Shown here: one piece after another, positions 1 to 64,000 of the stretch
Numbering within the stretch: position 1 is the stretch's first letter
Layout of the letters: each line of letters begins with the position of its first letter
Source: Phycisphaerales bacterium Planc_01
GTDB taxonomy: Bacteria > Planctomycetota > Phycisphaerae > Sedimentisphaerales > Anaerobacaceae
NCBI GenBank assembly: GCA_001603075.1
Contig: LVBB01000143.1
Coordinates: forward strand, 1 to 64,000
Direction: 5' to 3'
Length of the DNA: 64,000 nt
Translations under genes and position numbers: made by a program
The notes under the pieces: generated by a model
The model's database searches: none
The model's input: only the letters and a program-made list of their open reading frames with translations
What the model was told of the DNA's origin: nothing

Positions 1-271
1 GCGTAGACTCGCCCTGCGGAATCGGCCCGAGACTGGCCGACCGGCGGGCCGAGCCGATTCGGACTTCGAGGTCGGCCCCGACGGTATCGCCGGCGTTCTG
101 GACGGCAACCTCGACCGTCTGGACCAGTTCATCCTTGTCGCGCGAGAACAGAACCGTTGGGCGCACTGATACGATCCGGATCGACGAGCCGCCCGCCGGA
201 GCGTTCTGGGCCTCCGCACAGAGAGGAACGGCGGCAAGCAAGACGACGCAGAACAAGGCACGCATCGACAT
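1..271 (-). CDS. Exported protein of unknown function, N-terminal part only
   Basis: An open frame reads leftwards off the window edge from an ATG at 271, giving 90 residues so far. It opens with a hydrophobic signal peptide (MSMRALFCVVLLAAVPLCAEA) and then a segment predicted to be beta-rich (IRIVSVRPTVLF, then QTVEVAVQNAGDTVGADLEV). That segment resembles the start of a CARDB-like or other Ig-fold domain, but the resemblance is weak. The gene is divergent from the GDSL esterase at 584. No catalytic motif can be judged because the C-terminal part lies outside the window. A second ATG two codons in (265) is an alternative start. An exported protein is well supported; its function is not known. 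Confidence 0.6.
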   Translation of the reverse strand, partial: MSMRALFCVVLLAAVPLCAEAQNAPAGGSSIRIVSVRPTVLFSRDKDELVQTVEVAVQNAGDTVGADLEVRIGSARRSASLGPIPQGEST

Positions 272-288
272 GGGATACAGGCATCGCT

Positions 289-352
289 GCTTGTAGTGAT
301 CCGCCTTTGGCGGATTGTCCTGTTGGTATGCCCTCACGGGCACACTACAAGC
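289..352. repeat. 64-base palindromic element with two internal hairpins
   Basis: The element is bounded by a perfect 10-base inverted repeat, GCTTGTAGTG at 289-298 and CACTACAAGC at 343-352. Inside are two further hairpins: ATCCGCC/GGCGGAT at 299-315 with a 3-base loop, and TGCCC/GGGCA at 329-342. The whole would fold as a three-way junction. It sits in the divergent gap between the exported partial gene and the GDSL gene. The architecture is that of a dispersed REP/MITE-like palindrome, though no second copy was seen in this window. Confidence 0.6.
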
Positions 353-500
353 GGCGGCGGCATGAGTGAGGTTCATCGTCTCTCCTTTCGTTCGCGCTCC
401 AGATTGGACAGGACTGCCACATATCTGCACGATCTCTTCAGGTTATGAGGCGGCCCCCCTGCTGTCAACGGTTTCGCCACCCGCGCCGGGCGGCTGTGAC

Positions 501-529
501 TTGAACGAACCCCACCGCGCTGCTATCAT
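501..529 (+). promoter_or_regulatory. Predicted sigma-70 promoter of the GDSL esterase gene
   Basis: TTGAAC at 501-506 and TATCAT at 524-529 are separated by 17 bases. The -10 box matches the consensus in five of six positions. It lies 54 bases before the start codon at 584. Prediction by eye. Confidence 0.5.
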
Positions 530-583
530 CACCGCGAAGATATCGTGGTATCCGTCACTGCCTGATCCAAGGAGAATGGCTGT

Positions 584-1684
584 ATGAGACTGACCTTCTG
601 GCTGTTTGCCGCCTCACTGCTGTCTTTGGCAATGGCTTCTGTCGGCGCGGAGAGAATCGATCCGGCGATGGGCACGGTAGACCCTTGCGATGGGACATCG
701 TGGTACGACGGCCGGCTCCTTCTGCTGGAAGGCAAGGGTTGGGAGGACACCGAATCGTATTACGACCGGCTGCCCGCCAGGGCAAAGGACAAGGTCCGCG
801 CTCCGGTCTGGGATCTCAGTCAGCACAGCGCCGGGATGTGCCTTCGCTTCCAGACGGACGCCACGTCGGTCCGGGTTCGTTGGACGCTCCGCCGCGAGAA
901 CCTGGCGATGCCCCACATGCCCGCCACGGGAGTGAGCGGGATCGACCTTTATGCAAGGGCCGACAACGGGCGATGGACGTTCGTCCAAAACGGCCGACCC
1001 ACCTCCAGGTCGAACGAAGCGTCGTTCCGCGTGCCCCCGAGCGCCGAATGCATGTTGTACCTGCCCCTCTACAATGGAGTGGAGTCGATCCAGATCGGCG
1101 TCGACAAGGACAAGGGCATTTCGCGACCAGCGGCTCCTGCTGCGCCGAACAAGCCGATCGTGTTCTACGGCACGTCCATCACGCAGGGCGGATGCGCCTC
1201 CCGCCCGGGCATGGCGAGCACCGCCATCGTTCGAAGAGAGCTTGACGTGCCCGTGGTCAACCTCGGCTTCTCGGGCAACGGCAGGATGGAACCGGAGATG
1301 GCGGACCTTCTGGCGGAGCTGGACCCGGCGGTGTACGTGCTCGATTGTCTGTGGAACATGCGGCCCGCTGAGGTATCGGAGCGGGTGGCGCCATTCGTCA
1401 GAACGCTACGGACAGCCCGCCCCGACACACCGATCCTGCTCGTGGAGGACTCCAGCGTCCGCAATACGACGCCGACGGAGAAGGGCACGATTCTCCGTCG
1501 GATTCATGAGGAGCTGACGGCCGAGGGAATGGCCAATCTGCATTTCCTGTCCAATCGAGACATGCTCGGGACCGACGGCGACGGCACGGTCGACGGCTGT
1601 CATCCCAACGACGTGGGAATGATCCGCCAGGCCGCTGTGTTCACCAAGTCTCTGGCCGCGATCCTGGGCGTACCGCTTCGTTAA
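584..1684 (+). CDS. Secreted GxDLY/GDSL-type SGNH hydrolase (esterase)
   Basis: The 366-residue product has a signal peptide (residues 1-22). An N-terminal jelly-roll-like domain follows, carrying the GIDLYAR motif that defines the GxDLY family. A C-terminal SGNH hydrolase domain starts near residue 190 with GTSITQGGCASRPG; its Ser is the expected nucleophile. LGFSGNGR is the block II Gly region, and DGCHPNDVG near the end supplies the catalytic Asp and His. This two-domain order is that of planctomycete and Bacteroidetes carbohydrate esterases thought to remove acyl groups from plant or algal glycans in the periplasm; the substrate is inferred, not shown. The start is supported by AAGGAG at 569-574. 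It is convergent with the PIG-L gene, 25 bases away. Confidence 0.85.
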   Translation: MRLTFWLFAASLLSLAMASVGAERIDPAMGTVDPCDGTSWYDGRLLLLEGKGWEDTESYYDRLPARAKDKVRAPVWDLSQHSAGMCLRFQTDATSVRVRWTLRRENLAMPHMPATGVSGIDLYARADNGRWTFVQNGRPTSRSNEASFRVPPSAECMLYLPLYNGVESIQIGVDKDKGISRPAAPAAPNKPIVFYGTSITQGGCASRPGMASTAIVRRELDVPVVNLGFSGNGRMEPEMADLLAELDPAVYVLDCLWNMRPAEVSERVAPFVRTLRTARPDTPILLVEDSSVRNTTPTEKGTILRRIHEELTAEGMANLHFLSNRDMLGTDGDGTVDGCHPNDVGMIRQAAVFTKSLAAILGVPLR

Positions 1685-1709
1685 GGTCTTCGCCAGGGAT
1701 CAGCAGGAG

Positions 1710-2699
1710 TCATTTCTTCGCAGGCACGAAAGGAAACATCGCTCGCAGCTCGTCCTTTGTCGGATACCGTCCGTACTCACAGACCTCGAAGGCCTCCGCG
1801 TGCCGGACCTTCTTGCCGGCTTCCTCGCCATACAGCTCGATCAGTTTGTCACGATACTGGTTGGCGAGGTCCACGTGCTGCCGCCGGAGCCAGCCCTTGC
1901 GCAGTTGTTCCTGCCGGGCCTTCAGATCGGCCTCGTCGCGCGGGATATCGCTGGCGCTGCCGCCGCAGCCCCCCTCGATAAACTGCGACACAAGCTCCGC
2001 CATCGCATCCAGTTTGCGTTCGATCACCGAATCGATGGAGACGACAATGTCCGGACGGAACGGATTGGGCCTCTGGAACCCGTCGGACGCGTAGAGAAAC
2101 ACCGGGTTCTTCGTGATCGCAGGCACATCGGGACAGAAGAACGGCACGGTGACCATATACGCCGCATCCTGGACCAGGATGCCGGTGTAACGGTGGTCCG
2201 GATGGTAGTCGTTCGGACGGTGGGTGATCACGATGTCCGCGTTCCAGTGGCGGATCAGGCGGGTGAACGTCCGGCGGTTCTCCAGCGTGGGCTCGATCTC
2301 GCCGTCGTGGATGTCGAGCACCTGGACCGTGTTGCCCAGGATCTTGGCGGCCTTCTGGACTTCCGCTGTGCGACGCAAGGCCAGCGGCCCGCCGGCCGTC
2401 TGCCAATGGCCGATGTCGCCGTTCGTGGTCGAGACGAATTTCACATGGTGGCCAAGGTCGCTCCACAGACATGCCACACCGCCGGCGTAGATCTCACAGT
2501 CGTCCGGGTGCGCTCCAAAGGCGATGATCCGCAACTTGCCGTCTTCGGGCGGCGCCTTCTCCACCGCAACCATCGCCGACCCCATCGCGGCGGCAACGTC
2601 TGCGGCGGAGCTCGCCATCCCCAGCCGCGCGGCACCGAACGAACCCGCCAAGATCAACCCGCAGAAGACCCCGCACACATACCATCGCCATCGGTTCAT
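1710..2699 (-). CDS. Exported PIG-L/LmbE-family deacetylase
   Basis: The 329-residue product has an N-terminal signal or anchor segment and then the PIG-L (LmbE-like) fold. The zinc-binding motif AHPDDCEIYAGG (around residue 60) and the later HRPNDYHPDHR motif are both intact, so it should be an active zinc-dependent N-deacetylase. Family members remove acetyl from GlcNAc-type sugars or related conjugates; the exported form here suggests an extracytoplasmic amino-sugar substrate. The start at 2699 has AAGGAG eight bases upstream. Together with the MFS gene lying 57 bases upstream on the same strand it may form a small operon (transporter first, deacetylase second). The precise substrate cannot be inferred. 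Confidence 0.85.
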   Translation of the reverse strand: MNRWRWYVCGVFCGLILAGSFGAARLGMASSAADVAAAMGSAMVAVEKAPPEDGKLRIIAFGAHPDDCEIYAGGVACLWSDLGHHVKFVSTTNGDIGHWQTAGGPLALRRTAEVQKAAKILGNTVQVLDIHDGEIEPTLENRRTFTRLIRHWNADIVITHRPNDYHPDHRYTGILVQDAAYMVTVPFFCPDVPAITKNPVFLYASDGFQRPNPFRPDIVVSIDSVIERKLDAMAELVSQFIEGGCGGSASDIPRDEADLKARQEQLRKGWLRRQHVDLANQYRDKLIELYGEEAGKKVRHAEAFEVCEYGRYPTKDELRAMFPFVPAKK

Positions 2700-2756
2700 C
2701 GGACTGTCTCCTTTCTGAACGTCCTTTCGCTATCCAAATCTCGGTGGCCGAGGACG

Positions 2757-3986
2757 CTACTCGCTGGGCGCCGGCGCCGTCTTGGCGGCAGCGTCGTCGC
2801 GGAAGAGCAGTGCGAACAGGCCCAGCAATACCGCGCTCATGATCGTGATGATGATCCAGATGGGATTCCAGTCCACAACGCCGTCGGTCGTGTACCTGTT
2901 GATGAGTTGCACGTTGAAATAGGTTCCGACGAGCATCCCTACACCGTAGCAGATCAGGATGATGAAACCCTGGGCCTGGGCGCGAATCTCGGGAGGCGCC
3001 TTCCTGTCCACGTAGACCTGTCCGCCGACGAAGAAGAAGCCAAAAATCACGCCGTGCACGAGAATGGCGATGTAATAGGGCCAGGTCTGCCCGATCGCTC
3101 CGCCTGCCCAGAAGGCCGCGTAACGCACCAGCAGCGCACCCAATCCGATGACCATGGCCCACCTGGCTCCGAACCGCACCAGCGCCAGGGGCACGACCAC
3201 CATGACGAATATCTCGCTGAGCTGGCCCAGATTCATGGTCGCCGTGATGTATTCGAAGCCCTGGCTATCGAAGAACTGCGAGCCGAAGGAGAAGTACATG
3301 GTGAACGGAAGCATCACGAGCATGGAGATGATGATGAACAGGGCGAAATTGCGGTCCTTCATGAGCGTCAGCGCCTGCAACCCGAGCACATCGACGATCG
3401 AAGACTTTTGGCCCTTGGCCGGAGGCGGCGTGTTGGGCAGGGTCAGGTTCAGCAGGGCCGCTGCCAGCGCGCTGCCCGCCCCGCAGTACAGAGGAATCGC
3501 CGTGTTGTCGATCTTCAGGCCATCGTACAGCCTGGCCGCTACGATGCTGAAGACCCCGGACGCCACCCAGCCGATGGAACCGAAAAGCCGGATCTGAGGG
3601 AACTTCTCCGAGGGGGCGTTGGCCATGGCGATGGCGTTGGTCAGACTCCACGTCGGCATATAGCAGAACATGGCCAGCAGCAGGATCACGAACAAGGCCG
3701 TCGCATCGGTGACGCGGGCCCCAAGGAAGAACAGGACGGCGCAACTGAGATTCAGGGCCGTCAGCACCTTCTGGCTGGCGAAGTGACGATCCGCCACCAT
3801 GCAGAAGATCGGAGCGATCAGACAGCCGAGAGGCATGACGCTGAGAATCCATGCCTTGGCGTTGCCTTCGATGCCCAGTTTCGTCAGATAGGCCGCCAGC
3901 GGCACCCACCAGACCGCGAACATCAGGTACTGGAGAAACATCATCACGCTGAGACGAACTCTGACGTTCAGGGGCATCGCATCCAT
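2757..3986 (-). CDS. MFS transporter, nucleoside:H+ symporter-like
   Basis: The 409-residue product has about twelve hydrophobic segments and begins with a first helix typical of the Nuc_H_symport branch of the MFS (NupG/XapB relatives), with FLQYLMFAVWWVPLAAYL. The loop VADRHFASQKVL after helix 2 and conserved glycines later agree. The start was moved to the ATG at 3986 because AGGAAGGG lies nine bases before it, whereas the longer open frame to 4067 adds a polar, uncharacteristic leader. Planctomycete and Bacteroidetes relatives sit in glycan-use loci and probably move a sugar or nucleoside with protons. It is followed by the PIG-L deacetylase, so the transported molecule may be its product; that link is inference. 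Confidence 0.8.
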   Translation of the reverse strand: MDAMPLNVRVRLSVMMFLQYLMFAVWWVPLAAYLTKLGIEGNAKAWILSVMPLGCLIAPIFCMVADRHFASQKVLTALNLSCAVLFFLGARVTDATALFVILLLAMFCYMPTWSLTNAIAMANAPSEKFPQIRLFGSIGWVASGVFSIVAARLYDGLKIDNTAIPLYCGAGSALAAALLNLTLPNTPPPAKGQKSSIVDVLGLQALTLMKDRNFALFIIISMLVMLPFTMYFSFGSQFFDSQGFEYITATMNLGQLSEIFVMVVVPLALVRFGARWAMVIGLGALLVRYAAFWAGGAIGQTWPYYIAILVHGVIFGFFFVGGQVYVDRKAPPEIRAQAQGFIILICYGVGMLVGTYFNVQLINRYTTDGVVDWNPIWIIITIMSAVLLGLFALLFRDDAAAKTAPAPSE

Positions 3987-4212
3987 AGCACCATTCCCTT
4001 CCTGGAGTAGAACCGCGAGTCTGTGAGCCGCCCGCCACGAGCCGGGACTTGGCAAGACCTGCGGCAATCATATCAAGGTGGTCGGTGTTCGAACACCCCC
4101 CTCTTACGAACAAACGCGAACCGACCTTCCAGCCGCTCCTCCGACCGGATGGTCCGAACGACCTCAAGCCGACGGCGCAAGACCACCGCTCAACCGCATC
4201 GAGGCCGACACC

Positions 4213-7167
4213 TCAGAACGACACGGATAGCGGTTCGTTGCGGCCCGCCAGGGCGGCCACCTCGGCCGCCGAGAGGGCTCGCTGGTAGATTTGGATTTCG
4301 TCGATATCTCCGGTAAGCCAGTTATCGGTGGCATCAAAGACCCCGCCGCCACCGATGTTGACGGGGAAGCTGGACGCACCATACGTGTCGGCGATCGGTG
4401 TGCCGCCCGAGACAGCCGGCCGGCCGTCCAGGTAGATCGTGACGGACGTGCCGTTGCCGACCGCCACAATGTGATGCCAGTCCGCCGTGGCATCATAGGG
4501 CCAGGTCAGGTTGACGGCGCCGCTGGCGGCACTCCATATCTGGACGTTGTTGCCGGCGGAAACCCCGTACTCGATACAATCGTTCTGGCCCACCAGGCCG
4601 CTGCGGTCCGCCTGAGAGAGGTTTCCCTTGAGCCAGCAGGCAATCGTAAATTGCGTCAGGTCGCTGAGCAGGCTCTTGCCGGTGGTGATATAGTCGCGAC
4701 GCCCCTGAAAGCTCACGGCGCTGCCGGTGACGCCGGTGATCCAGGTGGGATTGCCCTCGATCGTGCCGTGGTTGCCGCTGCCGGAGGAGTCGGTCGCAAC
4801 ATGGCCCGAGCCCTCGTCCAACGCATAGTGGAGCACCAGATTCGCCTGGTCCGGCGGCTGTGGTGTGATGAATTGGGGTATCCCCGGAACCAGCCGGATA
4901 TCGTCGATGTATACAACGCCTGCGGCTCCGACCCCTTCGACGCCGATGACCAATTCGGTGACACGGCGGACATCCGCGCCGACGCTCGACAGCTCGACGT
5001 TCCACGGCTGCCATTGGGCCTTGTCGATGTCGGAGGCATCGCCGCTGTACGCCACCTTGGTCCCGTTGATCTTCAGATACAGATGCCCGTTGTTGCCCTG
5101 GGCGCCACGGAAATGCAGCGAAAGACTTCTGACGCCGTTCGCCGTCCAGTCCTGCGGCGTGTCAAACGTCCGAACGGCTTCGGAGATCGCAACGCCCGCG
5201 TTGTCATAGAACAGCGGCATAGCCTGACTGCCACTGTTGACGATGAACTTCTCGGCAAACGGGGCTTCGAGATGCCCAACCGTCGAACCGGTTTGGTTCT
5301 CCCAGCCGTCGATCCACGTCTCGTAGATGCGGCTGCCGACATCGTCCGTGTAGCCCTCGAAATCGTCCACCACCAGGAACCCCTGCGTCGTGAAGCGCCA
5401 GACCTCGCCGGGCCACACGCCGGCAGGATCGGCCTGATTGACTTCGTCGATCTTCCAGAAGTAGGTCGTCGCCAGATGGAGGTCGATCGGTACGTAGCGT
5501 GCGTTCGCGACGGTATCCACCAAAGCCGTGCCGTCGGTCACCGCCGCCTCGTCCGGGCTGAGGTGGACATGATGCAGAGCTGACGCGCGGCCGGCCCGCC
5601 AACGGAGCGCCGCATCCACAGCCACATCGGTGGCGCCGTCGGCCGGCTGTGGCTCGCGAGCCCGCACCGGAATGAACAGGAAGCGAACCTCACTGAGACC
5701 GACCTGGCCCATCTGACCGTACCCACTGTTGACGGCGATCCTGACGAACCTGGCCTCGATCCCTCCGAAGTCAACCGTCGTATTGGCCGCATACTCGGAG
5801 CGCGCGGTGGCCTGGGCAAACTGCACGTCGCCCCAAACGGTCCAGTCCGCACCGTTCTCGGAGTGCTCGATCGTAACGTCTCTGAGTCCGAAGCCCAGAA
5901 TCGGCTCGAACTGCACGTTGTAGTTCCATACGATCATCTCGTGCAGCTTGTAGATGCCGTCGAACTCATACTGGATATACACCGACTCGCTGGTGGGGCC
6001 GACCAACCACATGTCCATACTGTCGATCGAGTGCTGGTCGTCGGCATTCAATCCGGAGCCGTTGACCGTATTCTCGGGCCCCTGCCCCTCACCGGAGGCC
6101 ACATTGCTTGTGGCCACGATGTTCCGGATCGGATAGACGAACGGCTCGACGGTGAAACTCCAGACATTTCCCTTGAATACCGTGTAGTCCGGTGCGCCGT
6201 TGACTTCGTCGACCCGCCAGAAATAGGTCGCACCGTACGCCAGAGCATCCTGGGGTGTATAGGTCGTCCCCAACTGGCCCTTGCTCACCAGCACCCCCAG
6301 CGGAGCGGCGGCGCTCGCCGCATTGACATCGTCGCGATTCGTGCCGAAGTACACATCGTGTGTCACCGCCGTATCCGGGGCCGTCCAGCTCAGGCTCGTG
6401 TCACGCGCGACGTCGGTAGCGCCGTCGGCCGGGATCGGAGACGTGGCCTTCGAGGAAGTGAGCCCTCTCATGACATCGCCGATTTCCTCGGCCGTAAGAG
6501 CGACGTCAAACAGGGCGACTTCGTCGAGCACGCCATAGAAGAACCCGCTGGGCGCACCGCCGGTCAACTGCGCGCCGATCAGAACCGGCGTCACGGTATC
6601 GGTGTTCTGGGCGCCCCGCTCCTGTTCGGCGTCGGGAACGCCGTTTACGTAGATCCTCATCACCGCGCCGTCATAGGTTACGGCGACGTGCCCGAACTCA
6701 TTGGCGGGCAGAGTCAGACTGCCGGAATAGGCCCAGGGTGCGACTTCCCGGTGGAATGTGACGGTGCCACCGCCACCGATCGAAAGGATATAGGCACCGA
6801 TCACGCCCGCGTTGAATTTGCTCATGATGGTGCCGCCGCCCTGGTTCTTCACCCAGGCCGTGATACTGAACGGCGCCGCACCGCCGAAGGGCAGATTCTC
6901 GCTCGACTGGCGGATCTCCAGATAGCTCGCGCCGTTGAACTCCAGAGCCGAACCATACCGCCCCCCTACCCATGCAGGATTCGCTTTCAGGTCGGCGTCG
7001 TAACCATGCCCGGAGTTGTCCTTGGCAATGCTGCCCGAACCTTCGTTGAAGAGCCAGACTCCGACAATGGTGTCGGGATCGACCTGGGCGCTGCTGTGGG
7101 ACAGGCACAACAGACCCACGACAGCGAACGCGGCATACACGGTCAGTGATCTTCTCGCGGTGGTCAT
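4213..7167 (-). CDS. Very large exported protein: LamG, fibronectin-like, discoidin, jelly-roll, LamG
   Basis: The 984-residue product starts at 7167 with AGGAGG seven bases upstream; a longer frame to 7221 lacks such a site. It has a signal peptide (1-27). Modules follow in this order: a LamG/concanavalin domain (about 33-230), a fibronectin-like module with HDVYFGT (about 245-345), an F5/8-type discoidin domain (about 350-495), a second fibronectin-like module with GATDV, a jelly-roll starting VDDFEGYTDD (about 600-770), and a C-terminal LamG domain ending near the stop. There is no catalytic domain, PEP-CTERM tail or sorting motif. It is probably a carbohydrate-binding surface or secreted protein. 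The central block is shared with the proteins at 16263-18857 and 62682-64000. Confidence 0.8.
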   Translation of the reverse strand: MTTARRSLTVYAAFAVVGLLCLSHSSAQVDPDTIVGVWLFNEGSGSIAKDNSGHGYDADLKANPAWVGGRYGSALEFNGASYLEIRQSSENLPFGGAAPFSITAWVKNQGGGTIMSKFNAGVIGAYILSIGGGGTVTFHREVAPWAYSGSLTLPANEFGHVAVTYDGAVMRIYVNGVPDAEQERGAQNTDTVTPVLIGAQLTGGAPSGFFYGVLDEVALFDVALTAEEIGDVMRGLTSSKATSPIPADGATDVARDTSLSWTAPDTAVTHDVYFGTNRDDVNAASAAAPLGVLVSKGQLGTTYTPQDALAYGATYFWRVDEVNGAPDYTVFKGNVWSFTVEPFVYPIRNIVATSNVASGEGQGPENTVNGSGLNADDQHSIDSMDMWLVGPTSESVYIQYEFDGIYKLHEMIVWNYNVQFEPILGFGLRDVTIEHSENGADWTVWGDVQFAQATARSEYAANTTVDFGGIEARFVRIAVNSGYGQMGQVGLSEVRFLFIPVRAREPQPADGATDVAVDAALRWRAGRASALHHVHLSPDEAAVTDGTALVDTVANARYVPIDLHLATTYFWKIDEVNQADPAGVWPGEVWRFTTQGFLVVDDFEGYTDDVGSRIYETWIDGWENQTGSTVGHLEAPFAEKFIVNSGSQAMPLFYDNAGVAISEAVRTFDTPQDWTANGVRSLSLHFRGAQGNNGHLYLKINGTKVAYSGDASDIDKAQWQPWNVELSSVGADVRRVTELVIGVEGVGAAGVVYIDDIRLVPGIPQFITPQPPDQANLVLHYALDEGSGHVATDSSGSGNHGTIEGNPTWITGVTGSAVSFQGRRDYITTGKSLLSDLTQFTIACWLKGNLSQADRSGLVGQNDCIEYGVSAGNNVQIWSAASGAVNLTWPYDATADWHHIVAVGNGTSVTIYLDGRPAVSGGTPIADTYGASSFPVNIGGGGVFDATDNWLTGDIDEIQIYQRALSAAEVAALAGRNEPLSVSF

Positions 7168-7244
7168 GGCCAAATCCTCCTGCTCTGCAAACCGGGATCC
7201 CCCATGTGTTTTCACAGACAAACCCTCAGCACACCATGCCCTAT

Positions 7245-7272
7245 ATCATACCAGAACACACCCGAATCTCAA
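7245..7272 (-). promoter_or_regulatory. Predicted promoter of the LamG/discoidin gene
   Basis: On the minus strand TTGAGA (7272-7267) and TATGAT (7250-7245) are 16 bases apart, 78 bases before the start at 7167. Prediction by eye. Confidence 0.4.
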
Positions 7273-7371
7273 CACATCCTTGTGTATTGCGATGACCCAT
7301 TCTGGCCGAGAGGGGGCAGGATGGCGGGATGGAGGCCGGCAGACGTTGGCAGGGCCACGGAATACACACGA

Positions 7372-7400
7372 TTGCCTGCCCCGTGCCTCTGCGGTACACT
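7372..7400 (+). promoter_or_regulatory. Predicted promoter of the FG-GAP propeller gene
   Basis: TTGCCT at 7372-7377 and TACACT at 7395-7400 are 17 bases apart, 55 bases before the ATG at 7456. The -10 box matches consensus in four of six positions. Confidence 0.35.
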
Positions 7401-7455
7401 TACCCTTGGCTTTGACGTGCGCGAACGGGCACCGAGGACGGTCTGGAGACGATTC

Positions 7456-8787
7456 ATGGCCTGGACATCAAAGAAACATCTGGCGGGGATAATTGTCGGT
7501 CTCGTTTCGGTGGGAGCGGCTGCCACCGAGCCCCTGTTCTTCGATACCAACGACACGGGCCCGGCCCCGACTGACATCCCCGCCATTCGGGCTTGGAAGA
7601 CCATCTGCCTCGATCCCGACTACGGCGGCCAATGGGTGGTCGCGGCCGATCTCGATGGAGACGGCCAAGTCGATTTCGTCTCCTGCGAAAACCACAACGT
7701 CGGCGATGTTCACTACACCTCGACCGCCGTCGCCCATCGCCTGGACGGCACGACGCTGTGGCGCTGGGGCGATCCCGACATCGGCCGCAAGGAATGGCAC
7801 CACGACGTCGCCTGCCAGATTCACGACTGGGATGGCGACGGCCGCCCCGAGGTTGTCCTCGCCACCAAGGGAGTCCTCGTGGAGTTGGACGGCCGCACCG
7901 GCGCGGAGCGACGCCGCATTCCGATTGCCGAGGATGCCACCGACTGCATCGTCTTCGCCGATCTCGCTGGGCGGGGTCGCCCCACCGATGTCCTCGTCAA
8001 AAACCGCTATCACGACATCTATGCATACAATCACCGCGGCGAGTTGCTCTGGCACGTTCGCGATCCGGGCGGCGCCTCTACCGCCCATCAGCCACGCCCG
8101 ATCGATCTGGACGGCGACGGCAAAGACGAGATCGCCGCCGGCTATGCCCTGCTCAACGCCGATGGTTCACTGCGATGGCGGTTCCGCTCGACCAAGGTCG
8201 ACGAGAACCGCGGCCACCTCGACTGCATCCGCCTGTTTCGCAGGGCCGACAGACTGGAAGACGTTCGTCTGGTCCTCACCCTGTGCGGCGCCAAGGGCAT
8301 CGCCATGATTGACGGCAACGGCCAGGTGATCTGGGAGCAGACGGGCAGCCATTTCGAGTCCATCGATATCGGCCGCGTCATTGCCGAACACCCGGGGCCC
8401 CAGGTCCTTGTGGACATCGATCATCAACCCTTCGGCAAGGCGCCCCTGCTGCTGCTGGATGAAAATGGTGGCCTGCTCGGTCGCACCAACACCGACTACG
8501 CTCGCCATCATCATCTGCTCGACTGGACCGGCGACGGGTTCGACGAGATCGTCAACGCACACAGCGGCACGATTTACGACCACGCAGGCCGACGCATGGC
8601 GACGCTTACGGCCCCCAAGGCGGACAAGGGCGAGCGCAGCATGCTGGTTGGCGATTTCACGGGCGACGGTGTACCGGACGTCGCGCTTGTCACGACGGAT
8701 GCCCTCTACGTCTTCAAGAACTACAGCGGCGTCAAACCGGCGGAACACATCGGTCTGGGAACCGAACTCAACTTCACGCTCTACTGA
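7456..8787 (+). CDS. Exported FG-GAP/VCBS-type beta-propeller protein
   Basis: The start at 7456 is preceded by GGAG at 7445-7448; the frame is open further upstream to 7204, but that leader is not protein-like. The 443-residue product has a short signal peptide and then repeated blades with calcium-binding Asp-rich turns (DLDGDGQVD, DWDGDGRPEV, DLDGDGKDEI, DWTGDGFDEI, DFTGDGVPDV). This is the FG-GAP/VCBS seven-blade pattern. The overall look resembles the catalytic propeller of family 11 rhamnogalacturonan lyases, but I cannot identify that family's active-site residues, so lyase activity is only a possibility. It is likely periplasmic or secreted. It is convergent with the sugar-porter gene 15 bases downstream. 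Confidence 0.7.
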   Translation: MAWTSKKHLAGIIVGLVSVGAAATEPLFFDTNDTGPAPTDIPAIRAWKTICLDPDYGGQWVVAADLDGDGQVDFVSCENHNVGDVHYTSTAVAHRLDGTTLWRWGDPDIGRKEWHHDVACQIHDWDGDGRPEVVLATKGVLVELDGRTGAERRRIPIAEDATDCIVFADLAGRGRPTDVLVKNRYHDIYAYNHRGELLWHVRDPGGASTAHQPRPIDLDGDGKDEIAAGYALLNADGSLRWRFRSTKVDENRGHLDCIRLFRRADRLEDVRLVLTLCGAKGIAMIDGNGQVIWEQTGSHFESIDIGRVIAEHPGPQVLVDIDHQPFGKAPLLLLDENGGLLGRTNTDYARHHHLLDWTGDGFDEIVNAHSGTIYDHAGRRMATLTAPKADKGERSMLVGDFTGDGVPDVALVTTDALYVFKNYSGVKPAEHIGLGTELNFTLY

Positions 8788-8802
8788 TCGAACCGGCCGC
8801 CG

Positions 8803-10173
8803 CTATTGCCCCACTCCCAGGCGCTTCTGCAACTGCTCCAGTGAGACCCCCTTGGTCTCGGGCAGGTACTTCAGCACCAGGACGAACTGTACGAGCATCA
8901 TGACGGCGAAGAAGGCGAACGCCGGAGCACCTGAGTTGCGGGCCATCACCGGGAAAGCCCAGCTCACGCCGATACACAGCAACCAGATCAGAAAACACGC
9001 GGCCGCCGATCCCGATGCGCGAATCGCGTTGGGGAGCAGTTCGTTGATGCACACCCACACCACAGCACCTTGCGAATAGGCGTGTGAGCCCACAATCCCC
9101 ATCATCGCCACGATGACGATCCAGCCCTGGGCGTGCGTGTGGAAGACCCAGGCGGCCAATCCATGAGACAAGATGAAGGTCACCGACCCGGCCAGCAGGA
9201 GCGCCTTGCGGCCCACCCGGTCGATCAGCACCATCGCAAACACCGTCATGACGAGATTCGTCAGGCCGATGATGACCGACTGCATCAGGGCGCCCGCCTT
9301 GTCGGCTCCGGCCATGCGGAAGATATCGGCCGTGTAATAGATCACTGCGTTGATGCCGTCCAACTGGTTGAACGCCGCGATCATGCCGGCCAGCAACAGC
9401 GGCTTGAGGTACTTGCGATGGAGAAGGCTCTGGTGGCCGCCGATCCTCTCGGAGGTGAGCGACTGCTCGATCTCATCGACCTCCCGCCGAGGATCCTCGT
9501 GGCCGAACCTCGTCAAGACCTCTTCGGCCGCGGCACGGTTCCCTTTCTTCATCAGCCAGCGGGGGCTTTCCGGAATCAGGATCGAGGCCACGAGAAAGAC
9601 CGCTGCGGGGGCCGCCTCCACGCCGAACATCCATCGCCACACCGCCGGATGCTCGGGCCCCAGCAGATAGGCCACCAGATAGTTCGACAAGTACGCCATC
9701 AGAATACCCACGACGATGTTCAACTGGCTGACCGCCACCAGCAGGCCGCGCCGTCGCGCCGGGGCGATCTCGGTGATATATACCGGCGAGACAACCGAAG
9801 CTCCACCGACCGCGATGCCGCCGATCCAGCGAAACAGAAGCAGCGCATGCCAGTTCCAGGCATAGGCACAGCCGACCGCCGACACCAAATAGAAAGAGGC
9901 GAGCACTGTGAGCACCGGCCGTCGTCCCCACCAGTCCGAGGGCCGTCCCACCAGCAGAGCACCGAACAGCGTCCCGAACAGCGCACTGGAGACGGTGAAC
10001 CCCAGGAGGTTGTCGGAGAGCGAATACACGTCGCGAAGCGCCTCGGTCGTGCCCGAGATCACCGCTGTATCGAACCCGAAAAGGAAGGACCCTAACGCCG
10101 CGATGATGGAACTGGTCAGCAGCATCGCGCCGCCATGCGTTTCCTTCATACCGCCATCGCCGGTCATATCCAT
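8803..10173 (-). CDS. MFS sugar porter (sugar:H+ symporter)
   Basis: The 456-residue, twelve-helix protein has hallmark motifs of the sugar-porter branch of the MFS: GFDTAVISG in helix 1, GRPSDWWGRRP after helix 2, the PVYITEIAPARRRG motif before helix 5, and PETKG near the C-terminus. QLDGINAVIYY in helix 7 is the characteristic sugar-binding QQxxGxNxxxYY region, here with QL in place of QQ. It resembles XylE/AraE-type proton symporters, so a hexose or pentose is the likely cargo. The stop of this gene lies 15 bases from the convergent propeller gene. It is downstream of the GH38 fusion on the same strand with a 30-base gap, so it may import the sugar that enzyme releases. Confidence 0.85.
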   Translation of the reverse strand: MDMTGDGGMKETHGGAMLLTSSIIAALGSFLFGFDTAVISGTTEALRDVYSLSDNLLGFTVSSALFGTLFGALLVGRPSDWWGRRPVLTVLASFYLVSAVGCAYAWNWHALLLFRWIGGIAVGGASVVSPVYITEIAPARRRGLLVAVSQLNIVVGILMAYLSNYLVAYLLGPEHPAVWRWMFGVEAAPAAVFLVASILIPESPRWLMKKGNRAAAEEVLTRFGHEDPRREVDEIEQSLTSERIGGHQSLLHRKYLKPLLLAGMIAAFNQLDGINAVIYYTADIFRMAGADKAGALMQSVIIGLTNLVMTVFAMVLIDRVGRKALLLAGSVTFILSHGLAAWVFHTHAQGWIVIVAMMGIVGSHAYSQGAVVWVCINELLPNAIRASGSAAACFLIWLLCIGVSWAFPVMARNSGAPAFAFFAVMMLVQFVLVLKYLPETKGVSLEQLQKRLGVGQ

Positions 10174-10203
10174 ATCGCCTGGCCTCGCATTTGCAGTAGT
10201 GAC

Positions 10204-13200
10204 CTAATTGAACTCCGCCCGCAGCGTCACGAGCCCCCACGCCGGCACGTCGATGGGGCCGTTCACGGGCTCGCCCGCTCGCTCGGTTGTATCGCTCAGG
10301 TAGACAGCCGCCGGCTGGACGCTGCCCCACTTCAGGCTGATCGATCTCGCTTTGTCTGTCGCGCCGAGCAGGCGAACGATCAAGGCGCGGCCGTCGTCAC
10401 TGGGCTTCAAGGCCGTCACGAGACAATCGCCCGGCTCGACGTTCAGCAATGACTTCGCGGACTGCGGGCCTTGCGCACGTATGGCCAGCAGCGGCTGGCT
10501 GAAACCGGTGGCAAAACGTGACGCCTCAGCCGGATCGCGCCGGCGGTGAGGCCGCAGGACGAATCGGAACACCGTCGGGCCCTCCTGGTAGGCGCGGTAG
10601 TTGGTGCCCCAGTGATTGTTCATGGCCCAGGAATAGAGCTTCTGCGTCGGCTCCACACGCCGGCGCCAAACGTCCGGATCGGTCTGCGAATTAAGCAGCG
10701 TGGCGGTGATGCCCCCCACCTGCACGAGCGGCGCATCGAGCGTCACCCAGGTGATGCCGCGATCGGCGTTGGAGACATCAGCCCAGCGACCCACAGTGAA
10801 CCAGTTCTTGCACGCGCTGGGCATCTGGTCGATCTCTGGACGCATCACGCCCAGCGGAATATCGAGGAGCACCTCGCCATCCGGCACCGCAAACGGAAAG
10901 GCGAAGTTCACACTCTCCTTGCCTTCCTTGGCGTGGTAGCTCTTCGCTTGCAGCCGCTCTTTGTCCACTGTGTTGATGAGCTCGACATAATCACATCCGG
11001 CTACGACGCGCAGCTCTCGCACGAGCTTCCGGCAGCCCGGCGCCGACGACTCGATCACGAGCGAGGCGACCAACGGGCCTTTCTCGCCGACACGAATCGT
11101 CACCGGCCCGTTGCGCTGAAGGTCCTTCAGATCGTCGCCGATCAGATACAGATAGTCGTTCAGAGCCTCGCCACCACTGGTGTCGGCGAAGTTGCCGCTC
11201 AGTCCCCTGGCCGTCAATTCGACGATGCCGCCGGTACCCTCATCGAGCCGCAGACGAATGGCCCCGCTGTCCAAAGTCGCGCCCTCTGCGATCGCCCGGC
11301 CCTCGCCATGAGGCGCACCTGAAACCACGGTATACCGGCGGGCGGCAAACGGCGGCACGTCGCGCGCCAGGAAGACCAGCTCGCCCGATGTCAGTCGCTG
11401 TGAAGGGACCGGCCGGCCCGCATCATCGGTGACACGGTCGCCGCCGGCAGGTAGGGGCGAATAATCATTCGCCCGTGCTTCCGAGACAGTCACCAGTTCC
11501 GTGCGTGGCCAGGAAAGCGTGTTGAAAACATCCACCATTCGCGGCGTTGCGGCAGAATCGACGCGTTCGCCTCCCAGAGAGGCCGCCAGCAACTCGCGAG
11601 ACTGCCGGTCCGCCGACTCGGCGTAGCTACGTTTGATGTCCCATTGTTCGAGCGTCTCTTTCCGCTGCGGCTCGCTCACGCTGCACCAGGCGCCCCAGGT
11701 GTGCTCGGAGTACAGCAGCACCTTGTTCCATGCTTCTTCGAAGGCCTTGGCCGGGTACGCAGACGGGCGCAACATCGCGAAGAGCGTTTCCGCCTGCGCG
11801 AGCCGGTCAGAGCTGGCGCGGTTCATCGCGGTCTCCAGAGCGGATGAGCCGGCGCCGTCCTCCCAGTACGGGGTCCAGTCGCCTCGCACGACCGGCAGCC
11901 TGTCACCGTAGCGGTGCTCGAACGCACGGAACGCCTCGCTCGTGCCCGAGATGATGAAACGAGGCCAGGCGAATCTGGCGTTCCAGTCGCGGACGAACTC
12001 GCAGATGGCCGGGTCCGGCACAGCGTTGTCGCCGTGGCCGGCCCATCGCACATAGGCGATGTCGAACGGATAGCCGCGTTGCTCCAGCCCATCGGAGAAA
12101 TCCTCGACCAGCCGGGGCGACATCTTGCCGTAGCGGTGCGACATCGCGTAGCCCCAGAATGGAATCCAGACAAGCACCTTCGACCGCTCGTCCGGGCCCA
12201 CCCAATAGAACGGTTTGTTCTCCCACTCGCGAAGGATGGTGCCGATGCGGTCGAAGTAATTCGGCGCCACGGAGAAATAGCGAATTCCCGCCTGGGCCAT
12301 CGCGGTGACCGTGCCCCACGTGTACCCCGGGACATCGGAGATCATGGCCGCGTCAATCGGCACGCCGGTCTGCCGGGCCAGCTCCGTAGCATACTTGAAC
12401 AGGCGAACCAGCTCTTCCGGCCGGCACAGCCCGGTCAACTCGTTGAGGTACATACCGTTGAGCACGACCTGCCCGGTCTGCACCGCATCGAGAAATTCCG
12501 CACGCTGCCGGTCGTCGAGACGGTGCAGGTACAGGTCCGCCGCCCAGAGCACCTCGACATTCCACACGAAACGAGCCCCTTCGGGATAGTCGGCCGTTCG
12601 CTTGGCGGCGGCGATCCCGTCGAGAAGGTTCTGCACCTGCCTGGCTTCGATGGCGGTCTGAATCTCGGTATAGCCGATGTCGGTGTGGGAGTGCGGCGTG
12701 ATATACACTGTGAGCTTCTTGACTGGCTTGAGCGTCACGTCACGCGCGGCGATCACCTTGCCACTGACAGCGACCGTCACCTGCCCCTTCGTCTCCGCCT
12801 CGACGGCATCGACCATCAACTCCACTTCCTGCGTCCCCTGGACCAGTCGCACGGACTTCGCAGGCCCATTCACCAGTCGCACGACGGCGTCCGCATCCTC
12901 GCCGAAATGTCGTACAGTCACCATCAGCGGTTGCGACATCCGCCCGTCCCGCTCCTGCAACGCGCGCACCGGCCTGGCTGACTCCAGAAGCGTGCGCGCC
13001 TGCACCGGGCACAGCGCCGCGCCAGCGGGGGTTGTCAGCGACAGCGCATCGTAGAGCATCCAACTGCCGCTCAACGTAGTGATACGGACTTCGTTGTCGC
13101 CTGCCTTGAGCAGATGCGCCGGGAAGGCGACCGCGAACTTGTGCTCGCGTCCCTTCTGCGGTTCGCCGAACACGGAGGCATCTCCCGCCCCTCGGGGCAG

Positions 13201-14892
13201 CGACTGCTCGAACGCCTGCCCGTTCACTTCCACGCGCAACTTCGGCGGGCCGGCGCTGTGGGCATCGATCAGATCGAACAGGAGCCGGCATTCACCGCTC
13301 GCCGGCGGGGTCCTCAAACCGAAAAGCACGATGAACGTATGCGGGCGCGCCCCCGCCCAGCCATCGGCCGGGCCGGGCTGCACGTACGGCCAGTCTTTTT
13401 TCGGCTCGGAAGCCCCGACTACGAAGAACGCATCGTCCTCGAACTGCGCATAGCCGTCGGGCGCCAGGGCAAACTCCGCGTTGTCATCGTCAGCCTTGCC
13501 AATCTCCCAGAGCACGGCAGAGGAATCGACCGAGGCGCCCTGCTGCTGTTCGGCCCAAGCCAGCAGCTCGACGATGGCCATTCCGAGAACGCCCGCCGAG
13601 CCGCGAAACTGACCCGACCCTCGCGGCTGATTGTCGCGCGACCACCATTCGTGGAAGTCTCCGTGCCGAAGGACTCTCGAGGTCATGGGCACGAGTTCCC
13701 GGTAGGCCTCTTCGACAAGCCCATGACGAATCAACTGGCGGATCATCCGCCCGCCGAACCAACACCAGTCGCCGCCGTTCTGGTAGGAGTACGGCCCCAT
13801 GGCTGGATTCTTGAAGCTGCCTTCGGGGTAGACCGGGTAAAGCGTCAGCCCGATCGAGCCGGCGCCGGCGCGTCGGACGTTGTCCACCATCTGCCGAAGA
13901 GAGTCCGCGACTTCGTCTTGCGTCAGCAGTCCCGCTTCGATCGCCACCGCCGTGCCACCGTGGTAGTAGACCGCCGCCTCGTCAAAGCCGCTCGGAAAGG
14001 GCGACCCTTCGAGATAGACATGGGGGCGAAACTTGCGCCGGTCGGCATCCCACAGATGTTTCCGCACGTTCGTCCGGAGGTCGTCTCGCACCTTGCGCCA
14101 GCGCGCCGACGAGGTTCCTGTGTCACCGGTCAGCGAGAGGTAATCGTCGATGGCCACAAGAAACATGGCGTTGTCGTAGATGTCGAGGGCGCGATGAGAG
14201 CTCTCATCCAGCTCGACGCCCCACTCGTGCTCGGGCTGCACGTCGCCCCAGTCGGCGGTCGTAGCGCCCCACACCAGACCATGCTGCGCATCGAATCGGT
14301 GGGCGAGCACGTACTCCAGCGCGCGGACCAGGCGGTCGCGAACCGACACGCCGTCCACTTTCTCGTCGAGAATGGAAGAATCCCCCGTGACGGCAACGTA
14401 CTTCCGCACCGCCTGGACCAGCGAGGATTCCTGATCGGTCTCCACGGTGTTCTTGTGGGCGAGCAGTTCCGGCGCGAGAGCCGACCGGCGGTACTTGTAG
14501 GCGACGTTGCCCTGCGCCTTCGGGATGTAGCCATCCACGATATCGCCCTGCGGCCCCTGGAAGCGGAAGAAGGTCAGCAGGGCCTCGCGCACCGGCTTCG
14601 GATCGTTCACCTGGAGCGACAGCTCGATGAAGGTATTCAGATCGCGAATCCACACCTCGCCGTAACCGCTGCCGGCGGTGAATCCGGTCTTCAGCAGACT
14701 CCTCGCCTTGTCCAGGACCAGTGGCAGGTTCGGGTCGGCCAGGATCTGCCGGGCCACGGAGGTGGATTGGGACGATGGAATGCTGGAATGCTGGAATGAC
14801 CGGTTGGTCCCCGGTGCTGCTCCCAGTGTTCCAATACTCCCGTATTCCAGTATTGCAAGCAAGACAAGAGAGTGGTGAAGTGCGCCAGACAT
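10204..14892 (-). CDS. Three-part exported glycosidase: six-hairpin domain, beta-sandwich, GH38 alpha-mannosidase
   Basis: The 1562-residue product begins with a signal-like segment, although residues about 13-45 are encoded by an intergenic-type repeat (see 14777-14857). Residues about 45-480 form an (alpha/alpha)6 six-hairpin glycosidase-like domain with GYGEVWIRDLNTF and a GGDWCWFGGR region. Residues about 490-650 look like a PL4/CBM-type beta-sandwich. From about 725 to the end is a GH38 alpha-mannosidase: HSHTDIGYT near residue 735 gives the zinc His and Asp, and SDVPGYTWG near 852 holds the candidate Asp nucleophile. The two catalytic modules in one chain suggest sequential attack on a mannose-containing glycan. 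The sugar porter follows 30 bases downstream. GH38 assignment is firm; the N-terminal specificity is unknown. Confidence 0.8.
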   Translation of the reverse strand: MSGALHHSLVLLAILEYGSIGTLGAAPGTNRSFQHSSIPSSQSTSVARQILADPNLPLVLDKARSLLKTGFTAGSGYGEVWIRDLNTFIELSLQVNDPKPVREALLTFFRFQGPQGDIVDGYIPKAQGNVAYKYRRSALAPELLAHKNTVETDQESSLVQAVRKYVAVTGDSSILDEKVDGVSVRDRLVRALEYVLAHRFDAQHGLVWGATTADWGDVQPEHEWGVELDESSHRALDIYDNAMFLVAIDDYLSLTGDTGTSSARWRKVRDDLRTNVRKHLWDADRRKFRPHVYLEGSPFPSGFDEAAVYYHGGTAVAIEAGLLTQDEVADSLRQMVDNVRRAGAGSIGLTLYPVYPEGSFKNPAMGPYSYQNGGDWCWFGGRMIRQLIRHGLVEEAYRELVPMTSRVLRHGDFHEWWSRDNQPRGSGQFRGSAGVLGMAIVELLAWAEQQQGASVDSSAVLWEIGKADDDNAEFALAPDGYAQFEDDAFFVVGASEPKKDWPYVQPGPADGWAGARPHTFIVLFGLRTPPASGECRLLFDLIDAHSAGPPKLRVEVNGQAFEQSLPRGAGDASVFGEPQKGREHKFAVAFPAHLLKAGDNEVRITTLSGSWMLYDALSLTTPAGAALCPVQARTLLESARPVRALQERDGRMSQPLMVTVRHFGEDADAVVRLVNGPAKSVRLVQGTQEVELMVDAVEAETKGQVTVAVSGKVIAARDVTLKPVKKLTVYITPHSHTDIGYTEIQTAIEARQVQNLLDGIAAAKRTADYPEGARFVWNVEVLWAADLYLHRLDDRQRAEFLDAVQTGQVVLNGMYLNELTGLCRPEELVRLFKYATELARQTGVPIDAAMISDVPGYTWGTVTAMAQAGIRYFSVAPNYFDRIGTILREWENKPFYWVGPDERSKVLVWIPFWGYAMSHRYGKMSPRLVEDFSDGLEQRGYPFDIAYVRWAGHGDNAVPDPAICEFVRDWNARFAWPRFIISGTSEAFRAFEHRYGDRLPVVRGDWTPYWEDGAGSSALETAMNRASSDRLAQAETLFAMLRPSAYPAKAFEEAWNKVLLYSEHTWGAWCSVSEPQRKETLEQWDIKRSYAESADRQSRELLAASLGGERVDSAATPRMVDVFNTLSWPRTELVTVSEARANDYSPLPAGGDRVTDDAGRPVPSQRLTSGELVFLARDVPPFAARRYTVVSGAPHGEGRAIAEGATLDSGAIRLRLDEGTGGIVELTARGLSGNFADTSGGEALNDYLYLIGDDLKDLQRNGPVTIRVGEKGPLVASLVIESSAPGCRKLVRELRVVAGCDYVELINTVDKERLQAKSYHAKEGKESVNFAFPFAVPDGEVLLDIPLGVMRPEIDQMPSACKNWFTVGRWADVSNADRGITWVTLDAPLVQVGGITATLLNSQTDPDVWRRRVEPTQKLYSWAMNNHWGTNYRAYQEGPTVFRFVLRPHRRRDPAEASRFATGFSQPLLAIRAQGPQSAKSLLNVEPGDCLVTALKPSDDGRALIVRLLGATDKARSISLKWGSVQPAAVYLSDTTERAGEPVNGPIDVPAWGLVTLRAEFN
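14777..14857. repeat. Low-complexity ATTCCAG/GGAATGCT repeat inside the start of the GH38 gene
   Basis: GGAATGCTGGAATGCTGGAA at 14777-14796 is a tandem 8-base repeat. It faces CCAATACTCCCGTATTCCAG at 14831-14850, which carries related units in inverted orientation, with an ACCGG/CCGGT palindrome between them. Such units are typical of dispersed intergenic repeats in planctomycetes. Here they are translated as low-complexity Ser/Gln/Gly text between the signal peptide and the first domain. Confidence 0.5.
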
Positions 14893-14926
14893 CTTGGGAC
14901 CCTCGGGGTTTACTATTTGCGATCGG

Positions 14927-14988
14927 CCATCTACAATTCTGCTCAGCGACAGCCAGATGGTAAATCGTAGATGGCGAATTGTAAATGG
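14927..14988. repeat. Imperfect inverted repeat in the divergent GH38/UroD gap
   Basis: CCATCTACAATTC at 14927-14939 pairs with GAATTGTAAATGG at 14976-14988 (12 of 13 positions). A related AGATGGTAAATCGTAGATGG unit lies between. The stretch is visibly poorer in GC than the flanking genes and looks like a dispersed intergenic repeat. It ends eight bases before the UroD-family start codon. Confidence 0.55.
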
Positions 14989-14995
14989 TAAGCCT

Positions 14996-16210
14996 ATGAC
15001 ACCGAGAGAAAGAGTCCTGGCCGCACTGAATCACATCGAACCCGATCGCGTTCCGATCGATCTGTCCGGGCATCGCTCCTCGGGCATCGCCGCGATGGCG
15101 TACCCGAGGCTGCGCAAGTACCTCGGCCTCGAACCGAGACCCGTTCGCGTCTACGACGTGGTCCAGCAGCTCGCCATTGTCGATGACGACGTACTCGACC
15201 GCTTCGGCGTCGACTGCATCGAAATGGGACGAGGCTTCGCCCTCGCCGAAAACGACTGGAAGCCCTGGACGCTTCCCGACGGCACGGATTGCCTCATTCC
15301 CGCCTGGACCCGCATGGAGCGTCGGTCAGATCGCTGGGTCATCCTCTCCGACTCCGGGCAAGTCATCGCGCACATGCCCGACGGGACGCTGTACTTCGAA
15401 CAGACGCACTTCCCGTTCGCCGAATCCGAGGACGACGGCATGCTCGCCGCCGCCTTCGGCGAATGCATGTGGACCGCCGTGGCATCGCCGCCCGGTCCGG
15501 TCGATCCGCAGACCCTCCGTGAGGGGGCCCGGCGACTGCGCCAGAGCACCGACCGGGCCATCATCGGCCTGTTCGGCGGCAATCTCTTCGAGACGGGCCA
15601 GTTCTTCTACCGGGCCGACAACTTCTTCATGCTGCTGGCCTCCGACCCTCCGCGGGCGCATCGATTTCTGGACCGCCTGGTGGAAATCCATCTGGCTAAT
15701 CTGGAGAAGTTCCTTGCCGCCGTCGGCTCGTCGATCGACATCATTCTCTTCGGCGACGATCTCGGCATGCAGACAGGTCCCATGCTCAGTCCTCGGATGT
15801 ACTGCGAGTTCTTCAAACCCCGCCACCGAATCCTCTGGCATCGCGTCAAGGAGCTGGCCGACGTCAAGGTCATGCTCCATTGCTGTGGCGGCGTACGCGA
15901 ACTCCTGCCTCATCTCATCGAGGCGGGTCTGGACGCCATCAATCCCGTCCAGATCACCTGCTCCGGCATGAACGCGGCGGAATTGAAGGCGGAATTCGGG
16001 CGGGACCTGACCTTCTGGGGCGGCGGCTGCGACACGCGGGAGATTCTCACCGCGGCGCGCCCCCAGGAAGTGGCCGAGCACGTCAGGAATCAGGTCCGCA
16101 TCCTCTCGCCGGGCGGCGGCTTCATCTTCCAGCAGGTCCACAACATCCTCGCCAACGTTCCGCCCGAGAACATCGTCGCCATGTTCGACGCCGTAAACGC
16201 AAGCCGGTAA
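14996..16210 (+). CDS. Uroporphyrinogen decarboxylase-family (MtaA/CmuA-type) methyltransferase
   Basis: The 404-residue cytoplasmic protein starts MTPRERVLAALNH, the standard opening of the UroD-like methyltransferase branch. It keeps the TIM-barrel pattern of that family, including the LHCCGGV segment near residue 300 where zinc-dependent MtaA/CmuA/MtbA enzymes have the His-X-Cys metal site, and a C-terminal GGG(F)IFQQVHNI region. True HemE is shorter and has an Arg-rich N-terminal motif absent here, so a haem role is unlikely. Similar genes are frequent in planctomycete carbohydrate loci; whether they transfer methyl groups from O-methylated sugars is unproven. The start at 14996 has only a weak ribosome site. 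Confidence 0.8.
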   Translation: MTPRERVLAALNHIEPDRVPIDLSGHRSSGIAAMAYPRLRKYLGLEPRPVRVYDVVQQLAIVDDDVLDRFGVDCIEMGRGFALAENDWKPWTLPDGTDCLIPAWTRMERRSDRWVILSDSGQVIAHMPDGTLYFEQTHFPFAESEDDGMLAAAFGECMWTAVASPPGPVDPQTLREGARRLRQSTDRAIIGLFGGNLFETGQFFYRADNFFMLLASDPPRAHRFLDRLVEIHLANLEKFLAAVGSSIDIILFGDDLGMQTGPMLSPRMYCEFFKPRHRILWHRVKELADVKVMLHCCGGVRELLPHLIEAGLDAINPVQITCSGMNAAELKAEFGRDLTFWGGGCDTREILTAARPQEVAEHVRNQVRILSPGGGFIFQQVHNILANVPPENIVAMFDAVNASR

Positions 16211-16262
16211 CGCCGTGCACGTCGCACGAGACATGCGGCACTGCGGATGACGTTTCCAAACG

Positions 16263-18857
16263 TCACTCTGTTGCCGGTCGTCCGAACGCGATGTCGTCGA
16301 TGTACACGATGCCGGTTCCGCCGGCGGTCGGACTGGTCCTGTTGCCCACGCCGATCGTCATCTTCTCGATCCTCGTCAGACTGACGCCTCCGAACTCGCC
16401 CAGCGCGAGCCGCCACTCCTGCCACTCGGTCGCCAGGACCGCGTCCGGGTCTGCGTGGCCAACCGTCGCGGAGCGCCCGGCGCTGTCCTCCAGCGTGACG
16501 TAGACTGTCTGTGGCGAATTCGCCGCAGCGCCCTGGAAATACAACCGCAGGCTGTCGGCGCCGCTGACCGTCCAATCCTGCAAGTCGTCAAACGTTCGCT
16601 CGGCCTCGGAGTAGAAGGGAGCGAGGGAGTTGTCATACGTCAGGGGCATGGACTGCCGACCGCTGTGGACGATGGTCCGCTCGGCAAACGGCGCGTTAAG
16701 ATACCCGACCGTCGAGCCGGTATTGTTGACCCAGCCGTCGAGCCAGGTATCGAAGATCGTCGTCCTGGCGTCGATGTCGTCGTTGTAGCTCTCGAAGTCG
16801 TCCACCACCGCGTATTCAGCCGTCGTGAAGCTCCAGATGGCGCCGGGCCACACCGCGACGGCATCGGCTTCGTTGACCTCGTCGATCCGCCAGTAGTAGG
16901 TGGCGCCGAACTCCAGGTTGTCCGGGGCGAAGGCTTCGCCGTCCGCCGTACCGGCCGGGGTCAGGGCATCCGGGGCCGTGCCCAGATAGACCTGATGGGA
17001 GACCGCCTGGCGACCGCTGCGCCAAGCGAAGGCCGTGTCGATCTCGACGTCGGCAGCGCCGTCGCCGGGTTGCGGCTCGCGGGCCTGCGCGGGAATGTGC
17101 AGGAAGCGCACTTCGCTCAGGCCGAACTGGCCCGACGTGCCCCACCCGCTGTTGACGGTCAGCCGGACGTATCTGGCCGCCACGCTGCCGAAGTCGACAC
17201 TCGTGTTGGCCGTATACGTGGCCTTGGCGGTGGCCTGAGCAAACTCCACGGTGTCCAGAATCGTCCATTCGGTCCCGTTCTCGGAATACTCGACGGTCAC
17301 GTCTTTGAGCCCGAAACCGAGGATCAGCTCAAACTCGGCGTTGTAGTTCCACGCGAGCATCTCGTGCAGCTTGTGGACGCCATCGAACTCAAACTGAATG
17401 TGCAGGGTCTCGCCGTCTGGCGGACTGGCCAGCCACATGTCGGAGGCCTGAGTCGAGTGTCGATCACCCCAGTTCAATCCGGAGCCGTCGACCGTCCGCT
17501 GCGCCGTGGAAATCCCGTCCGAAATGCCGTTGCTGCTGGCCACAACGCCCTGAATCGGATAGGCAAACGGTTCCGTCGTGAAGCTCCAGACAACGCCCTT
17601 GACGATCGTGTTGTCCGGCGGCGCCATGACTTCGTCGATCCGCCAGTAGTACGTCGTGTCGAAATCAAGCACACCCGGCGGATCGTAGCTGGTCGCCGTC
17701 TGGCCCTGGCCGACAAGCACACCTCTCGGATCGGTGCGGCTGGCGTTGTCCACATCGTCAAAGACGGCGCCGAAGTAGACGTCGTGCGAAGCGACCGCCC
17801 GGCCGGAAGACCACGCGAGACTCGCTGTCCGCCTCACGTCCATGGCGCCATCCGGCGGCTGGGGAGCGCCGGCCACGCGTGCGTCGATGATCTCGATCAC
17901 CTTGCCGACTCCGCCGCTCAGCAGCATTCTGGCCCCATCGTCCACCACATCGAAACCCCAGTTCGGGTTGGTGTCTCCTGTCAACGCGTCAAGCTCTTCT
18001 TTGGTGTATCTGGTATGGAGAGTCCCCAGGGTGGTTGCGTCCGTCATATTGTAGACATAGACCCCATTGTGCGTCGTGTGGACGTACAGGAATCCGTCTA
18101 CCTCCTTGACCGTCCAGAGTCCCCAACTGCCGTCGCCGGTGACGTCGAGGGTCCCCAGCCGCGTGGATACACCTGTGGCCAGATCGATGGCCCAGAATCC
18201 CGCGGCATTCACGCCGGAGTCACCGTAGTAGGCGTAACCACGGTAGACATCGCCCACGCGAACGTTTCGAATGCGCGACGTGGCCCCGGTGGTCACGTAG
18301 CCGTTCGCGTTCCAGGTCGTGTTGGCGCTGACCTGGAATGGTTCGACGCTGACGTCCGTCAGGTACAGGTTGGACCTCAGCCCGCTGGCGTAGCTGTTGT
18401 GGATGATCGTGTCATCATCTACCCAGTCGTACGAACTGGGCCTGACACCGAGATTCGTGGCAAGCACCCGGCTGTCAAGGTTGAGGTCCGGATCGATCCT
18501 TGAGAAGTAGTCGTTGTCGGCGCCGCCGGCGAGCAGTACGTAGGAGGCCGCCGGGAACGCGTCCGCCATGCGGGCCTCAGCGCCGTCTGCGATACCGGCC
18601 ACGGCCTCATAGTCGGTCGAACCCACCGGGTAGCAGCCTACGCCGCGATTGGGAGAGTTGATCTGAACGACGTAGTTCCTGCCCCCGTACGAACGCGGGT
18701 TGTACATGGAGCTGCTGGCGCCAAGGTCTGTTCCAAAGTCCATGACCGCGCCGACTCGCAGCGCCGCGCCGGGCACAGGCACGCCCAAAACCTGCGGTGT
18801 TATTGCGAGCGTCACAAGGAAGAGAAACGAAGTCAGAAAAGACAGCCTCTTGCACAT
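16263..18857 (-). CDS. Large exported protein: beta-propeller-like head, fibronectin-like, discoidin, jelly-roll
   Basis: The start at 18857 is chosen because GAGGAGG lies six bases before it; an ATG at 18863 directly abuts that site. The 864-residue product has a signal peptide (to about residue 25). A head of about 310 residues with repeated WxxDLATG-like strands follows, probably a propeller. Then come a fibronectin-like module with SHDVYFG (about 335-430), an F5/8 discoidin domain (about 435-580), a second fibronectin-like module with SHQVYLGT, and a C-terminal jelly-roll beginning VDDFESYNDD and ending in VYIDDIAFG. No catalytic residues are recognisable. From the first fibronectin-like module on it is clearly paralogous to the protein at 4213-7167, but the head differs, so head exchange on a common stalk is likely. 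Confidence 0.75.
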   Translation of the reverse strand: MCKRLSFLTSFLFLVTLAITPQVLGVPVPGAALRVGAVMDFGTDLGASSSMYNPRSYGGRNYVVQINSPNRGVGCYPVGSTDYEAVAGIADGAEARMADAFPAASYVLLAGGADNDYFSRIDPDLNLDSRVLATNLGVRPSSYDWVDDDTIIHNSYASGLRSNLYLTDVSVEPFQVSANTTWNANGYVTTGATSRIRNVRVGDVYRGYAYYGDSGVNAAGFWAIDLATGVSTRLGTLDVTGDGSWGLWTVKEVDGFLYVHTTHNGVYVYNMTDATTLGTLHTRYTKEELDALTGDTNPNWGFDVVDDGARMLLSGGVGKVIEIIDARVAGAPQPPDGAMDVRRTASLAWSSGRAVASHDVYFGAVFDDVDNASRTDPRGVLVGQGQTATSYDPPGVLDFDTTYYWRIDEVMAPPDNTIVKGVVWSFTTEPFAYPIQGVVASSNGISDGISTAQRTVDGSGLNWGDRHSTQASDMWLASPPDGETLHIQFEFDGVHKLHEMLAWNYNAEFELILGFGLKDVTVEYSENGTEWTILDTVEFAQATAKATYTANTSVDFGSVAARYVRLTVNSGWGTSGQFGLSEVRFLHIPAQAREPQPGDGAADVEIDTAFAWRSGRQAVSHQVYLGTAPDALTPAGTADGEAFAPDNLEFGATYYWRIDEVNEADAVAVWPGAIWSFTTAEYAVVDDFESYNDDIDARTTIFDTWLDGWVNNTGSTVGYLNAPFAERTIVHSGRQSMPLTYDNSLAPFYSEAERTFDDLQDWTVSGADSLRLYFQGAAANSPQTVYVTLEDSAGRSATVGHADPDAVLATEWQEWRLALGEFGGVSLTRIEKMTIGVGNRTSPTAGGTGIVYIDDIAFGRPATE

Positions 18858-18934
18858 GGTCATCCTCCTCTAAGAGTCAAACCGGCACTTCCTACCTGCC
18901 CTGACAGCCTGTAATCCTGGACCGCACAGCCTCT

Positions 18935-18964
18935 ATGATACCGCGACACCGCCCCCGATCTCAA
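18935..18964 (-). promoter_or_regulatory. Predicted promoter of the propeller/discoidin gene
   Basis: On the minus strand TTGAGA (18964-18959) and TATCAT (18940-18935) are 18 bases apart, 78 bases before the start at 18857. It has the same -35 box as the promoter predicted for the paralogue at 4213-7167, where the distance to the start is also close to 78 bases. Confidence 0.45.
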
Positions 18965-19106
18965 GAGTTTCGGCTGTCAAACCGGGCCCGGACGGCGAGA
19001 ATCTGCTATTTCTGCCGCAGGATCGGGCGTTTCGCCGCTTCTTCGGCACAGATCCGGCGCCATTTTCTCGTTTCTGAGCCTCCTTCTGACTGCGCATCGC
19101 ACCCGG

Positions 19107-19952
19107 TCAGAAATCCAGCAGCCTCAAGACGTCCTCGATGGTCCCCTCCTTGCTGATCCGGCGACCCGGCCCGGAGGGCTCGTCGAAGACCAGATACTCC
19201 TTCTTCGCCTGGATGGGGAGCGAGAGCCTGTAGGGTTGGCAGTCTGCAATGGCGGCCACGGCGCGCCTGGCGCCTTCGTAGAGGGCCTGGCGAGTCTCGT
19301 CGAACGGGTACAGCTCGGCCGCCTCGCGTGCGATGCCCCGCTTGACGGACACCGTGACACACTCGGGCCCGAAGAACTTGCGGCTCTCCCGGCACGCCGC
19401 CTCGTCGCCTGTCACCATGATGGTCGGGACACCGTAGTGTCCGGCGATGGCGGCGCACTGGACCAGCTCACCCGATTCGACGCCGTTGTACCAGTAGCGG
19501 TTTTCGCTGCGCGACGATTGGGTGTGACAGAGCACTCCGTCGGGCGTGCCCATCATGGCGTGGGCGCCCAACTGGATCATGCCGGCGAACGATTCGTCAA
19601 GGCCCGTGAGCGGACCCGGACGTGGTGTTCCCGTTATATACTTGGCGCCCGGCTCCGTCAGGTGCGGAACGAACGCCTGCGACCCGTGGCCGTCCAGTAC
19701 GACAATGTCGGTCGCGCCGGCCGCCCGCAAGCCGCGAACGACGGCCGCGATGTCGCCCATCAGGTATTCCTTGGCCTTCTCACCCAGCGGGTTGCCCGGC
19801 TCCCGCGTCTGGGCGAACCGGTATACGCCGCTGGCCCCCTCCAGATCGGTGACGATGTAGATGCGAAGCGGGTCCGCCGCCAGCGACAGCGATACGCAGG
19901 CAAACAGGAACAGCCAGCCGACAAGGCAAATAGCAGGAATTTGGGGTCTCAT
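19107..19952 (-). CDS. Exported M55-family D-aminopeptidase
   Basis: The 281-residue product has a clear signal peptide (VGWLFLFACVSLSLA, to about residue 26). The metal-binding pattern of peptidase family M55 (DppA) follows: TDLEGASGV near the mature N-terminus, DGHGSQ, GAHAMMGTPDGVLCHTQSS, then VTGDEAACRE. All expected Asp, Glu and His ligands are present, so a zinc aminopeptidase active on D-amino-acid or beta-linked dipeptides is likely. Classical DppA is cytoplasmic; export here suggests a role in the periplasm, perhaps on peptidoglycan peptides. It lies 53 bases downstream of the beta-helix gene on the same strand and may be co-transcribed. The ribosome site AGGTG precedes the ATG. Confidence 0.8.
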   Translation of the reverse strand: MRPQIPAICLVGWLFLFACVSLSLAADPLRIYIVTDLEGASGVYRFAQTREPGNPLGEKAKEYLMGDIAAVVRGLRAAGATDIVVLDGHGSQAFVPHLTEPGAKYITGTPRPGPLTGLDESFAGMIQLGAHAMMGTPDGVLCHTQSSRSENRYWYNGVESGELVQCAAIAGHYGVPTIMVTGDEAACRESRKFFGPECVTVSVKRGIAREAAELYPFDETRQALYEGARRAVAAIADCQPYRLSLPIQAKKEYLVFDEPSGPGRRISKEGTIEDVLRLLDF

Positions 19953-20005
19953 GGTTCACCTCAGTATAACTGTGGTCTGTGGCAGGACATGATCCTCCGC
20001 CGTCA

Positions 20006-22075
20006 TCATCGGCCGGGAACGCCTGTGCGATATTCGTCCTCGTACAGACCGATCTTCTCGAAGGGAATCGGCTTGAAGCCGATCTTGTGCGCCGGCGAGT
20101 TCTCCTGAAGGCCGAACGTCGCCGGCGGCGCGCCTTCAAAAAGCGGATCGACGTCCACACAGTTGTCCGTGAACGTGATGTAGGGTCGCGCCTTGCCCTC
20201 TACTTCGTCCCACCGGCCGCCCCAGGAAACGTTGCGAACCACGACATTGCCCTTGGGCGCCGCCGGCTCATCCTGAACGATCCCGACCAGCTCAGGATAA
20301 CGATTGCGCCAGAGCGGCGACGTATAAGGCATGGCCTTGAGCCGCTCCATCATCGTGGTCTCCACACTGTCGCTGGCCCACCCCATCGCGCGCGCGTCGA
20401 TGTGCAGCGCCGGCCGGCAGTCGACAAAGATGTTGTTCTCGACGGAGCAGTCGCGCCCACCTCCGATGAAGGCGGCTCGGGTTACCCTGTAGAAGACATT
20501 GCCGTAGATCTGCGTGCCGCAGAACATATCGTCCAGATAGACGCCGACGCACCCGTGCCCCCGAAATCCCGTGATGTCGTGCAGGTAGTTGTGGCGGATG
20601 ACCGTGCCTCGCATCGTCCAGTCCCGTCCGGCGTAGATCGCCCCGGCGTCGTTGGATTCGAGGCACACATCGTGGATCTCGTTGAACTCCATGATGTGAT
20701 CGTTGCCGCCGAACGAGATCGCCATGTGGGGCGCATCGTGGATCAGGTTGTGCGCCGCGCGGTTGCCCACGCCATCGAGCGAGATCGCGGGCGTGTACAT
20801 GCGGTTCCATCGGCCGTAGTGATGCAGATGGTTGTTGTCCGCGAAGTGCCCGCCGGGTGTGAGCGACAATCGCTCGCCCCCGCTCATGCTGATGCCGCCG
20901 TTGCCCGTCCCATAGACATCGCAGGCGACGACGCCGTTGGCGGCGCCCCCTTCGATCCGCACAGCCCTGTCGCCCAGGTTGCGCAGCACGCAGCCGGCGA
21001 TGAGCGTGTGCTCGCAGTCGCGCATCATGATGGCCGTGCCGCGAGCCGCTTCGAAGGTCAGCCCCCGAACGGTTACGTGCGACACACCTTCGAGAGTTAC
21101 GAGCGTGTCCAGGACAGAGACGACCACCCGCCCCTCGTCAATCGGCTTCGGCGGCCAGAAATAGAGAATGCCCGTCTGGCGGTCCAGATACCACTCGCCC
21201 GGCGTATCGAGTTCCGCCAGGATGTTCATCCCATAGAACCACTGACCGATGCGGTAGCCGTAGCTGTGATACGGCGGCATCACGGAGAGGATGCGTTTCT
21301 CCGGATCGATGGCTTCGACCTTCTGCCGCTGGTCGGACCAGTCCCAGAACCAGTAGCCATGCACCCACGCGTCCTTCTCCTGGAGCCAGCGGCTCGGCCG
21401 GTCCCCTTCGTACATGAATTGGCCGGTCTTGCTGCCCTTCGTGCCTCGGACATCGACGGTGTCGGGTTCGACCAGCCCCACGATCGTGACGAACCCCTCG
21501 TTCGGCCAACGGGCCAGTGTCATGGGCTCATCATCGAAGAACAGCTCCAGGCCCCCGCCTTTCACCTCGCCATAGTCACGGATGCCGGCCGCCTTCAGAT
21601 CGGCCTGGAGGACCTTGTCCCGGGCCTCCGCCGCCAGTCCCTTGAGAACGGCATCGTCCGTCACCGGCTGCCAACGGTTCACCTGTCGGCCTCCGACCAG
21701 GCGCACTTCCTCGTTCGGATACGCCCGGTATGCCACGGGATTGCCGGGACGGCCGGAATCCTCCGCCGTCAATACGAACGGCGCGGACCGTTCATATGTA
21801 CCCGCCCTCAACCAGACGATAGTCTCCTCACTGCGATCCAACCTGCGCACGGCATCACGAGCCGCCTCAAGGGTCTGGAACGGCTCCTCCCTCGTGCCAG
21901 CCTGGGCATCGTTGCCGTGCGGCGAGACGAAGAACTCCGCCGCGCCGCATGGGTGAAACGCCGTCGCCGAGACACTTGTCAGCACAACGGCCGTCACAAC
22001 CGTTCTTCGCCAGACCTCTCCAGAAAGAGGCAACCGACCTTTTGCAGACTTCACTCGTGCGTTCATCCGAAGCAT
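20006..22075 (-). CDS. Exported right-handed parallel beta-helix protein (pectate lyase-like fold)
   Basis: The 689-residue product has a signal peptide and opens its mature part with FFVSPHGNDAQAGT, the DUF1565-type lead-in found before parallel beta-helices. A long run of short beta-strand repeats follows, such as GVSHVTVRGLTFEAARGTAI, then DCEHTLIAGCVLRNLGDRAV, then GNGGISMSGG. This is the solenoid of polysaccharide lyases and epimerases. No single catalytic dyad could be assigned, so its activity (lyase, epimerase or binding only) is open. Two starts are possible: 22075 (closest to GAGAGG) and 22066. The M55 gene follows 53 bases downstream. Confidence 0.75.
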   Translation of the reverse strand: MLRMNARVKSAKGRLPLSGEVWRRTVVTAVVLTSVSATAFHPCGAAEFFVSPHGNDAQAGTREEPFQTLEAARDAVRRLDRSEETIVWLRAGTYERSAPFVLTAEDSGRPGNPVAYRAYPNEEVRLVGGRQVNRWQPVTDDAVLKGLAAEARDKVLQADLKAAGIRDYGEVKGGGLELFFDDEPMTLARWPNEGFVTIVGLVEPDTVDVRGTKGSKTGQFMYEGDRPSRWLQEKDAWVHGYWFWDWSDQRQKVEAIDPEKRILSVMPPYHSYGYRIGQWFYGMNILAELDTPGEWYLDRQTGILYFWPPKPIDEGRVVVSVLDTLVTLEGVSHVTVRGLTFEAARGTAIMMRDCEHTLIAGCVLRNLGDRAVRIEGGAANGVVACDVYGTGNGGISMSGGERLSLTPGGHFADNNHLHHYGRWNRMYTPAISLDGVGNRAAHNLIHDAPHMAISFGGNDHIMEFNEIHDVCLESNDAGAIYAGRDWTMRGTVIRHNYLHDITGFRGHGCVGVYLDDMFCGTQIYGNVFYRVTRAAFIGGGRDCSVENNIFVDCRPALHIDARAMGWASDSVETTMMERLKAMPYTSPLWRNRYPELVGIVQDEPAAPKGNVVVRNVSWGGRWDEVEGKARPYITFTDNCVDVDPLFEGAPPATFGLQENSPAHKIGFKPIPFEKIGLYEDEYRTGVPGR

Positions 22076-22157
22076 CCGCCTCTCTGTCGATCACAGTCGC
22101 TTTTGTCGTGGCGTGCACCCATCTGTCGATGTCGGCCCACACGCCGCCACCGATGCC

Positions 22158-22185
22158 ATCATAGTGAACCAGCGTCCCCAGGCAA
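22158..22185 (-). promoter_or_regulatory. Predicted promoter of the beta-helix gene
   Basis: On the minus strand TTGCCT (22185-22180) and TATGAT (22163-22158) are 16 bases apart, 83 bases before the start at 22075. Prediction by eye. Confidence 0.4.
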
Positions 22186-22219
22186 ACCAGAATCACGATC
22201 GACGGGGGATCGATTTCTC

Positions 22220-22248
22220 TTGGACCGCGGCCCGTGCCGTGCAATAAT
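22220..22248 (+). promoter_or_regulatory. Predicted promoter of the first DUF1080 lipoprotein gene
   Basis: TTGGAC at 22220-22225 and AATAAT at 22243-22248 are 17 bases apart, 68 bases before the start at 22316. It would be divergent from the beta-helix promoter, the two lying within 90 bases. Confidence 0.4.
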
Positions 22249-22315
22249 CCTCCACTGTGGCGTGCCGGGCCTCTCGCCGGTTATCGGCCATCCAGGTCGA
22301 GAAAGGAGAACCGCT

Positions 22316-23236
22316 ATGCGTCTGGTGTCAAGTTCACTGCTGGTCGCGGGCCTTGTCCTGCTGGCTGCCTCATGCCAGAAGCACCACACCTGCGACAGAG
22401 CGGAAGCCCCGGGATCGGAGCCAGCCGTGCCGACAGGCTTCGTGTCGCTCTTCAACGGAGTGAACCTGGACGGCTGGACGGTGCGCGATCCCCAGAACCG
22501 CGACTGGCAGGTTGTCGAGGGCGTCATCGACTGCGACCCGCATGAGGGACCGGGCGACCGGAATCTGTGGACCGCCGGGAGCTACGGCGACTTCGAGCTG
22601 CTCGTCGATTGGCGCATCAAGCATAGCCCGTACATCAACCGGTCTGCCAAGGTCATCCTGCCCGATGGGACGTACAAGAAAGACGATGCCGGCGAGGATG
22701 TGCTCTTCGAGGTTCCGAATACGGATTCCGGCGTCTTCCTTCGCGGCCAGCACAAGTCGCAGGTGAACATCTGGTGCTGGCCTGTCGGTTCAGGGGAGGT
22801 ATGGGGCTATCGCACCGATCCGGCTTTTTCGCCCGAGGTCCACGCCTCGGTGACGCCGAAACGCAGAGCGGATCGGCCGATCGGTCAGTGGAACACCTTT
22901 CACATCGTCATGAAGGGCGACCGCCTGACGGTCAGCCTCAACGGCCAACGGGTCCTCGACAACGCACAGCTTCCCGGCGTCCCGGCCCGGGGCCCAATCG
23001 CTTTGCAGCATCACGGCGCCCGCCAAGACGGGCAGTGGGGAGCGTCCTTTCTCCAGTTCCGCCGCATCTTCATAAGGGAATTGGACAAGCCGCCCGGTCC
23101 TGTTGGCACCACTCTCGAAAGATCCGCCCAATCCGATGCCGGACCGTGCCATATACCATGGACGGCTCGAAGCTCTTTGGGTCAGACGGCCGGAGGCCGT
23201 GGGTCTAAAGGCGAGGCAACATTGCTGTACTTATGA
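22316..23236 (+). CDS. DUF1080 (3-keto-disaccharide hydrolase-type) lipoprotein
   Basis: The start at 22316 has AAGGAG seven bases upstream; the frame is open to 19979, but that part is antisense to the beta-helix gene. The 306-residue product has a lipoprotein signal with LAASC as lipobox, so it should be lipid-anchored. The DUF1080 jelly-roll follows: FVSLFNGVNLDGWTV, then NTDSGVFLRGQ, WNTFHIVMKGDRLTVSLNG and FRRIFIREL. Members of this family hydrolyse 3-keto-glycosides or act as glycan-binding laminarinase-like folds. The domain ends near residue 258; the remaining 48 residues (from KPPGP) have no family match and cover a palindrome at 23186-23200, which suggests that an ancestral stop codon was lost. 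Confidence 0.8.
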   Translation: MRLVSSSLLVAGLVLLAASCQKHHTCDRAEAPGSEPAVPTGFVSLFNGVNLDGWTVRDPQNRDWQVVEGVIDCDPHEGPGDRNLWTAGSYGDFELLVDWRIKHSPYINRSAKVILPDGTYKKDDAGEDVLFEVPNTDSGVFLRGQHKSQVNIWCWPVGSGEVWGYRTDPAFSPEVHASVTPKRRADRPIGQWNTFHIVMKGDRLTVSLNGQRVLDNAQLPGVPARGPIALQHHGARQDGQWGASFLQFRRIFIRELDKPPGPVGTTLERSAQSDAGPCHIPWTARSSLGQTAGGRGSKGEATLLYL

Positions 23237-23424
23237 TGCAGGCCGAAGCGGAGCCGAAGCCGCACCGAAGGGCAAACGAATCCCTTCGTGGCGCGCCGCT
23301 TGCGCGCTTCGCGGCTTGGGTAGGTCCATACAACCGCTTTTGTCAACACCTTCGCGTGGGTAGTCCGTGAGCCATGGCTCGCAGGAAGTTGTGGCCGGTA
23401 GGGTTTCGTATGAATTCCATGCTC

Positions 23425-25626
23425 TCAGTAGTTGACAATCAGCACGTCATGGATGTCCTGAACAGTCGCCTCCAGACGTCGTCCTCGCCGCTTCAGGTTC
23501 GTGGATTCGTTGAAGGCCCCGGCGCGCTTGATGGACTCGGCGAACTCGACGGTTGCCCGATACATCGGGACATCCTCGATCAGACCGGGCAGAATGTTGG
23601 GGCGTTCCTTCGGAGGTGTCGTCTGCGGCGACGAGTTATAACCAAGCAGGTGAATGCGCAGCGTGCGTTTGGTCGGATCGTCGGTGACGACAGCCTGTAC
23701 CGTGGACGGGGCTGTGATTCGCACGCGCGGGTTTGGGTTCAGAAATCGTACCGCATTGGCCAGCAGCCGGCGGGCCTCGACAATATGATGCTCGCTCGCC
23801 GTGGCATAGTCGGGCGAGCAGGCGAACGTGAGGACTCGGCCCTTGCCGACCTCGTTCAACAGGATCGCCGGACCGACCGGCGAATCGGCGCTCATCGGCC
23901 AGTCCGTGCCTTCCCTTCCCTCTCGCTGGCGCGTGGTCCGGAATGGTTGCAGCAGTTGCCCCACAGAGAGCGAGGTCGTAGCTTCCAGCACGGCGGCAGG
24001 CCCCTTGACCAGGAAGGGCCAGTCAACTGCGATGTCACGGCTCAGTTGGGCAGCCGATTCGCTTCCGTTGACAAATCGCACCCAGTTGTCCAGAGAGTCA
24101 AGGCGACGGATGAACCGAGCGCCGGATAGCTCGCTCAGGGCCGAGGTGGCCTGCGGCTCGCCGCGCCAGCCGAGCAGCCCGGACCAGCCCGTCAGGATCA
24201 AATTCCCACCCTGTTCGACGTAGCGGCCCAGCATCTTCACTTCGCGCTCCGTGAGGATCGCCGCATTCGGGAGCACCACAACGGGGAACTTGCCGAGCCG
24301 CTCGACAGTTGCATTCTCATCCAGCACGATCCCCCAGGGGATGTGCTCATAAACGAAGGCCTTGTGCGCGCCCTGGAAGCTCTGGAAGTAATCGGCCGGT
24401 CGTTCACGTCCCAGCCAGTCACGCGTTCGGCTGCTGAAGTAGATTCCCACCTCCGCGACGGGCTGGTGCCCGAAATGCGCTCGCTTGGAATGCACCTCCC
24501 GGAATGCAGCGCCGATCCGCTCGTAGGCCACGGGGTCGAGCCAGCCATCGAACCCGGTCTTGTCCACCATCGTCACGAAGGTGCCGTGGGCCAGCAGCGT
24601 CAGCAGTTCCCAGCGAATGTCGTGGAGCGGTCGCGTCGTCTGGTCGTGGTACATCCGCACGCCCCGCTGCATAGCCACCTGAACGGGCAGTCCCGGCGTG
24701 GCGGCCCGATAGAACTCGGCGTTAAGTCCGACCGTCAGCGCGCTGAAGCCCCAGACACCGGTCTCGCCCGTCACGAAATCACCATTGCCCGCATGCTGCA
24801 CCGGCCGCTGGCCCACCTCCCACGAGAACGGCGGATTGCCGTGATAGTTGTAGTCAATCGTCGCGGTCGGGTTGAGCGATTTGATGTGATCGTAGAGGGC
24901 CCGCTGAAATCGCATACTTGAGGCGTAGCGGAACTCGAGCATGTGGTCCCATCTCTCGTCCCAGGTCGGTCCCTCGGGCATCGGATGGCCATATTGGGCT
25001 TCGAAGGCCTTGCGGCAGTGTTCGCACCAGCAGCCGTAGGGAGGGCCGAACCCCTGGTCCAGCATGTCGAGGTGAAAGCCGGCGATGCCGTAGGCGAGCT
25101 GCTCGGCGACGATCTGCTTTATCGCTTCGAGGTAGCCGGAGTCGTAGCAGAACCGCCCAATCCGGTTGCCCGCCGGGTCGCGCATCTCGAACTCCGGATG
25201 CTCCCGCAGATAGTGGCCGCCCTGCTGCACAACACAATAGGCAATCACGGGCAGATGCGAGTCCGCCGCTTCGTCCATCGTCTCCCGCAGCGGGTCTCGC
25301 TGGCCCAACCCTGCTGGCTTGGGCAGCAGCTTCGAGTCGTAGTAGGCGTAGTCCCCATCCCGCGCCCAGATGACGATATACTCGCATCGAGCGGACAGGC
25401 AGCGACGGACAATTTCGCGCCCGTTGAACTCAGAACAGTAGCGTGTATCATTCGGATCGCTGTGGCCGAACTGAGCGCCCGTGGGCCCAACCTCCATTCC
25501 GACCAGTGAACGACGGAACCAGGGTGGATCGACGGCCATCTCGCTCGCGCGAATGGGGGGTGCCGCCAAACTGCAGAACACAACCCACGCCGCCACCGCA
25601 ACCTCAAAGCATCGCATGCCATTCAT
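23425..25626 (-). CDS. Exported GHL6-like glycoside hydrolase with beta-galactosidase trimerisation-like domain
   Basis: The 733-residue product has a signal peptide (to about residue 27) and then a TIM-barrel of the hypothetical glycosyl hydrolase 6 type, related to GH29/GH42 families. It carries CEYIVIWARDGDYAYYDSKL, then the barrel strand GIAGFHLDMLDQG, and the CWCEHC cysteine cluster seen in these proteins. The Asp in FHLDMLD and a later Glu (for example in FVTGETGVWG) are candidate catalytic residues by position only. From about residue 415 a class-I-amidotransferase-like domain follows (PVVVLPNAAILTEREV, YVEQGGNLILTG), as in the trimerisation domain of GH42 enzymes. The start at 25626 has GAGGG six bases upstream. 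The substrate is unknown. Confidence 0.7.
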   Translation of the reverse strand: MNGMRCFEVAVAAWVVFCSLAAPPIRASEMAVDPPWFRRSLVGMEVGPTGAQFGHSDPNDTRYCSEFNGREIVRRCLSARCEYIVIWARDGDYAYYDSKLLPKPAGLGQRDPLRETMDEAADSHLPVIAYCVVQQGGHYLREHPEFEMRDPAGNRIGRFCYDSGYLEAIKQIVAEQLAYGIAGFHLDMLDQGFGPPYGCWCEHCRKAFEAQYGHPMPEGPTWDERWDHMLEFRYASSMRFQRALYDHIKSLNPTATIDYNYHGNPPFSWEVGQRPVQHAGNGDFVTGETGVWGFSALTVGLNAEFYRAATPGLPVQVAMQRGVRMYHDQTTRPLHDIRWELLTLLAHGTFVTMVDKTGFDGWLDPVAYERIGAAFREVHSKRAHFGHQPVAEVGIYFSSRTRDWLGRERPADYFQSFQGAHKAFVYEHIPWGIVLDENATVERLGKFPVVVLPNAAILTEREVKMLGRYVEQGGNLILTGWSGLLGWRGEPQATSALSELSGARFIRRLDSLDNWVRFVNGSESAAQLSRDIAVDWPFLVKGPAAVLEATTSLSVGQLLQPFRTTRQREGREGTDWPMSADSPVGPAILLNEVGKGRVLTFACSPDYATASEHHIVEARRLLANAVRFLNPNPRVRITAPSTVQAVVTDDPTKRTLRIHLLGYNSSPQTTPPKERPNILPGLIEDVPMYRATVEFAESIKRAGAFNESTNLKRRGRRLEATVQDIHDVLIVNY

Positions 25627-25704
25627 AGCCAGCCCTCGTCTTCTGCCGCCGACAGCCTGAGAACCGCTGGAAGGCTATCGCCATAGCGGGTCACATCGGA
25701 ACTC

Positions 25705-25732
25705 ATGATACCGGATGGTCTCGCGCATGCAA
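25705..25732 (-). promoter_or_regulatory. Predicted promoter of the GHL6-like gene
   Basis: On the minus strand TTGCAT (25732-25727) and TATCAT (25710-25705) are 16 bases apart, 79 bases before the start at 25626. Prediction by eye. Confidence 0.4.
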
Positions 25733-25756
25733 GGAATGAACGAAATGGGATGATTC

Positions 25757-26160
25757 TCACGAGAGAAGGCGGCTGGCGAGAAGACCAACGTAACCAACTG
25801 CTGCGCCAATCGTCGCACCCCACGCCAAGTCCACGATGGTAACAATCAGAGGCCAATCCTTGATCGTCGCCAAGTTGGTCAGATCATACGTGGCATAGGT
25901 CACCAGCCCGAATATGGCGCCGTGGACCAGCGCCCCCTCCACGAGTCATGATACGAAGCGGGCAGGACGACAAAGACAAGTATGCCCGCTATGAACAGCA
26001 GATAGAACAGGGTCGCTGCGAACCAGTTGGGATCCGGCCTGAGCAAGTACCCAAGATGCCGGCCATAGAATCCACGCGCGATCAGACCAAGCCAGATCCC
26101 ATCGATCAGGAGAAAGGTAAACAGCATCGCGAAATACAGCTTTGCATAGTAGACAACCAT
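25757..26160 (-). pseudogene. DUF2177 membrane protein gene broken by one frameshift
   Basis: The first part (26160 to about 25935) encodes the DUF2177 N-terminus: MVVYYAKLYFAMLFTFLLIDG, then WLGLIARGFYGRHLGYLL and YLLFIAGILVFVVLPAS. The second part, one frame away and ending at 25757, encodes the rest: ALVHGAIFGLVTYATYDLTN, then WPLIVTIVDLAWGA. Adding one G to the five-G run near 25934-25938 joins them into a continuous protein of about 134 residues with four membrane helices, the normal family length. GGTGAG lies five bases before the ATG at 26160. The break is either a true single-base deletion or a homopolymer sequencing error. The family is an inner-membrane protein of unknown role. Confidence 0.75.
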
Positions 26161-26379
26161 CGGTCTCACCTGGTCTGTGTCCTGTCGGATGGGTTCGTGA
26201 GGTCCATCGTCCCCGCAGTACCACACCCGCCCAAGCACAACGATTTCGGAGGACGAAACCCTTTGCCATGAACTACGGTCGTAGGGGTCCAGAGTTTGTC
26301 GATTCCCCTGATTTGACAGGGCAAACAGGGCCGATCCACGAATGGCACTGCCGTCCGCAATGACCGTATGGGCAGCGAG

Positions 26380-26522
26380 TTACGTTTTCGTGAGTTCCGC
26401 ACGCCACTGAGCGCGCGGTTGCTGCATCAGGGGATAGCGATGCCGTCGACGCTTCAAGACACGCGGTTCGATGCGGCCCGGGCGGTTCGCGACCTCGTGG
26501 GCGGCCAGGTGCGCCGGCAGCC
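26380..26522 (-). pseudogene. Relic of an IS4-family transposase C-terminus
   Basis: A frame shorter than 50 codons that ends with TAA at 26382-26380 encodes LAAHEVANRPGRIEPRVLKR, then RRHRYPLMQQPRAQWRAELT. This is the recognisable closing segment of IS4-family DDE transposases (the RPxRxEPRxxKRRxxxYPLL pattern). Nothing upstream in that frame continues the transposase; it abuts another transposase-like relic at about 26525. It is therefore a decayed insertion-sequence fragment, not a gene. Confidence 0.65.
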
Positions 26523-26729
26523 ATCCTTGACGCCTTCGGCGTGAACCGTCCAACTGGTGCCGCAGTAGGCGCAGTGCATCCGCTGCTGGGCCAGGCTCGC
26601 GACGCGGATATCGCAGATGGGCCGCAGACGCACGGCCGAGTGGATGCGACCGCCGAGGCGATGGCAGCGCGGACAGGTTCGTTCAAGCTTCAGCTCGCCG
26701 CCGACCGATGGAAACAGATAGTGAACCAT
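26454..26729 (-). pseudogene. Truncated zinc-ribbon N-terminus, probably of an ISL3-like transposase
   Basis: The 91-residue frame starts MVHYLFPSVGGELK and contains CPRCHRLGGRIHS, then CDIRV, then MHCAYCGTSWTVHAEGVKDG. This two-CxxC zinc ribbon followed by a W-T-V-H-x-E-G motif is the DNA-binding head of ISL3-like and related transposases. Similarity stops at GVKDG (about 26525); the last 25 residues are Arg/Pro/Thr-rich junk that overlaps the IS4 relic in another frame. The catalytic part is missing. The alternative is a free-standing small zinc-ribbon protein, but the abrupt junction favours truncation. Confidence 0.45.
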
Positions 26730-26929
26730 TTCGAGCCCCCTTGCCTATCGGTTGAACCACCTGTTTCATCGGCAAAGAGGCTCTGTTTCTATCACCCCAC
26801 CACTCTCCATGGGACAGTTGCTTGCGCCAAACTCGACCTGAGGGCCGATCTCCCGCTCGTCCGACCACGCAGTACCCTCTTTCCCGACTTCGGCGGCCAC
26901 GCGCAGCCGTACGGCCCGGCGCCGGCCCC

Positions 26930-27091
26930 TCAGCGGATGGCCCGACGGCAGAACCCGCAGATCGCCGCCACACCATCCGCCGTCCAGGTGAACACGACTT
27001 CCCAGGCCTCTCCACAATGGGGACAGACCGTCTCGACGGAGATCTCCTCGATCTCGACCTCGTCGTGCAGGATGTCGATCGTGGTTTCCAT
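26930..27091 (-). CDS. 53-residue two-CxxC zinc-ribbon protein
   Basis: Reading leftwards from ATG at 27091 to TGA at 26932-26930 gives a compact acidic protein. Its first half is METTIDILHDEVEIEEISVE, then come CPHCGEAW and, 22 residues after the first Cys, CGFCRRAIR. The two CxxC pairs form a classical zinc ribbon. Similar tiny proteins are common in planctomycete genomes, often near mobile genes. No good ribosome site is visible. It lies 39 bases downstream of the headless remnant at 27131-27367 on the same strand and could be a survivor of the same element. Function unknown. Confidence 0.5.
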   Translation of the reverse strand: METTIDILHDEVEIEEISVETVCPHCGEAWEVVFTWTADGVAAICGFCRRAIR

Positions 27092-27130
27092 ATCGCCGTC
27101 TACATGCTAACGCGGTTCCCAAAAAGGCGT

Positions 27131-27367
27131 TCAACCCCGATCATGTGTAGGATCGCCGTCTCCCATGGGAGGCAAACTACGCACCACCTCTTCAATTCCG
27201 ATCATCCGCACCACCGCAGCGCACAGCTCTGGCGAGAGCTTCGGCCAAGCCTCAATCACCCGATCCAGGTCGGACCCGCGTAAACTTTCACCAGACTTTT
27301 CACGCTTCCCGATGCCCGCTATCGACTCTGATTTCGTAAGTCTTTGCTTCCCAGTGATTTGTTGAAT
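27131..27367 (-). pseudogene. Headless C-terminal remnant abutting the tRNA-Arg 3' end
   Basis: An open frame of 78 codons begins at the discriminator base of tRNA-Arg and ends with TGA at 27133-27131. It has no ATG before its best segment, LDRVIEAWPKLSPELCAAVV. That leucine/tryptophan pattern is familiar to me from the closing residues of short ORFs or phage-type integrases next to planctomycete integration sites. The family assignment is a recollection of pattern, not a search result. The position, directly against the 3' end of a tRNA, is where tyrosine-recombinase elements integrate, so this may be the stump left after element loss. Confidence 0.35.
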
Positions 27368-27440
27368 GCGCCCGGCAGGACTCGAACCTGCAACCTTCGG
27401 ATTCGAAGTCCGCGACTCTATCCAATTGAGCTACGGGCGC
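27367..27440 (-). tRNA. tRNA-Arg (anticodon TCG)
   Basis: The minus strand folds into a full cloverleaf of 74 bases. The acceptor stem is GCGCCCG with CGGGCGC, the D arm contains AGCTCAATTGGATAGAGT, the anticodon stem-loop CGGA-CTTCGAA-TCCG gives anticodon TCG (reads CGA), and the T arm contains GGTTCGAGTCC. The discriminator base is A and CCA is not encoded. A strong promoter lies just upstream (27459-27487). Confidence 0.95.
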
Positions 27441-27458
27441 AGCGACCGAGGTGGGGGC

Positions 27459-27487
27459 ACTATACCGGCCCGCGGCGTCGCCGTCAA
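27459..27487 (-). promoter_or_regulatory. Predicted strong promoter of tRNA-Arg
   Basis: On the minus strand TTGACG (27487-27482) and TATAGT (27464-27459) are 17 bases apart. Each box differs from consensus at one position, and the -10 ends 18 bases before the mature tRNA 5' end. Confidence 0.65.
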
Positions 27488-27638
27488 CCCTTTTCGCCGG
27501 CGGCTGGTGGGGTGGCGAGTCCGAGCATCGGGTCGATGGCCCGGCAATAAGGAGGCATTTTTCTGAAACATTGAGGCCACGGGCACGTCTTACTTGTGAA
27601 GTCAGAAAAACGATGGCATTTGGCGGGGCAGTTCCGAC

Positions 27639-30527
27639 ATGGGACCGCAGGAGTCGGCGTTATTGAGACGGTTTTGCACCGGGGCGGACGCCGAGGCGTT
27701 CGCCGAGTTGGTGCAGCGTTACGCGAGCCTGGTCTACTCGACCTGCTGGCGGGTGCTCAAGGACGAGACGGACGCGGCCGATGCGACGCAGGAGACGTTT
27801 TTCGAGTTGACCCGGCACGCCAGCCACATCTCCGGGTCGCTGGCTGGATGGCTCCATAAGGTTGCCACACAGAAATCTATCGATCTGCTCCGCCGCTGCG
27901 CGAGCCGACGGCGTCGCGAGGAAGTCTATGCTCGCACCCAGCCGGTCGAGGCCCGCTCGTGGCAGGACCTGTCGAGCCACGTCGACCTGGCACTGGACGA
28001 ACTGGATGAAGCGACGAAATCGCTGCTGCTGGAACGTTTCGTCATGGGCAAGAGCGCCGCGCAGATCGCACGGGAGCGCGGCGGCTCCAAGGCAACGATA
28101 TCACGCCGGATCAACGCGGGGTTGATGCAGTTGCGGGGCATTCTGCGGCGCAAGGGCCTGCTGGTCGCGGCCGGGGCGGTGGCTACTGTGCTCACCGAGA
28201 GCACCTCGCAGGCGGTGTCGGCCACGGCCCTGCACGGACTCGGCAAGATGGCCATGGTCGCAACGACCGAAGCCGCAGCGGTCGGTGCCAAGGCGGGGCT
28301 GGCCGAGGCCCTCGTCGGGGTCCTCGTCATCGGCGTCCTATCCATGGGTGTCTACATGCACCTTGGGCGGCCTGCCCAGCCGCTCGCAACACCTTCCATA
28401 CAGACGAGCCCCCTCTCCGGCGTCGGTGGAACGCCGGTGCCCGGACTCGACCGCATGATGGTGGCGGCCGAGTCGCGCGACAATGCACGGGAGAGGGCGC
28501 CCGATCCGAACGGGCCCGCAGCCGAGGGGCAATTCGGTCCGGGCTCGTCCGGCGTGTCGGCAAACGATCCCCCTGCGACCACCACGGCAATAGGTGACAG
28601 CACCCAACGGGCCGTGACGCCCGGACCTGAGCAGCCGCCGACGCCCGCCAGGATACTGCGCTTTGCGGGTGAGGCCTCGATCGGCGTGGTGTATCTCCAG
28701 GATGAAGACCTCATCGTCCCGGAAATCGTGAAGGGCTTCGAGCCGGGCCACGCACATGCGGATCTGGAGGAATTCAGCCGCGCACAAGGCGAGATCCACA
28801 TCCCGGCCGGCAAACGAGTCACCCTGTGCCTACGGGGCCCCGGCGTGACCCCTCAGCGTTATCTCGCGGCCATCGAATCGCTCGGCCCGGACGACCTCTA
28901 CGGCCTGCAATTCTTCAGTCCCCAGCCGATCCGCCTCGATGACAGCCTGATCGCCCCTCTTGCCAAGCTGACGGGGTTGCGGACCCTGGACCTTGGCGGC
29001 GTCGGCATCAGCCCGAAGGGCCTTTCGTTCCTGGCGGGGCTACCTCATATCAAGCAGCTCACCGCGCCGGCGGGACTGACCGACGCGGCGATGGCCGAGA
29101 TCGCAAGAATGCCGTCGCTGCGAATTCTCCACGTGAGCGGCGACCAGTTGACCGACGAGGGACTGAGGTCGCTGGGCAAGCTGATCTCGCTGGAGAGCCT
29201 GGATCTGTACGGCAATCCCGCCATGACGGACGAGGGGCTCAGTGCCCTGAGGAATCTGCACTCGCTTCGGCACCTGCGGCTGGGAGCGGGAGGCCGTTTC
29301 ACCGATCGGGCGATGCTGCACCTGGCCGCCCTGCCCTCGCTCAAGACGCTCTGCCTGGACTCTGGCCCGATCACCGACGAAGGGCTGCGCCATCTGTCCG
29401 CAAGCCGTTCGCTGGAGCGACTGCGCCTTCACTGGCTGGAGAGAATCACGGGGCGAGGTGTCGCGCACCTGGGCAACCTCCGGCAACTGAAGGCCCTCGA
29501 CATCAGCAGCGCCGCATTCACAGAGACCGATCTGGCGGCGATTGCTGCCATGGCAGATCTGGAGCATCTGGTCCTGCCCCGCTGCACCTTCACGGACGCA
29601 GGCGTCAGCCGGCTGGCGGCACTGAGGCATCTCAAGTACCTCTGGGTCAACGGCTCGCATGACTCGCCACTGACCGACACGGCGCTGGCGGCCATCAGCC
29701 GGATGCAGGATCTCGAAGAATTGCACATTGCAGGCACGGGATTCACAAATCAGGGAATCGCATTATTGCGGGGCCTCGATCGTCTGTCTGCCCTGCACCT
29801 GGTCTTCTGGCCCGGGCTGGATAACGAAACACTGCGTCTGCTGGCCGGACTGCCGGCCCTGCGAGAGCTGTCGTGGGCTTCTTCGGACCACGTGACGCTG
29901 TCGGGACTGAACGCGTTGAACGACGCGATTGGCCTGGAGAGTCTGTCGGCTGTCGACGTCCGCCAGGACCGTCGGGGGCTGGACCTGTCGGGACTGAAGA
30001 ATCTCAAGAATCTGAAGATCATCATGCGGCAGCAGGCGAGAACGGTCAGGAACGAATTCGTGACGGTCGGCGAGATGTTCTACGACGGCGACCTGGCGTG
30101 CCTGAGCGAACTGGCCGGACTCGAAACGCTCAGCCTTTACGGCCGCGGCATCGGAGACAAGGACCTCGCGCATCTGGCGTCTTTGACGAAGATCAAGCAC
30201 CTGGACATCGGGGGCGGAACCGATCTGACGGACGAGGGACTCAAGCACCTGTCGAACCTGCAGCGGCTCAACGGCCTTTACATCCACCAGAGTCGAATCA
30301 GCGGACGGGGTCTGGATTCTCTGCACCCGTTCCAGACGCTCCAAACGCTTCACATCAGTTCGACAGCGCCGCTCGACCCGGAGGCCGTCACCCGCTTGCA
30401 GGCCGCGTTGCCGGACCTTCAGAGCATAAGCATCACCCGGCCCGGACTGGCGGGGCTCAGGTCGAGGGGCCAGGTATTCTCTGCCCGGCAGAGTGCCTGG
30501 TGGCCAGCGGGAGGCACGCAGAGGTAG
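27639..30527 (+). CDS. ECF sigma factor fused to a membrane segment and a long leucine-rich-repeat domain
   Basis: The 962-residue protein starts with a complete ECF sigma factor. Region 2 (about 8-92) includes YASLVYSTCWRVLKDETDAA, QETFFELTR and WLHKVATQKSIDLLRR; region 4 (about 115-165) is a helix-turn-helix with LLLERFVMGKSAAQIARERG and SKATISRRI. A hydrophobic stretch at about 228-250 (ALVGVLVIGVLSMGVYMHL) would anchor it in the membrane. A Pro/Gly-rich linker (about 252-345) precedes a short beta-rich part and then about 20 leucine-rich repeats (from about 405 to the end) of the LTDEGLxxLxxLxxLxxLxL kind. The predicted topology is sigma domain inside, LRR outside. No separate anti-sigma gene is next to it. 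C-terminally extended ECFs are known in planctomycetes; the ligand and release mechanism are unknown. Confidence 0.8.
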   Translation: MGPQESALLRRFCTGADAEAFAELVQRYASLVYSTCWRVLKDETDAADATQETFFELTRHASHISGSLAGWLHKVATQKSIDLLRRCASRRRREEVYARTQPVEARSWQDLSSHVDLALDELDEATKSLLLERFVMGKSAAQIARERGGSKATISRRINAGLMQLRGILRRKGLLVAAGAVATVLTESTSQAVSATALHGLGKMAMVATTEAAAVGAKAGLAEALVGVLVIGVLSMGVYMHLGRPAQPLATPSIQTSPLSGVGGTPVPGLDRMMVAAESRDNARERAPDPNGPAAEGQFGPGSSGVSANDPPATTTAIGDSTQRAVTPGPEQPPTPARILRFAGEASIGVVYLQDEDLIVPEIVKGFEPGHAHADLEEFSRAQGEIHIPAGKRVTLCLRGPGVTPQRYLAAIESLGPDDLYGLQFFSPQPIRLDDSLIAPLAKLTGLRTLDLGGVGISPKGLSFLAGLPHIKQLTAPAGLTDAAMAEIARMPSLRILHVSGDQLTDEGLRSLGKLISLESLDLYGNPAMTDEGLSALRNLHSLRHLRLGAGGRFTDRAMLHLAALPSLKTLCLDSGPITDEGLRHLSASRSLERLRLHWLERITGRGVAHLGNLRQLKALDISSAAFTETDLAAIAAMADLEHLVLPRCTFTDAGVSRLAALRHLKYLWVNGSHDSPLTDTALAAISRMQDLEELHIAGTGFTNQGIALLRGLDRLSALHLVFWPGLDNETLRLLAGLPALRELSWASSDHVTLSGLNALNDAIGLESLSAVDVRQDRRGLDLSGLKNLKNLKIIMRQQARTVRNEFVTVGEMFYDGDLACLSELAGLETLSLYGRGIGDKDLAHLASLTKIKHLDIGGGTDLTDEGLKHLSNLQRLNGLYIHQSRISGRGLDSLHPFQTLQTLHISSTAPLDPEAVTRLQAALPDLQSISITRPGLAGLRSRGQVFSARQSAWWPAGGTQR

Positions 30528-30580
30528 CGGCGCCGTAGAGGCCGGCGTAGAAATGTATCGTGCGGAACGGAATGCGAGGT

Positions 30581-31419
30581 ATGGAACGATACAGGCAGTG
30601 GATTCTATCGGTCCTGGCTATCACTCTAATCCTGGTCGCGGGGGCGATGATCCTTTGGCTGGTGCACCCCCCTGCAACCGGCCCGCTGGCATTCGTACGG
30701 AAACTGCTGGACTGCCCTTCTGCCTCCGAGCGCCAGTCGGCCGATTCGATCACGTACAGGTTCCTGTTTCCCAACGAGGTCGAGGCGGTGCGAGGCACGT
30801 TGACGCTCGGGCGGTTCTCGGACAGGCGTCTCTGCGAGGGGGCAACGTGGCGTTTCGACAGCATCGACCAATGGCACGGGTTGGCTCCGTCTATCTGCGA
30901 GCAGGACAGACAATGGGTGGCCGAAACCAGAGCGGCTGGCAAATCAGTCGATGGCTGGTGGAGAATGGCAATTCGGCGTACGGTCGCGATCATCTGTTCT
31001 GGAGCATCCAGGCGTTGCGGTGCCTGGACCCGGAGAGCTTCGTCAACGAGATCGACATGATCGAGCATTCGGGCAGGACCGTGTGCATCCGTGTGACGGA
31101 GGGTCCGAGCCACTACGACTTCGATACAGACGCGCTCGACTGGAATCCGACGTCAATCCCCGACCCCTTCGTTGCTTTGACGCGCGAGCTGCACCACGTG
31201 TGGTACGACCTGTGCCGCGACGGCGATCTTGCAGAGGTCCGACAGAGAGAGCATTCGGCAACGATGGCCGAGAATCGCATGCGGCATCTCCTGTTCCTGA
31301 AGGACCCGACCCGCTCACAGATGGGTCCCCGACCCGGACGAGGGGAGACATCGCCCGAGGTCGTCGGCGACTCGGCCCGAGAGGCCTGGCGGAGCTACCG
31401 CGAGACCTTGCCGCCGTAA
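30581..31419 (+). pseudogene. Membrane-anchored hypothetical gene with a probable internal frameshift
   Basis: From ATG at 30581 the frame gives a signal-anchor (WILSVLAITLILVAGAMILW) and a plausible soluble part to about residue 127 (FDSIDQWHGLAPSICEQDRQ, then WVAETRAAGKSVDGWW), after which the reading becomes Arg-rich and senseless. From about 30955 the +1 neighbour frame takes over with sensible protein (VENGNSAYGRDHLFWSIQAL, then PESFVNEIDMIEHSGRT) and stops at 31419. Joining them near 30950-30965 gives about 278 residues. It follows the ECF-LRR gene by 54 bases on the same strand, so the two were probably an operon. I do not recognise the family. Sequencing error is an alternative to true decay. 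Confidence 0.5.
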
Positions 31420-31557
31420 CCGGCGGATCGGATGGAGGGCGTCGGAGAAGCTGACGCTCCAAACCACCGGGCGTACGATTGGGACAGACATCGCGGTTGA
31501 CCTCAAATCAGCGGCAGGCTTATCCTCCGTACCGTCACTTCCTTGCCCGGAATTGCC

Positions 31558-31586
31558 TTGAACCGCCTCCCTGGATGGGCTATAAA
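31558..31586 (+). promoter_or_regulatory. Predicted promoter of proS
   Basis: TTGAAC at 31558-31563 and TATAAA at 31581-31586 are 17 bases apart, 48 bases before the start codon. The -35 box is identical to that of the GDSL gene promoter. No T-box leader is visible in between. Confidence 0.5.
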
Positions 31587-31634
31587 CTACCCTTCTTGAC
31601 AACGGAACCATTGTGCGTGTTTGAGGCGTCGTAG

Positions 31635-33374
31635 ATGAGAAGCAGCCAGATGCTGATCCCGACGGTCAAAGAAGTCCCGGCCGATGCGGAGATCCCCAGC
31701 CACCAATTGATGATCCGAGCCGGCCTGATTCGCAAGGTCGCCAGCGGAACGTACACCTACCTGCCGCTCGGATGGCGAACCCTGAGGAAGATCATCGAGA
31801 TCGTCCGCGAGGAGATGGACCGCGCCGGGGCGCAGGAGATCCTGGTGCCGTGCCTTCAGCCACGCGAGCTGTGGCAGCAGACGGGCCGGGACGCCGATTA
31901 TGGCGAGACGATGTGCCGCCTCCAGGACCGCCACGGCCGCTGGAACGTGCTGGGCCCGACGGCCGAGGAGGTATTCACCTTCCACGCGTCGCACGAGATC
32001 AACTCGTACAAGCAACTGCCGATCAACCTCTATCAGATCAGTCCGAAGTTCCGTGACGAGTTCCGCCCGCGCTTCGGCGTGCTGCGGTCGCGCGAATTCA
32101 TGATGAAAGACGCGTACAGCTTCGACGCCAACCCCGAGAGCCTGCACAAGTCGTATATGGCGATGTACGACGCCTACTGCCGGGTCTTCCAGCGTTGCGG
32201 CGTCGAGTACGTGATCGTCGAGGCCGAGACGGGCGAGATGGGCGGCTCCGGCTCGCACCAGTTCACCGTCCCCTGCGCTTCGGGCGAGGACACCACCGTC
32301 TACACGGAAGACGGTTCGTATGCGGCCAATCTCGAAAAGGCGGCGGTCGATCCGCTGCCGAAGCAGCCGGCCGACCCGAACACCCCGGCCCCGGAAGACA
32401 TCCATACGCCCCACGTCGGGACGATCGAGGCGGTCTGCGACTTCCTCAAGACAAAGCCGGCCGAGATGATCAAGACGCTGATCTACTCGGTCGGCGACGG
32501 GGCCGTGGCGGCCCTGGTTCGGGGCGACCACGACGTGAACGCCGAGAAGCTCACGCAGGTGCTCGGTGGCGCGCATTCGGAGCTGGCGGACGAAGCAACA
32601 ATCCAGAAGGTCACCGGCGCCAAGGTGGGATTTGCCGGGCCGGTGGGCCTAGCCGGCCGCGTCGCGAAGTTGATTGTCGATCACGCGGTCGCGGCGATGG
32701 CCGTCGGTGTCACGGGCGCCAACCGCAGCGACTATCATACGAAGAACGTCGTGCCGGGCCGGGACTTCCCGCTCGACGGGGACAGCGTCGTGGTGGCCGA
32801 CATCCGCAACGCGGTCCCGGGCGACACCTACCAGGGCAAGCCCCTGCTCTTCAAGAGGGGCATCGAAGTCGGGCAGGTCTTCAAGCTCGGGACCAAGTAC
32901 AGCCAGAAACTGGGAGCGACCTTCCTCGACGAGCACGGGGTCGAGCAGCCCTGCCTGATGGGGTGCTACGGGATCGGGATCAATCGGATCATGGCCTCGG
33001 CCATCGAGCTGTACCACGATGAGAACGGGATCGTCTGGCCGATCTCGATCGCGCCGTTCGAGGTGCTGGTCACGCCGGTCAATCAGGACGATCCGGCCGT
33101 CTCGGAGGCCGCCGAGAGGATCTACACGGAACTGAAGGCCGCCGGCATCGACGTCCTGATCGACGATCGCGACCTGCGCGGCGGCGTCAAGTTCAAAGAC
33201 GCCGACCTGATCGGCATCCCGATCCGTGTCACGGTCGGCAAGAAGTCGGTCGTCGAGGGCAACGTCGAGGTGAAGCTGCGAGCGGAAACCGAGACCCGCA
33301 AAACGCCAATCGCAGAGGCATGCAGGACCGTCATAGAACTCGTGGAATCGCTCAAGAAGCCCCTGGATGCGTGA
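31635..33374 (+). CDS. proS: Prolyl-tRNA synthetase, bacterial type
   Basis: The 579-residue class II synthetase charges tRNA-Pro with proline in the cytoplasm. The opening MRSSQMLIPTVKEVPADAEIP with HQLMIRAGLIRKVASGTYTY is the standard ProS N-terminus. Motif 2 is present (SPKFRDEFRPRFGVLRSREF), as is the inserted YbaK-like editing domain of bacterial ProS between about residues 225 and 405. Motif 3 appears as GCYGIGINRIMASAIE, and the C-terminal anticodon-binding domain carries IDVLIDDRDLRGGVKFKDAD. Length is normal. It is expected to be single copy and makes a good phylogenetic marker for the host. Confidence 0.97.
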   Translation: MRSSQMLIPTVKEVPADAEIPSHQLMIRAGLIRKVASGTYTYLPLGWRTLRKIIEIVREEMDRAGAQEILVPCLQPRELWQQTGRDADYGETMCRLQDRHGRWNVLGPTAEEVFTFHASHEINSYKQLPINLYQISPKFRDEFRPRFGVLRSREFMMKDAYSFDANPESLHKSYMAMYDAYCRVFQRCGVEYVIVEAETGEMGGSGSHQFTVPCASGEDTTVYTEDGSYAANLEKAAVDPLPKQPADPNTPAPEDIHTPHVGTIEAVCDFLKTKPAEMIKTLIYSVGDGAVAALVRGDHDVNAEKLTQVLGGAHSELADEATIQKVTGAKVGFAGPVGLAGRVAKLIVDHAVAAMAVGVTGANRSDYHTKNVVPGRDFPLDGDSVVVADIRNAVPGDTYQGKPLLFKRGIEVGQVFKLGTKYSQKLGATFLDEHGVEQPCLMGCYGIGINRIMASAIELYHDENGIVWPISIAPFEVLVTPVNQDDPAVSEAAERIYTELKAAGIDVLIDDRDLRGGVKFKDADLIGIPIRVTVGKKSVVEGNVEVKLRAETETRKTPIAEACRTVIELVESLKKPLDA

Positions 33375-33429
33375 CCGTCGTTCATCGCGATCCGGATCAC
33401 GGCAAACGATACAGAACAGGAGAAGCCTT

Positions 33430-34314
33430 ATGGACCAGAACAGCCTTTCTCGAAGGAGTCTCATGCACAAGACCAGCCTGCTGGCGGCCGGCGCCGTCGC
33501 CGCTCATCTGACGGGCAAGACCAGTGCCATCGAGATGAGCAAAGTCGAGCACGTGGCCACCAAGGGGCGGATCAGGCAATCGGTCAGCCGCTGGTGTTAC
33601 GGCAAATGGTCGCTGGACGAGTTGTGCGAGGTCTCCAAACGCCTTGGCCTCAAGGCCATCGATCTGCTCGGACCCGGCGAGTTCGAAACGGTCAAGAAAC
33701 ACGGCCTGGTCTGCTCGCTGGTCAACAGCCACTCGCTGACGGACGGTCTGGCCGACAAAAAATTCCACGAGGGATGCCTGGCCAAATTGAGGGAGACCAT
33801 CGACGCAACCGCCGCGGCCGGTTTTCCCAACGTGATCAGCTTCTCGGGCAATCGTCGTGGGATTCCCGACGACGTCGGCGTCGAGAACGCCGTCGAGGCC
33901 CTCAAGAAGATCGCCGGCTATGCCGAGCAGAAGAAGGTAACCATCGTGCTGGAGTACCTCAACAGCAAGGTCAATCACAAGGATTACATGTTCGATAACA
34001 CCGCCTGGGGCGTCGAGGTCTGCAAACGCGTCGGCTCCGATCGCGTCAAGATCCTCTACGATATCTACCACGCCCAGATCATGGAAGGCGACATCGTTCG
34101 AACGATCCGCGAAAACAAGGATTATATCGGACATTACCACACCGGCGGCAATCCCGGACGCAACGAGATCGACGAGACGCAGGAACTGTACTACCCGGCG
34201 ATCCTGCGGGCCATCGCCGAAACCGGTTTTGCCGGATACGTCGCCCATGAGTTCGTTCCGAAAGGCGATCCACTGGCGGCGCTGACCTACGCGACGCGCA
34301 TCTGCGACGTGTAG
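33430..34314 (+). CDS. Exported hydroxypyruvate isomerase-like TIM-barrel protein
   Basis: The 294-residue product starts at 33430 with AGGAG nine bases before the ATG. Its N-terminus (LSRRSLMHKTSLLAAGAVAA) resembles a Tat signal with paired arginines, so export in folded form is likely. The rest is a xylose-isomerase-like (AP endonuclease 2) TIM barrel of the Hyi type. Candidate metal or catalytic residues include the Glu in VLEYLNSK, the Asp and His in LYDIYHAQ, the His in GHYHTGG, and the Glu in VAHEFVPKGD. Known Hyi converts hydroxypyruvate and tartronate semialdehyde; exported planctomycete homologues probably isomerise free sugars, but the substrate is unproven. It follows proS by 55 bases. 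Confidence 0.8.
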   Translation: MDQNSLSRRSLMHKTSLLAAGAVAAHLTGKTSAIEMSKVEHVATKGRIRQSVSRWCYGKWSLDELCEVSKRLGLKAIDLLGPGEFETVKKHGLVCSLVNSHSLTDGLADKKFHEGCLAKLRETIDATAAAGFPNVISFSGNRRGIPDDVGVENAVEALKKIAGYAEQKKVTIVLEYLNSKVNHKDYMFDNTAWGVEVCKRVGSDRVKILYDIYHAQIMEGDIVRTIRENKDYIGHYHTGGNPGRNEIDETQELYYPAILRAIAETGFAGYVAHEFVPKGDPLAALTYATRICDV

Positions 34315-34351
34315 GTGCTCCGGATACACAACACGACGCCACACACACGAA

Positions 34352-34376
34352 GGGGCCGTCCGTCGAGGGCGGCCCC
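34352..34376 (+). terminator. Predicted terminator hairpin after the Hyi-like gene
   Basis: GGGGCCGTCC (34352-34361) pairs with GGGCGGCCCC (34367-34376) across a 5-base loop, with one G-U pair. The stem is followed by a short pyrimidine-rich GCGTCCTTTCC stretch and lies 38 bases after the stop codon. The U-tract is weak. Confidence 0.5.
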
Positions 34377-34434
34377 GCGTCCTTTCCATCGGTCAGCGCA
34401 CCAGTCGGCAAATCCAACGAATCGACCTCGGGTT

Positions 34435-34463
34435 TTGCAGATTCAGGGCAGATGTGGTAGAAT
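34435..34463 (+). promoter_or_regulatory. Predicted promoter of the DUF4056 gene and its operon
   Basis: TTGCAG at 34435-34440 and TAGAAT at 34458-34463 are 17 bases apart, 56 bases before the ATG at 34519. The -10 box matches five of six positions, the -35 box only three. Confidence 0.35.
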
Positions 34464-34518
34464 AAAGGGGTCGGTTGTACCCGAATTGTGTTGCTGTCGT
34501 CGACGTAGAGAAAGCCGT

Positions 34519-35724
34519 ATGGTTCGCACCGATCTTCAGGGAAAAACTCTGATTTGCCTGCTGGCTGTGCTCTGTGCGAGCGGCTCGGCCGAGGCCGACT
34601 TCCTCAGCCCCAGGCAGGCTCGCCGCTCTCCGCGCGGCCGGATCGCCTGCCTGCCCAGTCCGACGATGGGCACGCGCTATATGGACTGGGATGATCTCGG
34701 CCGACACTCGTACGGGTTCACGCTATGGGAAGGCAACGGCATCGTCTACACCTGTCGCGGAGGACACGTGGACGTCACGCATCTGCGCAAGGTCGCCGAC
34801 TGGACGGCCTATCTCGCCTATCACGTGCGCGAGACGATGCTGAAGAACGAAACGCGAATGTCGTACAAGATGTGGGAACCGTCTCGCTACCACGTCGAGA
34901 TCGACTACCCGCCCGGCTGGGAGTATCTTCCGCCGGAAAGCCGCAACGCCATCGCCCGCGAGGCGGCGATCGATCTGGCGACCTACCTCGCCTATACGGC
35001 CAGCGTCTGGCATGAAATCCTCACCTGGCACGGATTCAAAGGGGCCGGCATCTATCCGGAATACCACTCGGCCTTCTCGTGGGAAGACAACTACTCCAAT
35101 GCGATGGGCAGCTACATCGCCGCCCTGGCGCTGCGCGATCGGCAGCGCGAGTACGAGGAGGCGATGACTCTGTATCTGGATCAGAAGATCCGCAGTCTCG
35201 GGGGCCGATCCCGACAGGTGGCGCGTCAGGCGGGGGAAGCCGTCCGCGGTCTGTGGTTCACCGGTGGATTCGTCATCGTCACGATGGTCAAGAGGCATCT
35301 GGACATTGGGTTCGACACCGGCTCGATCGAGCCGTGGCTCGTCCCGGGCATGGCCGACTGTTCGGACGAGGCGCCCTGGCTCTGCCCGGTTCCCAATCTG
35401 AACGCCCTGGACAAACACGGCTTGCGCGTGAAGGTCGAGATCGAGCCGAAGGAATGGGAGAAAGGAGCGATCCTGCGCAAGGCCTATCCCGATCCGGAGA
35501 CTCGGCACGACCGGATCGATCCGACGCAGCACATCGCCGTCATCATCGAGGGAATCCGGGCCGAGATGATCGAGCGATACGGCCCAACCGCTGATGCCTA
35601 CGAGGCCCCGGACCTCGCTCTGCGGACGAGGGCCCTGGCCACGAGTGCCGACCCGGCCGCCTCCGCCATCGGGCCAGACGACGATACCGCAGGCGAGGGC
35701 ACTGAATCGGCGTATGGCCGGTGA
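34519..35724 (+). CDS. Exported DUF4056-family protein
   Basis: The 401-residue product starts at 34519 and has a signal peptide (LICLLAVLCASGSAEA). The body fits DUF4056: IACLPSPTMGTRY at the mature start, WDDLGRHSYGFTLWEGNGIV, then a helical core with LATYLAYTASVWHEILTWHG and the YPEYHSAFSWEDNYSNAMGS motif with conserved His, Glu and Asp. The family has no known function, but the conserved acidic and His residues in the core could bind a metal. It is the first gene of a co-directional set ending with the O-antigen ligase at 40574, with DUF4416 22 bases downstream. A role in envelope biogenesis is a guess from this context. Confidence 0.7.
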   Translation: MVRTDLQGKTLICLLAVLCASGSAEADFLSPRQARRSPRGRIACLPSPTMGTRYMDWDDLGRHSYGFTLWEGNGIVYTCRGGHVDVTHLRKVADWTAYLAYHVRETMLKNETRMSYKMWEPSRYHVEIDYPPGWEYLPPESRNAIAREAAIDLATYLAYTASVWHEILTWHGFKGAGIYPEYHSAFSWEDNYSNAMGSYIAALALRDRQREYEEAMTLYLDQKIRSLGGRSRQVARQAGEAVRGLWFTGGFVIVTMVKRHLDIGFDTGSIEPWLVPGMADCSDEAPWLCPVPNLNALDKHGLRVKVEIEPKEWEKGAILRKAYPDPETRHDRIDPTQHIAVIIEGIRAEMIERYGPTADAYEAPDLALRTRALATSADPAASAIGPDDDTAGEGTESAYGR

Positions 35725-35746
35725 GACGGGGTGATCGCCGCATCCT

Positions 35747-36298
35747 ATGTGGGAACTCAAGGAGCCCAATCCAGTCAAGATCATCATCGGCATCCTCGCT
35801 TCGGACGACCGCTGCCTGACAGCGGCGCGACAGGCCCTCGCATCCGCGTTCGGTCCTCTGGACCTTGTCAGTGACATCTGGCCGTTCGAGAAGACCGCCT
35901 ACTACCGGGAGCAGACCGGCCCGGCCATTCTCCGGCAGTTCGTTTGCGTCGAACAGCTCGCCGACCCCAGTGAACTGGCCCCGATGAAGCATCGGACGAA
36001 CCGGATCGAGCAGGAATTGGCTGCCACGCTGGCGGGACCCTTTCCGCGTCCGGTCAACCTCGATCCCGGGATCATCGAGCCGTCCAAGCTCGTCCTGGCC
36101 ACGACGAAAAACTACGCCCATCGCGTCTACATCGGCCACAAAATGTATGCCGAGGTCACACTTGTTTTTGACAGGGGCCTCTGGTGTCCCCTACCATACA
36201 CCTATCCGGACTACCGCCAGCAGGTGTACTTCGACTTCTTCAGTGAAGTGCGAAGCCGGCTCTTGCAGCAGCGGAGGTCACAGAGGCACGAGGAATAA
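35747..36298 (+). CDS. DUF4416-family cytoplasmic protein
   Basis: The 183-residue product opens VKIIIGILASDDRCLTAAR and continues with FGPLDLVSDIWPFEKTAYYR, RQFVCVEQLADPSELA and VNLDPGIIEPSKLVLATTKN. These are the signature segments of DUF4416, which has a fixed length near 180 residues. There is no signal peptide or membrane segment. The family is widespread in planctomycetes and other anaerobes and has no assigned function. It lies 22 bases downstream of the DUF4056 gene and 40 bases upstream of the glycosyl transferase, so it is probably part of their transcript. Confidence 0.8.
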   Translation: MWELKEPNPVKIIIGILASDDRCLTAARQALASAFGPLDLVSDIWPFEKTAYYREQTGPAILRQFVCVEQLADPSELAPMKHRTNRIEQELAATLAGPFPRPVNLDPGIIEPSKLVLATTKNYAHRVYIGHKMYAEVTLVFDRGLWCPLPYTYPDYRQQVYFDFFSEVRSRLLQQRRSQRHEE

Positions 36299-36338
36299 GG
36301 TCGCCGCGCCCGACCGGACGGGCCGGTTTGAGGAAACC

Positions 36339-37436
36339 ATGCTGATTCTATCGGCCATCGCCCTGCTCGTCGGTGCGTGTGTCTGCTCGGCTCTGCTGAC
36401 CGCCGGCGCCAAGAGACTGGCGCCGCCCCTGGGGCTTCTGGCCCACCCTCAGGCGGATCGCTACCATCGAAACGTCATCCCTCTCGGCGGCGGCATCGCC
36501 ATCTTCGGGACGCTGACCATCTTCATCCTCGGTGCGGTCGGCGTCGTCCGTTTCCTGGTCGCCCCCGGCCACCTTGGATGGCCGGTGGATCGTCTGGACA
36601 TCGTGCCGGCCGACTTTCTGCGGCGATGCGATGAACTGGCGGTCGTGCTGATCTGTGCGGCGATCCTCTTTGCGGTCGGCCTTTGGGACGACAAGCGCGC
36701 CCTCGGCCCCTTCGTCAAACTGGGCGTCCAGTGCCTGGTGGCGTTCCTGGCCGCGACGATGGCGGATATCCGCGTGGAATTCTTCATCCACAACCGAATC
36801 GTCACTTCGGCGATGTCCGCCCTCTGGATCGTCGTGATCGTCAACTCCTTCAACTTCCTGGACAATATGGATGGGGCCTCGGCCGGCATTGCGGCGATCG
36901 CCACCGCCATCCTGTTCGTCGCGGCCGCCTTCAACGGGCAGGTCTTCGTGGGCGGCCTGGCCATCGTGTTCATCGGGACGCTTCTGGGTTTCCTTCTGTT
37001 CAACTTCCCTCCGGCCTCGATCTTCATGGGCGATGCCGGCTCCCTCGTCGTGGGCTTCTTCGTCGCCCTGTTGACGCTGCGTACGACCTACTATCAACAG
37101 GACCAGAGCGGGCCGTGGTATCCCGTCCTGATGCCTCTGGTGGTGATGGCGGTGCCGCTCTACGACCTGAGCAGCGTAACCTTGCTGCGTCTACGCCAGG
37201 GCAGGAGCCCATTCGTCGGCGATACCCAGCACTTCTCACACCGCCTGCGACGCGGTGGTCTGACCGACACACAGACGGTGCTCATGCTCTACCTGGCCAC
37301 GCTCTGCTGCGGCCTGGGCGCCACGTTTCTCTACCAGGTCAATCTCGTCGGCGCCGTTCTGATCTTCCTCCAGACGTTCCTGATTCTGGCCATCATCGCT
37401 ATCTTCGAGAGCACCCGTCGAGAGCGGGAAATCTGA
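36339..37436 (+). CDS. Polyprenyl-phosphate sugar-1-phosphate transferase (WecA/MraY family)
   Basis: The 365-residue integral membrane protein has about ten to eleven helices. It should transfer a sugar-1-phosphate (usually GlcNAc-1-P) from a UDP-sugar to undecaprenyl phosphate, priming glycan synthesis at the cytoplasmic face. Diagnostic motifs are present: HPQADRYHRNVIPLGGG after helix 1, VGLWDDKRALGP (the catalytic DDxxxxxP-like motif), NSFNFLDNMDGASAG and FMGDAGSLVVG. It matches the non-MraY WecA/TagO branch rather than peptidoglycan MraY. The start at 36339 has GAGG just upstream. With the methyltransferase and the O-antigen-ligase gene downstream it forms a surface polysaccharide set. 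Confidence 0.88.
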   Translation: MLILSAIALLVGACVCSALLTAGAKRLAPPLGLLAHPQADRYHRNVIPLGGGIAIFGTLTIFILGAVGVVRFLVAPGHLGWPVDRLDIVPADFLRRCDELAVVLICAAILFAVGLWDDKRALGPFVKLGVQCLVAFLAATMADIRVEFFIHNRIVTSAMSALWIVVIVNSFNFLDNMDGASAGIAAIATAILFVAAAFNGQVFVGGLAIVFIGTLLGFLLFNFPPASIFMGDAGSLVVGFFVALLTLRTTYYQQDQSGPWYPVLMPLVVMAVPLYDLSSVTLLRLRQGRSPFVGDTQHFSHRLRRGGLTDTQTVLMLYLATLCCGLGATFLYQVNLVGAVLIFLQTFLILAIIAIFESTRREREI

Positions 37437-37551
37437 CCGCCCTCGCGCGGGACCCTATGCACGAGCGCGTCGATCTGGTACGATTCTTCGGCTCGCCGCG
37501 GCATCGTCGTCTATCGGTTCGGCTGAGTCCGGCGACCGGGAGATACACCCA

Positions 37552-38277
37552 ATGACAATGAGCTTTGATGAGAAGGTGGAGCACCGCTATCGTTTGGAGC
37601 GAGGCCGGGACTACCACGAAAGCAAACGGACGATTCCCGAGTGCGCCTATCCCTGGGTCGCTTCGCTGAGGGCCCGTAAGATACAGCCCGAGGTCGCCGA
37701 CGGCGACGTCGTCCTCGAGTACGGCGTGGGCACGGGCTGGAACCTCGCCCGTTTGCGCTGCGGCAGACGCCTGGGATTCGACCTGGCCGAGCACGTGCAG
37801 TCGGTCCTTGGGCAGCACGGGATCGAGTTCATCGCCGATACCGCCGCCCTCGCCGAGGGCACGGTCGATGTCTGCGTCTGTCACCATACCCTCGAACACA
37901 CTCCGCAGCCCCCCCGAGTCATTGCCGAGATCGCCCGATTGCTTCGATCCGGGGGCAAGCTGCTGCTGTTCGTGCCCTACGAACGGGAACGACGCTATCG
38001 TCGCTACGACGCAGGCGAACCCAACCATCATCTCTATTCGTGGAACGTTCAGACCCTGGGGAACCTCACGGCCGACGCCGGCTTTGCCATTCTGCGGGCC
38101 GGAATCGGACGTTTCGGATACGATCGCTTCGCCGCGGTCTGGGCGGCTAGGACCGGGCTGGGCGAGTGGGGGTATCGATGGATCCGGCGGGCGGTGCATC
38201 TGGTACAACCGGCCTATGAGGTCCGCATCGTCGCACGGAAAGAGAGTTCATCCGAAGATGTCCGGGCCGCCCTATGA
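37552..38277 (+). CDS. Class I SAM-dependent methyltransferase
   Basis: The 241-residue protein has the Rossmann methyltransferase pattern. VVLEYGVGTGWNLARL is motif I binding SAM, VDVCVCHHTLEHTPQP is the Methyltransf_11-type motif IV, and LRSGGKLLLFVPYERE is the post-motif strand. It begins with FDEKVEHRYRLERGRDYHES, an N-terminus seen in methyltransferases of polysaccharide clusters. Its stop overlaps the start of the O-antigen-ligase gene (ATGA), indicating translational coupling, so it probably methylates a sugar or lipid carrier product of the same pathway. The exact acceptor is unknown. GGGAG lies about ten bases before the ATG. Confidence 0.82.
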   Translation: MTMSFDEKVEHRYRLERGRDYHESKRTIPECAYPWVASLRARKIQPEVADGDVVLEYGVGTGWNLARLRCGRRLGFDLAEHVQSVLGQHGIEFIADTAALAEGTVDVCVCHHTLEHTPQPPRVIAEIARLLRSGGKLLLFVPYERERRYRRYDAGEPNHHLYSWNVQTLGNLTADAGFAILRAGIGRFGYDRFAAVWAARTGLGEWGYRWIRRAVHLVQPAYEVRIVARKESSSEDVRAAL

Positions 38278-40574
38278 CGAATGCAACGCAGCGACCAGCC
38301 CGTGTGACTGCGTCCGAAGGCAAGTTGTCCGGCGTCATCGAACAGGTGCTGCTGTTCGTTTGCCTCGGCATTCTCGCCCTTCGGACGACCTACACCGAAG
38401 GACCGCTCATTCAGACCGTCACGTTGCCCGGCAGTCTGTCCGACACGATTTACAGCCTGACGCTCTCCGGGCTGCTGGCCCTGGCTCTGCTGCTCTGGCT
38501 GCTCAGCGGCCTATGGCGGGGCCAGATGAAGTATCGCGTCACCGGCATGGAAGTCGGCCTGATCCTGTTCCTCGTCGGCGGCGCGGTCTCGGCGATTGGC
38601 GCCAGTGAGAAACGCATGGCGATCAACAGCATCGTCACTCTCACCGGGCCGATCTTCGCGGGGATGCTGCTGGTCCAACTTCTCCACGGCACGCCCGGAA
38701 TACGGGTCATATTGTTGACGGTCGCGGCCCTGGGCATAGTCAATACGTATCAGTGCGCCGAGCAGTCCCTCGTCAGCAACAGGATCATGATCGAGCAGTA
38801 TGCCAACGCCCCCGAGACCCTGCTGGGGCCCCTCGGTATCGAGCCGGGCACCTTCCAGCACTTCCTGTTCGAACACCGACTGTATGGCCAGGGCGTGCGC
38901 GGGTTCTTCACGACCGGCAATTCGGCCGCCTCTTTTGCGATGTTCGCCGCCTTCGCCGGCCTCGCCTTGCTGCTGCATCGCCGCCAGGCGGATACCGATC
39001 CGCCATCGAGACGGCCTTCACGGTGGTGTCCGATCGTCGCGGTGGCCATCATCCTCGCCGGCCTGGCCCTGACGCGGAGCAAGGGAGGCATCCTGGCGTT
39101 CGTCATTGCGGCGGCCTTGTGCGCCCTCATCCTCCTCCTGCATGAGCGGTTCGCGAAGCACCGCAGGGTCGTATGGGCTGTCTCGGCGGCGGTCCTGCTG
39201 ATGGGGTCGCTGGCGGTCGGCTGTGTGGCGGTTTCATACGGCCTCAAGCACGGACGATTGCCGGGGGGCAACTCCATGCTGGTCCGCTGGCAATACTGGC
39301 GCGCCACGGCCCAGATGGTGGCCGATCATCCGCTCACCGGGGTCGGCCCCGGCAACTTCGCACAGAACTACACACGATACAAGCCGGCCTCGGCACCCGA
39401 GTCGGTGTCCGACCCGCACAGCTTCCCGCTGAGTCTGCTGGCCCAGTACGGGCCCCTCGGCCTGCTGGGCTTCCTGGCCATGATCGTGGTCCCCCTCTAC
39501 CGCGCTGTGGCCGGTGCTGCTTCGGAGCCGGCACCAGGCGACCGCCATGCGAGGCCGAAGTCGCTTGCCGTCGTGACGCTGGGGGTCGTGGCGGCATCGC
39601 TGCTGGTGTTCAGACCCATCCTGATCCCCGCCTCATGGACAGGTGATTTCGAGGTGGTCCTCTACGAAATCATCGCACTCCATGGTGCGCCGGTAGCCGC
39701 CTTTCTCATCGGCTTCTTCCTCCTCGCGATGCCGCTGCAGCGCAGAGACGTAGAGACGGCCCACCCTTACGGGGCCCCTGCCTGTGCGGCGTTGGGCTGC
39801 GCCGTCGTCGGCGTCCTCGTACACAATCTCGTGGATTTCGCGCTCTTCGAACCCGGCATCTGGATGACCCTGTGGGCCGTGATGGCCTGCATCATCGCAA
39901 TCGGTCATCGCCGGAAGCCTGCCCGCTGTTTCACCCTGCACCCCAGTCGGCCGCTCAAGATCGCGGCCGGGGTCGGAGCCCTTCTGCTGGTGCTCGCATA
40001 CATTCACTTCGTCTGGTGGCCGGTATACGCTGTGACCGTTCGGACTCATCAGGGCCGCCAGGCCGCCGCCCAAGGGTATTTCGATCGAGCCCATGCCCTT
40101 CTCGATGCGGCCGCAGCCGCCGATCCGTTGTCTCCGGCAGCGTCGAGTCTCAGCGGACGTCTGTACCTGCAACGGTCCGAACACATCTCGGTCGGACAGT
40201 TTCTGCTGCTGGAGAAGGCTGCGGAAAGCTTCGGCACGGCTGTCGAACGCGATCCGGCCGACTGCAAGAACTACGAGAGGGCCGGCGACACCGCACGGCT
40301 CATGGGACACCATGAACAGGCGTATGCGTGGTACCTCGAAGCCGCCAAACGATATCCCGGTTCGGGCCGACTGCAATTGCGTCTGGCGCAAACCGCCGAG
40401 CGACTCGGCGACGACGATGCCGCCCGTCGGTACTACCGCCAGGCCATCGAAATCGAGGATGCGTTCCGCAGGCAATTCCGGCAGATGTATCCGGAACGGA
40501 CAGAGGTGGTCAGCCGGCTCGGGCAGGAGGACTACGATCTGGCCCGGCGGCGCATGGAGGAACTCAGCAGGTGA
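38274..40574 (+). CDS. O-antigen ligase/polymerase-family membrane protein with C-terminal TPRs
   Basis: The 766-residue protein has about twelve membrane helices in its first 570 residues. It carries the Wzy_C/WaaL-type core: a large periplasmic loop before VGPGNFAQNYTRYKPASAPE and DPHSFPLSLLAQYGPLGLLG, where the conserved Arg and His of ligases sit. The last 180 residues form tetratricopeptide-like repeats (AAQGYFDRAHALLDAAAAAD, DTARLMGHHEQAYAWYLEAA, RLGDDDAARRYYRQAIEIED). The TPR extension is typical of planctomycete homologues. The likely role is joining or polymerising lipid-linked glycan repeat units outside the membrane. It shares an ATGA overlap with the methyltransferase and is convergent with yebC, 19 bases away. 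Confidence 0.85.
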   Translation: MTNATQRPARVTASEGKLSGVIEQVLLFVCLGILALRTTYTEGPLIQTVTLPGSLSDTIYSLTLSGLLALALLLWLLSGLWRGQMKYRVTGMEVGLILFLVGGAVSAIGASEKRMAINSIVTLTGPIFAGMLLVQLLHGTPGIRVILLTVAALGIVNTYQCAEQSLVSNRIMIEQYANAPETLLGPLGIEPGTFQHFLFEHRLYGQGVRGFFTTGNSAASFAMFAAFAGLALLLHRRQADTDPPSRRPSRWCPIVAVAIILAGLALTRSKGGILAFVIAAALCALILLLHERFAKHRRVVWAVSAAVLLMGSLAVGCVAVSYGLKHGRLPGGNSMLVRWQYWRATAQMVADHPLTGVGPGNFAQNYTRYKPASAPESVSDPHSFPLSLLAQYGPLGLLGFLAMIVVPLYRAVAGAASEPAPGDRHARPKSLAVVTLGVVAASLLVFRPILIPASWTGDFEVVLYEIIALHGAPVAAFLIGFFLLAMPLQRRDVETAHPYGAPACAALGCAVVGVLVHNLVDFALFEPGIWMTLWAVMACIIAIGHRRKPARCFTLHPSRPLKIAAGVGALLLVLAYIHFVWWPVYAVTVRTHQGRQAAAQGYFDRAHALLDAAAAADPLSPAASSLSGRLYLQRSEHISVGQFLLLEKAAESFGTAVERDPADCKNYERAGDTARLMGHHEQAYAWYLEAAKRYPGSGRLQLRLAQTAERLGDDDAARRYYRQAIEIEDAFRRQFRQMYPERTEVVSRLGQEDYDLARRRMEELSR

Positions 40575-40593
40575 TGTGACGTTGCCTCGATCG

Positions 40594-41343
40594 TCAGGAG
40601 AACTTGGCGATCACATCGTCGGGAATGTCGAAATTCGCGTACGCATTCTGAACGTCGTCGTGGTCGTCGAACGCCTCCATCAGTGAGACGATCCTCTTGG
40701 CCACCGCCTCTTCCTCGATCGCGACCGTGTTCTGAGGCATCATCGAGATTTCCGCCAACTCGATCGGAATGCCCTTGGTCTCCAGTGCCTTTTTCAACTC
40801 GTCGTAGGCGCTCGGGTCGCAGGTGATCTCGAACACCTCACCGGTATTCTCCATGTCGTCGGCCCCGGCCCCCAGCGCCAGTTCGAGCAAATCGTCTTCC
40901 TGCGCGTTGGACGTTCCGACGGTGACCAACCCCTTCTTGCCGAACATCCAGTTGACGCACCCGGTGGTGCCGAGCGACCCGCCATGCTTCTCGAAGATGC
41001 GCTTGATCTCGGGACCGGTGCGGTTGCGGTTGTCCGTGAGCGCCTCGACCATCACCGCCACACCGCTGGGGCCATAGCCTTCGTAAAGGACCTCCTCGTA
41101 ATGCACACCGCCGAGGTCCCCCGTGCCCTTCTTGATGGCCTTCTCGATCGTATCCTTGGGCATATTGGCGGCCTTGGCCTTGTCGACGGCGTAGCGCAGC
41201 GTCAGATTCGCCGACGGGTCGCCACCGCCGTTCTTGGCTGCCACGATAATCATTCTGGCGATTTTGCTCCACATCTTGCCGCGTTTGGCATCGTTCGCGG
41301 CCTTTTTGTGCTTGATCCCCGCCCAGTGTGAATGGCCTGACAT
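40594..41343 (-). CDS. yebC: YebC/PmpR-family regulator (TACO1-like)
   Basis: The 249-residue cytoplasmic protein starts MSGHSHWAGIKHKKAANDAKRG and contains ARMIIVAAKNGGGDPSANLT and YEEVLYEGYGPSGVAVMVEA, the unmistakable YebC signature. Length is normal. Family members bind DNA as regulators, and recent work links them to relief of ribosome stalling at polyproline, as for mitochondrial TACO1. GAGGAG lies five bases before the ATG. A perfect TATAAT at 41410-41405 (minus strand) lies about 60 bases upstream, but no good -35 box accompanies it. Confidence 0.95.
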   Translation of the reverse strand: MSGHSHWAGIKHKKAANDAKRGKMWSKIARMIIVAAKNGGGDPSANLTLRYAVDKAKAANMPKDTIEKAIKKGTGDLGGVHYEEVLYEGYGPSGVAVMVEALTDNRNRTGPEIKRIFEKHGGSLGTTGCVNWMFGKKGLVTVGTSNAQEDDLLELALGAGADDMENTGEVFEITCDPSAYDELKKALETKGIPIELAEISMMPQNTVAIEEEAVAKRIVSLMEAFDDHDDVQNAYANFDIPDDVIAKFS

Positions 41344-41539
41344 ATAGACTCCTCAAGAATCCCGTAGCGACTCAATCCCGATCATCCGATCATCCAAGCC
41401 CCGTATTATAATCCAGAGCGCGTCGCTTTATAGCGATTTTTCAGAAAACTTGCGGCCGTTTGCACCACAGGGGCCATCCGAGCCGAGCGAAAGACCATCG
41501 CGGCATCCGCACATCCGCCGGCATCTGACGCCAAGGCAC

Positions 41540-41568
41540 TTGTCGCCGCACGCGTTCTCTCGTACGAT
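41540..41568 (+). promoter_or_regulatory. Predicted promoter of the second DUF1080 lipoprotein gene
   Basis: TTGTCG at 41540-41545 and TACGAT at 41563-41568 are 17 bases apart, 49 bases before the ATG at 41617. Each box matches consensus in about four of six positions. Confidence 0.3.
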
Positions 41569-41616
41569 GCGAGCCGTCATCCGGATCAACACGGCAACGC
41601 AAAGGAGCAGAACACC

Positions 41617-42390
41617 ATGAACCACCGAACCAGCAACCGCTATCCCCTGAGAGGAATCCTGCCGATTCTCCTGCTGACGGCCATCCCCGTGTTGTCGGGT
41701 TGCGGGGGCACAGGCACAACCGCAGGGACCTGGCAACCGCTCTTCAACGGCACAGACCTGACCGGCTGGACCGTCAAGTGCAAGCCCTCCGATCGCGACA
41801 TGGAGTTCTGGAAGGTCGATGGCGACACCATCCTGGCCGATTCCATAGACCATGAAGGGCACGATTACGTCTGGCTCGTAACCGACCGCGAGTACGCGGA
41901 CTTCGCCCTGCGTCTGCGGTTCCAGGCGTACCGCGACAGTCCGGGCAACAGCGGCGTGCAGATACGCAGCCGGTACGACGACGAAGCGGGATGGCTGGAT
42001 GGCCCCCAGATCGACATCCATCCGCCGGGACCATGGCGGACGGGAATGATCTGGGACGAGACCCGGGGCGTGGGACGCTGGCTCTATCCCAATAGACCCC
42101 AGGGGCAGTGGGTCAATCCGACGATGGCGAACCCCGATCTGGTTCTCTACTACGCCGATCAAGGACCGGGCTGGAACACGCTGGAGATCCAGGCCGTCGG
42201 CCCCCGAATCGTCGCCCTGCTCAACGGAGTCATCGTGACAGACTACGATGGCTCCGGGGTCCTTGACGATTCCGTCCACCAGAGGCACGACGTGGGCCTC
42301 AAGGGCCATATCGCCCTTCAGATCCACAAGGCCGACCGGCTCAGGATACGGTTCAAAGACATCGTTATCCGGGAACTGGCCGCCCCGTAG
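41617..42390 (+). CDS. Second DUF1080-family lipoprotein
   Basis: The 257-residue product has a lipoprotein signal with lipobox LSGC (near residue 29). A DUF1080 domain fills the rest: WQPLFNGTDLTGWTVKC, then DYVWLVTDREYADFALRLRF, GNSGVQIRSRYDDEAGW, WNTLEIQAVGPRIVALLNGV and LRIRFKDIVIREL, right up to the normal family end. Unlike the copy at 22316-23236 it has no C-terminal extension, so it shows where that one should stop. It is probably a periplasmic lipid-anchored glycan-active or glycan-binding protein. It stands alone between yebC and the long gap before rny. Confidence 0.85.
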   Translation: MNHRTSNRYPLRGILPILLLTAIPVLSGCGGTGTTAGTWQPLFNGTDLTGWTVKCKPSDRDMEFWKVDGDTILADSIDHEGHDYVWLVTDREYADFALRLRFQAYRDSPGNSGVQIRSRYDDEAGWLDGPQIDIHPPGPWRTGMIWDETRGVGRWLYPNRPQGQWVNPTMANPDLVLYYADQGPGWNTLEIQAVGPRIVALLNGVIVTDYDGSGVLDDSVHQRHDVGLKGHIALQIHKADRLRIRFKDIVIRELAAP

Positions 42391-42402
42391 TCCCTTGCGG
42401 CT

Positions 42403-42421
42403 CTTGCGACCGCGTCGCAAG
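42403..42421 (+). terminator. Perfect 8-base hairpin after the DUF1080 gene, no U-tract
   Basis: CTTGCGAC (42403-42410) and GTCGCAAG (42414-42421) form a perfect stem with a 3-base loop, 13 bases after the stop codon at 42390. No run of T follows, so intrinsic termination is uncertain. Confidence 0.3.
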
Positions 42422-42507
42422 CCGTCCCATAACCAACAGTGAAAGACCCTTTCCCCTGCCGGCGAATCCGCAAACGTCGGAGCGGGGAGGATTTCGGAGT
42501 TTTTTTC

Positions 42508-42536
42508 TTGACGGGGGTTTAATGACTCCCTAACTT
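42508..42536 (+). promoter_or_regulatory. Predicted promoter inside the gene-free stretch before rny
   Basis: TTGACG at 42508-42513 and TAACTT at 42531-42536 are 17 bases apart, directly after a T-rich run. A transcript from here would have a leader of about 490 bases before rny at 43032, or would be a separate small RNA. The -35 box is good (five of six), the -10 box weak. Confidence 0.45.
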
Positions 42537-43031
42537 GGACGATCATGTTAGAAACTGTGGACGAATGGGGCCGTGGATTGCCCCGCGTTCCCGCAGCGTG
42601 GATTGCCCCCGCTGCACGGCAGGAATTGAGACGGGAGCTCTGAGACCCGCCTCAGACGGTGGTTCAAGTTGCAAAGACACGCTTGGACCGTCGCGTTCCG
42701 AGGGAAACCCACTCGGTTTCATCGGGCCAAATGCGGCGATCGGGCGTGGATTTCCAGTGAAACGAAATCGACTCGCAACCGTTAATCGCGTTTCAGCGAG
42801 GGAGTAAGAGATTTGAGGACAGCGTCAGCGAACAATCGGGCCTTGCGGTTTCTGCAACGCCTGAGGATTGCGGATCTGCGGGTGATTCCCGTCTGAACCG
42901 CTGATCGTCTGCCTCTGTCGATAAGGTTTCGCACTTCACTGTCGTTTCTTTGGAGCTTCCCCGCCATCGGCCTGTATTCCGTCCGCAGTGAGCGTTATCA
43001 ACTGACACTGTGGTGTGGAAAGGTACGGAAT
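42537..43031 (+). other. Gene-free 495-base stretch with repeated stem-loops (possible leader or small RNA)
   Basis: No convincing protein frame was found in either strand. The 13-base unit CGTGGATTGCCCC occurs twice (42572-42584 and 42597-42609). Each copy sits in its own predicted hairpin: GGGGC/GCCCC at 42567-42584 and GCAGCG/CGCTGC at 42593-42615. A third hairpin, GAAACC/GGTTTC, is at 42704-42720. The trinucleotide GGA is repeated often through 42530-42830. These traits suggest a structured RNA, either an independent sRNA or the 5' leader of rny. No known RNA family was recognised. Confidence 0.35.
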
Positions 43032-44615
43032 ATGGACGCCTTATTGATGCAGATATCCACTCTCGGGGCCGGCATCGCAACTCTCGTGGCCTTCATCCTC
43101 GGCATCTGCCTGGCCTTTATCGTCCAGCAGGCCGTCGCCCGAACCCGGGCCCGAACCATCGCGGAGGACCTCCAGAGGCAGATCGACGGGGCAAAACGCG
43201 AGGCCGAGAACATCATCAAGTCCGCCCAGATCGAGGCGGCGGCCGAAGCCATCAAGAAGAAAGAGCAGTTCACCGCCGAGGCCAACCAGATTCGGGCCGA
43301 GCTGCGGGAAAACGAGATGCGGCTTTCCAAGCGGGAGGACGCCCTGGATCGCCAGACGGACCTGCTCCAGAAGCAGGAACAGGCCCTCAAAAAGCAGGAA
43401 CAGGACGTCGAGCGGAGGCTCCGCAACACGGAACTGAAGGACAAGCAGCTTTCGGTCCTGATCGCCCAGCAGAAGAACCAGTTGCTCAAGATCACCGCGA
43501 TGGACGTCGAGGAGGCCCGCACCCTGCTGCTCAAACGTCTGGAGGACGAGTGCGAGCACGAGATGTCGTCGCTGATCCAGCGGAAGGTCGAGGAGGCGCA
43601 GGAGCTGGCCGACGTCAAGAGCCGCGAGGTGCTCAGCACGGCGATCCAGCGCTATGCGGCCGAGCAGACCTGCGAGGTAACGGTATCGACGGTGGACATC
43701 CCCAACGACGACATGAAGGGCCGGATCATCGGCCGGGAAGGCCGCAATATCCGGGCCTTCGAGAAGGCCACCGGCGTGGACGTGATCGTCGATGACACCC
43801 CTGGTATGGTCGTCGTCAGTGGGTTCAATCCCGTTCGTCGCGAGGTCGCCCGTCTGTCGATGGAGCGGCTGATCCAGGACGGCCGGATTCACCCATCCCG
43901 CATCGAAGAACTGGTCGCACAGACCCGCAACGATGTCAACGCCAAGGTGCTTCAACTCGGCAAGGACGCCGCGGTCGAAACCAATGTCAGGGGCCTGCCC
44001 AACAAGATCATCAGTCTGCTCGGCGCCCTGGCGTATCGCACCAGTTACGGTCAGAACGTCCTTCGCCACAGTGTGGAGGTCGCCTTCCTCAGCCAGGTCA
44101 TGGCCGACGAACTGGGCCTGGACGGCTCGATCGCCCGCCGAGCCGGCTTGCTCCACGACATCGGCAAGGCCATCGACCACGACGTCGAGGGCAGCCACCC
44201 TGTGATCGGGACCAACTACCTCAAGCGGTTCAATGAGTCGCCGATCATCCTCAACGCGGTGGCCGGCCACCACGGCGATGTGCCGCCGGACAACCCCTAC
44301 ACGCCCCTCGTCGCCGCGGCCGATGCGATCAGCGCCTCGCGGCCGGGCGCCCGAAGGGAAACCCTCGAACGCTACATCAAGAGGCTCGAGAAGCTCGAGG
44401 AGATCGCCACGGGCTTCAAGGGTGTGGAAACCGCCTATGCCATTCAGGCCGGACGCGAGATCCGCGTCATCGCCAACGCCGATCAGGTCGACGACGAGGC
44501 GGCAATGAAGGTCGCCCGCGATATCGCCAAGAAGGTCGAGGATGAGATGACCTATCCGGGCGAGATCCAGATCACGCTGTTGCGGGAAGTCCGCTGCATC
44601 GAATACGCCAGGTAA
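43032..44615 (+). CDS. rny: Ribonuclease Y
   Basis: The 527-residue protein has an N-terminal membrane anchor (LGAGIATLVAFILGICLAFIV), then a long charged coiled coil (about 40-200, with repeated EQALKKQEQDVERRLRN-type text). A KH domain follows (IIGREGRNIRAFEKATGVDV), then an HD domain with LRHSVEVAFLSQVMADELGL and GLLHDIGKAIDHDVEG carrying the HD metal ligands. This is the full RNase Y architecture at normal length, the endonuclease that starts mRNA decay at the inner membrane. GAAAGG lies eight bases before the ATG. ymdB follows 44 bases downstream, a pairing conserved in many bacteria. Confidence 0.96.
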   Translation: MDALLMQISTLGAGIATLVAFILGICLAFIVQQAVARTRARTIAEDLQRQIDGAKREAENIIKSAQIEAAAEAIKKKEQFTAEANQIRAELRENEMRLSKREDALDRQTDLLQKQEQALKKQEQDVERRLRNTELKDKQLSVLIAQQKNQLLKITAMDVEEARTLLLKRLEDECEHEMSSLIQRKVEEAQELADVKSREVLSTAIQRYAAEQTCEVTVSTVDIPNDDMKGRIIGREGRNIRAFEKATGVDVIVDDTPGMVVVSGFNPVRREVARLSMERLIQDGRIHPSRIEELVAQTRNDVNAKVLQLGKDAAVETNVRGLPNKIISLLGALAYRTSYGQNVLRHSVEVAFLSQVMADELGLDGSIARRAGLLHDIGKAIDHDVEGSHPVIGTNYLKRFNESPIILNAVAGHHGDVPPDNPYTPLVAAADAISASRPGARRETLERYIKRLEKLEEIATGFKGVETAYAIQAGREIRVIANADQVDDEAAMKVARDIAKKVEDEMTYPGEIQITLLREVRCIEYAR

Positions 44616-44659
44616 GCGACGAAACGGGTCGAGGCCCAGGTCGTCGCCGAAAGGAAACG

Positions 44660-45508
44660 ATGAGACTGAACGTACTGTGCATCGGGGATATTGTAGGCCG
44701 TCCGGGCCGGCGCGTCCTGGCCGACAAGCTTAAGACCTTCGTGCGAGAGCAGTCCATCGAATGTGTGATCGCCAACGCCGAGAACGCCGCCGGCGGGTCG
44801 GGCCTCACGCCCCAGATCTACGACAAGTTGCTGCGCTATGGCGTGAATCTGATCACTCTCGGCGACCATGCGTTCCGCAAACGCGACATCATCGAGACCC
44901 TCGAACGCACGAACAACATCTGCCGGCCGGCGAACTTCTCCGAACACGCCGCCGGCCGCGGCACCGCGATGTACAAAACGGGCAAGGGCCCCGTGGTGGG
45001 GGTTCTGACGCTGATCGGTCGGCTGTTCATGAAGCCGGCCGACTGCCCCTATGCCGCCGCCGACAAATGGATTCCGAGGCTTCAGAAGGAGGCGGACCTC
45101 ATCGTGGTGGACTTCCACGCCGAGGCCTCCAGCGAGAAGATCGCGATGGGCTATCACCTCGACGGCCGTGCGAGTTGCTGCTTCGGGACGCACACCCACG
45201 TCGTCACCGCCGATGAGCGGATCCTGCCCAAGGGGATGGCGTACATCAGCGACGTCGGCATGACCGGCGCGCACGACTCCGTGCTCGGCCGCAGGAGCGA
45301 CAGCGTCCTGAAGTCGTTCCGGACGCAGATGCCGGCGCCGTTCGAGATCGCCACGGGAGACGTCCGCATCAATGGGATTGTGGTCACGATCGACAGCAAC
45401 ACCCGACGAGCCGAACGGATCGAACGGATCCGCATCGACGCCGATCATGAGGAAGACATGCGGTACGACAGCGATGACGGTCGTCCGGAATACTACAGCA
45501 CCCCTTGA
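44660..45508 (+). CDS. ymdB: YmdB-family metallophosphoesterase (TIGR00282)
   Basis: The 282-residue cytoplasmic protein begins MRLNVLCIGDIVGRPGRRVL. It carries the dimetal site motifs of the YmdB family: GDIVGR, ANAENAAGGSGL, TLGDHAFRKRD, VDFHAEASSEK and GTHTHVVTADERIL. Members hydrolyse 2',3'-cyclic nucleotides and in Bacillus affect biofilm decisions. The last about 20 residues (RYDSDDGRPEYYSTP) are an acidic tail not typical of the family. It sits 44 bases downstream of rny; AAAGG precedes the ATG by nine bases. Co-transcription with rny links two RNA-turnover activities. Confidence 0.93.
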   Translation: MRLNVLCIGDIVGRPGRRVLADKLKTFVREQSIECVIANAENAAGGSGLTPQIYDKLLRYGVNLITLGDHAFRKRDIIETLERTNNICRPANFSEHAAGRGTAMYKTGKGPVVGVLTLIGRLFMKPADCPYAAADKWIPRLQKEADLIVVDFHAEASSEKIAMGYHLDGRASCCFGTHTHVVTADERILPKGMAYISDVGMTGAHDSVLGRRSDSVLKSFRTQMPAPFEIATGDVRINGIVVTIDSNTRRAERIERIRIDADHEEDMRYDSDDGRPEYYSTP

Positions 45509-45570
45509 CCCCCCAAATCCCAGGGCGGGCCACGCGGGGCATCAGAGCGGGGCTGCCGCTCACACGCCCC

Positions 45571-47145
45571 CTATTTCGGTGCTCCAAGCAGGGCCCGCAG
45601 CGTCGTTCCGGAGTATTCCTGGCTGCCTTTGAGCATGATGTAGTACGTCCCGGCCTTGGGGTTGTTGATCGCAACCGTCTCATTGTTGCCGGCCAGATGC
45701 GGGCGGTAATCCCACGTCTTGAGGGTCGGCTTGGCGCCTCGGCGAACGTATAGATCGACGTCCCCCTCGCCGCCCCAGGTGGCGATCTCCAGCCTGCTCT
45801 GCTTGGCGGGCACCTCGATCTTGTAGTACGTCTCACTGGCGATCCTGCCGGACAGCCCCCCCAAAGGCACGCCGCTGGTCAGAGCGAACACGTCGTCCGG
45901 CTCATCGGCCGGCGGATTCGCCGTGAAGGCCTCGGCCTCGGCGTACGCCGTCAGACGAACGAGCGAGTTGTTCACACCGTCAATGACGTGGTCGGGTGTC
46001 TTGACGCTCAGGGAGACGGTGATGGGCTCTGCGCATACGGTCCCATCGGCAACGACCCTCGGTTCGGGATGAGCCACATCCGAATCGATCAGGGTCCCGC
46101 ACCAACTGAGCAATTCGAGCTTGATCCAGTACTCGGCGCAAGCCGCATCGCCGACCTTCCCGGCGGACAGGTCCAGACTGACGGTGAAATCGGCGGTCAC
46201 GGTCGTCTGAAGGCTCGGAACGTAGTCAAGCATCCACTGCATCTGATGGCTGGCAGAGTCACTTGCGGCCTCCTCACCGGCAGGCCCTTCGGCAACCACA
46301 TCGGGCCAGAGCCCGGTAGCGATGCTGCCATCGGACGGATAGATGTATGGATACCAGCCGCCCATACGCAGATTCCCTTTTCCGGCGATCGCGACGGCCG
46401 CACGTGCCAATCCGCTCTCGGGCGTATGCGACACGACGGCCAGCAGGGCAACGTCCGCGTAGGCCCGGTATCCCCTGAGCATCACGTACCAGATCCCGGG
46501 GGCACAGTCGTTGATGATGACCGATTCGTTGTTGCCGACGAGAAACGGTCGATAGTCGTAGTCAGTCACCGTCGGCAGACCGCCCTGCCGGACGTAGAGA
46601 TCGCAGTCGCCGGTGCCGCCGGAGACGCCGATCTCCAATCGGGACGGGCCGTTGAGGATCGTGATCTGGTAGAACTGTTCGCTTCCCAGCGCCCCGGAGA
46701 GCCCAGCCGCGGCTGTGCCGCTGGTCAACGGAATCGCCACCGCGCTGGAGGAGTAGGTCATCTCCAGCGTCAGGCCGGCGTAATCGGTGAACCCTTTGAG
46801 CATGACATGCCAGGTCCCTGCCTTTGGACTGTCGATCGTGACGCTCTCTTCGTTGCCCATCTTGTACGGCCGATAGTCATAAGCCGTGACTGTCGGCTTT
46901 GCGTCTTTGCGTACGTAGAGGTCGCAGTCGCCCGAACCGCCCGAAATACGAATGACGAGGTCATCCTGACCCTCGGGAACAACGATGGCGAAGAACTGCT
47001 CGCTTCCCACCGCCCCGGAAATGCCACCGATCGGGACGCCGCTTGTCACACTGATGCCCTGTCCCGAAGCCGCCGAAGCCAACAGACAAACGGTAGCAGC
47101 AAGGACCAGAACACCTGCTCGGCGTGATCCGCTCGAACCCTTCAT
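45571..47145 (-). CDS. Secreted protein with three PPC domains and a cysteine-containing insert
   Basis: The 524-residue product has a signal peptide (to about residue 28). Three bacterial pre-peptidase C-terminal (PPC) domains lie at about 30-122, 128-225 and 418-522, each showing SGxPxGGxSG, GSEQFF-like, GDCDLYVRxGxxPTxxxYDYRP and GTWxVMLKG segments. Between the second and third lies a stretch of about 190 residues with several cysteines (AACAEYWIKLELLSWCG, VCAEPITVSLSV), probably a separate beta domain. PPC domains normally sit at the C-terminus of secreted proteases; no protease domain is present, so this is more likely a surface adhesion or calcium-binding protein. GGAG lies five bases before the ATG. 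Confidence 0.78.
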   Translation of the reverse strand: MKGSSGSRRAGVLVLAATVCLLASAASGQGISVTSGVPIGGISGAVGSEQFFAIVVPEGQDDLVIRISGGSGDCDLYVRKDAKPTVTAYDYRPYKMGNEESVTIDSPKAGTWHVMLKGFTDYAGLTLEMTYSSSAVAIPLTSGTAAAGLSGALGSEQFYQITILNGPSRLEIGVSGGTGDCDLYVRQGGLPTVTDYDYRPFLVGNNESVIINDCAPGIWYVMLRGYRAYADVALLAVVSHTPESGLARAAVAIAGKGNLRMGGWYPYIYPSDGSIATGLWPDVVAEGPAGEEAASDSASHQMQWMLDYVPSLQTTVTADFTVSLDLSAGKVGDAACAEYWIKLELLSWCGTLIDSDVAHPEPRVVADGTVCAEPITVSLSVKTPDHVIDGVNNSLVRLTAYAEAEAFTANPPADEPDDVFALTSGVPLGGLSGRIASETYYKIEVPAKQSRLEIATWGGEGDVDLYVRRGAKPTLKTWDYRPHLAGNNETVAINNPKAGTYYIMLKGSQEYSGTTLRALLGAPK

Positions 47146-47539
47146 CCCGACTCCTCTCTGAACCTCAGTATCCCACCCTCGCCCGTCCCTAAGTCCTGGG
47201 CAGAGAAGAAGTTCTCGCGGTCATCCGGTTCCCCGCGGCGTTTGTGGTTCCGTGCCGCCGACCTGCACGCCATCGCGCACAGCTCGGCTACACTGCACAC
47301 ACCCCAAGCCTGTAGTCTACCCTAAATCCCAGAAAAAGGCAAGTGCGAAATCACCCAAATCCGCAGCAGAAAGAAAGGACACCATCCTCCTGCCCGGGAA
47401 AAGTGGTTGCAGAAGCCCTCCGTCCTGTCAGGGCAATAGAACGTGCGGGTTGTTGCGCCCGTTCCCACCGAGACGCAACCCTACCAGGCACGCGGACGGG
47501 CCGGAGCAGGAACGCCGGCCTGGCCTGTTGACACCCGGC
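47146..47539. other. 394-base intergenic stretch with nothing recognised
   Basis: It separates the start of the PPC gene from the end of the DUF2283 gene. It is somewhat richer in A around 47330-47390. No protein frame, RNA gene, terminator or repeat could be supported. Confidence 0.5.
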
Positions 47540-47845
47540 CTATGAGCCGGGCGGACGACGCTTGGAGCGGGCCGAAGACGCCGCCCGTGACTTGCGCCTG
47601 GCCTTCCTCAGTTGCAGCGCGAATTTGGTCTCCTCGCCCGTCTCCTCGTTGATTACGGCGAACTGTCCGGTATCGTCGCGCTGCATTTGATCGTTGGCAT
47701 TGAGCAACTCAATGCCGTATACCGTTCCGTCCGGCGCCAGGTCGATCACCAGTTCCTCACTGAGTTTGATGGACTCGGCGTCCGCTTTCTTGTTCTTGAA
47801 ACGGATATAGCCGACGTTGTAGCGCGGATCGTACGTAAACTTCAT
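47540..47845 (-). CDS. DUF2283-family small protein, possible antitoxin
   Basis: The start at 47845 (MKFTYDPRYNVGYIRFK) is preferred to an upstream ATG at 47863 because DUF2283 proteins begin with exactly this strand. The 101-residue product continues with ELVIDLAPDGTVYGIELLNA, the core of the family, then a lysine/arginine-rich tail (LRKARRKSRAASSARSKRRP) of about 25 residues that could bind nucleic acid. DUF2283 genes often follow DUF4258 genes and the pair has been proposed as a type II toxin-antitoxin module; here the DUF4258 gene ends 22 bases upstream. The antitoxin role is inference from that arrangement. Confidence 0.75.
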   Translation of the reverse strand: MKFTYDPRYNVGYIRFKNKKADAESIKLSEELVIDLAPDGTVYGIELLNANDQMQRDDTGQFAVINEETGEETKFALQLRKARRKSRAASSARSKRRPPGS

Positions 47846-47867
47846 TCCGCCCGACCTTTCCAACCCA

Positions 47868-48119
47868 TCAGAAGTACCTCGTTACTACCGAAATGACCAG
47901 CCAGCCATCATACCGCCGGATCGCGTAGGCTTCGATCTGCTTGGTAGCATACCGTTTGCCCCGCCATCGTTTCTTGAACGGCACGTTCCGGCGAAAGCCG
48001 ATGCGACCGAATTTCGCATCGAACTGCTCCCCTGCTTCCACCGCCAGTTTTACCTCTTCCTCGGTGGCGCCTCGCTCGGCCAGGCGGTCGCGCGCATGGG
48101 GATGAAGACTAACCGTCAT
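47868..48119 (-). CDS. DUF4258-family small basic protein, possible toxin
   Basis: The 83-residue product reads MTVSLHPHARDRLAERGATE, then EVKLAVEAGEQFDAKFGRIG and FKKRWRGKRYATKQIEAYAI, and ends in an aromatic strand (DGWLVISVVTRYF). The HARxRLxERGxTxxEVxxAV opening and the V-T-R-Y-F ending are those of DUF4258, a family related in size and layout to RelE/ParE-like toxins. It is basic, as expected for an RNA-directed toxin. It precedes the DUF2283 gene by 22 bases in the same direction, giving a toxin-first two-gene cassette. Activity has not been shown. Confidence 0.75.
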   Translation of the reverse strand: MTVSLHPHARDRLAERGATEEEVKLAVEAGEQFDAKFGRIGFRRNVPFKKRWRGKRYATKQIEAYAIRRYDGWLVISVVTRYF

Positions 48120-48222
48120 CGCACGGCCTTCCTGTGAGACGCAACGAAGAGCCCCACCGGAGACTCGATGGTGCCGATAATGTCAGTATAACGGGATCGC
48201 AAGCCGATCTCCACTGTTTTCT

Positions 48223-48864
48223 TCACGGATTCGAAGCCAGAAACGGGTTGGAGGCCTTCTCACGCCCAATGGTCGTTCTCATGGCGTGGCCCGGGTAGAC
48301 GGCCGTCCGATCGGGCAGGGCAAAGAGCCTGGCACGAATGCTTTCGAGCAACTGCTCGGGGTCGCCGCCGGGGAAATCGCTCCGCCCCACCCCTCCGGCA
48401 AAGAGCGTATCCCCTGCAAAAACAACACCTTCCGACTCAGCATAGAGGCAGATGCCGCCGGGCGTGTGCCCCGGGGTGTGGAGCACCTTCAAAACGATGC
48501 CCGCCTCGTCGATGGTATCGCCGTCGGCCAGCAGCACGTCGGCCGGGGCGGTGGTGAAGGGTTGCATGGCCATCTCGGACAGATTGGCCTCTGAATCAGT
48601 CAGCATTCGACCGTCCAGCTTGTGGATGTAGACCCTTGCCTGTGGGAATGCGGATCGCAGCGCCGCCAGGCCCGCGATGTGATCGACGTGTCCATGCGTC
48701 AGGATCACGGCCGCAGGCGTCAGCCGGTGTCGGGACAGAAACGCCATCATTTCACGGCTGTCAAGCCCCGTGTCGATAACGACGCAGTCTGAGACCGATT
48801 CGTCCCTGCGAACCACGTAGCAGTTGGTCTCGAAGTCCCCGAGTATCAGGCGGTCGATCTTCAT
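48223..48864 (-). CDS. MBL-fold metallo-hydrolase, glyoxalase II-like
   Basis: The 213-residue cytoplasmic protein has the metallo-beta-lactamase signature THGHVDHIAGL (HxHxDH). Its later ligands are the His in HTPGHTPGGICLY, the Asp in FAGDTLFAGGVGRSD, and the His in VYPGHAMRTTIG. The layout matches the short YcbL-type glyoxalase II relatives that hydrolyse S-lactoylglutathione-like thioesters. It lies 24 bases downstream of the DUF4340 gene on the same strand, so it may be the last gene of the ABC operon without sharing its role. All metal ligands are intact. Confidence 0.88.
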   Translation of the reverse strand: MKIDRLILGDFETNCYVVRRDESVSDCVVIDTGLDSREMMAFLSRHRLTPAAVILTHGHVDHIAGLAALRSAFPQARVYIHKLDGRMLTDSEANLSEMAMQPFTTAPADVLLADGDTIDEAGIVLKVLHTPGHTPGGICLYAESEGVVFAGDTLFAGGVGRSDFPGGDPEQLLESIRARLFALPDRTAVYPGHAMRTTIGREKASNPFLASNP

Positions 48865-48888
48865 GGGTCTCCACTCAACAGACGGAGT

Positions 48889-50028
48889 CTATCCGACGTT
48901 GGGATCAGCCGCTTCGGCCTGCGGGGACAACGGCCCATCCTCTTCGGGCGTCACCGCGGATTCGGCCGAGGCCGGCGCCGGCTTGTCGTCCAGCAGGTCG
49001 GCCTGTGACTTCGTCAGGTAGTTGGCCTTCCACTCGGGAATCTCATAGACCCACCCCCGATGCCGCAGCGTGAATCGCTGGGCACGCTCCTGGGCCTGGA
49101 GCTTGGCCTCCTTCTTCTTGAGTTCCTCCGGCGACTCGACCTGCCCGGGCTTCATGGTGACGGGGGTCTTGTCGGTAAATTCCGCTTCACACGTCAGGTA
49201 GGCCTTCCCATCCTTCCGAGCGATCCTGAACCTGTATTCGGTGGAGTCATGGAGACGACAGACGTACAGATAGTCGAAACTCAGCTCGCCGAGCGCGGAC
49301 GGCGTATTCACGTCGTCGAACCGCAGGCTGCTCAGCGATCTGAATACGCTCTTGGCGTCGCTATCCTTCAACATCTTGCCCTCGGGCAGGTTCCCCATCA
49401 CGACGCCATCACCGTCCTGGGCGGCCCTGAGCGCATAGAAGCCGTGCGGCGTGGTGATCCTGACCGAGTTGACATCGGCGTGCTCGATCGCCACGATCTC
49501 CGGATTGACGTAGTCGATCGCCGTCGTGCGGATATAGGGGACGCTCTCCGCCAGATAGACGCTGTCGTGGGAGGTCAGTCGGACATAGGTGCGCTGTCCA
49601 TCCTCCAGGGCCTTGCCGAGAACGACGCCGGCCAGAACCGACCCGTCGGCTTTGAGGAACTTGACCACGTTCCGGGCCTTTTCCTCGGCGACGTCGAGGT
49701 CCTCATGGTTTCTCGGATTGCTCGTGTACGATTCGAGCGTCTTGATGTCGAGACACTTGGTGATCAGATCATTGATCCGCTTGGGGTCGGCCGGATAGCC
49801 GGCCTTGTCGGTCACGTGAAACTGCTGATCGCGCCGCTCGATCGTCACCGCGCTGTCGCCGCTGCCGATAACAATGCTGCCGATCTGAGCCGGGTCCAGA
49901 CCCTGAATGAGATACGACGGTCCCGAATGCTCGATGCTCGAACGACGGGACAGACGCGACTGAACGACCGCCCACAGCACCATGATCGCGGCCACAACGG
50001 CCAGTATGCCAAGCTTCTTGTTGCTCAT
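48889..50028 (-). CDS. DUF4340-family membrane-anchored protein of the Gld-type ABC operon
   Basis: The 379-residue product has an N-terminal anchor (KLGILAVVAAIMVLWAVVQS). The DUF4340 body of beta-rich repeats follows (IQGLDPAQIGSIVIGSGDSA, RINDLITKCLDIKTLESYTS, TYVRLTSHDSVYLAESVPYI), with a charged C-terminal tail. DUF4340 proteins regularly follow GldG-type genes in planctomycetes, delta-proteobacteria and others, and are thought to be extracytoplasmic partners of that ABC system. It is 121 bases downstream of the GldG-like gene, the gap being occupied by an AT-rich repeat. Molecular function is unknown. Confidence 0.82.
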   Translation of the reverse strand: MSNKKLGILAVVAAIMVLWAVVQSRLSRRSSIEHSGPSYLIQGLDPAQIGSIVIGSGDSAVTIERRDQQFHVTDKAGYPADPKRINDLITKCLDIKTLESYTSNPRNHEDLDVAEEKARNVVKFLKADGSVLAGVVLGKALEDGQRTYVRLTSHDSVYLAESVPYIRTTAIDYVNPEIVAIEHADVNSVRITTPHGFYALRAAQDGDGVVMGNLPEGKMLKDSDAKSVFRSLSSLRFDDVNTPSALGELSFDYLYVCRLHDSTEYRFRIARKDGKAYLTCEAEFTDKTPVTMKPGQVESPEELKKKEAKLQAQERAQRFTLRHRGWVYEIPEWKANYLTKSQADLLDDKPAPASAESAVTPEEDGPLSPQAEAADPNVG

Positions 50029-50046
50029 CCACAGACTCCTTGCCTC

Positions 50047-50142
50047 GATAATCGATTATTGATTACTGATCATTGATGATAGATGGCACGCCCCCATGAG
50101 AAGCCTCGCCACTTGTCAATAATCAATCATCATTCATCAATG
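50047..50142. repeat. AT-rich GATTATTGATT-type intergenic repeat
   Basis: The left arm (50047-50082) carries direct units ATAATCGATTATTGATTACTG and GATCATTGATGAT. The right arm (50114-50142) carries related units in reverse complement, TCAATAATCAATCATCATTC. The two arms could pair imperfectly around a GC-rich middle. Composition is strikingly different from the surrounding genes. A degenerate relative lies at about 52918-52955 in the same operon. Confidence 0.5.
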
Positions 50143-50149
50143 CCCCATC

Positions 50150-52162
50150 TCAGGCGTCACTGGCGTGGCTGATGTAATGCCGCCGGCGAAAACTGCGCCA
50201 CAACCCCAGCACCAGGGCGACCAGCATGATCACGCCCGGGACCAGGCCCATGTTGAAACGCCGCAGGATGCTGCCCAAATGCTCGATGCGCTCCCGCCGT
50301 CGCGCGTTGACCTCGCGGAGCTGACGCTGGGCCTCGCGGATCTTCAGTTCCAACTGGCGTTTCTTCTCGATGATCGAGCTGCCGATCACCTCTTCCTGTT
50401 CCCCCGCCTGCCCCGATTCCACCAGGTTCCGAAGCTCCAGGTTGAAACCCTCGATCTGCGCGTTGATCAGCGCCACTTCATCGGCGGTCTCCCGTTCGGC
50501 CTGCTGCTCGATCTCGTCGACGACGGTGAAGGGCCGCTTGTAGTTGCCGCGCGACCGGATGGAGATCAGATCACCGGATCCGCTCAGGTCCTCGATCGTG
50601 TTCATCAACAGAGCGCTGTTGTCGCCGACGACCATCCTGCCGAACAGTGAATTCGCATAGGCCATCTGGTCGCTGAGGAAGTCCACATCGCTGAACACCG
50701 CCACCGCGCAGTCCGCCGACGCCTCGGTCAGTCCCGTGATCCGCTTCGTCACCCTCCTCGGCTCGTTGGGCTCGTCATCATCGTCATTCTCGGCGGCCTC
50801 CTCGGCTTCGACCTCGATCCCCTCGGGAAACGCGCTGCGAAAACGCCCGGTGACCAGATAGCCCATCGGGACCGGCTGCGTGCCGTCGAAGAACTTGGCC
50901 ATCAGCTTGTCGGGGTCGGGAAACATCAATTCAAACGAACTGCTGACGCTCCAACTGTTGCCCTTTTCCGTCGTCATGATCAGCGGTGTCCGGACGATCC
51001 CGTCGGGGCCGCGGTCCCCTCGATTCGGATCGGCGGCCTCCATCGGGCCGGCCGGAGAAACCTCCCGCAACACGCCCGCGAACAGCACACGAACCTCGTT
51101 GAGGTCGGCGGTGATGGCCTTCTCTTCGTTGAAGCACGGCGGCTTGAGCCCGAGGAATCCCATGATCGGCTGGGGCCGCTGGTTGGCCGTCAGCGGCGCC
51201 TCCAGCAGCAGCGACCGGTCGCCCGCAAAGGTGTTGGCCGGCATGGAGAGGCCCCACATCCGCATCAGGCGGTCGAGGTCGGAGCTCTGCTTTTCGGCCG
51301 TCATCTGCATGGGGCTTCGCTGCGGCCTGTCCACGATGCAATGCGGATCGACACAGACGATCGCTCTGCCGCCCTTGAGGACGAACTGATCGATGGCGAA
51401 CTGCGTCCGTTCGGGCAGGTCCTTCGGATGGATCACGATCAGGATGTCGACGTCGTTGATATCGGTGACGTCCGTCGGGACTTCGGTCACGTCATACTTC
51501 TGCCTGAGATGCTCGACGATCGTCCAGGCGGGCTTGGGCTGCTGGCCCTGCATCCGCATCATCTGGGCCATATAGCCCGTGACATCGTCGCCCATCACGG
51601 GCAGCGAGCTCATGATGCCCACCCGCGTCTTCTGGCGGGTGATGGCGGTGTCGATCAGGTAGCTGATGTCGTACTCGACGAAGTTCTGCCGATCGGGCGA
51701 GAAGAAGGGGATGGTCTTTTCCACACCGAACTGTGTCTGCACGGCCAGGCCGAAGAAGAAGCTCTCCTCCTCGGTGATGGGGAAACGCCGCAGGCCCAGC
51801 CGCAACGCCTGCTCTTCATCTTCCGAGAACGGCCGCGGATCGATCACCTGCAACTGGACCATCCCGTTCGAGGCGGCGACGTACTCGTCCAGCAGGGCCC
51901 GAACGAATTCGGAGTAGTTGTTGAAGTAGCGAATCTGATCGGGACCCTTCATCGCCGCGGTCTTGGCATAGAAGAACTTGATCTTGATCGGCTGATTGAG
52001 ACGGCCCAGAATGGCCTTGGTCCCGTCACTGAGCGTGTAGAGCTTCTGGTCGGTGACGTCCACCTTCCAGCGCCGACCGAGGTTCTGGCAGATACTGATC
52101 CCGCTGAAGGCAATGACCAGGACCAGGGCGGCCCCGACAATCGCACGTAGGGTCCGATTCAT
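50150..52162 (-). CDS. GldG-like ABC transporter auxiliary protein
   Basis: The 670-residue product has an N-terminal membrane helix (IVGAALVLVIAFSGISICQN) followed by KVDVTDQKLYTLSDGTKAIL, the standard start of GldG/ABC_transp_aux proteins. A large IFT52/GldG-type extracytoplasmic domain follows (TRVGIMSSLPVMGDD, DVDILIVIHPKDLPERTQFA, GGRAIVCVDPHC), then a coiled coil (about 570-630) and a closing membrane helix (PGVIMLVALVLGLWRSFRR). In Bacteroidetes GldG works with GldF and GldA in gliding; here there are no gliding genes, so another envelope function is likely. Its start overlaps the stop of the permease gene (TAATG). Confidence 0.85.
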   Translation of the reverse strand: MNRTLRAIVGAALVLVIAFSGISICQNLGRRWKVDVTDQKLYTLSDGTKAILGRLNQPIKIKFFYAKTAAMKGPDQIRYFNNYSEFVRALLDEYVAASNGMVQLQVIDPRPFSEDEEQALRLGLRRFPITEEESFFFGLAVQTQFGVEKTIPFFSPDRQNFVEYDISYLIDTAITRQKTRVGIMSSLPVMGDDVTGYMAQMMRMQGQQPKPAWTIVEHLRQKYDVTEVPTDVTDINDVDILIVIHPKDLPERTQFAIDQFVLKGGRAIVCVDPHCIVDRPQRSPMQMTAEKQSSDLDRLMRMWGLSMPANTFAGDRSLLLEAPLTANQRPQPIMGFLGLKPPCFNEEKAITADLNEVRVLFAGVLREVSPAGPMEAADPNRGDRGPDGIVRTPLIMTTEKGNSWSVSSSFELMFPDPDKLMAKFFDGTQPVPMGYLVTGRFRSAFPEGIEVEAEEAAENDDDDEPNEPRRVTKRITGLTEASADCAVAVFSDVDFLSDQMAYANSLFGRMVVGDNSALLMNTIEDLSGSGDLISIRSRGNYKRPFTVVDEIEQQAERETADEVALINAQIEGFNLELRNLVESGQAGEQEEVIGSSIIEKKRQLELKIREAQRQLREVNARRRERIEHLGSILRRFNMGLVPGVIMLVALVLGLWRSFRRRHYISHASDA

Positions 52163-52893
52163 TAGCTGGCCTTCCTTTCATCCAAGACGATCGCGCAGGC
52201 CGCGACCCAACCGGCAATCAGGAGAACGAAATAGGCAAGATCCTGAAATTGCAGGATGCCCCTCTGCATCGAGTCGAAATGCACCTGAAAACTCATGCCC
52301 TCCACCGCCGCGACCATACCGGGCGGCAGGAACGTCGAAACGTAGTTCAACGTCGTCGGCATTCCCGCGAACACCAGGACGGCGCAGGCGACCACGCTGA
52401 GCACGAAGGCGATCACCTGGTTCTTGCTCAGGGCCGAGAAGAAGCATCCGATCGCCAGGAACCCCCCCGCCATCAGGAACGCGCCGAGATAGCCGGTCAC
52501 GATCAGCCCGATGTCGGGGTTGCCCAGATAGCAGACGGTCACGACCAGCGGAAACGTCAGCGCCAGCGCGATCCCCAGAAACAGCCAGGCGGCGAAAAAC
52601 TTCGCCAGCACTGCCTGCACGATCGTGATCGGCAGCGTGAACAGAAGCTCGACGGACCCGACCTTGCGTTCTTCAGCCCACAGCCGCATGGCGGTCGATG
52701 GGACCATGAACACGAACAGCAGCGGAAGGTTCACGAAGAACGGCTTCAGGTCGGCCTGCCGGGCCTCATAGAACCCTTCTTTGAACGTCAGATAGCCCGA
52801 GAAGAACAGAAAGATGACGAGAAAGACATAAGCGAGAGGCGTCGTGAAGTAGCTTTTCAGCTCCCTCTTGAATACCGCCCAGAAACTGTTCAT
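52162..52893 (-). CDS. GldF-like ABC transporter permease (ABC-2 type)
   Basis: The 243-residue integral membrane protein has six predicted helices. It opens FWAVFKRELKSYFTTPLAYV, the GldF/NosY permease start. The helix following WAEERKVGSVELLFTLPITI and the closing SMQRGILQFQDLAYFVLLIA fit the ABC-2 permease family used by GldAFG-type systems. It is the membrane partner of the ATPase 79 bases upstream and the GldG-like protein overlapping downstream by one base. The transported substrate is unknown. Confidence 0.87.
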   Translation of the reverse strand: MNSFWAVFKRELKSYFTTPLAYVFLVIFLFFSGYLTFKEGFYEARQADLKPFFVNLPLLFVFMVPSTAMRLWAEERKVGSVELLFTLPITIVQAVLAKFFAAWLFLGIALALTFPLVVTVCYLGNPDIGLIVTGYLGAFLMAGGFLAIGCFFSALSKNQVIAFVLSVVACAVLVFAGMPTTLNYVSTFLPPGMVAAVEGMSFQVHFDSMQRGILQFQDLAYFVLLIAGWVAACAIVLDERKAS

Positions 52894-52972
52894 GTGGCAC
52901 TCCCGATAGCAGTGGTTGTCGATCGTTGATTCTTGCCAATCATTGTTCGTCCATCATCGCGATCCGACCGGC

Positions 52973-53692
52973 TCAGGCGCATTTGCTCCGGGTGATCTTG
53001 CGGAAGACCTCGTCGAGACTGGCGTGGTGTTTGTCCTTCAGCTCCTGGGGCGTCGAGTCCACCAGGACCTTGCCCCGGGCAACGATGATCGCGCGGGAAC
53101 AGACCGCCTCGACCTCTTCAAGGATGTGGGTCGAGATGATGATGCACTTGTCCTTGGCCATCGCGCCGATCAGTTTTCGGACCTCGTGCTTCTGGTTCGG
53201 ATCGAGGCCGTCGGTCGGCTCGTCGAGGATCAGCACGTCGGGGTCGTGGATCAGCGCCTGGGCCAGTCCGACCCGGCGTTTGTAGCCCTTCGACAGCGTC
53301 TCGATCGTCTGGTGGTACACCGAGTCGATCGCGCACATCGGCACGACGCGGTCCAATGCCTGCCTGCGTCTGCGTCCCTTGATCTGCCGTACGTCGCAGA
53401 TGAACTTCAGGAAGCCCCCCACCGTCATCTCCGGGTAGGCCGGCGAGTTCTCCGCCAGATAGCCCAGCGAGCGTCGCACCCCGATCGAATCGGTCAGGAT
53501 GTCGTTCCCGCAGACGCTGGCAGTGCCGCCGTCCGGCCGAATGTAACAGGTCAGCATGCGCATCGTGGTGGTCTTGCCCGCCCCGTTGGGGCCCAGCAGG
53601 CCGAGCACCTGCCCCTTGGCGGCGCTGAACGAAACCCCGTCCACCGCGACAACCGGCCCGAAACGCCGCCGAAGTCCTTTGACCTCTATCAT
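52973..53692 (-). CDS. GldA-like ABC transporter ATP-binding protein
   Basis: The start at 53692 (MIEVKGLRRRFGPVVAVDGV) has GGAG six bases upstream; a TTG at 53704 would lengthen it by four residues. The 239-residue ATPase has Walker A GPNGAGKTTTM, a Q-loop region, signature LSKGYKRRVGLAQAL and Walker B VLILDEPTDGLDP, all intact, followed by the H-loop IISTHILEE. It is the first gene of the minus-strand set ATPase, permease, GldG-like, DUF4340, MBL hydrolase. It energises the permease in the cytoplasm. Classification as GldA type rests on its partners as much as on its own sequence. Confidence 0.9.
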   Translation of the reverse strand: MIEVKGLRRRFGPVVAVDGVSFSAAKGQVLGLLGPNGAGKTTTMRMLTCYIRPDGGTASVCGNDILTDSIGVRRSLGYLAENSPAYPEMTVGGFLKFICDVRQIKGRRRRQALDRVVPMCAIDSVYHQTIETLSKGYKRRVGLAQALIHDPDVLILDEPTDGLDPNQKHEVRKLIGAMAKDKCIIISTHILEEVEAVCSRAIIVARGKVLVDSTPQELKDKHHASLDEVFRKITRSKCA

Positions 53693-53927
53693 GTCTGTCT
53701 CCAAAACTCAGGCATCGATTCCACCCCGGACGACCCGGCCTCCCCCCGTAGAAACAAAACGCATAAGTTGACGAAAAACCCCTTCGCCGTCAAGCCCGGC
53801 ACCCCAAAATAATCCCCATGCCAACGGCCGCAACAGACCGGCCCCCACAGACGCCGACCCCTGGCAACAAAATGCGCCATACGACGTCACGCCTGATTTG
53901 TTCGCCCCCGCCGCGCAGAGAATACCG

Positions 53928-54539
53928 TCAGAGCGCGATCTCGGACTTGAATACGATCACGGCTCGTCCTCCAACCTGGACCGTCTTGGGACGATCTTCG
54001 CCGACTTCTACAGTAACCTCCACTGTCCCCAGCCGTCCGATGGCTTCTCCTTGTTGGCCCTTGAATGCGAAACGGCGACCATCGTTCGGGACGAGGCGAT
54101 GCTGGCCGAGATGCGCTCCGAGTGGGCCGTTGGCGTTGCCTGTTACCGGGTCCTCCGGGATTCCGATGGCCGGTGCGAACATGCGGCCGTGGGACAGGAC
54201 CCCGCCGGAGCCGTCGGTCAGGACGAAGACAAAATAGCCGTTGCAGCGAATCTGTCGGCTGATCTCCGTCGCACGCACGCAGTGTGTGGCGATCGTGGCG
54301 TGACCGCACGACGGGACTTCGGTCGTGGGCGTGAAGAAGCGAACCCATACCTCATGATCGCTCGACGTGGGCGACAGAATAAAGGCCGTCTCGGAGTTGT
54401 TCATCTCCTGCGCGATCGCCTGCGTCTGCGTTTCGGCAAGTCCGTCGGCGTTGGGCACGACCCCGGCGGGATTCCCCCGAAACAGATTCTTCGTGAAGGA
54501 ATCCACCTGGTGCAGTCTGTAGTTCTTCGTCGTCGTAAT
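53928..54539 (-). pseudogene. PhzF-family isomerase gene with a large internal deletion and no normal start codon
   Basis: The frame encodes the PhzF N-terminal half (NYRLHQVDSFTKNLFRGNPA, the catalytic-Glu region EMNNSETAF, TEVPSCGHATIA). It then jumps to the C-terminal half (CNGYFVFVLTDGSG, FAPAIGIPEDPVTGNANGPL). In PhzF proteins the CGHAT and EDPVTG motifs are about 120 residues apart; here they are about 50 apart, so about 70 residues are missing in frame. No ATG, GTG or TTG stands at the expected start near 54530-54540, only ATT and ACG codons; an ATG at 54620 lies inside the upstream gene. The product is unlikely to fold as a normal PhzF. Confidence 0.7.
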
Positions 54540-54555
54540 TGTCCGTTCTGCCGAG

Positions 54556-55875
54556 CTACTTCTCGTGCTTCTTTTGCGTGCTCTCGTCGAGCAGGCGGAT
54601 CTTTTGGAGGACGAGGCCATAGTGGCTGCCGGGGGGCTTCTCCTGCATGACCTCGCCGCGCCAGTCCCGGGCGAAGTTGCCGGAGTAGCACAGCCACGCG
54701 GTGCGGCCGTCGGCGCTGATGAACTTCGTCGGGATGTTCAGGAAGTAGCCCTGCTCGCCAAAGTTCTTCATGTAGGTCACCAGCCGCCAGGGGCCGGGGA
54801 TTCGCTGGGCCTCCAGGATGTACGAATTCATTCTGGCGCAGGTGGGCCAGCCGTCGGTGACGCACATCAGATACCGCTTGAGCGGCGCGTTGTACGTGAC
54901 GGTAACGCAGCCGCAGTTGTTGTTCCAGTCAATCAGCGGCGTGATCCTGCCGAAGTCCCGTGTCCAGATCGGCGATCCGCCCACATCGTGACCTGCAAAG
55001 AATTCATATTTCGACGCGTCGTTAATGTTCTGCATGTTCGGCGTGACACGCAGCAGATAGATCTGGTCGCCACTGATCCAACTGAGGTTGCCGAACCGCG
55101 GCTTGGGATCGGGCTCGGGAGCGCCGTGGGCGACGAGGTAGGCCTTGCCGTCGGGCGAATGCTCCATGTTCTTGCCGAAATCGACGAAGTGCGGCGAGCC
55201 GATCTTGACCGGGTATCCCCACATTCCGGTCTCGGCGAAGAGGGGCGTGTCCGGCGTGTGCGGCGTGTCCGTCCAGGTCCTGCCCAAATCCGTCGAGATG
55301 CGAAATCCGACGAACGGTCCCAGCCAGGGCCAGTTGAAGGCCTGATCGCCATACCGCACGATGCCGTCGGGAGCCAGGCAATACGTGCCGTAGTACCAGA
55401 CACCGTTGTGGACGAGACTGCCGCAGGGGTAGCGGCCCCGGTAGGGGGAGGCATCGCCCTTGGTAAGGCCCAGGCTGACGATCCTGAGGTTCAGCGGATC
55501 GTCGCCGATCAGCACCGCCTGGCCCGTCGTCGCATCCGGTCCGACGCCGCTGTTGGAGTTCTCGCGGGTGCCGTCCTCGCGGGGCGTTGAGCCATCCGTC
55601 CAGGGCGAGTACAAATTCCCGTCAGACGCCCAGCTCGGATACCAAGTATCGGCGACGTGGTAGTCGCTGTGCACACCCAGGAACGCAACGCCGACGATGT
55701 CCTTCGACGGCTCGAACGGACAATCTGCCGGCGGCTGCGATGGCCACACAAACGGTTCGAAATGCGTGCCGTCTTGCACAGCAGTATTCGCCCATGTGGC
55801 GGTCGCGAACACTGCAACCAGCGTAGCGACAAGCGATACACGCCACGCAGGTTTGAACAGAGCATGCATCCTCAT
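54556..55875 (-). CDS. Exported beta-propeller-like protein (DUF4185-type), function unknown
   Basis: The 439-residue product has a signal peptide (VSLVATLVAVFATATWA). The mature part is rich in aromatic and Gly-Asp turns typical of a five-bladed propeller: VGVAFLGVHSDYHVADTWYP, SWASDGNLYSPWTDG, NGVWYYGTYCLAPDG, STDLGRTW (an Asp-box-like turn) and NNCGCVTVTYNAPLKRYLMC. This resembles DUF4185 and sialidase-like or GH43-like propellers, yet I cannot assign catalytic residues. GGGAGG lies five bases before the ATG at 55875. It probably acts outside the cell on glycans. Its 3' end is followed 16 bases later by the damaged phzF. Confidence 0.65.
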   Translation of the reverse strand: MRMHALFKPAWRVSLVATLVAVFATATWANTAVQDGTHFEPFVWPSQPPADCPFEPSKDIVGVAFLGVHSDYHVADTWYPSWASDGNLYSPWTDGSTPREDGTRENSNSGVGPDATTGQAVLIGDDPLNLRIVSLGLTKGDASPYRGRYPCGSLVHNGVWYYGTYCLAPDGIVRYGDQAFNWPWLGPFVGFRISTDLGRTWTDTPHTPDTPLFAETGMWGYPVKIGSPHFVDFGKNMEHSPDGKAYLVAHGAPEPDPKPRFGNLSWISGDQIYLLRVTPNMQNINDASKYEFFAGHDVGGSPIWTRDFGRITPLIDWNNNCGCVTVTYNAPLKRYLMCVTDGWPTCARMNSYILEAQRIPGPWRLVTYMKNFGEQGYFLNIPTKFISADGRTAWLCYSGNFARDWRGEVMQEKPPGSHYGLVLQKIRLLDESTQKKHEK

Positions 55876-55937
55876 GCTGTCCTCCCAGTATCCAACACAA
55901 TGCGATTGCCACGCCGTCGACCCGCCGGTTATCTGCG

Positions 55938-56861
55938 TCAGGCGAAGAGGGCTTCGACGAAGGTGGCGGGGTCGAACTCGGCGATGTCGGCGGGCTTTTC
56001 GCCCAGGCCGACGAACTTAACCGGGATGTCGAGCTGGTCCTTGATGGCGATGACGATGCCGCCCCGGGCGGTGCCGTCGAGCTTGGCCAGGAAGATGCCG
56101 GTGACGTTGATCGCCTCAGTGAACAGTTGCGCCTGCGAGATGGCGTTCTGTCCGGTGGTCCCGTCGAGGACGAGCAGCACCTCGTGCGGGGCGTCGGGGA
56201 TCTTGCGCGTCACGACGTCGCGGATCTTGGTGAGTTGGACCATGAGGTCCTTCTTGGTGTGCAGCCGGCCGGCCGTGTCGAGGATCAGCACGTCGGCGTC
56301 GCGAGCGACGGCGGCCTCACAGGCGTCGAAGGCGACGGCCGCCGGATCGCTGCCGGACTGGTGCTTGACGATCTGGACGCCGATCCGCTCGGCCCAGATG
56401 CTCAACTGCTCGACCGCCGCGGCCCGGAACGTGTCGCAGGCGGCGACGATCACCTTCTTGCCGCTCTTGTGCAGGATGTACGCCAGCTTGGCGATGCTGG
56501 TGGTCTTGCCGGTGCCGTTGACGCCGGCCACGAGGATCACGGTCGGCCCGCCGGGGGCCACGTGCAGTTGCCGGTCCTGATCGGGCCAGTAGCTCTTGAT
56601 GTGCTCCTTGAGGAACGGAATGACCTCCTCGGAGTTGGAGATCTTGCGGGCGCGATAGGCCTCGCGCAGCTCGCGGATGAGCTTTTCCGTGGTCTCGACG
56701 CCGATATCGTCGCGGATGAGCGTCTCTTCGAGTTCGTCGAGCAGGTCGTCGTCGATCTTTCGGCCGAGGCTCAGCACCGTCGAAAGCGAGCTGGCGATCT
56801 TGCTGCGGGTCTTGCCCAGCCGCTCCTTCAAGAAGTCGGCGGTCTTCGAGAATATGCCCAT
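55938..56861 (-). CDS. ftsY: Signal recognition particle receptor FtsY
   Basis: The 307-residue GTPase has only the conserved NG part: the N domain four-helix bundle (LDELEETLIRDDIGVETTEK), then G1 GVNGTGKTTSIAKLA, the insertion-box region DTFRAAAVEQLSIWAERIG, G3 DTAGRLHTKKDLM, and the closing LDGTARGG and FVGLGEKPADIAEFDP. The acidic A domain of E. coli FtsY is absent, which is common. It docks SRP-ribosome complexes at the membrane. AGGAAG lies five bases before the ATG. It is convergent in orientation with nothing and divergent from dnaA, 393 bases away. Confidence 0.96.
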   Translation of the reverse strand: MGIFSKTADFLKERLGKTRSKIASSLSTVLSLGRKIDDDLLDELEETLIRDDIGVETTEKLIRELREAYRARKISNSEEVIPFLKEHIKSYWPDQDRQLHVAPGGPTVILVAGVNGTGKTTSIAKLAYILHKSGKKVIVAACDTFRAAAVEQLSIWAERIGVQIVKHQSGSDPAAVAFDACEAAVARDADVLILDTAGRLHTKKDLMVQLTKIRDVVTRKIPDAPHEVLLVLDGTTGQNAISQAQLFTEAINVTGIFLAKLDGTARGGIVIAIKDQLDIPVKFVGLGEKPADIAEFDPATFVEALFA

Positions 56862-57028
56862 AGTGTCTTCCTATCGCATGAGAGTCTGGGTACTTTTCGC
56901 GCCGATGGTATCGTCATTCGGTGGAAATGCAAGCGTCCGGCGGGCAAATCGGGTGAATCGCCTCCCGACGTCCGTCGGGCCGGAGGACGCGCCGGGCATT
57001 TTGCCGGTTCGCCCAGGCCGCTTTTTCT

Positions 57029-57057
57029 TTGACAGACGCCGCGCCGACAGATAAAGT
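57029..57057 (+). promoter_or_regulatory. Predicted promoter of dnaA
   Basis: A perfect TTGACA at 57029-57034 and TAAAGT at 57052-57057 are 17 bases apart. Transcription would start about 190 bases before the TTG start codon at 57255. Confidence 0.55.
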
Positions 57058-57242
57058 CGCACTCTCGTTTTGCGTCCCACATATCCCAGGGGCTGGGCTC
57101 GTTCACGGGGGGCATTGCCTTGTTTCTCGAATCCGGATACTGTGGCCCATGGCGTTGAGCGTTTCAGCGGTTTTCAACATGGTCGGTGGGCGGCGAAGTG
57201 CACCCAATGGCGATGACGCGGTTTCCGGGAGCGCCGTCGCAC

Positions 57243-57248
57243 AGGAGG
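57243..57248 (+). promoter_or_regulatory. Perfect ribosome site that fixes a TTG start for dnaA
   Basis: AGGAGG at 57243-57248 lies six bases before TTG at 57255. No comparable site precedes the upstream in-frame ATG at 57207 or GTG at 57186. Confidence 0.6.
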
Positions 57249-57254
57249 CAGGCG

Positions 57255-58577
57255 TTGTCGGCACATGAGGTGGCAAACATCTTTACGGATATCGTCGCGC
57301 GGGCCCGCGCGACGGACCCGGCCAACGCGCGCAAGTGGTTCGACGATCTGACCGTGGTGCGCTTCGACGGCGGCTCGATCGCCATCGGCTGTCCCGACGA
57401 ATCGAACGTTCGCTTCCTCGATGCGCACTGCCGGTCGAGTTTCACGCGGGCGGCCCAGCAGATCACCGGGCACCTGGTGACGGTGGACTTTGTCGTCGGC
57501 ACCGCCGATCAGCCCGCCGAGACGGAGTACGTTGCGCGAGGCGGTCCGGCCCTGCATCCGGACTACACATTCGAGAATTTCGTCGTCGGGCCGAGCAACC
57601 GCCTGGCCCACGCCAGTTGCATGGCGATCAGCCAGTCGCTGGGCCAGACGTACAATCCGCTGTTTCTCTACGGCAGTGCCGGGCTGGGCAAGACCCACCT
57701 GCTGCACGCCGTCTGCCACGAGGTGCAGCGACGCATCCACGGTTCGGTGATCCAGTTGCTCAGTTGCGAGGATTTTGTCAACCGATTCATCCGCGCCATC
57801 GAGCAAGGCAGTATCACGGGGTTCCACAGCCAGTTCCGAACGGTCGATGCCCTGGTCATCGACGACATCCAGTTCCTGCGCGAGCGGGAGCAGAGCCAGG
57901 AGGAATTCTTCCACACGTTCAACGCGATCTATAACAGCGGCAAGCAGATCATCCTCAGCGCCGACAGTCCACCCAACGAGATTCCTTCGATCGAGGCACG
58001 GCTGATCAGCCGGTTCAACTGGGGCCTGGTCGCGCGGATCGATCCGCCCAGCTATGAGACGCGCATCGCCATTGTACAGAAGAAAGCGCACCTGCGCGGC
58101 CTGGAAATCAGCGACGAGATCGCCGAGTACATTGCCCGCCAGGTCCAGGCCAACATCCGCGAGCTCGAAGGCGCGCTGACGACGATCTACGCGCTGGCCA
58201 CGACGCTCGGCGAGCCGGTCGATCTGCGGCTGGCCCAGACCGCGCTGGAAGGCCAGATCAAGCTGGCGACCAAACACATCAGCATCACCGACATCATCGA
58301 CGTGGTGACGGACCACTTCGACGTCCGCCTGACCGATCTTCAGAGCAAGCGGCGCAGCCAGAGCATCACCGTGCCGCGACAAATCTGCATGTACCTGGCG
58401 CGCAACCTCACGAGGCACAGCCTCGAAGAGATCGGTGGCCATCTCGGCGGCCGGGACCACACCACGGTGATGCACGCATGCAGCAAGATCACCGAGGCGC
58501 AGCAATCCGACCCGCAGATGCAGGCGCTGCTGAGCGAGCTGACCAAGCGCGTCACGCAAGGCCAGCAGGTCACCTGA
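57255..58577 (+). CDS. dnaA: Chromosomal replication initiator DnaA
   Basis: The 440-residue protein (from the TTG start) has domain I (SAHEVANIFTDIVARARATD), a short linker, and domain III AAA+ ATPase with YTFENFVVGPSNRLAHA, Walker A GSAGLGKTHLLHA and Walker B ALVIDDIQFL. Domain IV ends with the DnaA signature GGRDHTTVMHACSKI. All ATPase and DNA-binding motifs are present. The TTG start is favoured by a perfect AGGAGG; earlier in-frame starts give an unusual 23-residue Pro/His/Arg leader. dnaN, recF and gyrB are not neighbours, and I saw no DnaA-box cluster nearby, so this is probably not the replication origin. Confidence 0.95.
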   Translation: MSAHEVANIFTDIVARARATDPANARKWFDDLTVVRFDGGSIAIGCPDESNVRFLDAHCRSSFTRAAQQITGHLVTVDFVVGTADQPAETEYVARGGPALHPDYTFENFVVGPSNRLAHASCMAISQSLGQTYNPLFLYGSAGLGKTHLLHAVCHEVQRRIHGSVIQLLSCEDFVNRFIRAIEQGSITGFHSQFRTVDALVIDDIQFLREREQSQEEFFHTFNAIYNSGKQIILSADSPPNEIPSIEARLISRFNWGLVARIDPPSYETRIAIVQKKAHLRGLEISDEIAEYIARQVQANIRELEGALTTIYALATTLGEPVDLRLAQTALEGQIKLATKHISITDIIDVVTDHFDVRLTDLQSKRRSQSITVPRQICMYLARNLTRHSLEEIGGHLGGRDHTTVMHACSKITEAQQSDPQMQALLSELTKRVTQGQQVT

Positions 58578-58655
58578 CCGACTCGTCGCGTGTGTCGGCG
58601 GAGAAGAGCGAGGAGCATCCGAAGCCCTGATGCGGATTCATGCCGGGCACCACGG

Positions 58656-59864
58656 TCAATTCATGATGGCGTTGAGCATGTCGAGGTAGTCGGAAAGCAG
58701 GCGGGTGATGAGGAACTTCTCGCGTACGGTCTCCTTGGCCCGGCGTCCGAGTTCGGCGGCCTCGTCGGGGTCTTTGAGCAGACGCGTGACACGGTCGGCG
58801 AATCCTTCCGTGTCCTGGGGATCGAGCAGATAGCCGTTTCTGCCGTCCTCGATCTGGCTGGGAATGCCCCCGACGTTGGAGGCGACCACGGCGGTGCCTT
58901 TCCACATCGCTTCGGTCACCGCCAGGCAGAACCCTTCCTTGAGAGATTTCTGAATAACGACTTTCGAGTGCCGCTGGATCGCGTTGACCAGCTTCTCGCT
59001 GTTGCCCACAACGAGCAGAATGTCGCCGTTCTCCAGCATCTTGTTGGCCTTGCGCTGGACCTTCGTGTACATCTGGAGCCCTTCGGGGTCGTCGCTGGCG
59101 ACGTTGTAGCAGAGCACGAGGCGGCAATCGACCTGCTCTCTGACGAGTTTGAACACGTCGATGACACCCTCCGGGTCCTTCCAGGGATCGAGCCGAGAGA
59201 CCTGCGTGATCAGCGGCTTGTCCACCGGCACGCCGGCCTTGGCGAGTTGATCTTCGATGGTCCTGTCGGAGATGGTCGTATTCTTCGGGCTCAGGGGGTT
59301 GATCGCCGGGTACATCAGACGCTGATCGATCGGAAGGTCCTTCTTGAAATACTTCTCGCTCGACATTACGACCTGGTCGTACTTGAGCACGAATCCCTTG
59401 AGGAAGTCCCACAGCTCCGCGTGCGGCTCGGTCAGGTCGATGTGGCAGCGCCAGATCCACGGCTGCGTCTTTTGATACGAGCGGATCAGCGCCAGCGGCT
59501 GCGGATCGTGGACGAGAATGCAGTCGTGGTCGAGGTGTGTGAACCGCGCGAAGTCCTCGTTGACCCTGCGGTAGATTCGCTTCTTGCGATCGGAGAGGTT
59601 CAGTTTGGCGCCCTGCAGCGCGTTGTGGAAGCTCTTGGTGATTTCGAAGAACTCCTGGCTTCCGTGCAGAATCCGCCAGCCGGCGTCGATGCCCACGTCG
59701 TTCATCAGCATGACCAGTGAATACAGGATCTCCGCCACCCCGCCGCCCTGGTAGGTGGCGTTCAGATGAATGATATGCTTGCCGTAGAGGCCTCGGGCTC
59801 GGGCGTAGATTTCGGCGAGCGTTTCATCCGGCACGATATGGCGAAAATCCTCAAGTCTGAGCAT
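58656..59864 (-). CDS. treT: TreT-like trehalose synthase (family 4 glycosyltransferase)
   Basis: The 402-residue GT-B enzyme carries LNATYQGGGVAEILYSLVML, HDPQPLALI, WRCHIDLTEP, VSRLDPWKDPEGVIDVFKLV and the EGFCLAVTEAMWKGT motif with the E-x7-E nucleotide-sugar site. These are the hallmarks of TreT, which joins NDP-glucose and glucose directly into trehalose, or runs in reverse. Length matches the family. Its ATG follows immediately after the TAG of the OtsA-OtsB gene, with GGAG inside that gene as ribosome site, so the two are translationally coupled. The donor preference (ADP- or UDP-glucose) cannot be read from sequence. The treT assignment is by pattern only. Confidence 0.82.
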   Translation of the reverse strand: MLRLEDFRHIVPDETLAEIYARARGLYGKHIIHLNATYQGGGVAEILYSLVMLMNDVGIDAGWRILHGSQEFFEITKSFHNALQGAKLNLSDRKKRIYRRVNEDFARFTHLDHDCILVHDPQPLALIRSYQKTQPWIWRCHIDLTEPHAELWDFLKGFVLKYDQVVMSSEKYFKKDLPIDQRLMYPAINPLSPKNTTISDRTIEDQLAKAGVPVDKPLITQVSRLDPWKDPEGVIDVFKLVREQVDCRLVLCYNVASDDPEGLQMYTKVQRKANKMLENGDILLVVGNSEKLVNAIQRHSKVVIQKSLKEGFCLAVTEAMWKGTAVVASNVGGIPSQIEDGRNGYLLDPQDTEGFADRVTRLLKDPDEAAELGRRAKETVREKFLITRLLSDYLDMLNAIMN

Positions 59865-62048
59865 CTAACTCTCCATAATTTGCGTTAACAGACCCCTGAA
59901 ATCCACAACGGTATCGACGTTGAATCGGGCCTTCGATATGTTCAGGCCCACCTTGATCGAGTATGCCTCTTCGGGCATGACGGAGAACATCTCTTCATCG
60001 GTGTAATCGTCGCCGGCCGATAGGACAAAGGCCCACTTCTCACGGCTCATCAGGAACTCGGCGGCGCGGCCTTTGTTGATTCCGTGCTTTCGCACTTCGA
60101 GGATCTTGCTGCCCTCAAAGACCCCTACGTCCATGTTCTCGGTCAGGTTCACCAGGGCGTCGCGCAATTCCTGCGTTCTCACACACGCCAGGGCAGGATC
60201 GGCCCGGCGGTAGTGCCACACCAGCGAGAAGTCCTTCTCTTCCACCAGCGATCCGGGCGTTCGGTCCGAATAGAGGTCCATGATCGGCCGGACAGCATGT
60301 TTCCACTGCTCATTGACCGGCTGGAAACTCCGCCATGACTGGCCAATCTCGCGGAGCCAGCCGCCGTGCTCGGCAATGAGGTGAACGCGCAGTGCTCCCA
60401 GCCACTTCTCCAGCGTCTCTTTGTCCCTTCCGCTGATGATCGCAACACAGTTGTTCTTCTCCGCGGCGAGACGTTCCAGAATCGCCAGGATCTCCTCGTC
60501 CGGTCCGGCCTTGGCGGGACGACCCTTGAAGCCCACGAGCGTCCCATCGTAGTCCAGAAGAAACAGCCTCTTCTCGGCGGCCCGGTATTGCCACAGCAGC
60601 GCATCGCGCGCCGCCGGTCCCAGCTTGTGGACGGAAACCCCCTGCTGCCGGACCCCGATCTCGCTCAACGCATGAATGAAGTCCGTGCTCCATCGCGTGA
60701 TGTCATAGCGCTGCAAGCGCTCCTGCATGACGCGATTGCGTTCGCACTGCTCGGCGACCGGCATCTCCAGAGCCTCTCGAATGGCACGAACAATCGCCGC
60801 CTTGTCGTTGGCGTTGACGGTCAGGGCCTCTCCCAGTTCGCTGGCCGCCCCGGTCATCTCACTGAGGATCAACACCCCAGGGCCGTCGTTCTTGGTGGCC
60901 ACAAATTCCTTGGCGATCAGGTTCATCCCGTCGCGCAGCGGAGTGATCAGCGCCACGTCGGCCACATTGTACAGGGCGGTCAGTTTCTTGAACGGCATGA
61001 ACCGGTAGAGATACCATACGGGCATGTAGCCGAGCGAACCGTGTTCGCCGTTGACGCGACCGACAAGCTGTTCCAGATGTCCCCGGAGCTGCTTGTAGTC
61101 CTCGATGCCCGACCGCGACGGCACGGCCACGATGACCAGCGTGACCCGGCCTTTGTACTCAGGATGCGTGCTGAGAAACCAGTCGAAGGCCTCCAGCCGC
61201 TCCACGATGCCTTTCGTGTAGTCCAAACGATCGACGGAGACAATGATCTTGCGGTCACCGACAATACCGCGGATCCGGTCGATCTCGGCCCTGACCTCCG
61301 CGTCATCAATCGCTCCGGCGTAGCGGTGGTAATCGATTCCCATCGGAAAGGCGTCGACCTTGAGGATGCGGTTGTGGGCGTTGACCTCGCCCAGCGTATG
61401 CTCGAGACCCGCAATCCGCGAGACGCTGCTGAGAAAGTGACGCACGTAGTCGTACGTGTGAAATCCGATCAGGTCGGCCCCAAGCAACCCGTCCAGCACC
61501 TCCTCCCGCCAGGGCAGCAGGCGAAACAGCTCGAACGAAGGCCAGGGGATGTGATGAAAATATCCGATGGCCAGATCGGGCATCTTCTCACGGAGCAGGC
61601 GGGGAAGCAGCATCAACTGGAAGTCGTGCACCCAGACTGAGTCCCCCGGCCGGGCCACCTTGAGCACCTCGTCGCAGAACAGATGGTTGACCTGCTTGTA
61701 CGATTTCCAGAACTGCTGCTCGAACACCGTGCGAACGGGAAAATAATGAAAGAGTGGCCAGATTGTCTTGTTGCAGAAGCCCAGATAATACTGATCGATC
61801 TGCCTCTGCGACAAAAAGACCGGTGCCGAGTTCTGCCGTCGCAGCGATTCTCGGATATGATCCTTCTCTTCGGGCTTGAGCCGTTCGCTGGAGATCCCGG
61901 GCCACCCCATCCATAGCCGTTCCAGGCAGTCGGGCAGGCAGGACAGGCCGACGGCCAGTCCTCCGGGACTGGGACGAAACTGGAATTGGCCGTCCCGCGT
62001 GGAAACGGTGACGGGCAGGCGGTTGGCTGCTACGATGAGTTTTCGCAT
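59865..62048 (-). CDS. Bifunctional trehalose-6-phosphate synthase/phosphatase (OtsA-OtsB fusion)
   Basis: The start at 62048 has GGGGAG eight bases upstream; the longer frame to 62117 is not conserved in character. The 727-residue protein begins with a GT20 domain (ANRLPVTVS, PGGLAVGLSCL, WMGWPG, VHDFQLMLLPRLLREKMPD, RLDYTKGIVERLEAF, RDGMNLIAKEFVATK), then from about residue 495 a HAD phosphatase of the OtsB type (LDYDGTLVGF, ISGRDKETLEKW, GINKGRAAEFL, GDDYTDEEMF). It makes trehalose 6-phosphate from UDP-glucose and glucose 6-phosphate and then removes the phosphate. All catalytic motifs are intact. TreT follows without a gap, giving one transcript with two routes to trehalose. Confidence 0.93.
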   Translation of the reverse strand: MRKLIVAANRLPVTVSTRDGQFQFRPSPGGLAVGLSCLPDCLERLWMGWPGISSERLKPEEKDHIRESLRRQNSAPVFLSQRQIDQYYLGFCNKTIWPLFHYFPVRTVFEQQFWKSYKQVNHLFCDEVLKVARPGDSVWVHDFQLMLLPRLLREKMPDLAIGYFHHIPWPSFELFRLLPWREEVLDGLLGADLIGFHTYDYVRHFLSSVSRIAGLEHTLGEVNAHNRILKVDAFPMGIDYHRYAGAIDDAEVRAEIDRIRGIVGDRKIIVSVDRLDYTKGIVERLEAFDWFLSTHPEYKGRVTLVIVAVPSRSGIEDYKQLRGHLEQLVGRVNGEHGSLGYMPVWYLYRFMPFKKLTALYNVADVALITPLRDGMNLIAKEFVATKNDGPGVLILSEMTGAASELGEALTVNANDKAAIVRAIREALEMPVAEQCERNRVMQERLQRYDITRWSTDFIHALSEIGVRQQGVSVHKLGPAARDALLWQYRAAEKRLFLLDYDGTLVGFKGRPAKAGPDEEILAILERLAAEKNNCVAIISGRDKETLEKWLGALRVHLIAEHGGWLREIGQSWRSFQPVNEQWKHAVRPIMDLYSDRTPGSLVEEKDFSLVWHYRRADPALACVRTQELRDALVNLTENMDVGVFEGSKILEVRKHGINKGRAAEFLMSREKWAFVLSAGDDYTDEEMFSVMPEEAYSIKVGLNISKARFNVDTVVDFRGLLTQIMES

Positions 62049-62311
62049 ATCGGACGCTCCCCAAAGCGGGATGCTGCCGTCATCGTTTGCAGGAGCAGAA
62101 CCATACGACCAGAGCATCCCCCCAAACGTAAGCCCATTTCGACTCCCTGGGCAGTATCACCCCACTATAGCGGTCATGCGGTCGATCGCAAGACTCATTC
62201 CGGCGTTCGCCAGCGCGCCGGGCCGATCCGGCCCGGAATCCCCTGGTGGATAAGCTTGAAGGTCAACGGCGTCCAAGCCGATAGAAAGGTCGGTTATGCC
62301 GAAGAATCCGG

Positions 62312-62341
62312 TTGCCCGACCGGCATCTCGTACGTTATGAT
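62312..62341 (+). promoter_or_regulatory. Candidate distal promoter of the last LamG gene
   Basis: TTGCCC at 62312-62317 and TATGAT at 62336-62341 are 18 bases apart. It would leave a leader of about 335 bases before 62682, so a nearer promoter is also possible. Confidence 0.25.
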
Positions 62342-62681
62342 GCATAGGGATGGGCACGTTGTGGGGACCGTCGCGGTCCGGCAGGGTTCGAGAGCACCTC
62401 TCGCCCCGCCGCATCCGCAGGTTCCTGTTCGGTCGGAGGTCCTGACGCAAGGTGTTCTGCCACACGCAAAGCAGGGCCGGGGCGTTGGGTGCGGAAGCTC
62501 CTCGCATCGCAGATTCAGTACACCCATTTCGCAGGCCGCTGGTTCTCTATGGGAAGGAGGTGAACGCACAGGTTCTCGCTCGTCTCGCACACAAAAACAA
62601 CCGGGGGACAGACGCGGTTTTGGCGCGTGACCAAGACGCAGGTATGGTGTGGTTCAATCGTTTGCTCGAAGGAGGATCACC
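62342..62681 (+). other. Intergenic stretch before the last LamG gene, possible long leader
   Basis: The full gap between the divergent OtsA-OtsB start (62048) and the LamG start (62682) is 633 bases. No protein frame here is convincing on either strand. Several GC-rich hairpins can be drawn, but no RNA family was recognised. Otherwise nothing is seen. Confidence 0.35.
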
Positions 62682-64000
62682 ATGAACAGAAGAGTCTGTA
62701 CACTGATGCCCCTTGTCATCCTGGGGCTGGCCCTGGCGAGCGTCTCCGACGCCGCACTGGTGGGCTGGTGGAAGTTCGACGATGGCTCGGGCACAATCGC
62801 CAAGGACAGTTCCGGCAAGGGCTACCACGGCACCATCACCAATCCCCTTTGGGTCACGGGAAAATACGGCGGGGCTCTGAATTTTGAGGGAACCTCCTAT
62901 GTGGATGTGCCCCCCGAATCGTGGTCCACGATCGAGCGACAGGCCACCGTGTCGTTCTGGGCCTACGGCAATCCGGATCTGCAACCACAGGCCAACTTCA
63001 TCTTCGGGGCCTTTTCCGATCCTGCCAACAACGAAGCGAGAAGGATGAGCGCGCACGTGCCGTGGAGCAACGGCAACGTGTACTTCGACACCGGCGGGCC
63101 TGGCTACAACCGGATCGAGAAAGCAGCCGACCCCGCCGACTACGAGGGAACCTGGACCTTCTGGACTTTCCTCAAGAACGCCGACACCGGCGATCAGCAG
63201 GTCTACATCAACGGCGAACTTTGGCACAGCGGAACCGGCATGACGAACACCATGGAGGGCGTCACCAAGTTCACGATCGGCACCAAGCCCAGCCTCGCCG
63301 AGGGATGGTATCAGGGAATGATCGACGACTTCCGTCTCTACGATACGGCCCTGACGATCGCGGAGATTCAACTGGCCATGACGGGACGCGGTCCGGGCCT
63401 GGAACTGGCCTCCAACCCGGTCCCGGAGAACGAGGCAAGCGATATTCCTCGCGATGTGGTCTTGAGCTGGGAAGCGGGCGAGTACGCCGCGACCCACGAT
63501 GTGTATTTCGGAACGGTCTTCGACGACGTCAACACCGCCAGCCGCGGCAATCCCATGGGCCTGCTGCTCAGCCAGGGCCAGGCGGGCACCACGTTCGACC
63601 CGCCCGGCATCCTTGACTTCGGCGTGACCTACTTCTGGCGCATCGATGAGGTCAACGCCGCACCGGACAACACGATCTACAAAGGGGAGGTTTGGAGTCT
63701 CACCGCCGAGCCGTTCGCCTATCCCGCCGCCAACATCGTCGCCACCAGCAACGGCATTTCGGAAGCAGGAGCCGATCCCGGGAACACGGTCAACGGCTCG
63801 GGCTTGAACGCCAATGACCAGCACTCGACCACCAGCGGCGACATGTGGGTGGCCCGGCCCGGCGATGAGCCGCTGTACATCCAATTCGAGTTCGACCGCG
63901 TCTACAAGCTCCATGAAATGCTCGTCTGGAACTACAACGTCCAGTTCGAGCTGCTGCTGGGCTTTGGACTCAAGGACGTTACCGTCGAGTACTCCCAGGA
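62682..64000 (+). CDS. Exported LamG/fibronectin-like/discoidin protein, N-terminal part only
   Basis: The frame starts at ATG 62682 with AAGGAGG six bases upstream and stays open to the window edge (439 residues so far). It has a signal peptide (LVILGLALASVSDAA). A LamG/concanavalin domain (about 25-230) follows with LVGWWKFDDGSGTIAKDSSG and a closing MIDDFRLYDTALT. Then come a fibronectin-like module with THDVYFGTVFDDVNTASRGN (about 245-345) and the start of an F5/8 discoidin domain (from about 350: NTVNGSGLNANDQHS, then YKLHEMLVWNYNVQFELLLG). This is the same module order and near-identical wording as the proteins at 4213-7167 and 16263-18857, making it a third paralogue. Function is presumably glycan binding at the surface. 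Confidence 0.85.
   Translation, partial: MNRRVCTLMPLVILGLALASVSDAALVGWWKFDDGSGTIAKDSSGKGYHGTITNPLWVTGKYGGALNFEGTSYVDVPPESWSTIERQATVSFWAYGNPDLQPQANFIFGAFSDPANNEARRMSAHVPWSNGNVYFDTGGPGYNRIEKAADPADYEGTWTFWTFLKNADTGDQQVYINGELWHSGTGMTNTMEGVTKFTIGTKPSLAEGWYQGMIDDFRLYDTALTIAEIQLAMTGRGPGLELASNPVPENEASDIPRDVVLSWEAGEYAATHDVYFGTVFDDVNTASRGNPMGLLLSQGQAGTTFDPPGILDFGVTYFWRIDEVNAAPDNTIYKGEVWSLTAEPFAYPAANIVATSNGISEAGADPGNTVNGSGLNANDQHSTTSGDMWVARPGDEPLYIQFEFDRVYKLHEMLVWNYNVQFELLLGFGLKDVTVEYSQ

Follow-up and report, generated by a model that had tools for sequence, protein, structure and literature searches.

An ECF sigma factor with a membrane helix and a cap-LRR tail in a planctomycete, and a proposed one-protein transmembrane switch

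In IutY of Pseudomonas putida (ECF243) one chain carries a sigma factor, a membrane segment and, on the outside, a signalling part, and the protein is activated by cleavage (PMC8999054). The protein described here, an ECF sigma factor that ends in a cap domain and leucine-rich repeats (LRRs), is likewise a single chain of sigma, membrane segment and outer part. IutY, however, contains a fused anti-sigma domain, for which the ECF-LRR protein gave no Pfam match, and is part of a cell-surface signalling system for iron starvation. In ECF52, i.e. SCO4117 of Streptomyces, a sigma factor, a membrane segment, a proline-rich linker and an outer binding-type domain make up one chain (PMC5826349). The ECF-LRR protein has the same layout, yet lacks both the zinc-finger anti-sigma domain that ECF52 has between sigma and membrane helix and its outer carbohydrate-binding module, and carries the cap-LRR part instead. 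In planctomycetes, ECFs with large C-terminal repeat tails of the WD40 type have been described (ECF57, Gemmataceae expansions; PMC8999054, PMC8567305). Some ECF57 proteins possess a WD40 tail whereas the present protein has LRRs, and the conserved cysteine pair that links sigma2 and sigma4 in ECF57 is missing from it. In contrast to the WD40-tailed ECFs, its repeat domain has secreted relatives.

The BlaR1/MecR1-BlaI (M56) systems are similar in that the cap-LRR part also forms the outer part of M56 proteins beside BlaI-like repressors, but there a zinc protease and a repressor take the place of the sigma factor. RpoE-RseA-RseB conveys an envelope signal to an ECF and includes a LolA-fold periplasmic regulator. 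Relatives of the ECF-TM unit (sigma, linker and membrane helix) have LolA-like proteins in their operons, a likeness based on one DUF2092 match below the cut-off and on a sequence pattern; sigma and membrane part are separate in the Rpo/Rse system and one chain in the ECF-LRR protein. The control of C-terminally extended ECFs without an anti-sigma factor, many of them planctomycete, is regarded as open in reviews (PMC8103513, PMC8999054).

The ECF-LRR gene occupies positions 27639..30527 (plus strand, ATG start) of the window, the whole stretch of 64,000 nucleotides from Phycisphaerales bacterium Planc_01 that was analysed, and encodes 962 amino acids. Pfam identified Sigma-70 region 2 (PF04542, residues 24-86, 27708..27896, E 3.4e-12) and region 4 (PF04545, residues 118-166, 27990..28136, E 8.3e-6), and the N-terminus matched NCBIfam TIGR02937 (sigma70-ECF) above the cut-off with 6.9e-18. 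With regions 2 and 4 and without region 3 the protein is an ECF (group 4) sigma factor by Pfam and NCBIfam. Its cysteines are located at 13, 36 and 87, none of them in region 4. Beyond the predicted membrane helix there are, all on the plus strand, a disordered linker rich in Pro, Gly and Ser (residues 243-334, 28365..28640, pLDDT <50), a cap domain delimited by profile A3 (residues 335-448, 28641..28982) and a solenoid of some 20 LRRs (residues 420-933, 28896..30437), whose first residues lie within the last part of the cap profile. LRR_14, LRR_6 and LRR_4 were above the Pfam cut-off within residues ~441-883. An AlphaFold2 model built with four rows displayed a confident solenoid of about 20 strand-helix units with a pLDDT of mostly 75-94 from residue ~440 to 920, and its 50 best Foldseek matches were LRR proteins, with chains of a Roco protein, internalin A, ribonuclease inhibitor and TIR1/COI1 among them. 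The sigma part was modelled poorly (pLDDT 34-77). Thus the original prediction of both sigma regions, a Pro/Gly-rich linker behind a hydrophobic segment and about 20 LRRs in one 962-residue chain was borne out. The structure prediction of the full chain that it had proposed succeeded for the solenoid and left helix and linker without a confident model.

No anti-sigma domain, be it zinc-finger, FecR-like or other, was recognised by Pfam in the 962-aa protein. In agreement with the original prediction, an anti-sigma gene does not adjoin the locus either; the neighbours are tRNA-Arg (27366-27441, minus strand) and prolyl-tRNA synthetase (31635-33374).

The protein has one strongly hydrophobic segment, a 19-mer at 220-238 with a Kyte-Doolittle value of 2.12. 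For the predicted membrane helix (residues 220-239, 28296..28355, plus strand) a rough insertion energy of ~0 was obtained as compared to ~2.7 for a weaker segment at 172-190. Because the latter is too polar to insert on this rough scale, a single membrane helix was counted. The helix was found at the same position in all full-length relatives, and in the orthologue of genome G003 its roughly estimated insertion energy was moderate (~1.6). The AlphaFold2 model does not support the helix because pLDDT there, as in the linker, was mostly <35. Given its conservation in the relatives, the earlier reading of the hydrophobic segment as membrane-spanning still holds. Between sigma4 and the helix lies a juxtamembrane segment (residues 172-219, 28152..28295, plus strand) without Pfam match and without cysteine, which is conserved in alignments of 45 and 41 relatives with the family consensus LxxLLxENAVQAAPA....ELGKxALVGG. 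Since the searches revealed no anti-sigma domain, inhibition would have to arise from the tether or from this segment, which we consider a candidate inhibitory element.

Close relatives of the sigma-linker-helix part (E below 1e-24) were present in ~28 of 89 same-family genomes, with one copy in the genome of the window (G000). Sigma 2 and 4 were found in all 45 members collected as the family set. Orthologues with the order ECF-TM-LRR, for which a search had been suggested, were detected over the full length in G003 (65% identity) and G004 (53% identity); the LRR part is therefore not always a separate protein. A more distant ECF-TM-cap-LRR protein occurs in another genus (G043, L162:5864-8608). 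The tails of the members comprise cap-LRR, carboxypeptidase-regulatory plus thioredoxin-like, LolA-like, small SnoaL-like and Gly/Tyr-rich disordered types, where names without a Pfam match were read from the sequence by inspection. With a linker-helix profile, members were found thinly scattered over the phylum, in 13 of 392 genomes; by inspection, a number of them have WD40-like, ankyrin-like or carboxypeptidase-regulatory-like tails after the same linker. Thus the tail type is variable while the sigma-linker-helix part is kept. The WD40- and ankyrin-tailed relatives, together with published examples (PMC8567305, PMC8999054), mark repeat-tailed ECFs as a known planctomycete theme. At one locus (L162 / L096, G043:C92) three ECF genes of the family are arranged in tandem; their tails differ and include a LolA-like and a cap-LRR type.

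Cap profile A3 was searched in 397 genomes of the class and gave 34 places in 22 of them. The module was fused to an ECF-TM part at three of the 34 places (window, G003 and G043; the G004 orthologue is outside this sample) and to BlaR1/M56 antirepressors at nine. It formed a separate gene directly behind an ECF gene at five places and directly behind an M56 gene at two. A few further separate genes were located one or more genes further downstream of ECF or M56, and the remaining places had neither within the fetched flank. The separate cap-LRR proteins start with a Sec-type signal peptide (by inspection). The LRR tail of the window protein is 56% identical to the cap-LRR tail of the M56/BlaR1 protein L055, which has an M56 domain (E 1.4e-39) and a Penicillinase_R repressor (E 1.6e-31) encoded directly upstream. 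Judged by sequence, a BlaI-like gene directly precedes nine M56 cap-LRR genes; L055 is one of the nine, and there Pfam confirmed the assignment. Behind short-tailed ECF genes there often follow, with gaps of -4 to 237 nt, genes for such secreted proteins, whose domains have homologues among the tails of other ECF members.

This fusion (Rosetta-stone) evidence argues that outer module and ECF-TM unit may work together. Because it is fused to ECF-TM, fused to M56 or encoded as a separate Sec-type protein, cap-LRR appears to be an exchangeable partner of membrane switches that resides outside the membrane, which suggests an interchangeable sensor part. Relatives of the LRR part either have a Sec-type signal peptide or are placed after the last helix in proteins of the BlaR1 type. 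This also supports a location outside the membrane for the LRR of the ECF-TM-LRR protein, in line with the tethered sigma and outside LRR of the original prediction. Fusion is not required for function since the LRR is a separate protein in many relatives. BlaR1/M56 proteins with large cap-LRR tails beside BlaI-like repressors were noted at L055:4302-7911, L138, L139, L141, L143, L144, L150, L155, L157 and L161, and in the literature searched we met no report of a planctomycete BlaR1 with a leucine-rich repeat. The window's genome also contains several M56 proteins in very long frames (1062-2079 aa; contigs C153, C158, C123, C148 and C6), which suggests other large outer domains.

A predicted ECF-type self-promoter, TCTGAAACAT-N13-ACGTCTTAC, is situated at 27562..27593 (plus strand; 27562-27571 and 27585-27593), 77 nt before the ATG of the ECF-LRR gene. 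ECF group 4 promoters have AAC at -35 and CGT at -10 (PMC8103513). The AAAC...CGTC of the predicted element fits this pattern; the family consensus reads GAAT...CGMC. The family motif TTTGAATMAT-N13-RCGMCTTAT was upstream of ~45 members, usually 70-110 nt before the start, and the gap was exactly 13 in 41 of 45 upstream regions. It was missed by a simple scan for AAC-N15-17-CGT and found by PWM alignment. In a leave-one-out PWM of the 45 upstream regions the window motif scored 18.6 versus ≤12.6 in 100 shuffles, and 38 of the 45 regions were above all 100 shuffles. Such counts are inflated by related sequences, but the motif is common even to members that are only ~35-40% identical in the sigma part. 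The copy of the window is kept in G002.

Elsewhere in the window's genome there was no second match without mismatch. With ≤2 mismatches 18 matches compared to 16 in a reversed control; hence we claim no regulon beyond the own operon. The single site with one mismatch (C121:178795), before an oxidoreductase gene, was judged not convincing as a regulon member. In the 89 genomes 14 exact sites were found versus 3 in the control, 12 of them upstream of ECF-TM genes and one upstream of an ECF remnant. The 12 sites are expected partly by construction because the pattern was derived from those genes; the informative part of the scan is the near absence of sites elsewhere. Taken together, the upstream sequences make autoregulation with a very small regulon likely. 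In the remnant (L184, G018:C543) ~40 sigma residues are joined to a thioredoxin-like end, and a secreted LolA-like gene follows; the arrangement reflects an internal deletion or an assembly joint.

The partner gene downstream (30581..31419, plus strand) would encode a membrane-anchored, degenerate relative of M91-like zincins. The original prediction of a membrane-anchored protein was correct in this respect, but the gene is not one ORF: the frame from ATG 30581 ends at 31060, and 31419 is the stop of a different frame. G002, a close relative, has an intact partner of 279 aa from its ATG, as compared to which the window copy has one base fewer near 30,925. Both frames of the split copy have coding-like third-position G+C, and the frameshift may be either genuine or due to an error in the assembly. 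The downstream gene, the conservation of which had also been proposed for scrutiny, is thus intact in G002, truncated in G003 and upstream of the ECF gene in G004. HExxH is absent from the same-genus copies, which have RELHH, HVLNH and RGLSC, and HELVH occurs only in distant relatives, one of which gave an M91 match below the cut-off (E 0.019). The partner profile had no match among PDB sequences, and the AlphaFold2 model from 2 sequences had a mean pLDDT of 52. We read the partner as a putative membrane-anchored pseudo-metallopeptidase that is too little conserved for a core part; being frameshifted in the window and truncated in G003 it is probably dispensable. No terminator was detected between the two genes, which is weakly consistent with co-transcription. 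For a DUF2177 membrane protein at 25900-26269 of the window, the match in its frame is limited to positions 1-72 of 124. This could be another frameshift close to the locus and may point to assembly error. In three genomes (L047:1081-3422, L048, L049) secreted-looking HELVH (M91-like) proteins immediately precede GLUG-like repeat proteins.

We think it reasonably probable that the ECF-LRR protein acts as a one-protein transmembrane switch. On the cytoplasmic side, the sigma domain would be tied to the membrane by one helix, with the cap-LRR module outside as the input part. Until the LRRs bind a partner or ligand, or the envelope changes, the segment between sigma4 and the helix would probably keep sigma inactive. 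Relief of inhibition would then most likely involve a cut near or in the membrane that frees sigma. The freed sigma would recognise the motif before its own gene and amplify its own operon, which in many relatives additionally contains a gene for a secreted LRR protein or another envelope protein. M50 site-2-type proteases are present in the window's genome and, being found in nearly all bacteria, lend cleavage weak support. Release by cleavage is favoured because of the analogy with IutY (PMC8999054).

Alternatively, outside binding might shift the conformation of the linker so that sigma becomes active at the membrane without any cut. The conserved linker segment fits this, and neither a cleavage site in the 962-aa protein nor a dedicated protease was identified. 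Yet RNA polymerase with a tethered sigma would be unusual, and IutY, an experimentally studied membrane-fused ECF, is released by Prc and RseP (PMC8999054), so that we take activation without cleavage to be rather unlikely. It is more doubtful still that the LRR is an output, i.e. that the locus is a self-amplifying device which places an LRR surface protein on the cell while sigma is controlled otherwise. The own operon is indeed the only detectable target, and in relatives it encodes secreted LRR or envelope proteins. But in BlaR1-type proteins cap-LRR stands where the sensor would be, and the analogy with BlaR1 makes this outer domain the input; the tail, too, varies while the sigma-linker-helix part is kept.

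If the hydrophobic stretch did not span the membrane, the LRRs could serve protein interactions in the cytoplasm, as proposed for WD40-tailed ECF57. The only moderate insertion energy in G003 and the lack of a confident helix in AlphaFold2 would agree with this. The Sec-type starts of the separate LRR relatives, the M56 fusions, the helix in all full-length members and the disordered Pro-rich linker behind it speak against it and render a cytoplasmic LRR very improbable. Finally, the partner frameshift near 30925 and the truncation in G003 could indicate a decaying locus of little function, but the 962-codon frame is open and 53-65% conserved in two other species, and the promoter motif is kept in G002. 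We set decay aside as scarcely credible because the ECF-LRR frame is conserved.

Thus the ECF-cap-LRR protein is a real and well supported variant of the membrane-linked, C-terminally extended ECFs of planctomycetes. An earlier report of ECF-LRR fusions may exist, the literature search having been partial. The most useful additions are the sharing of the module with BlaR1/M56 and the family promoter motif. More tentatively, and with somewhat less confidence than doubt, we suggest that planctomycetes maintain a pool of outer sensor modules, cap-LRR and others, swapped between two unrelated membrane switches, the anchored ECFs and BlaR1/M56-BlaI. The modules would act either in-chain or as secreted partners whose gene comes next. 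In the anchored ECFs the juxtamembrane segment would replace the anti-sigma domain and control would mainly concern the own operon. The ECF-LRR locus and its relatives provide a testable case with a defined promoter motif for reporters. They also offer a natural fusion of sigma and outer module, matched relatives that have the two apart, and another kind of switch that carries this module.
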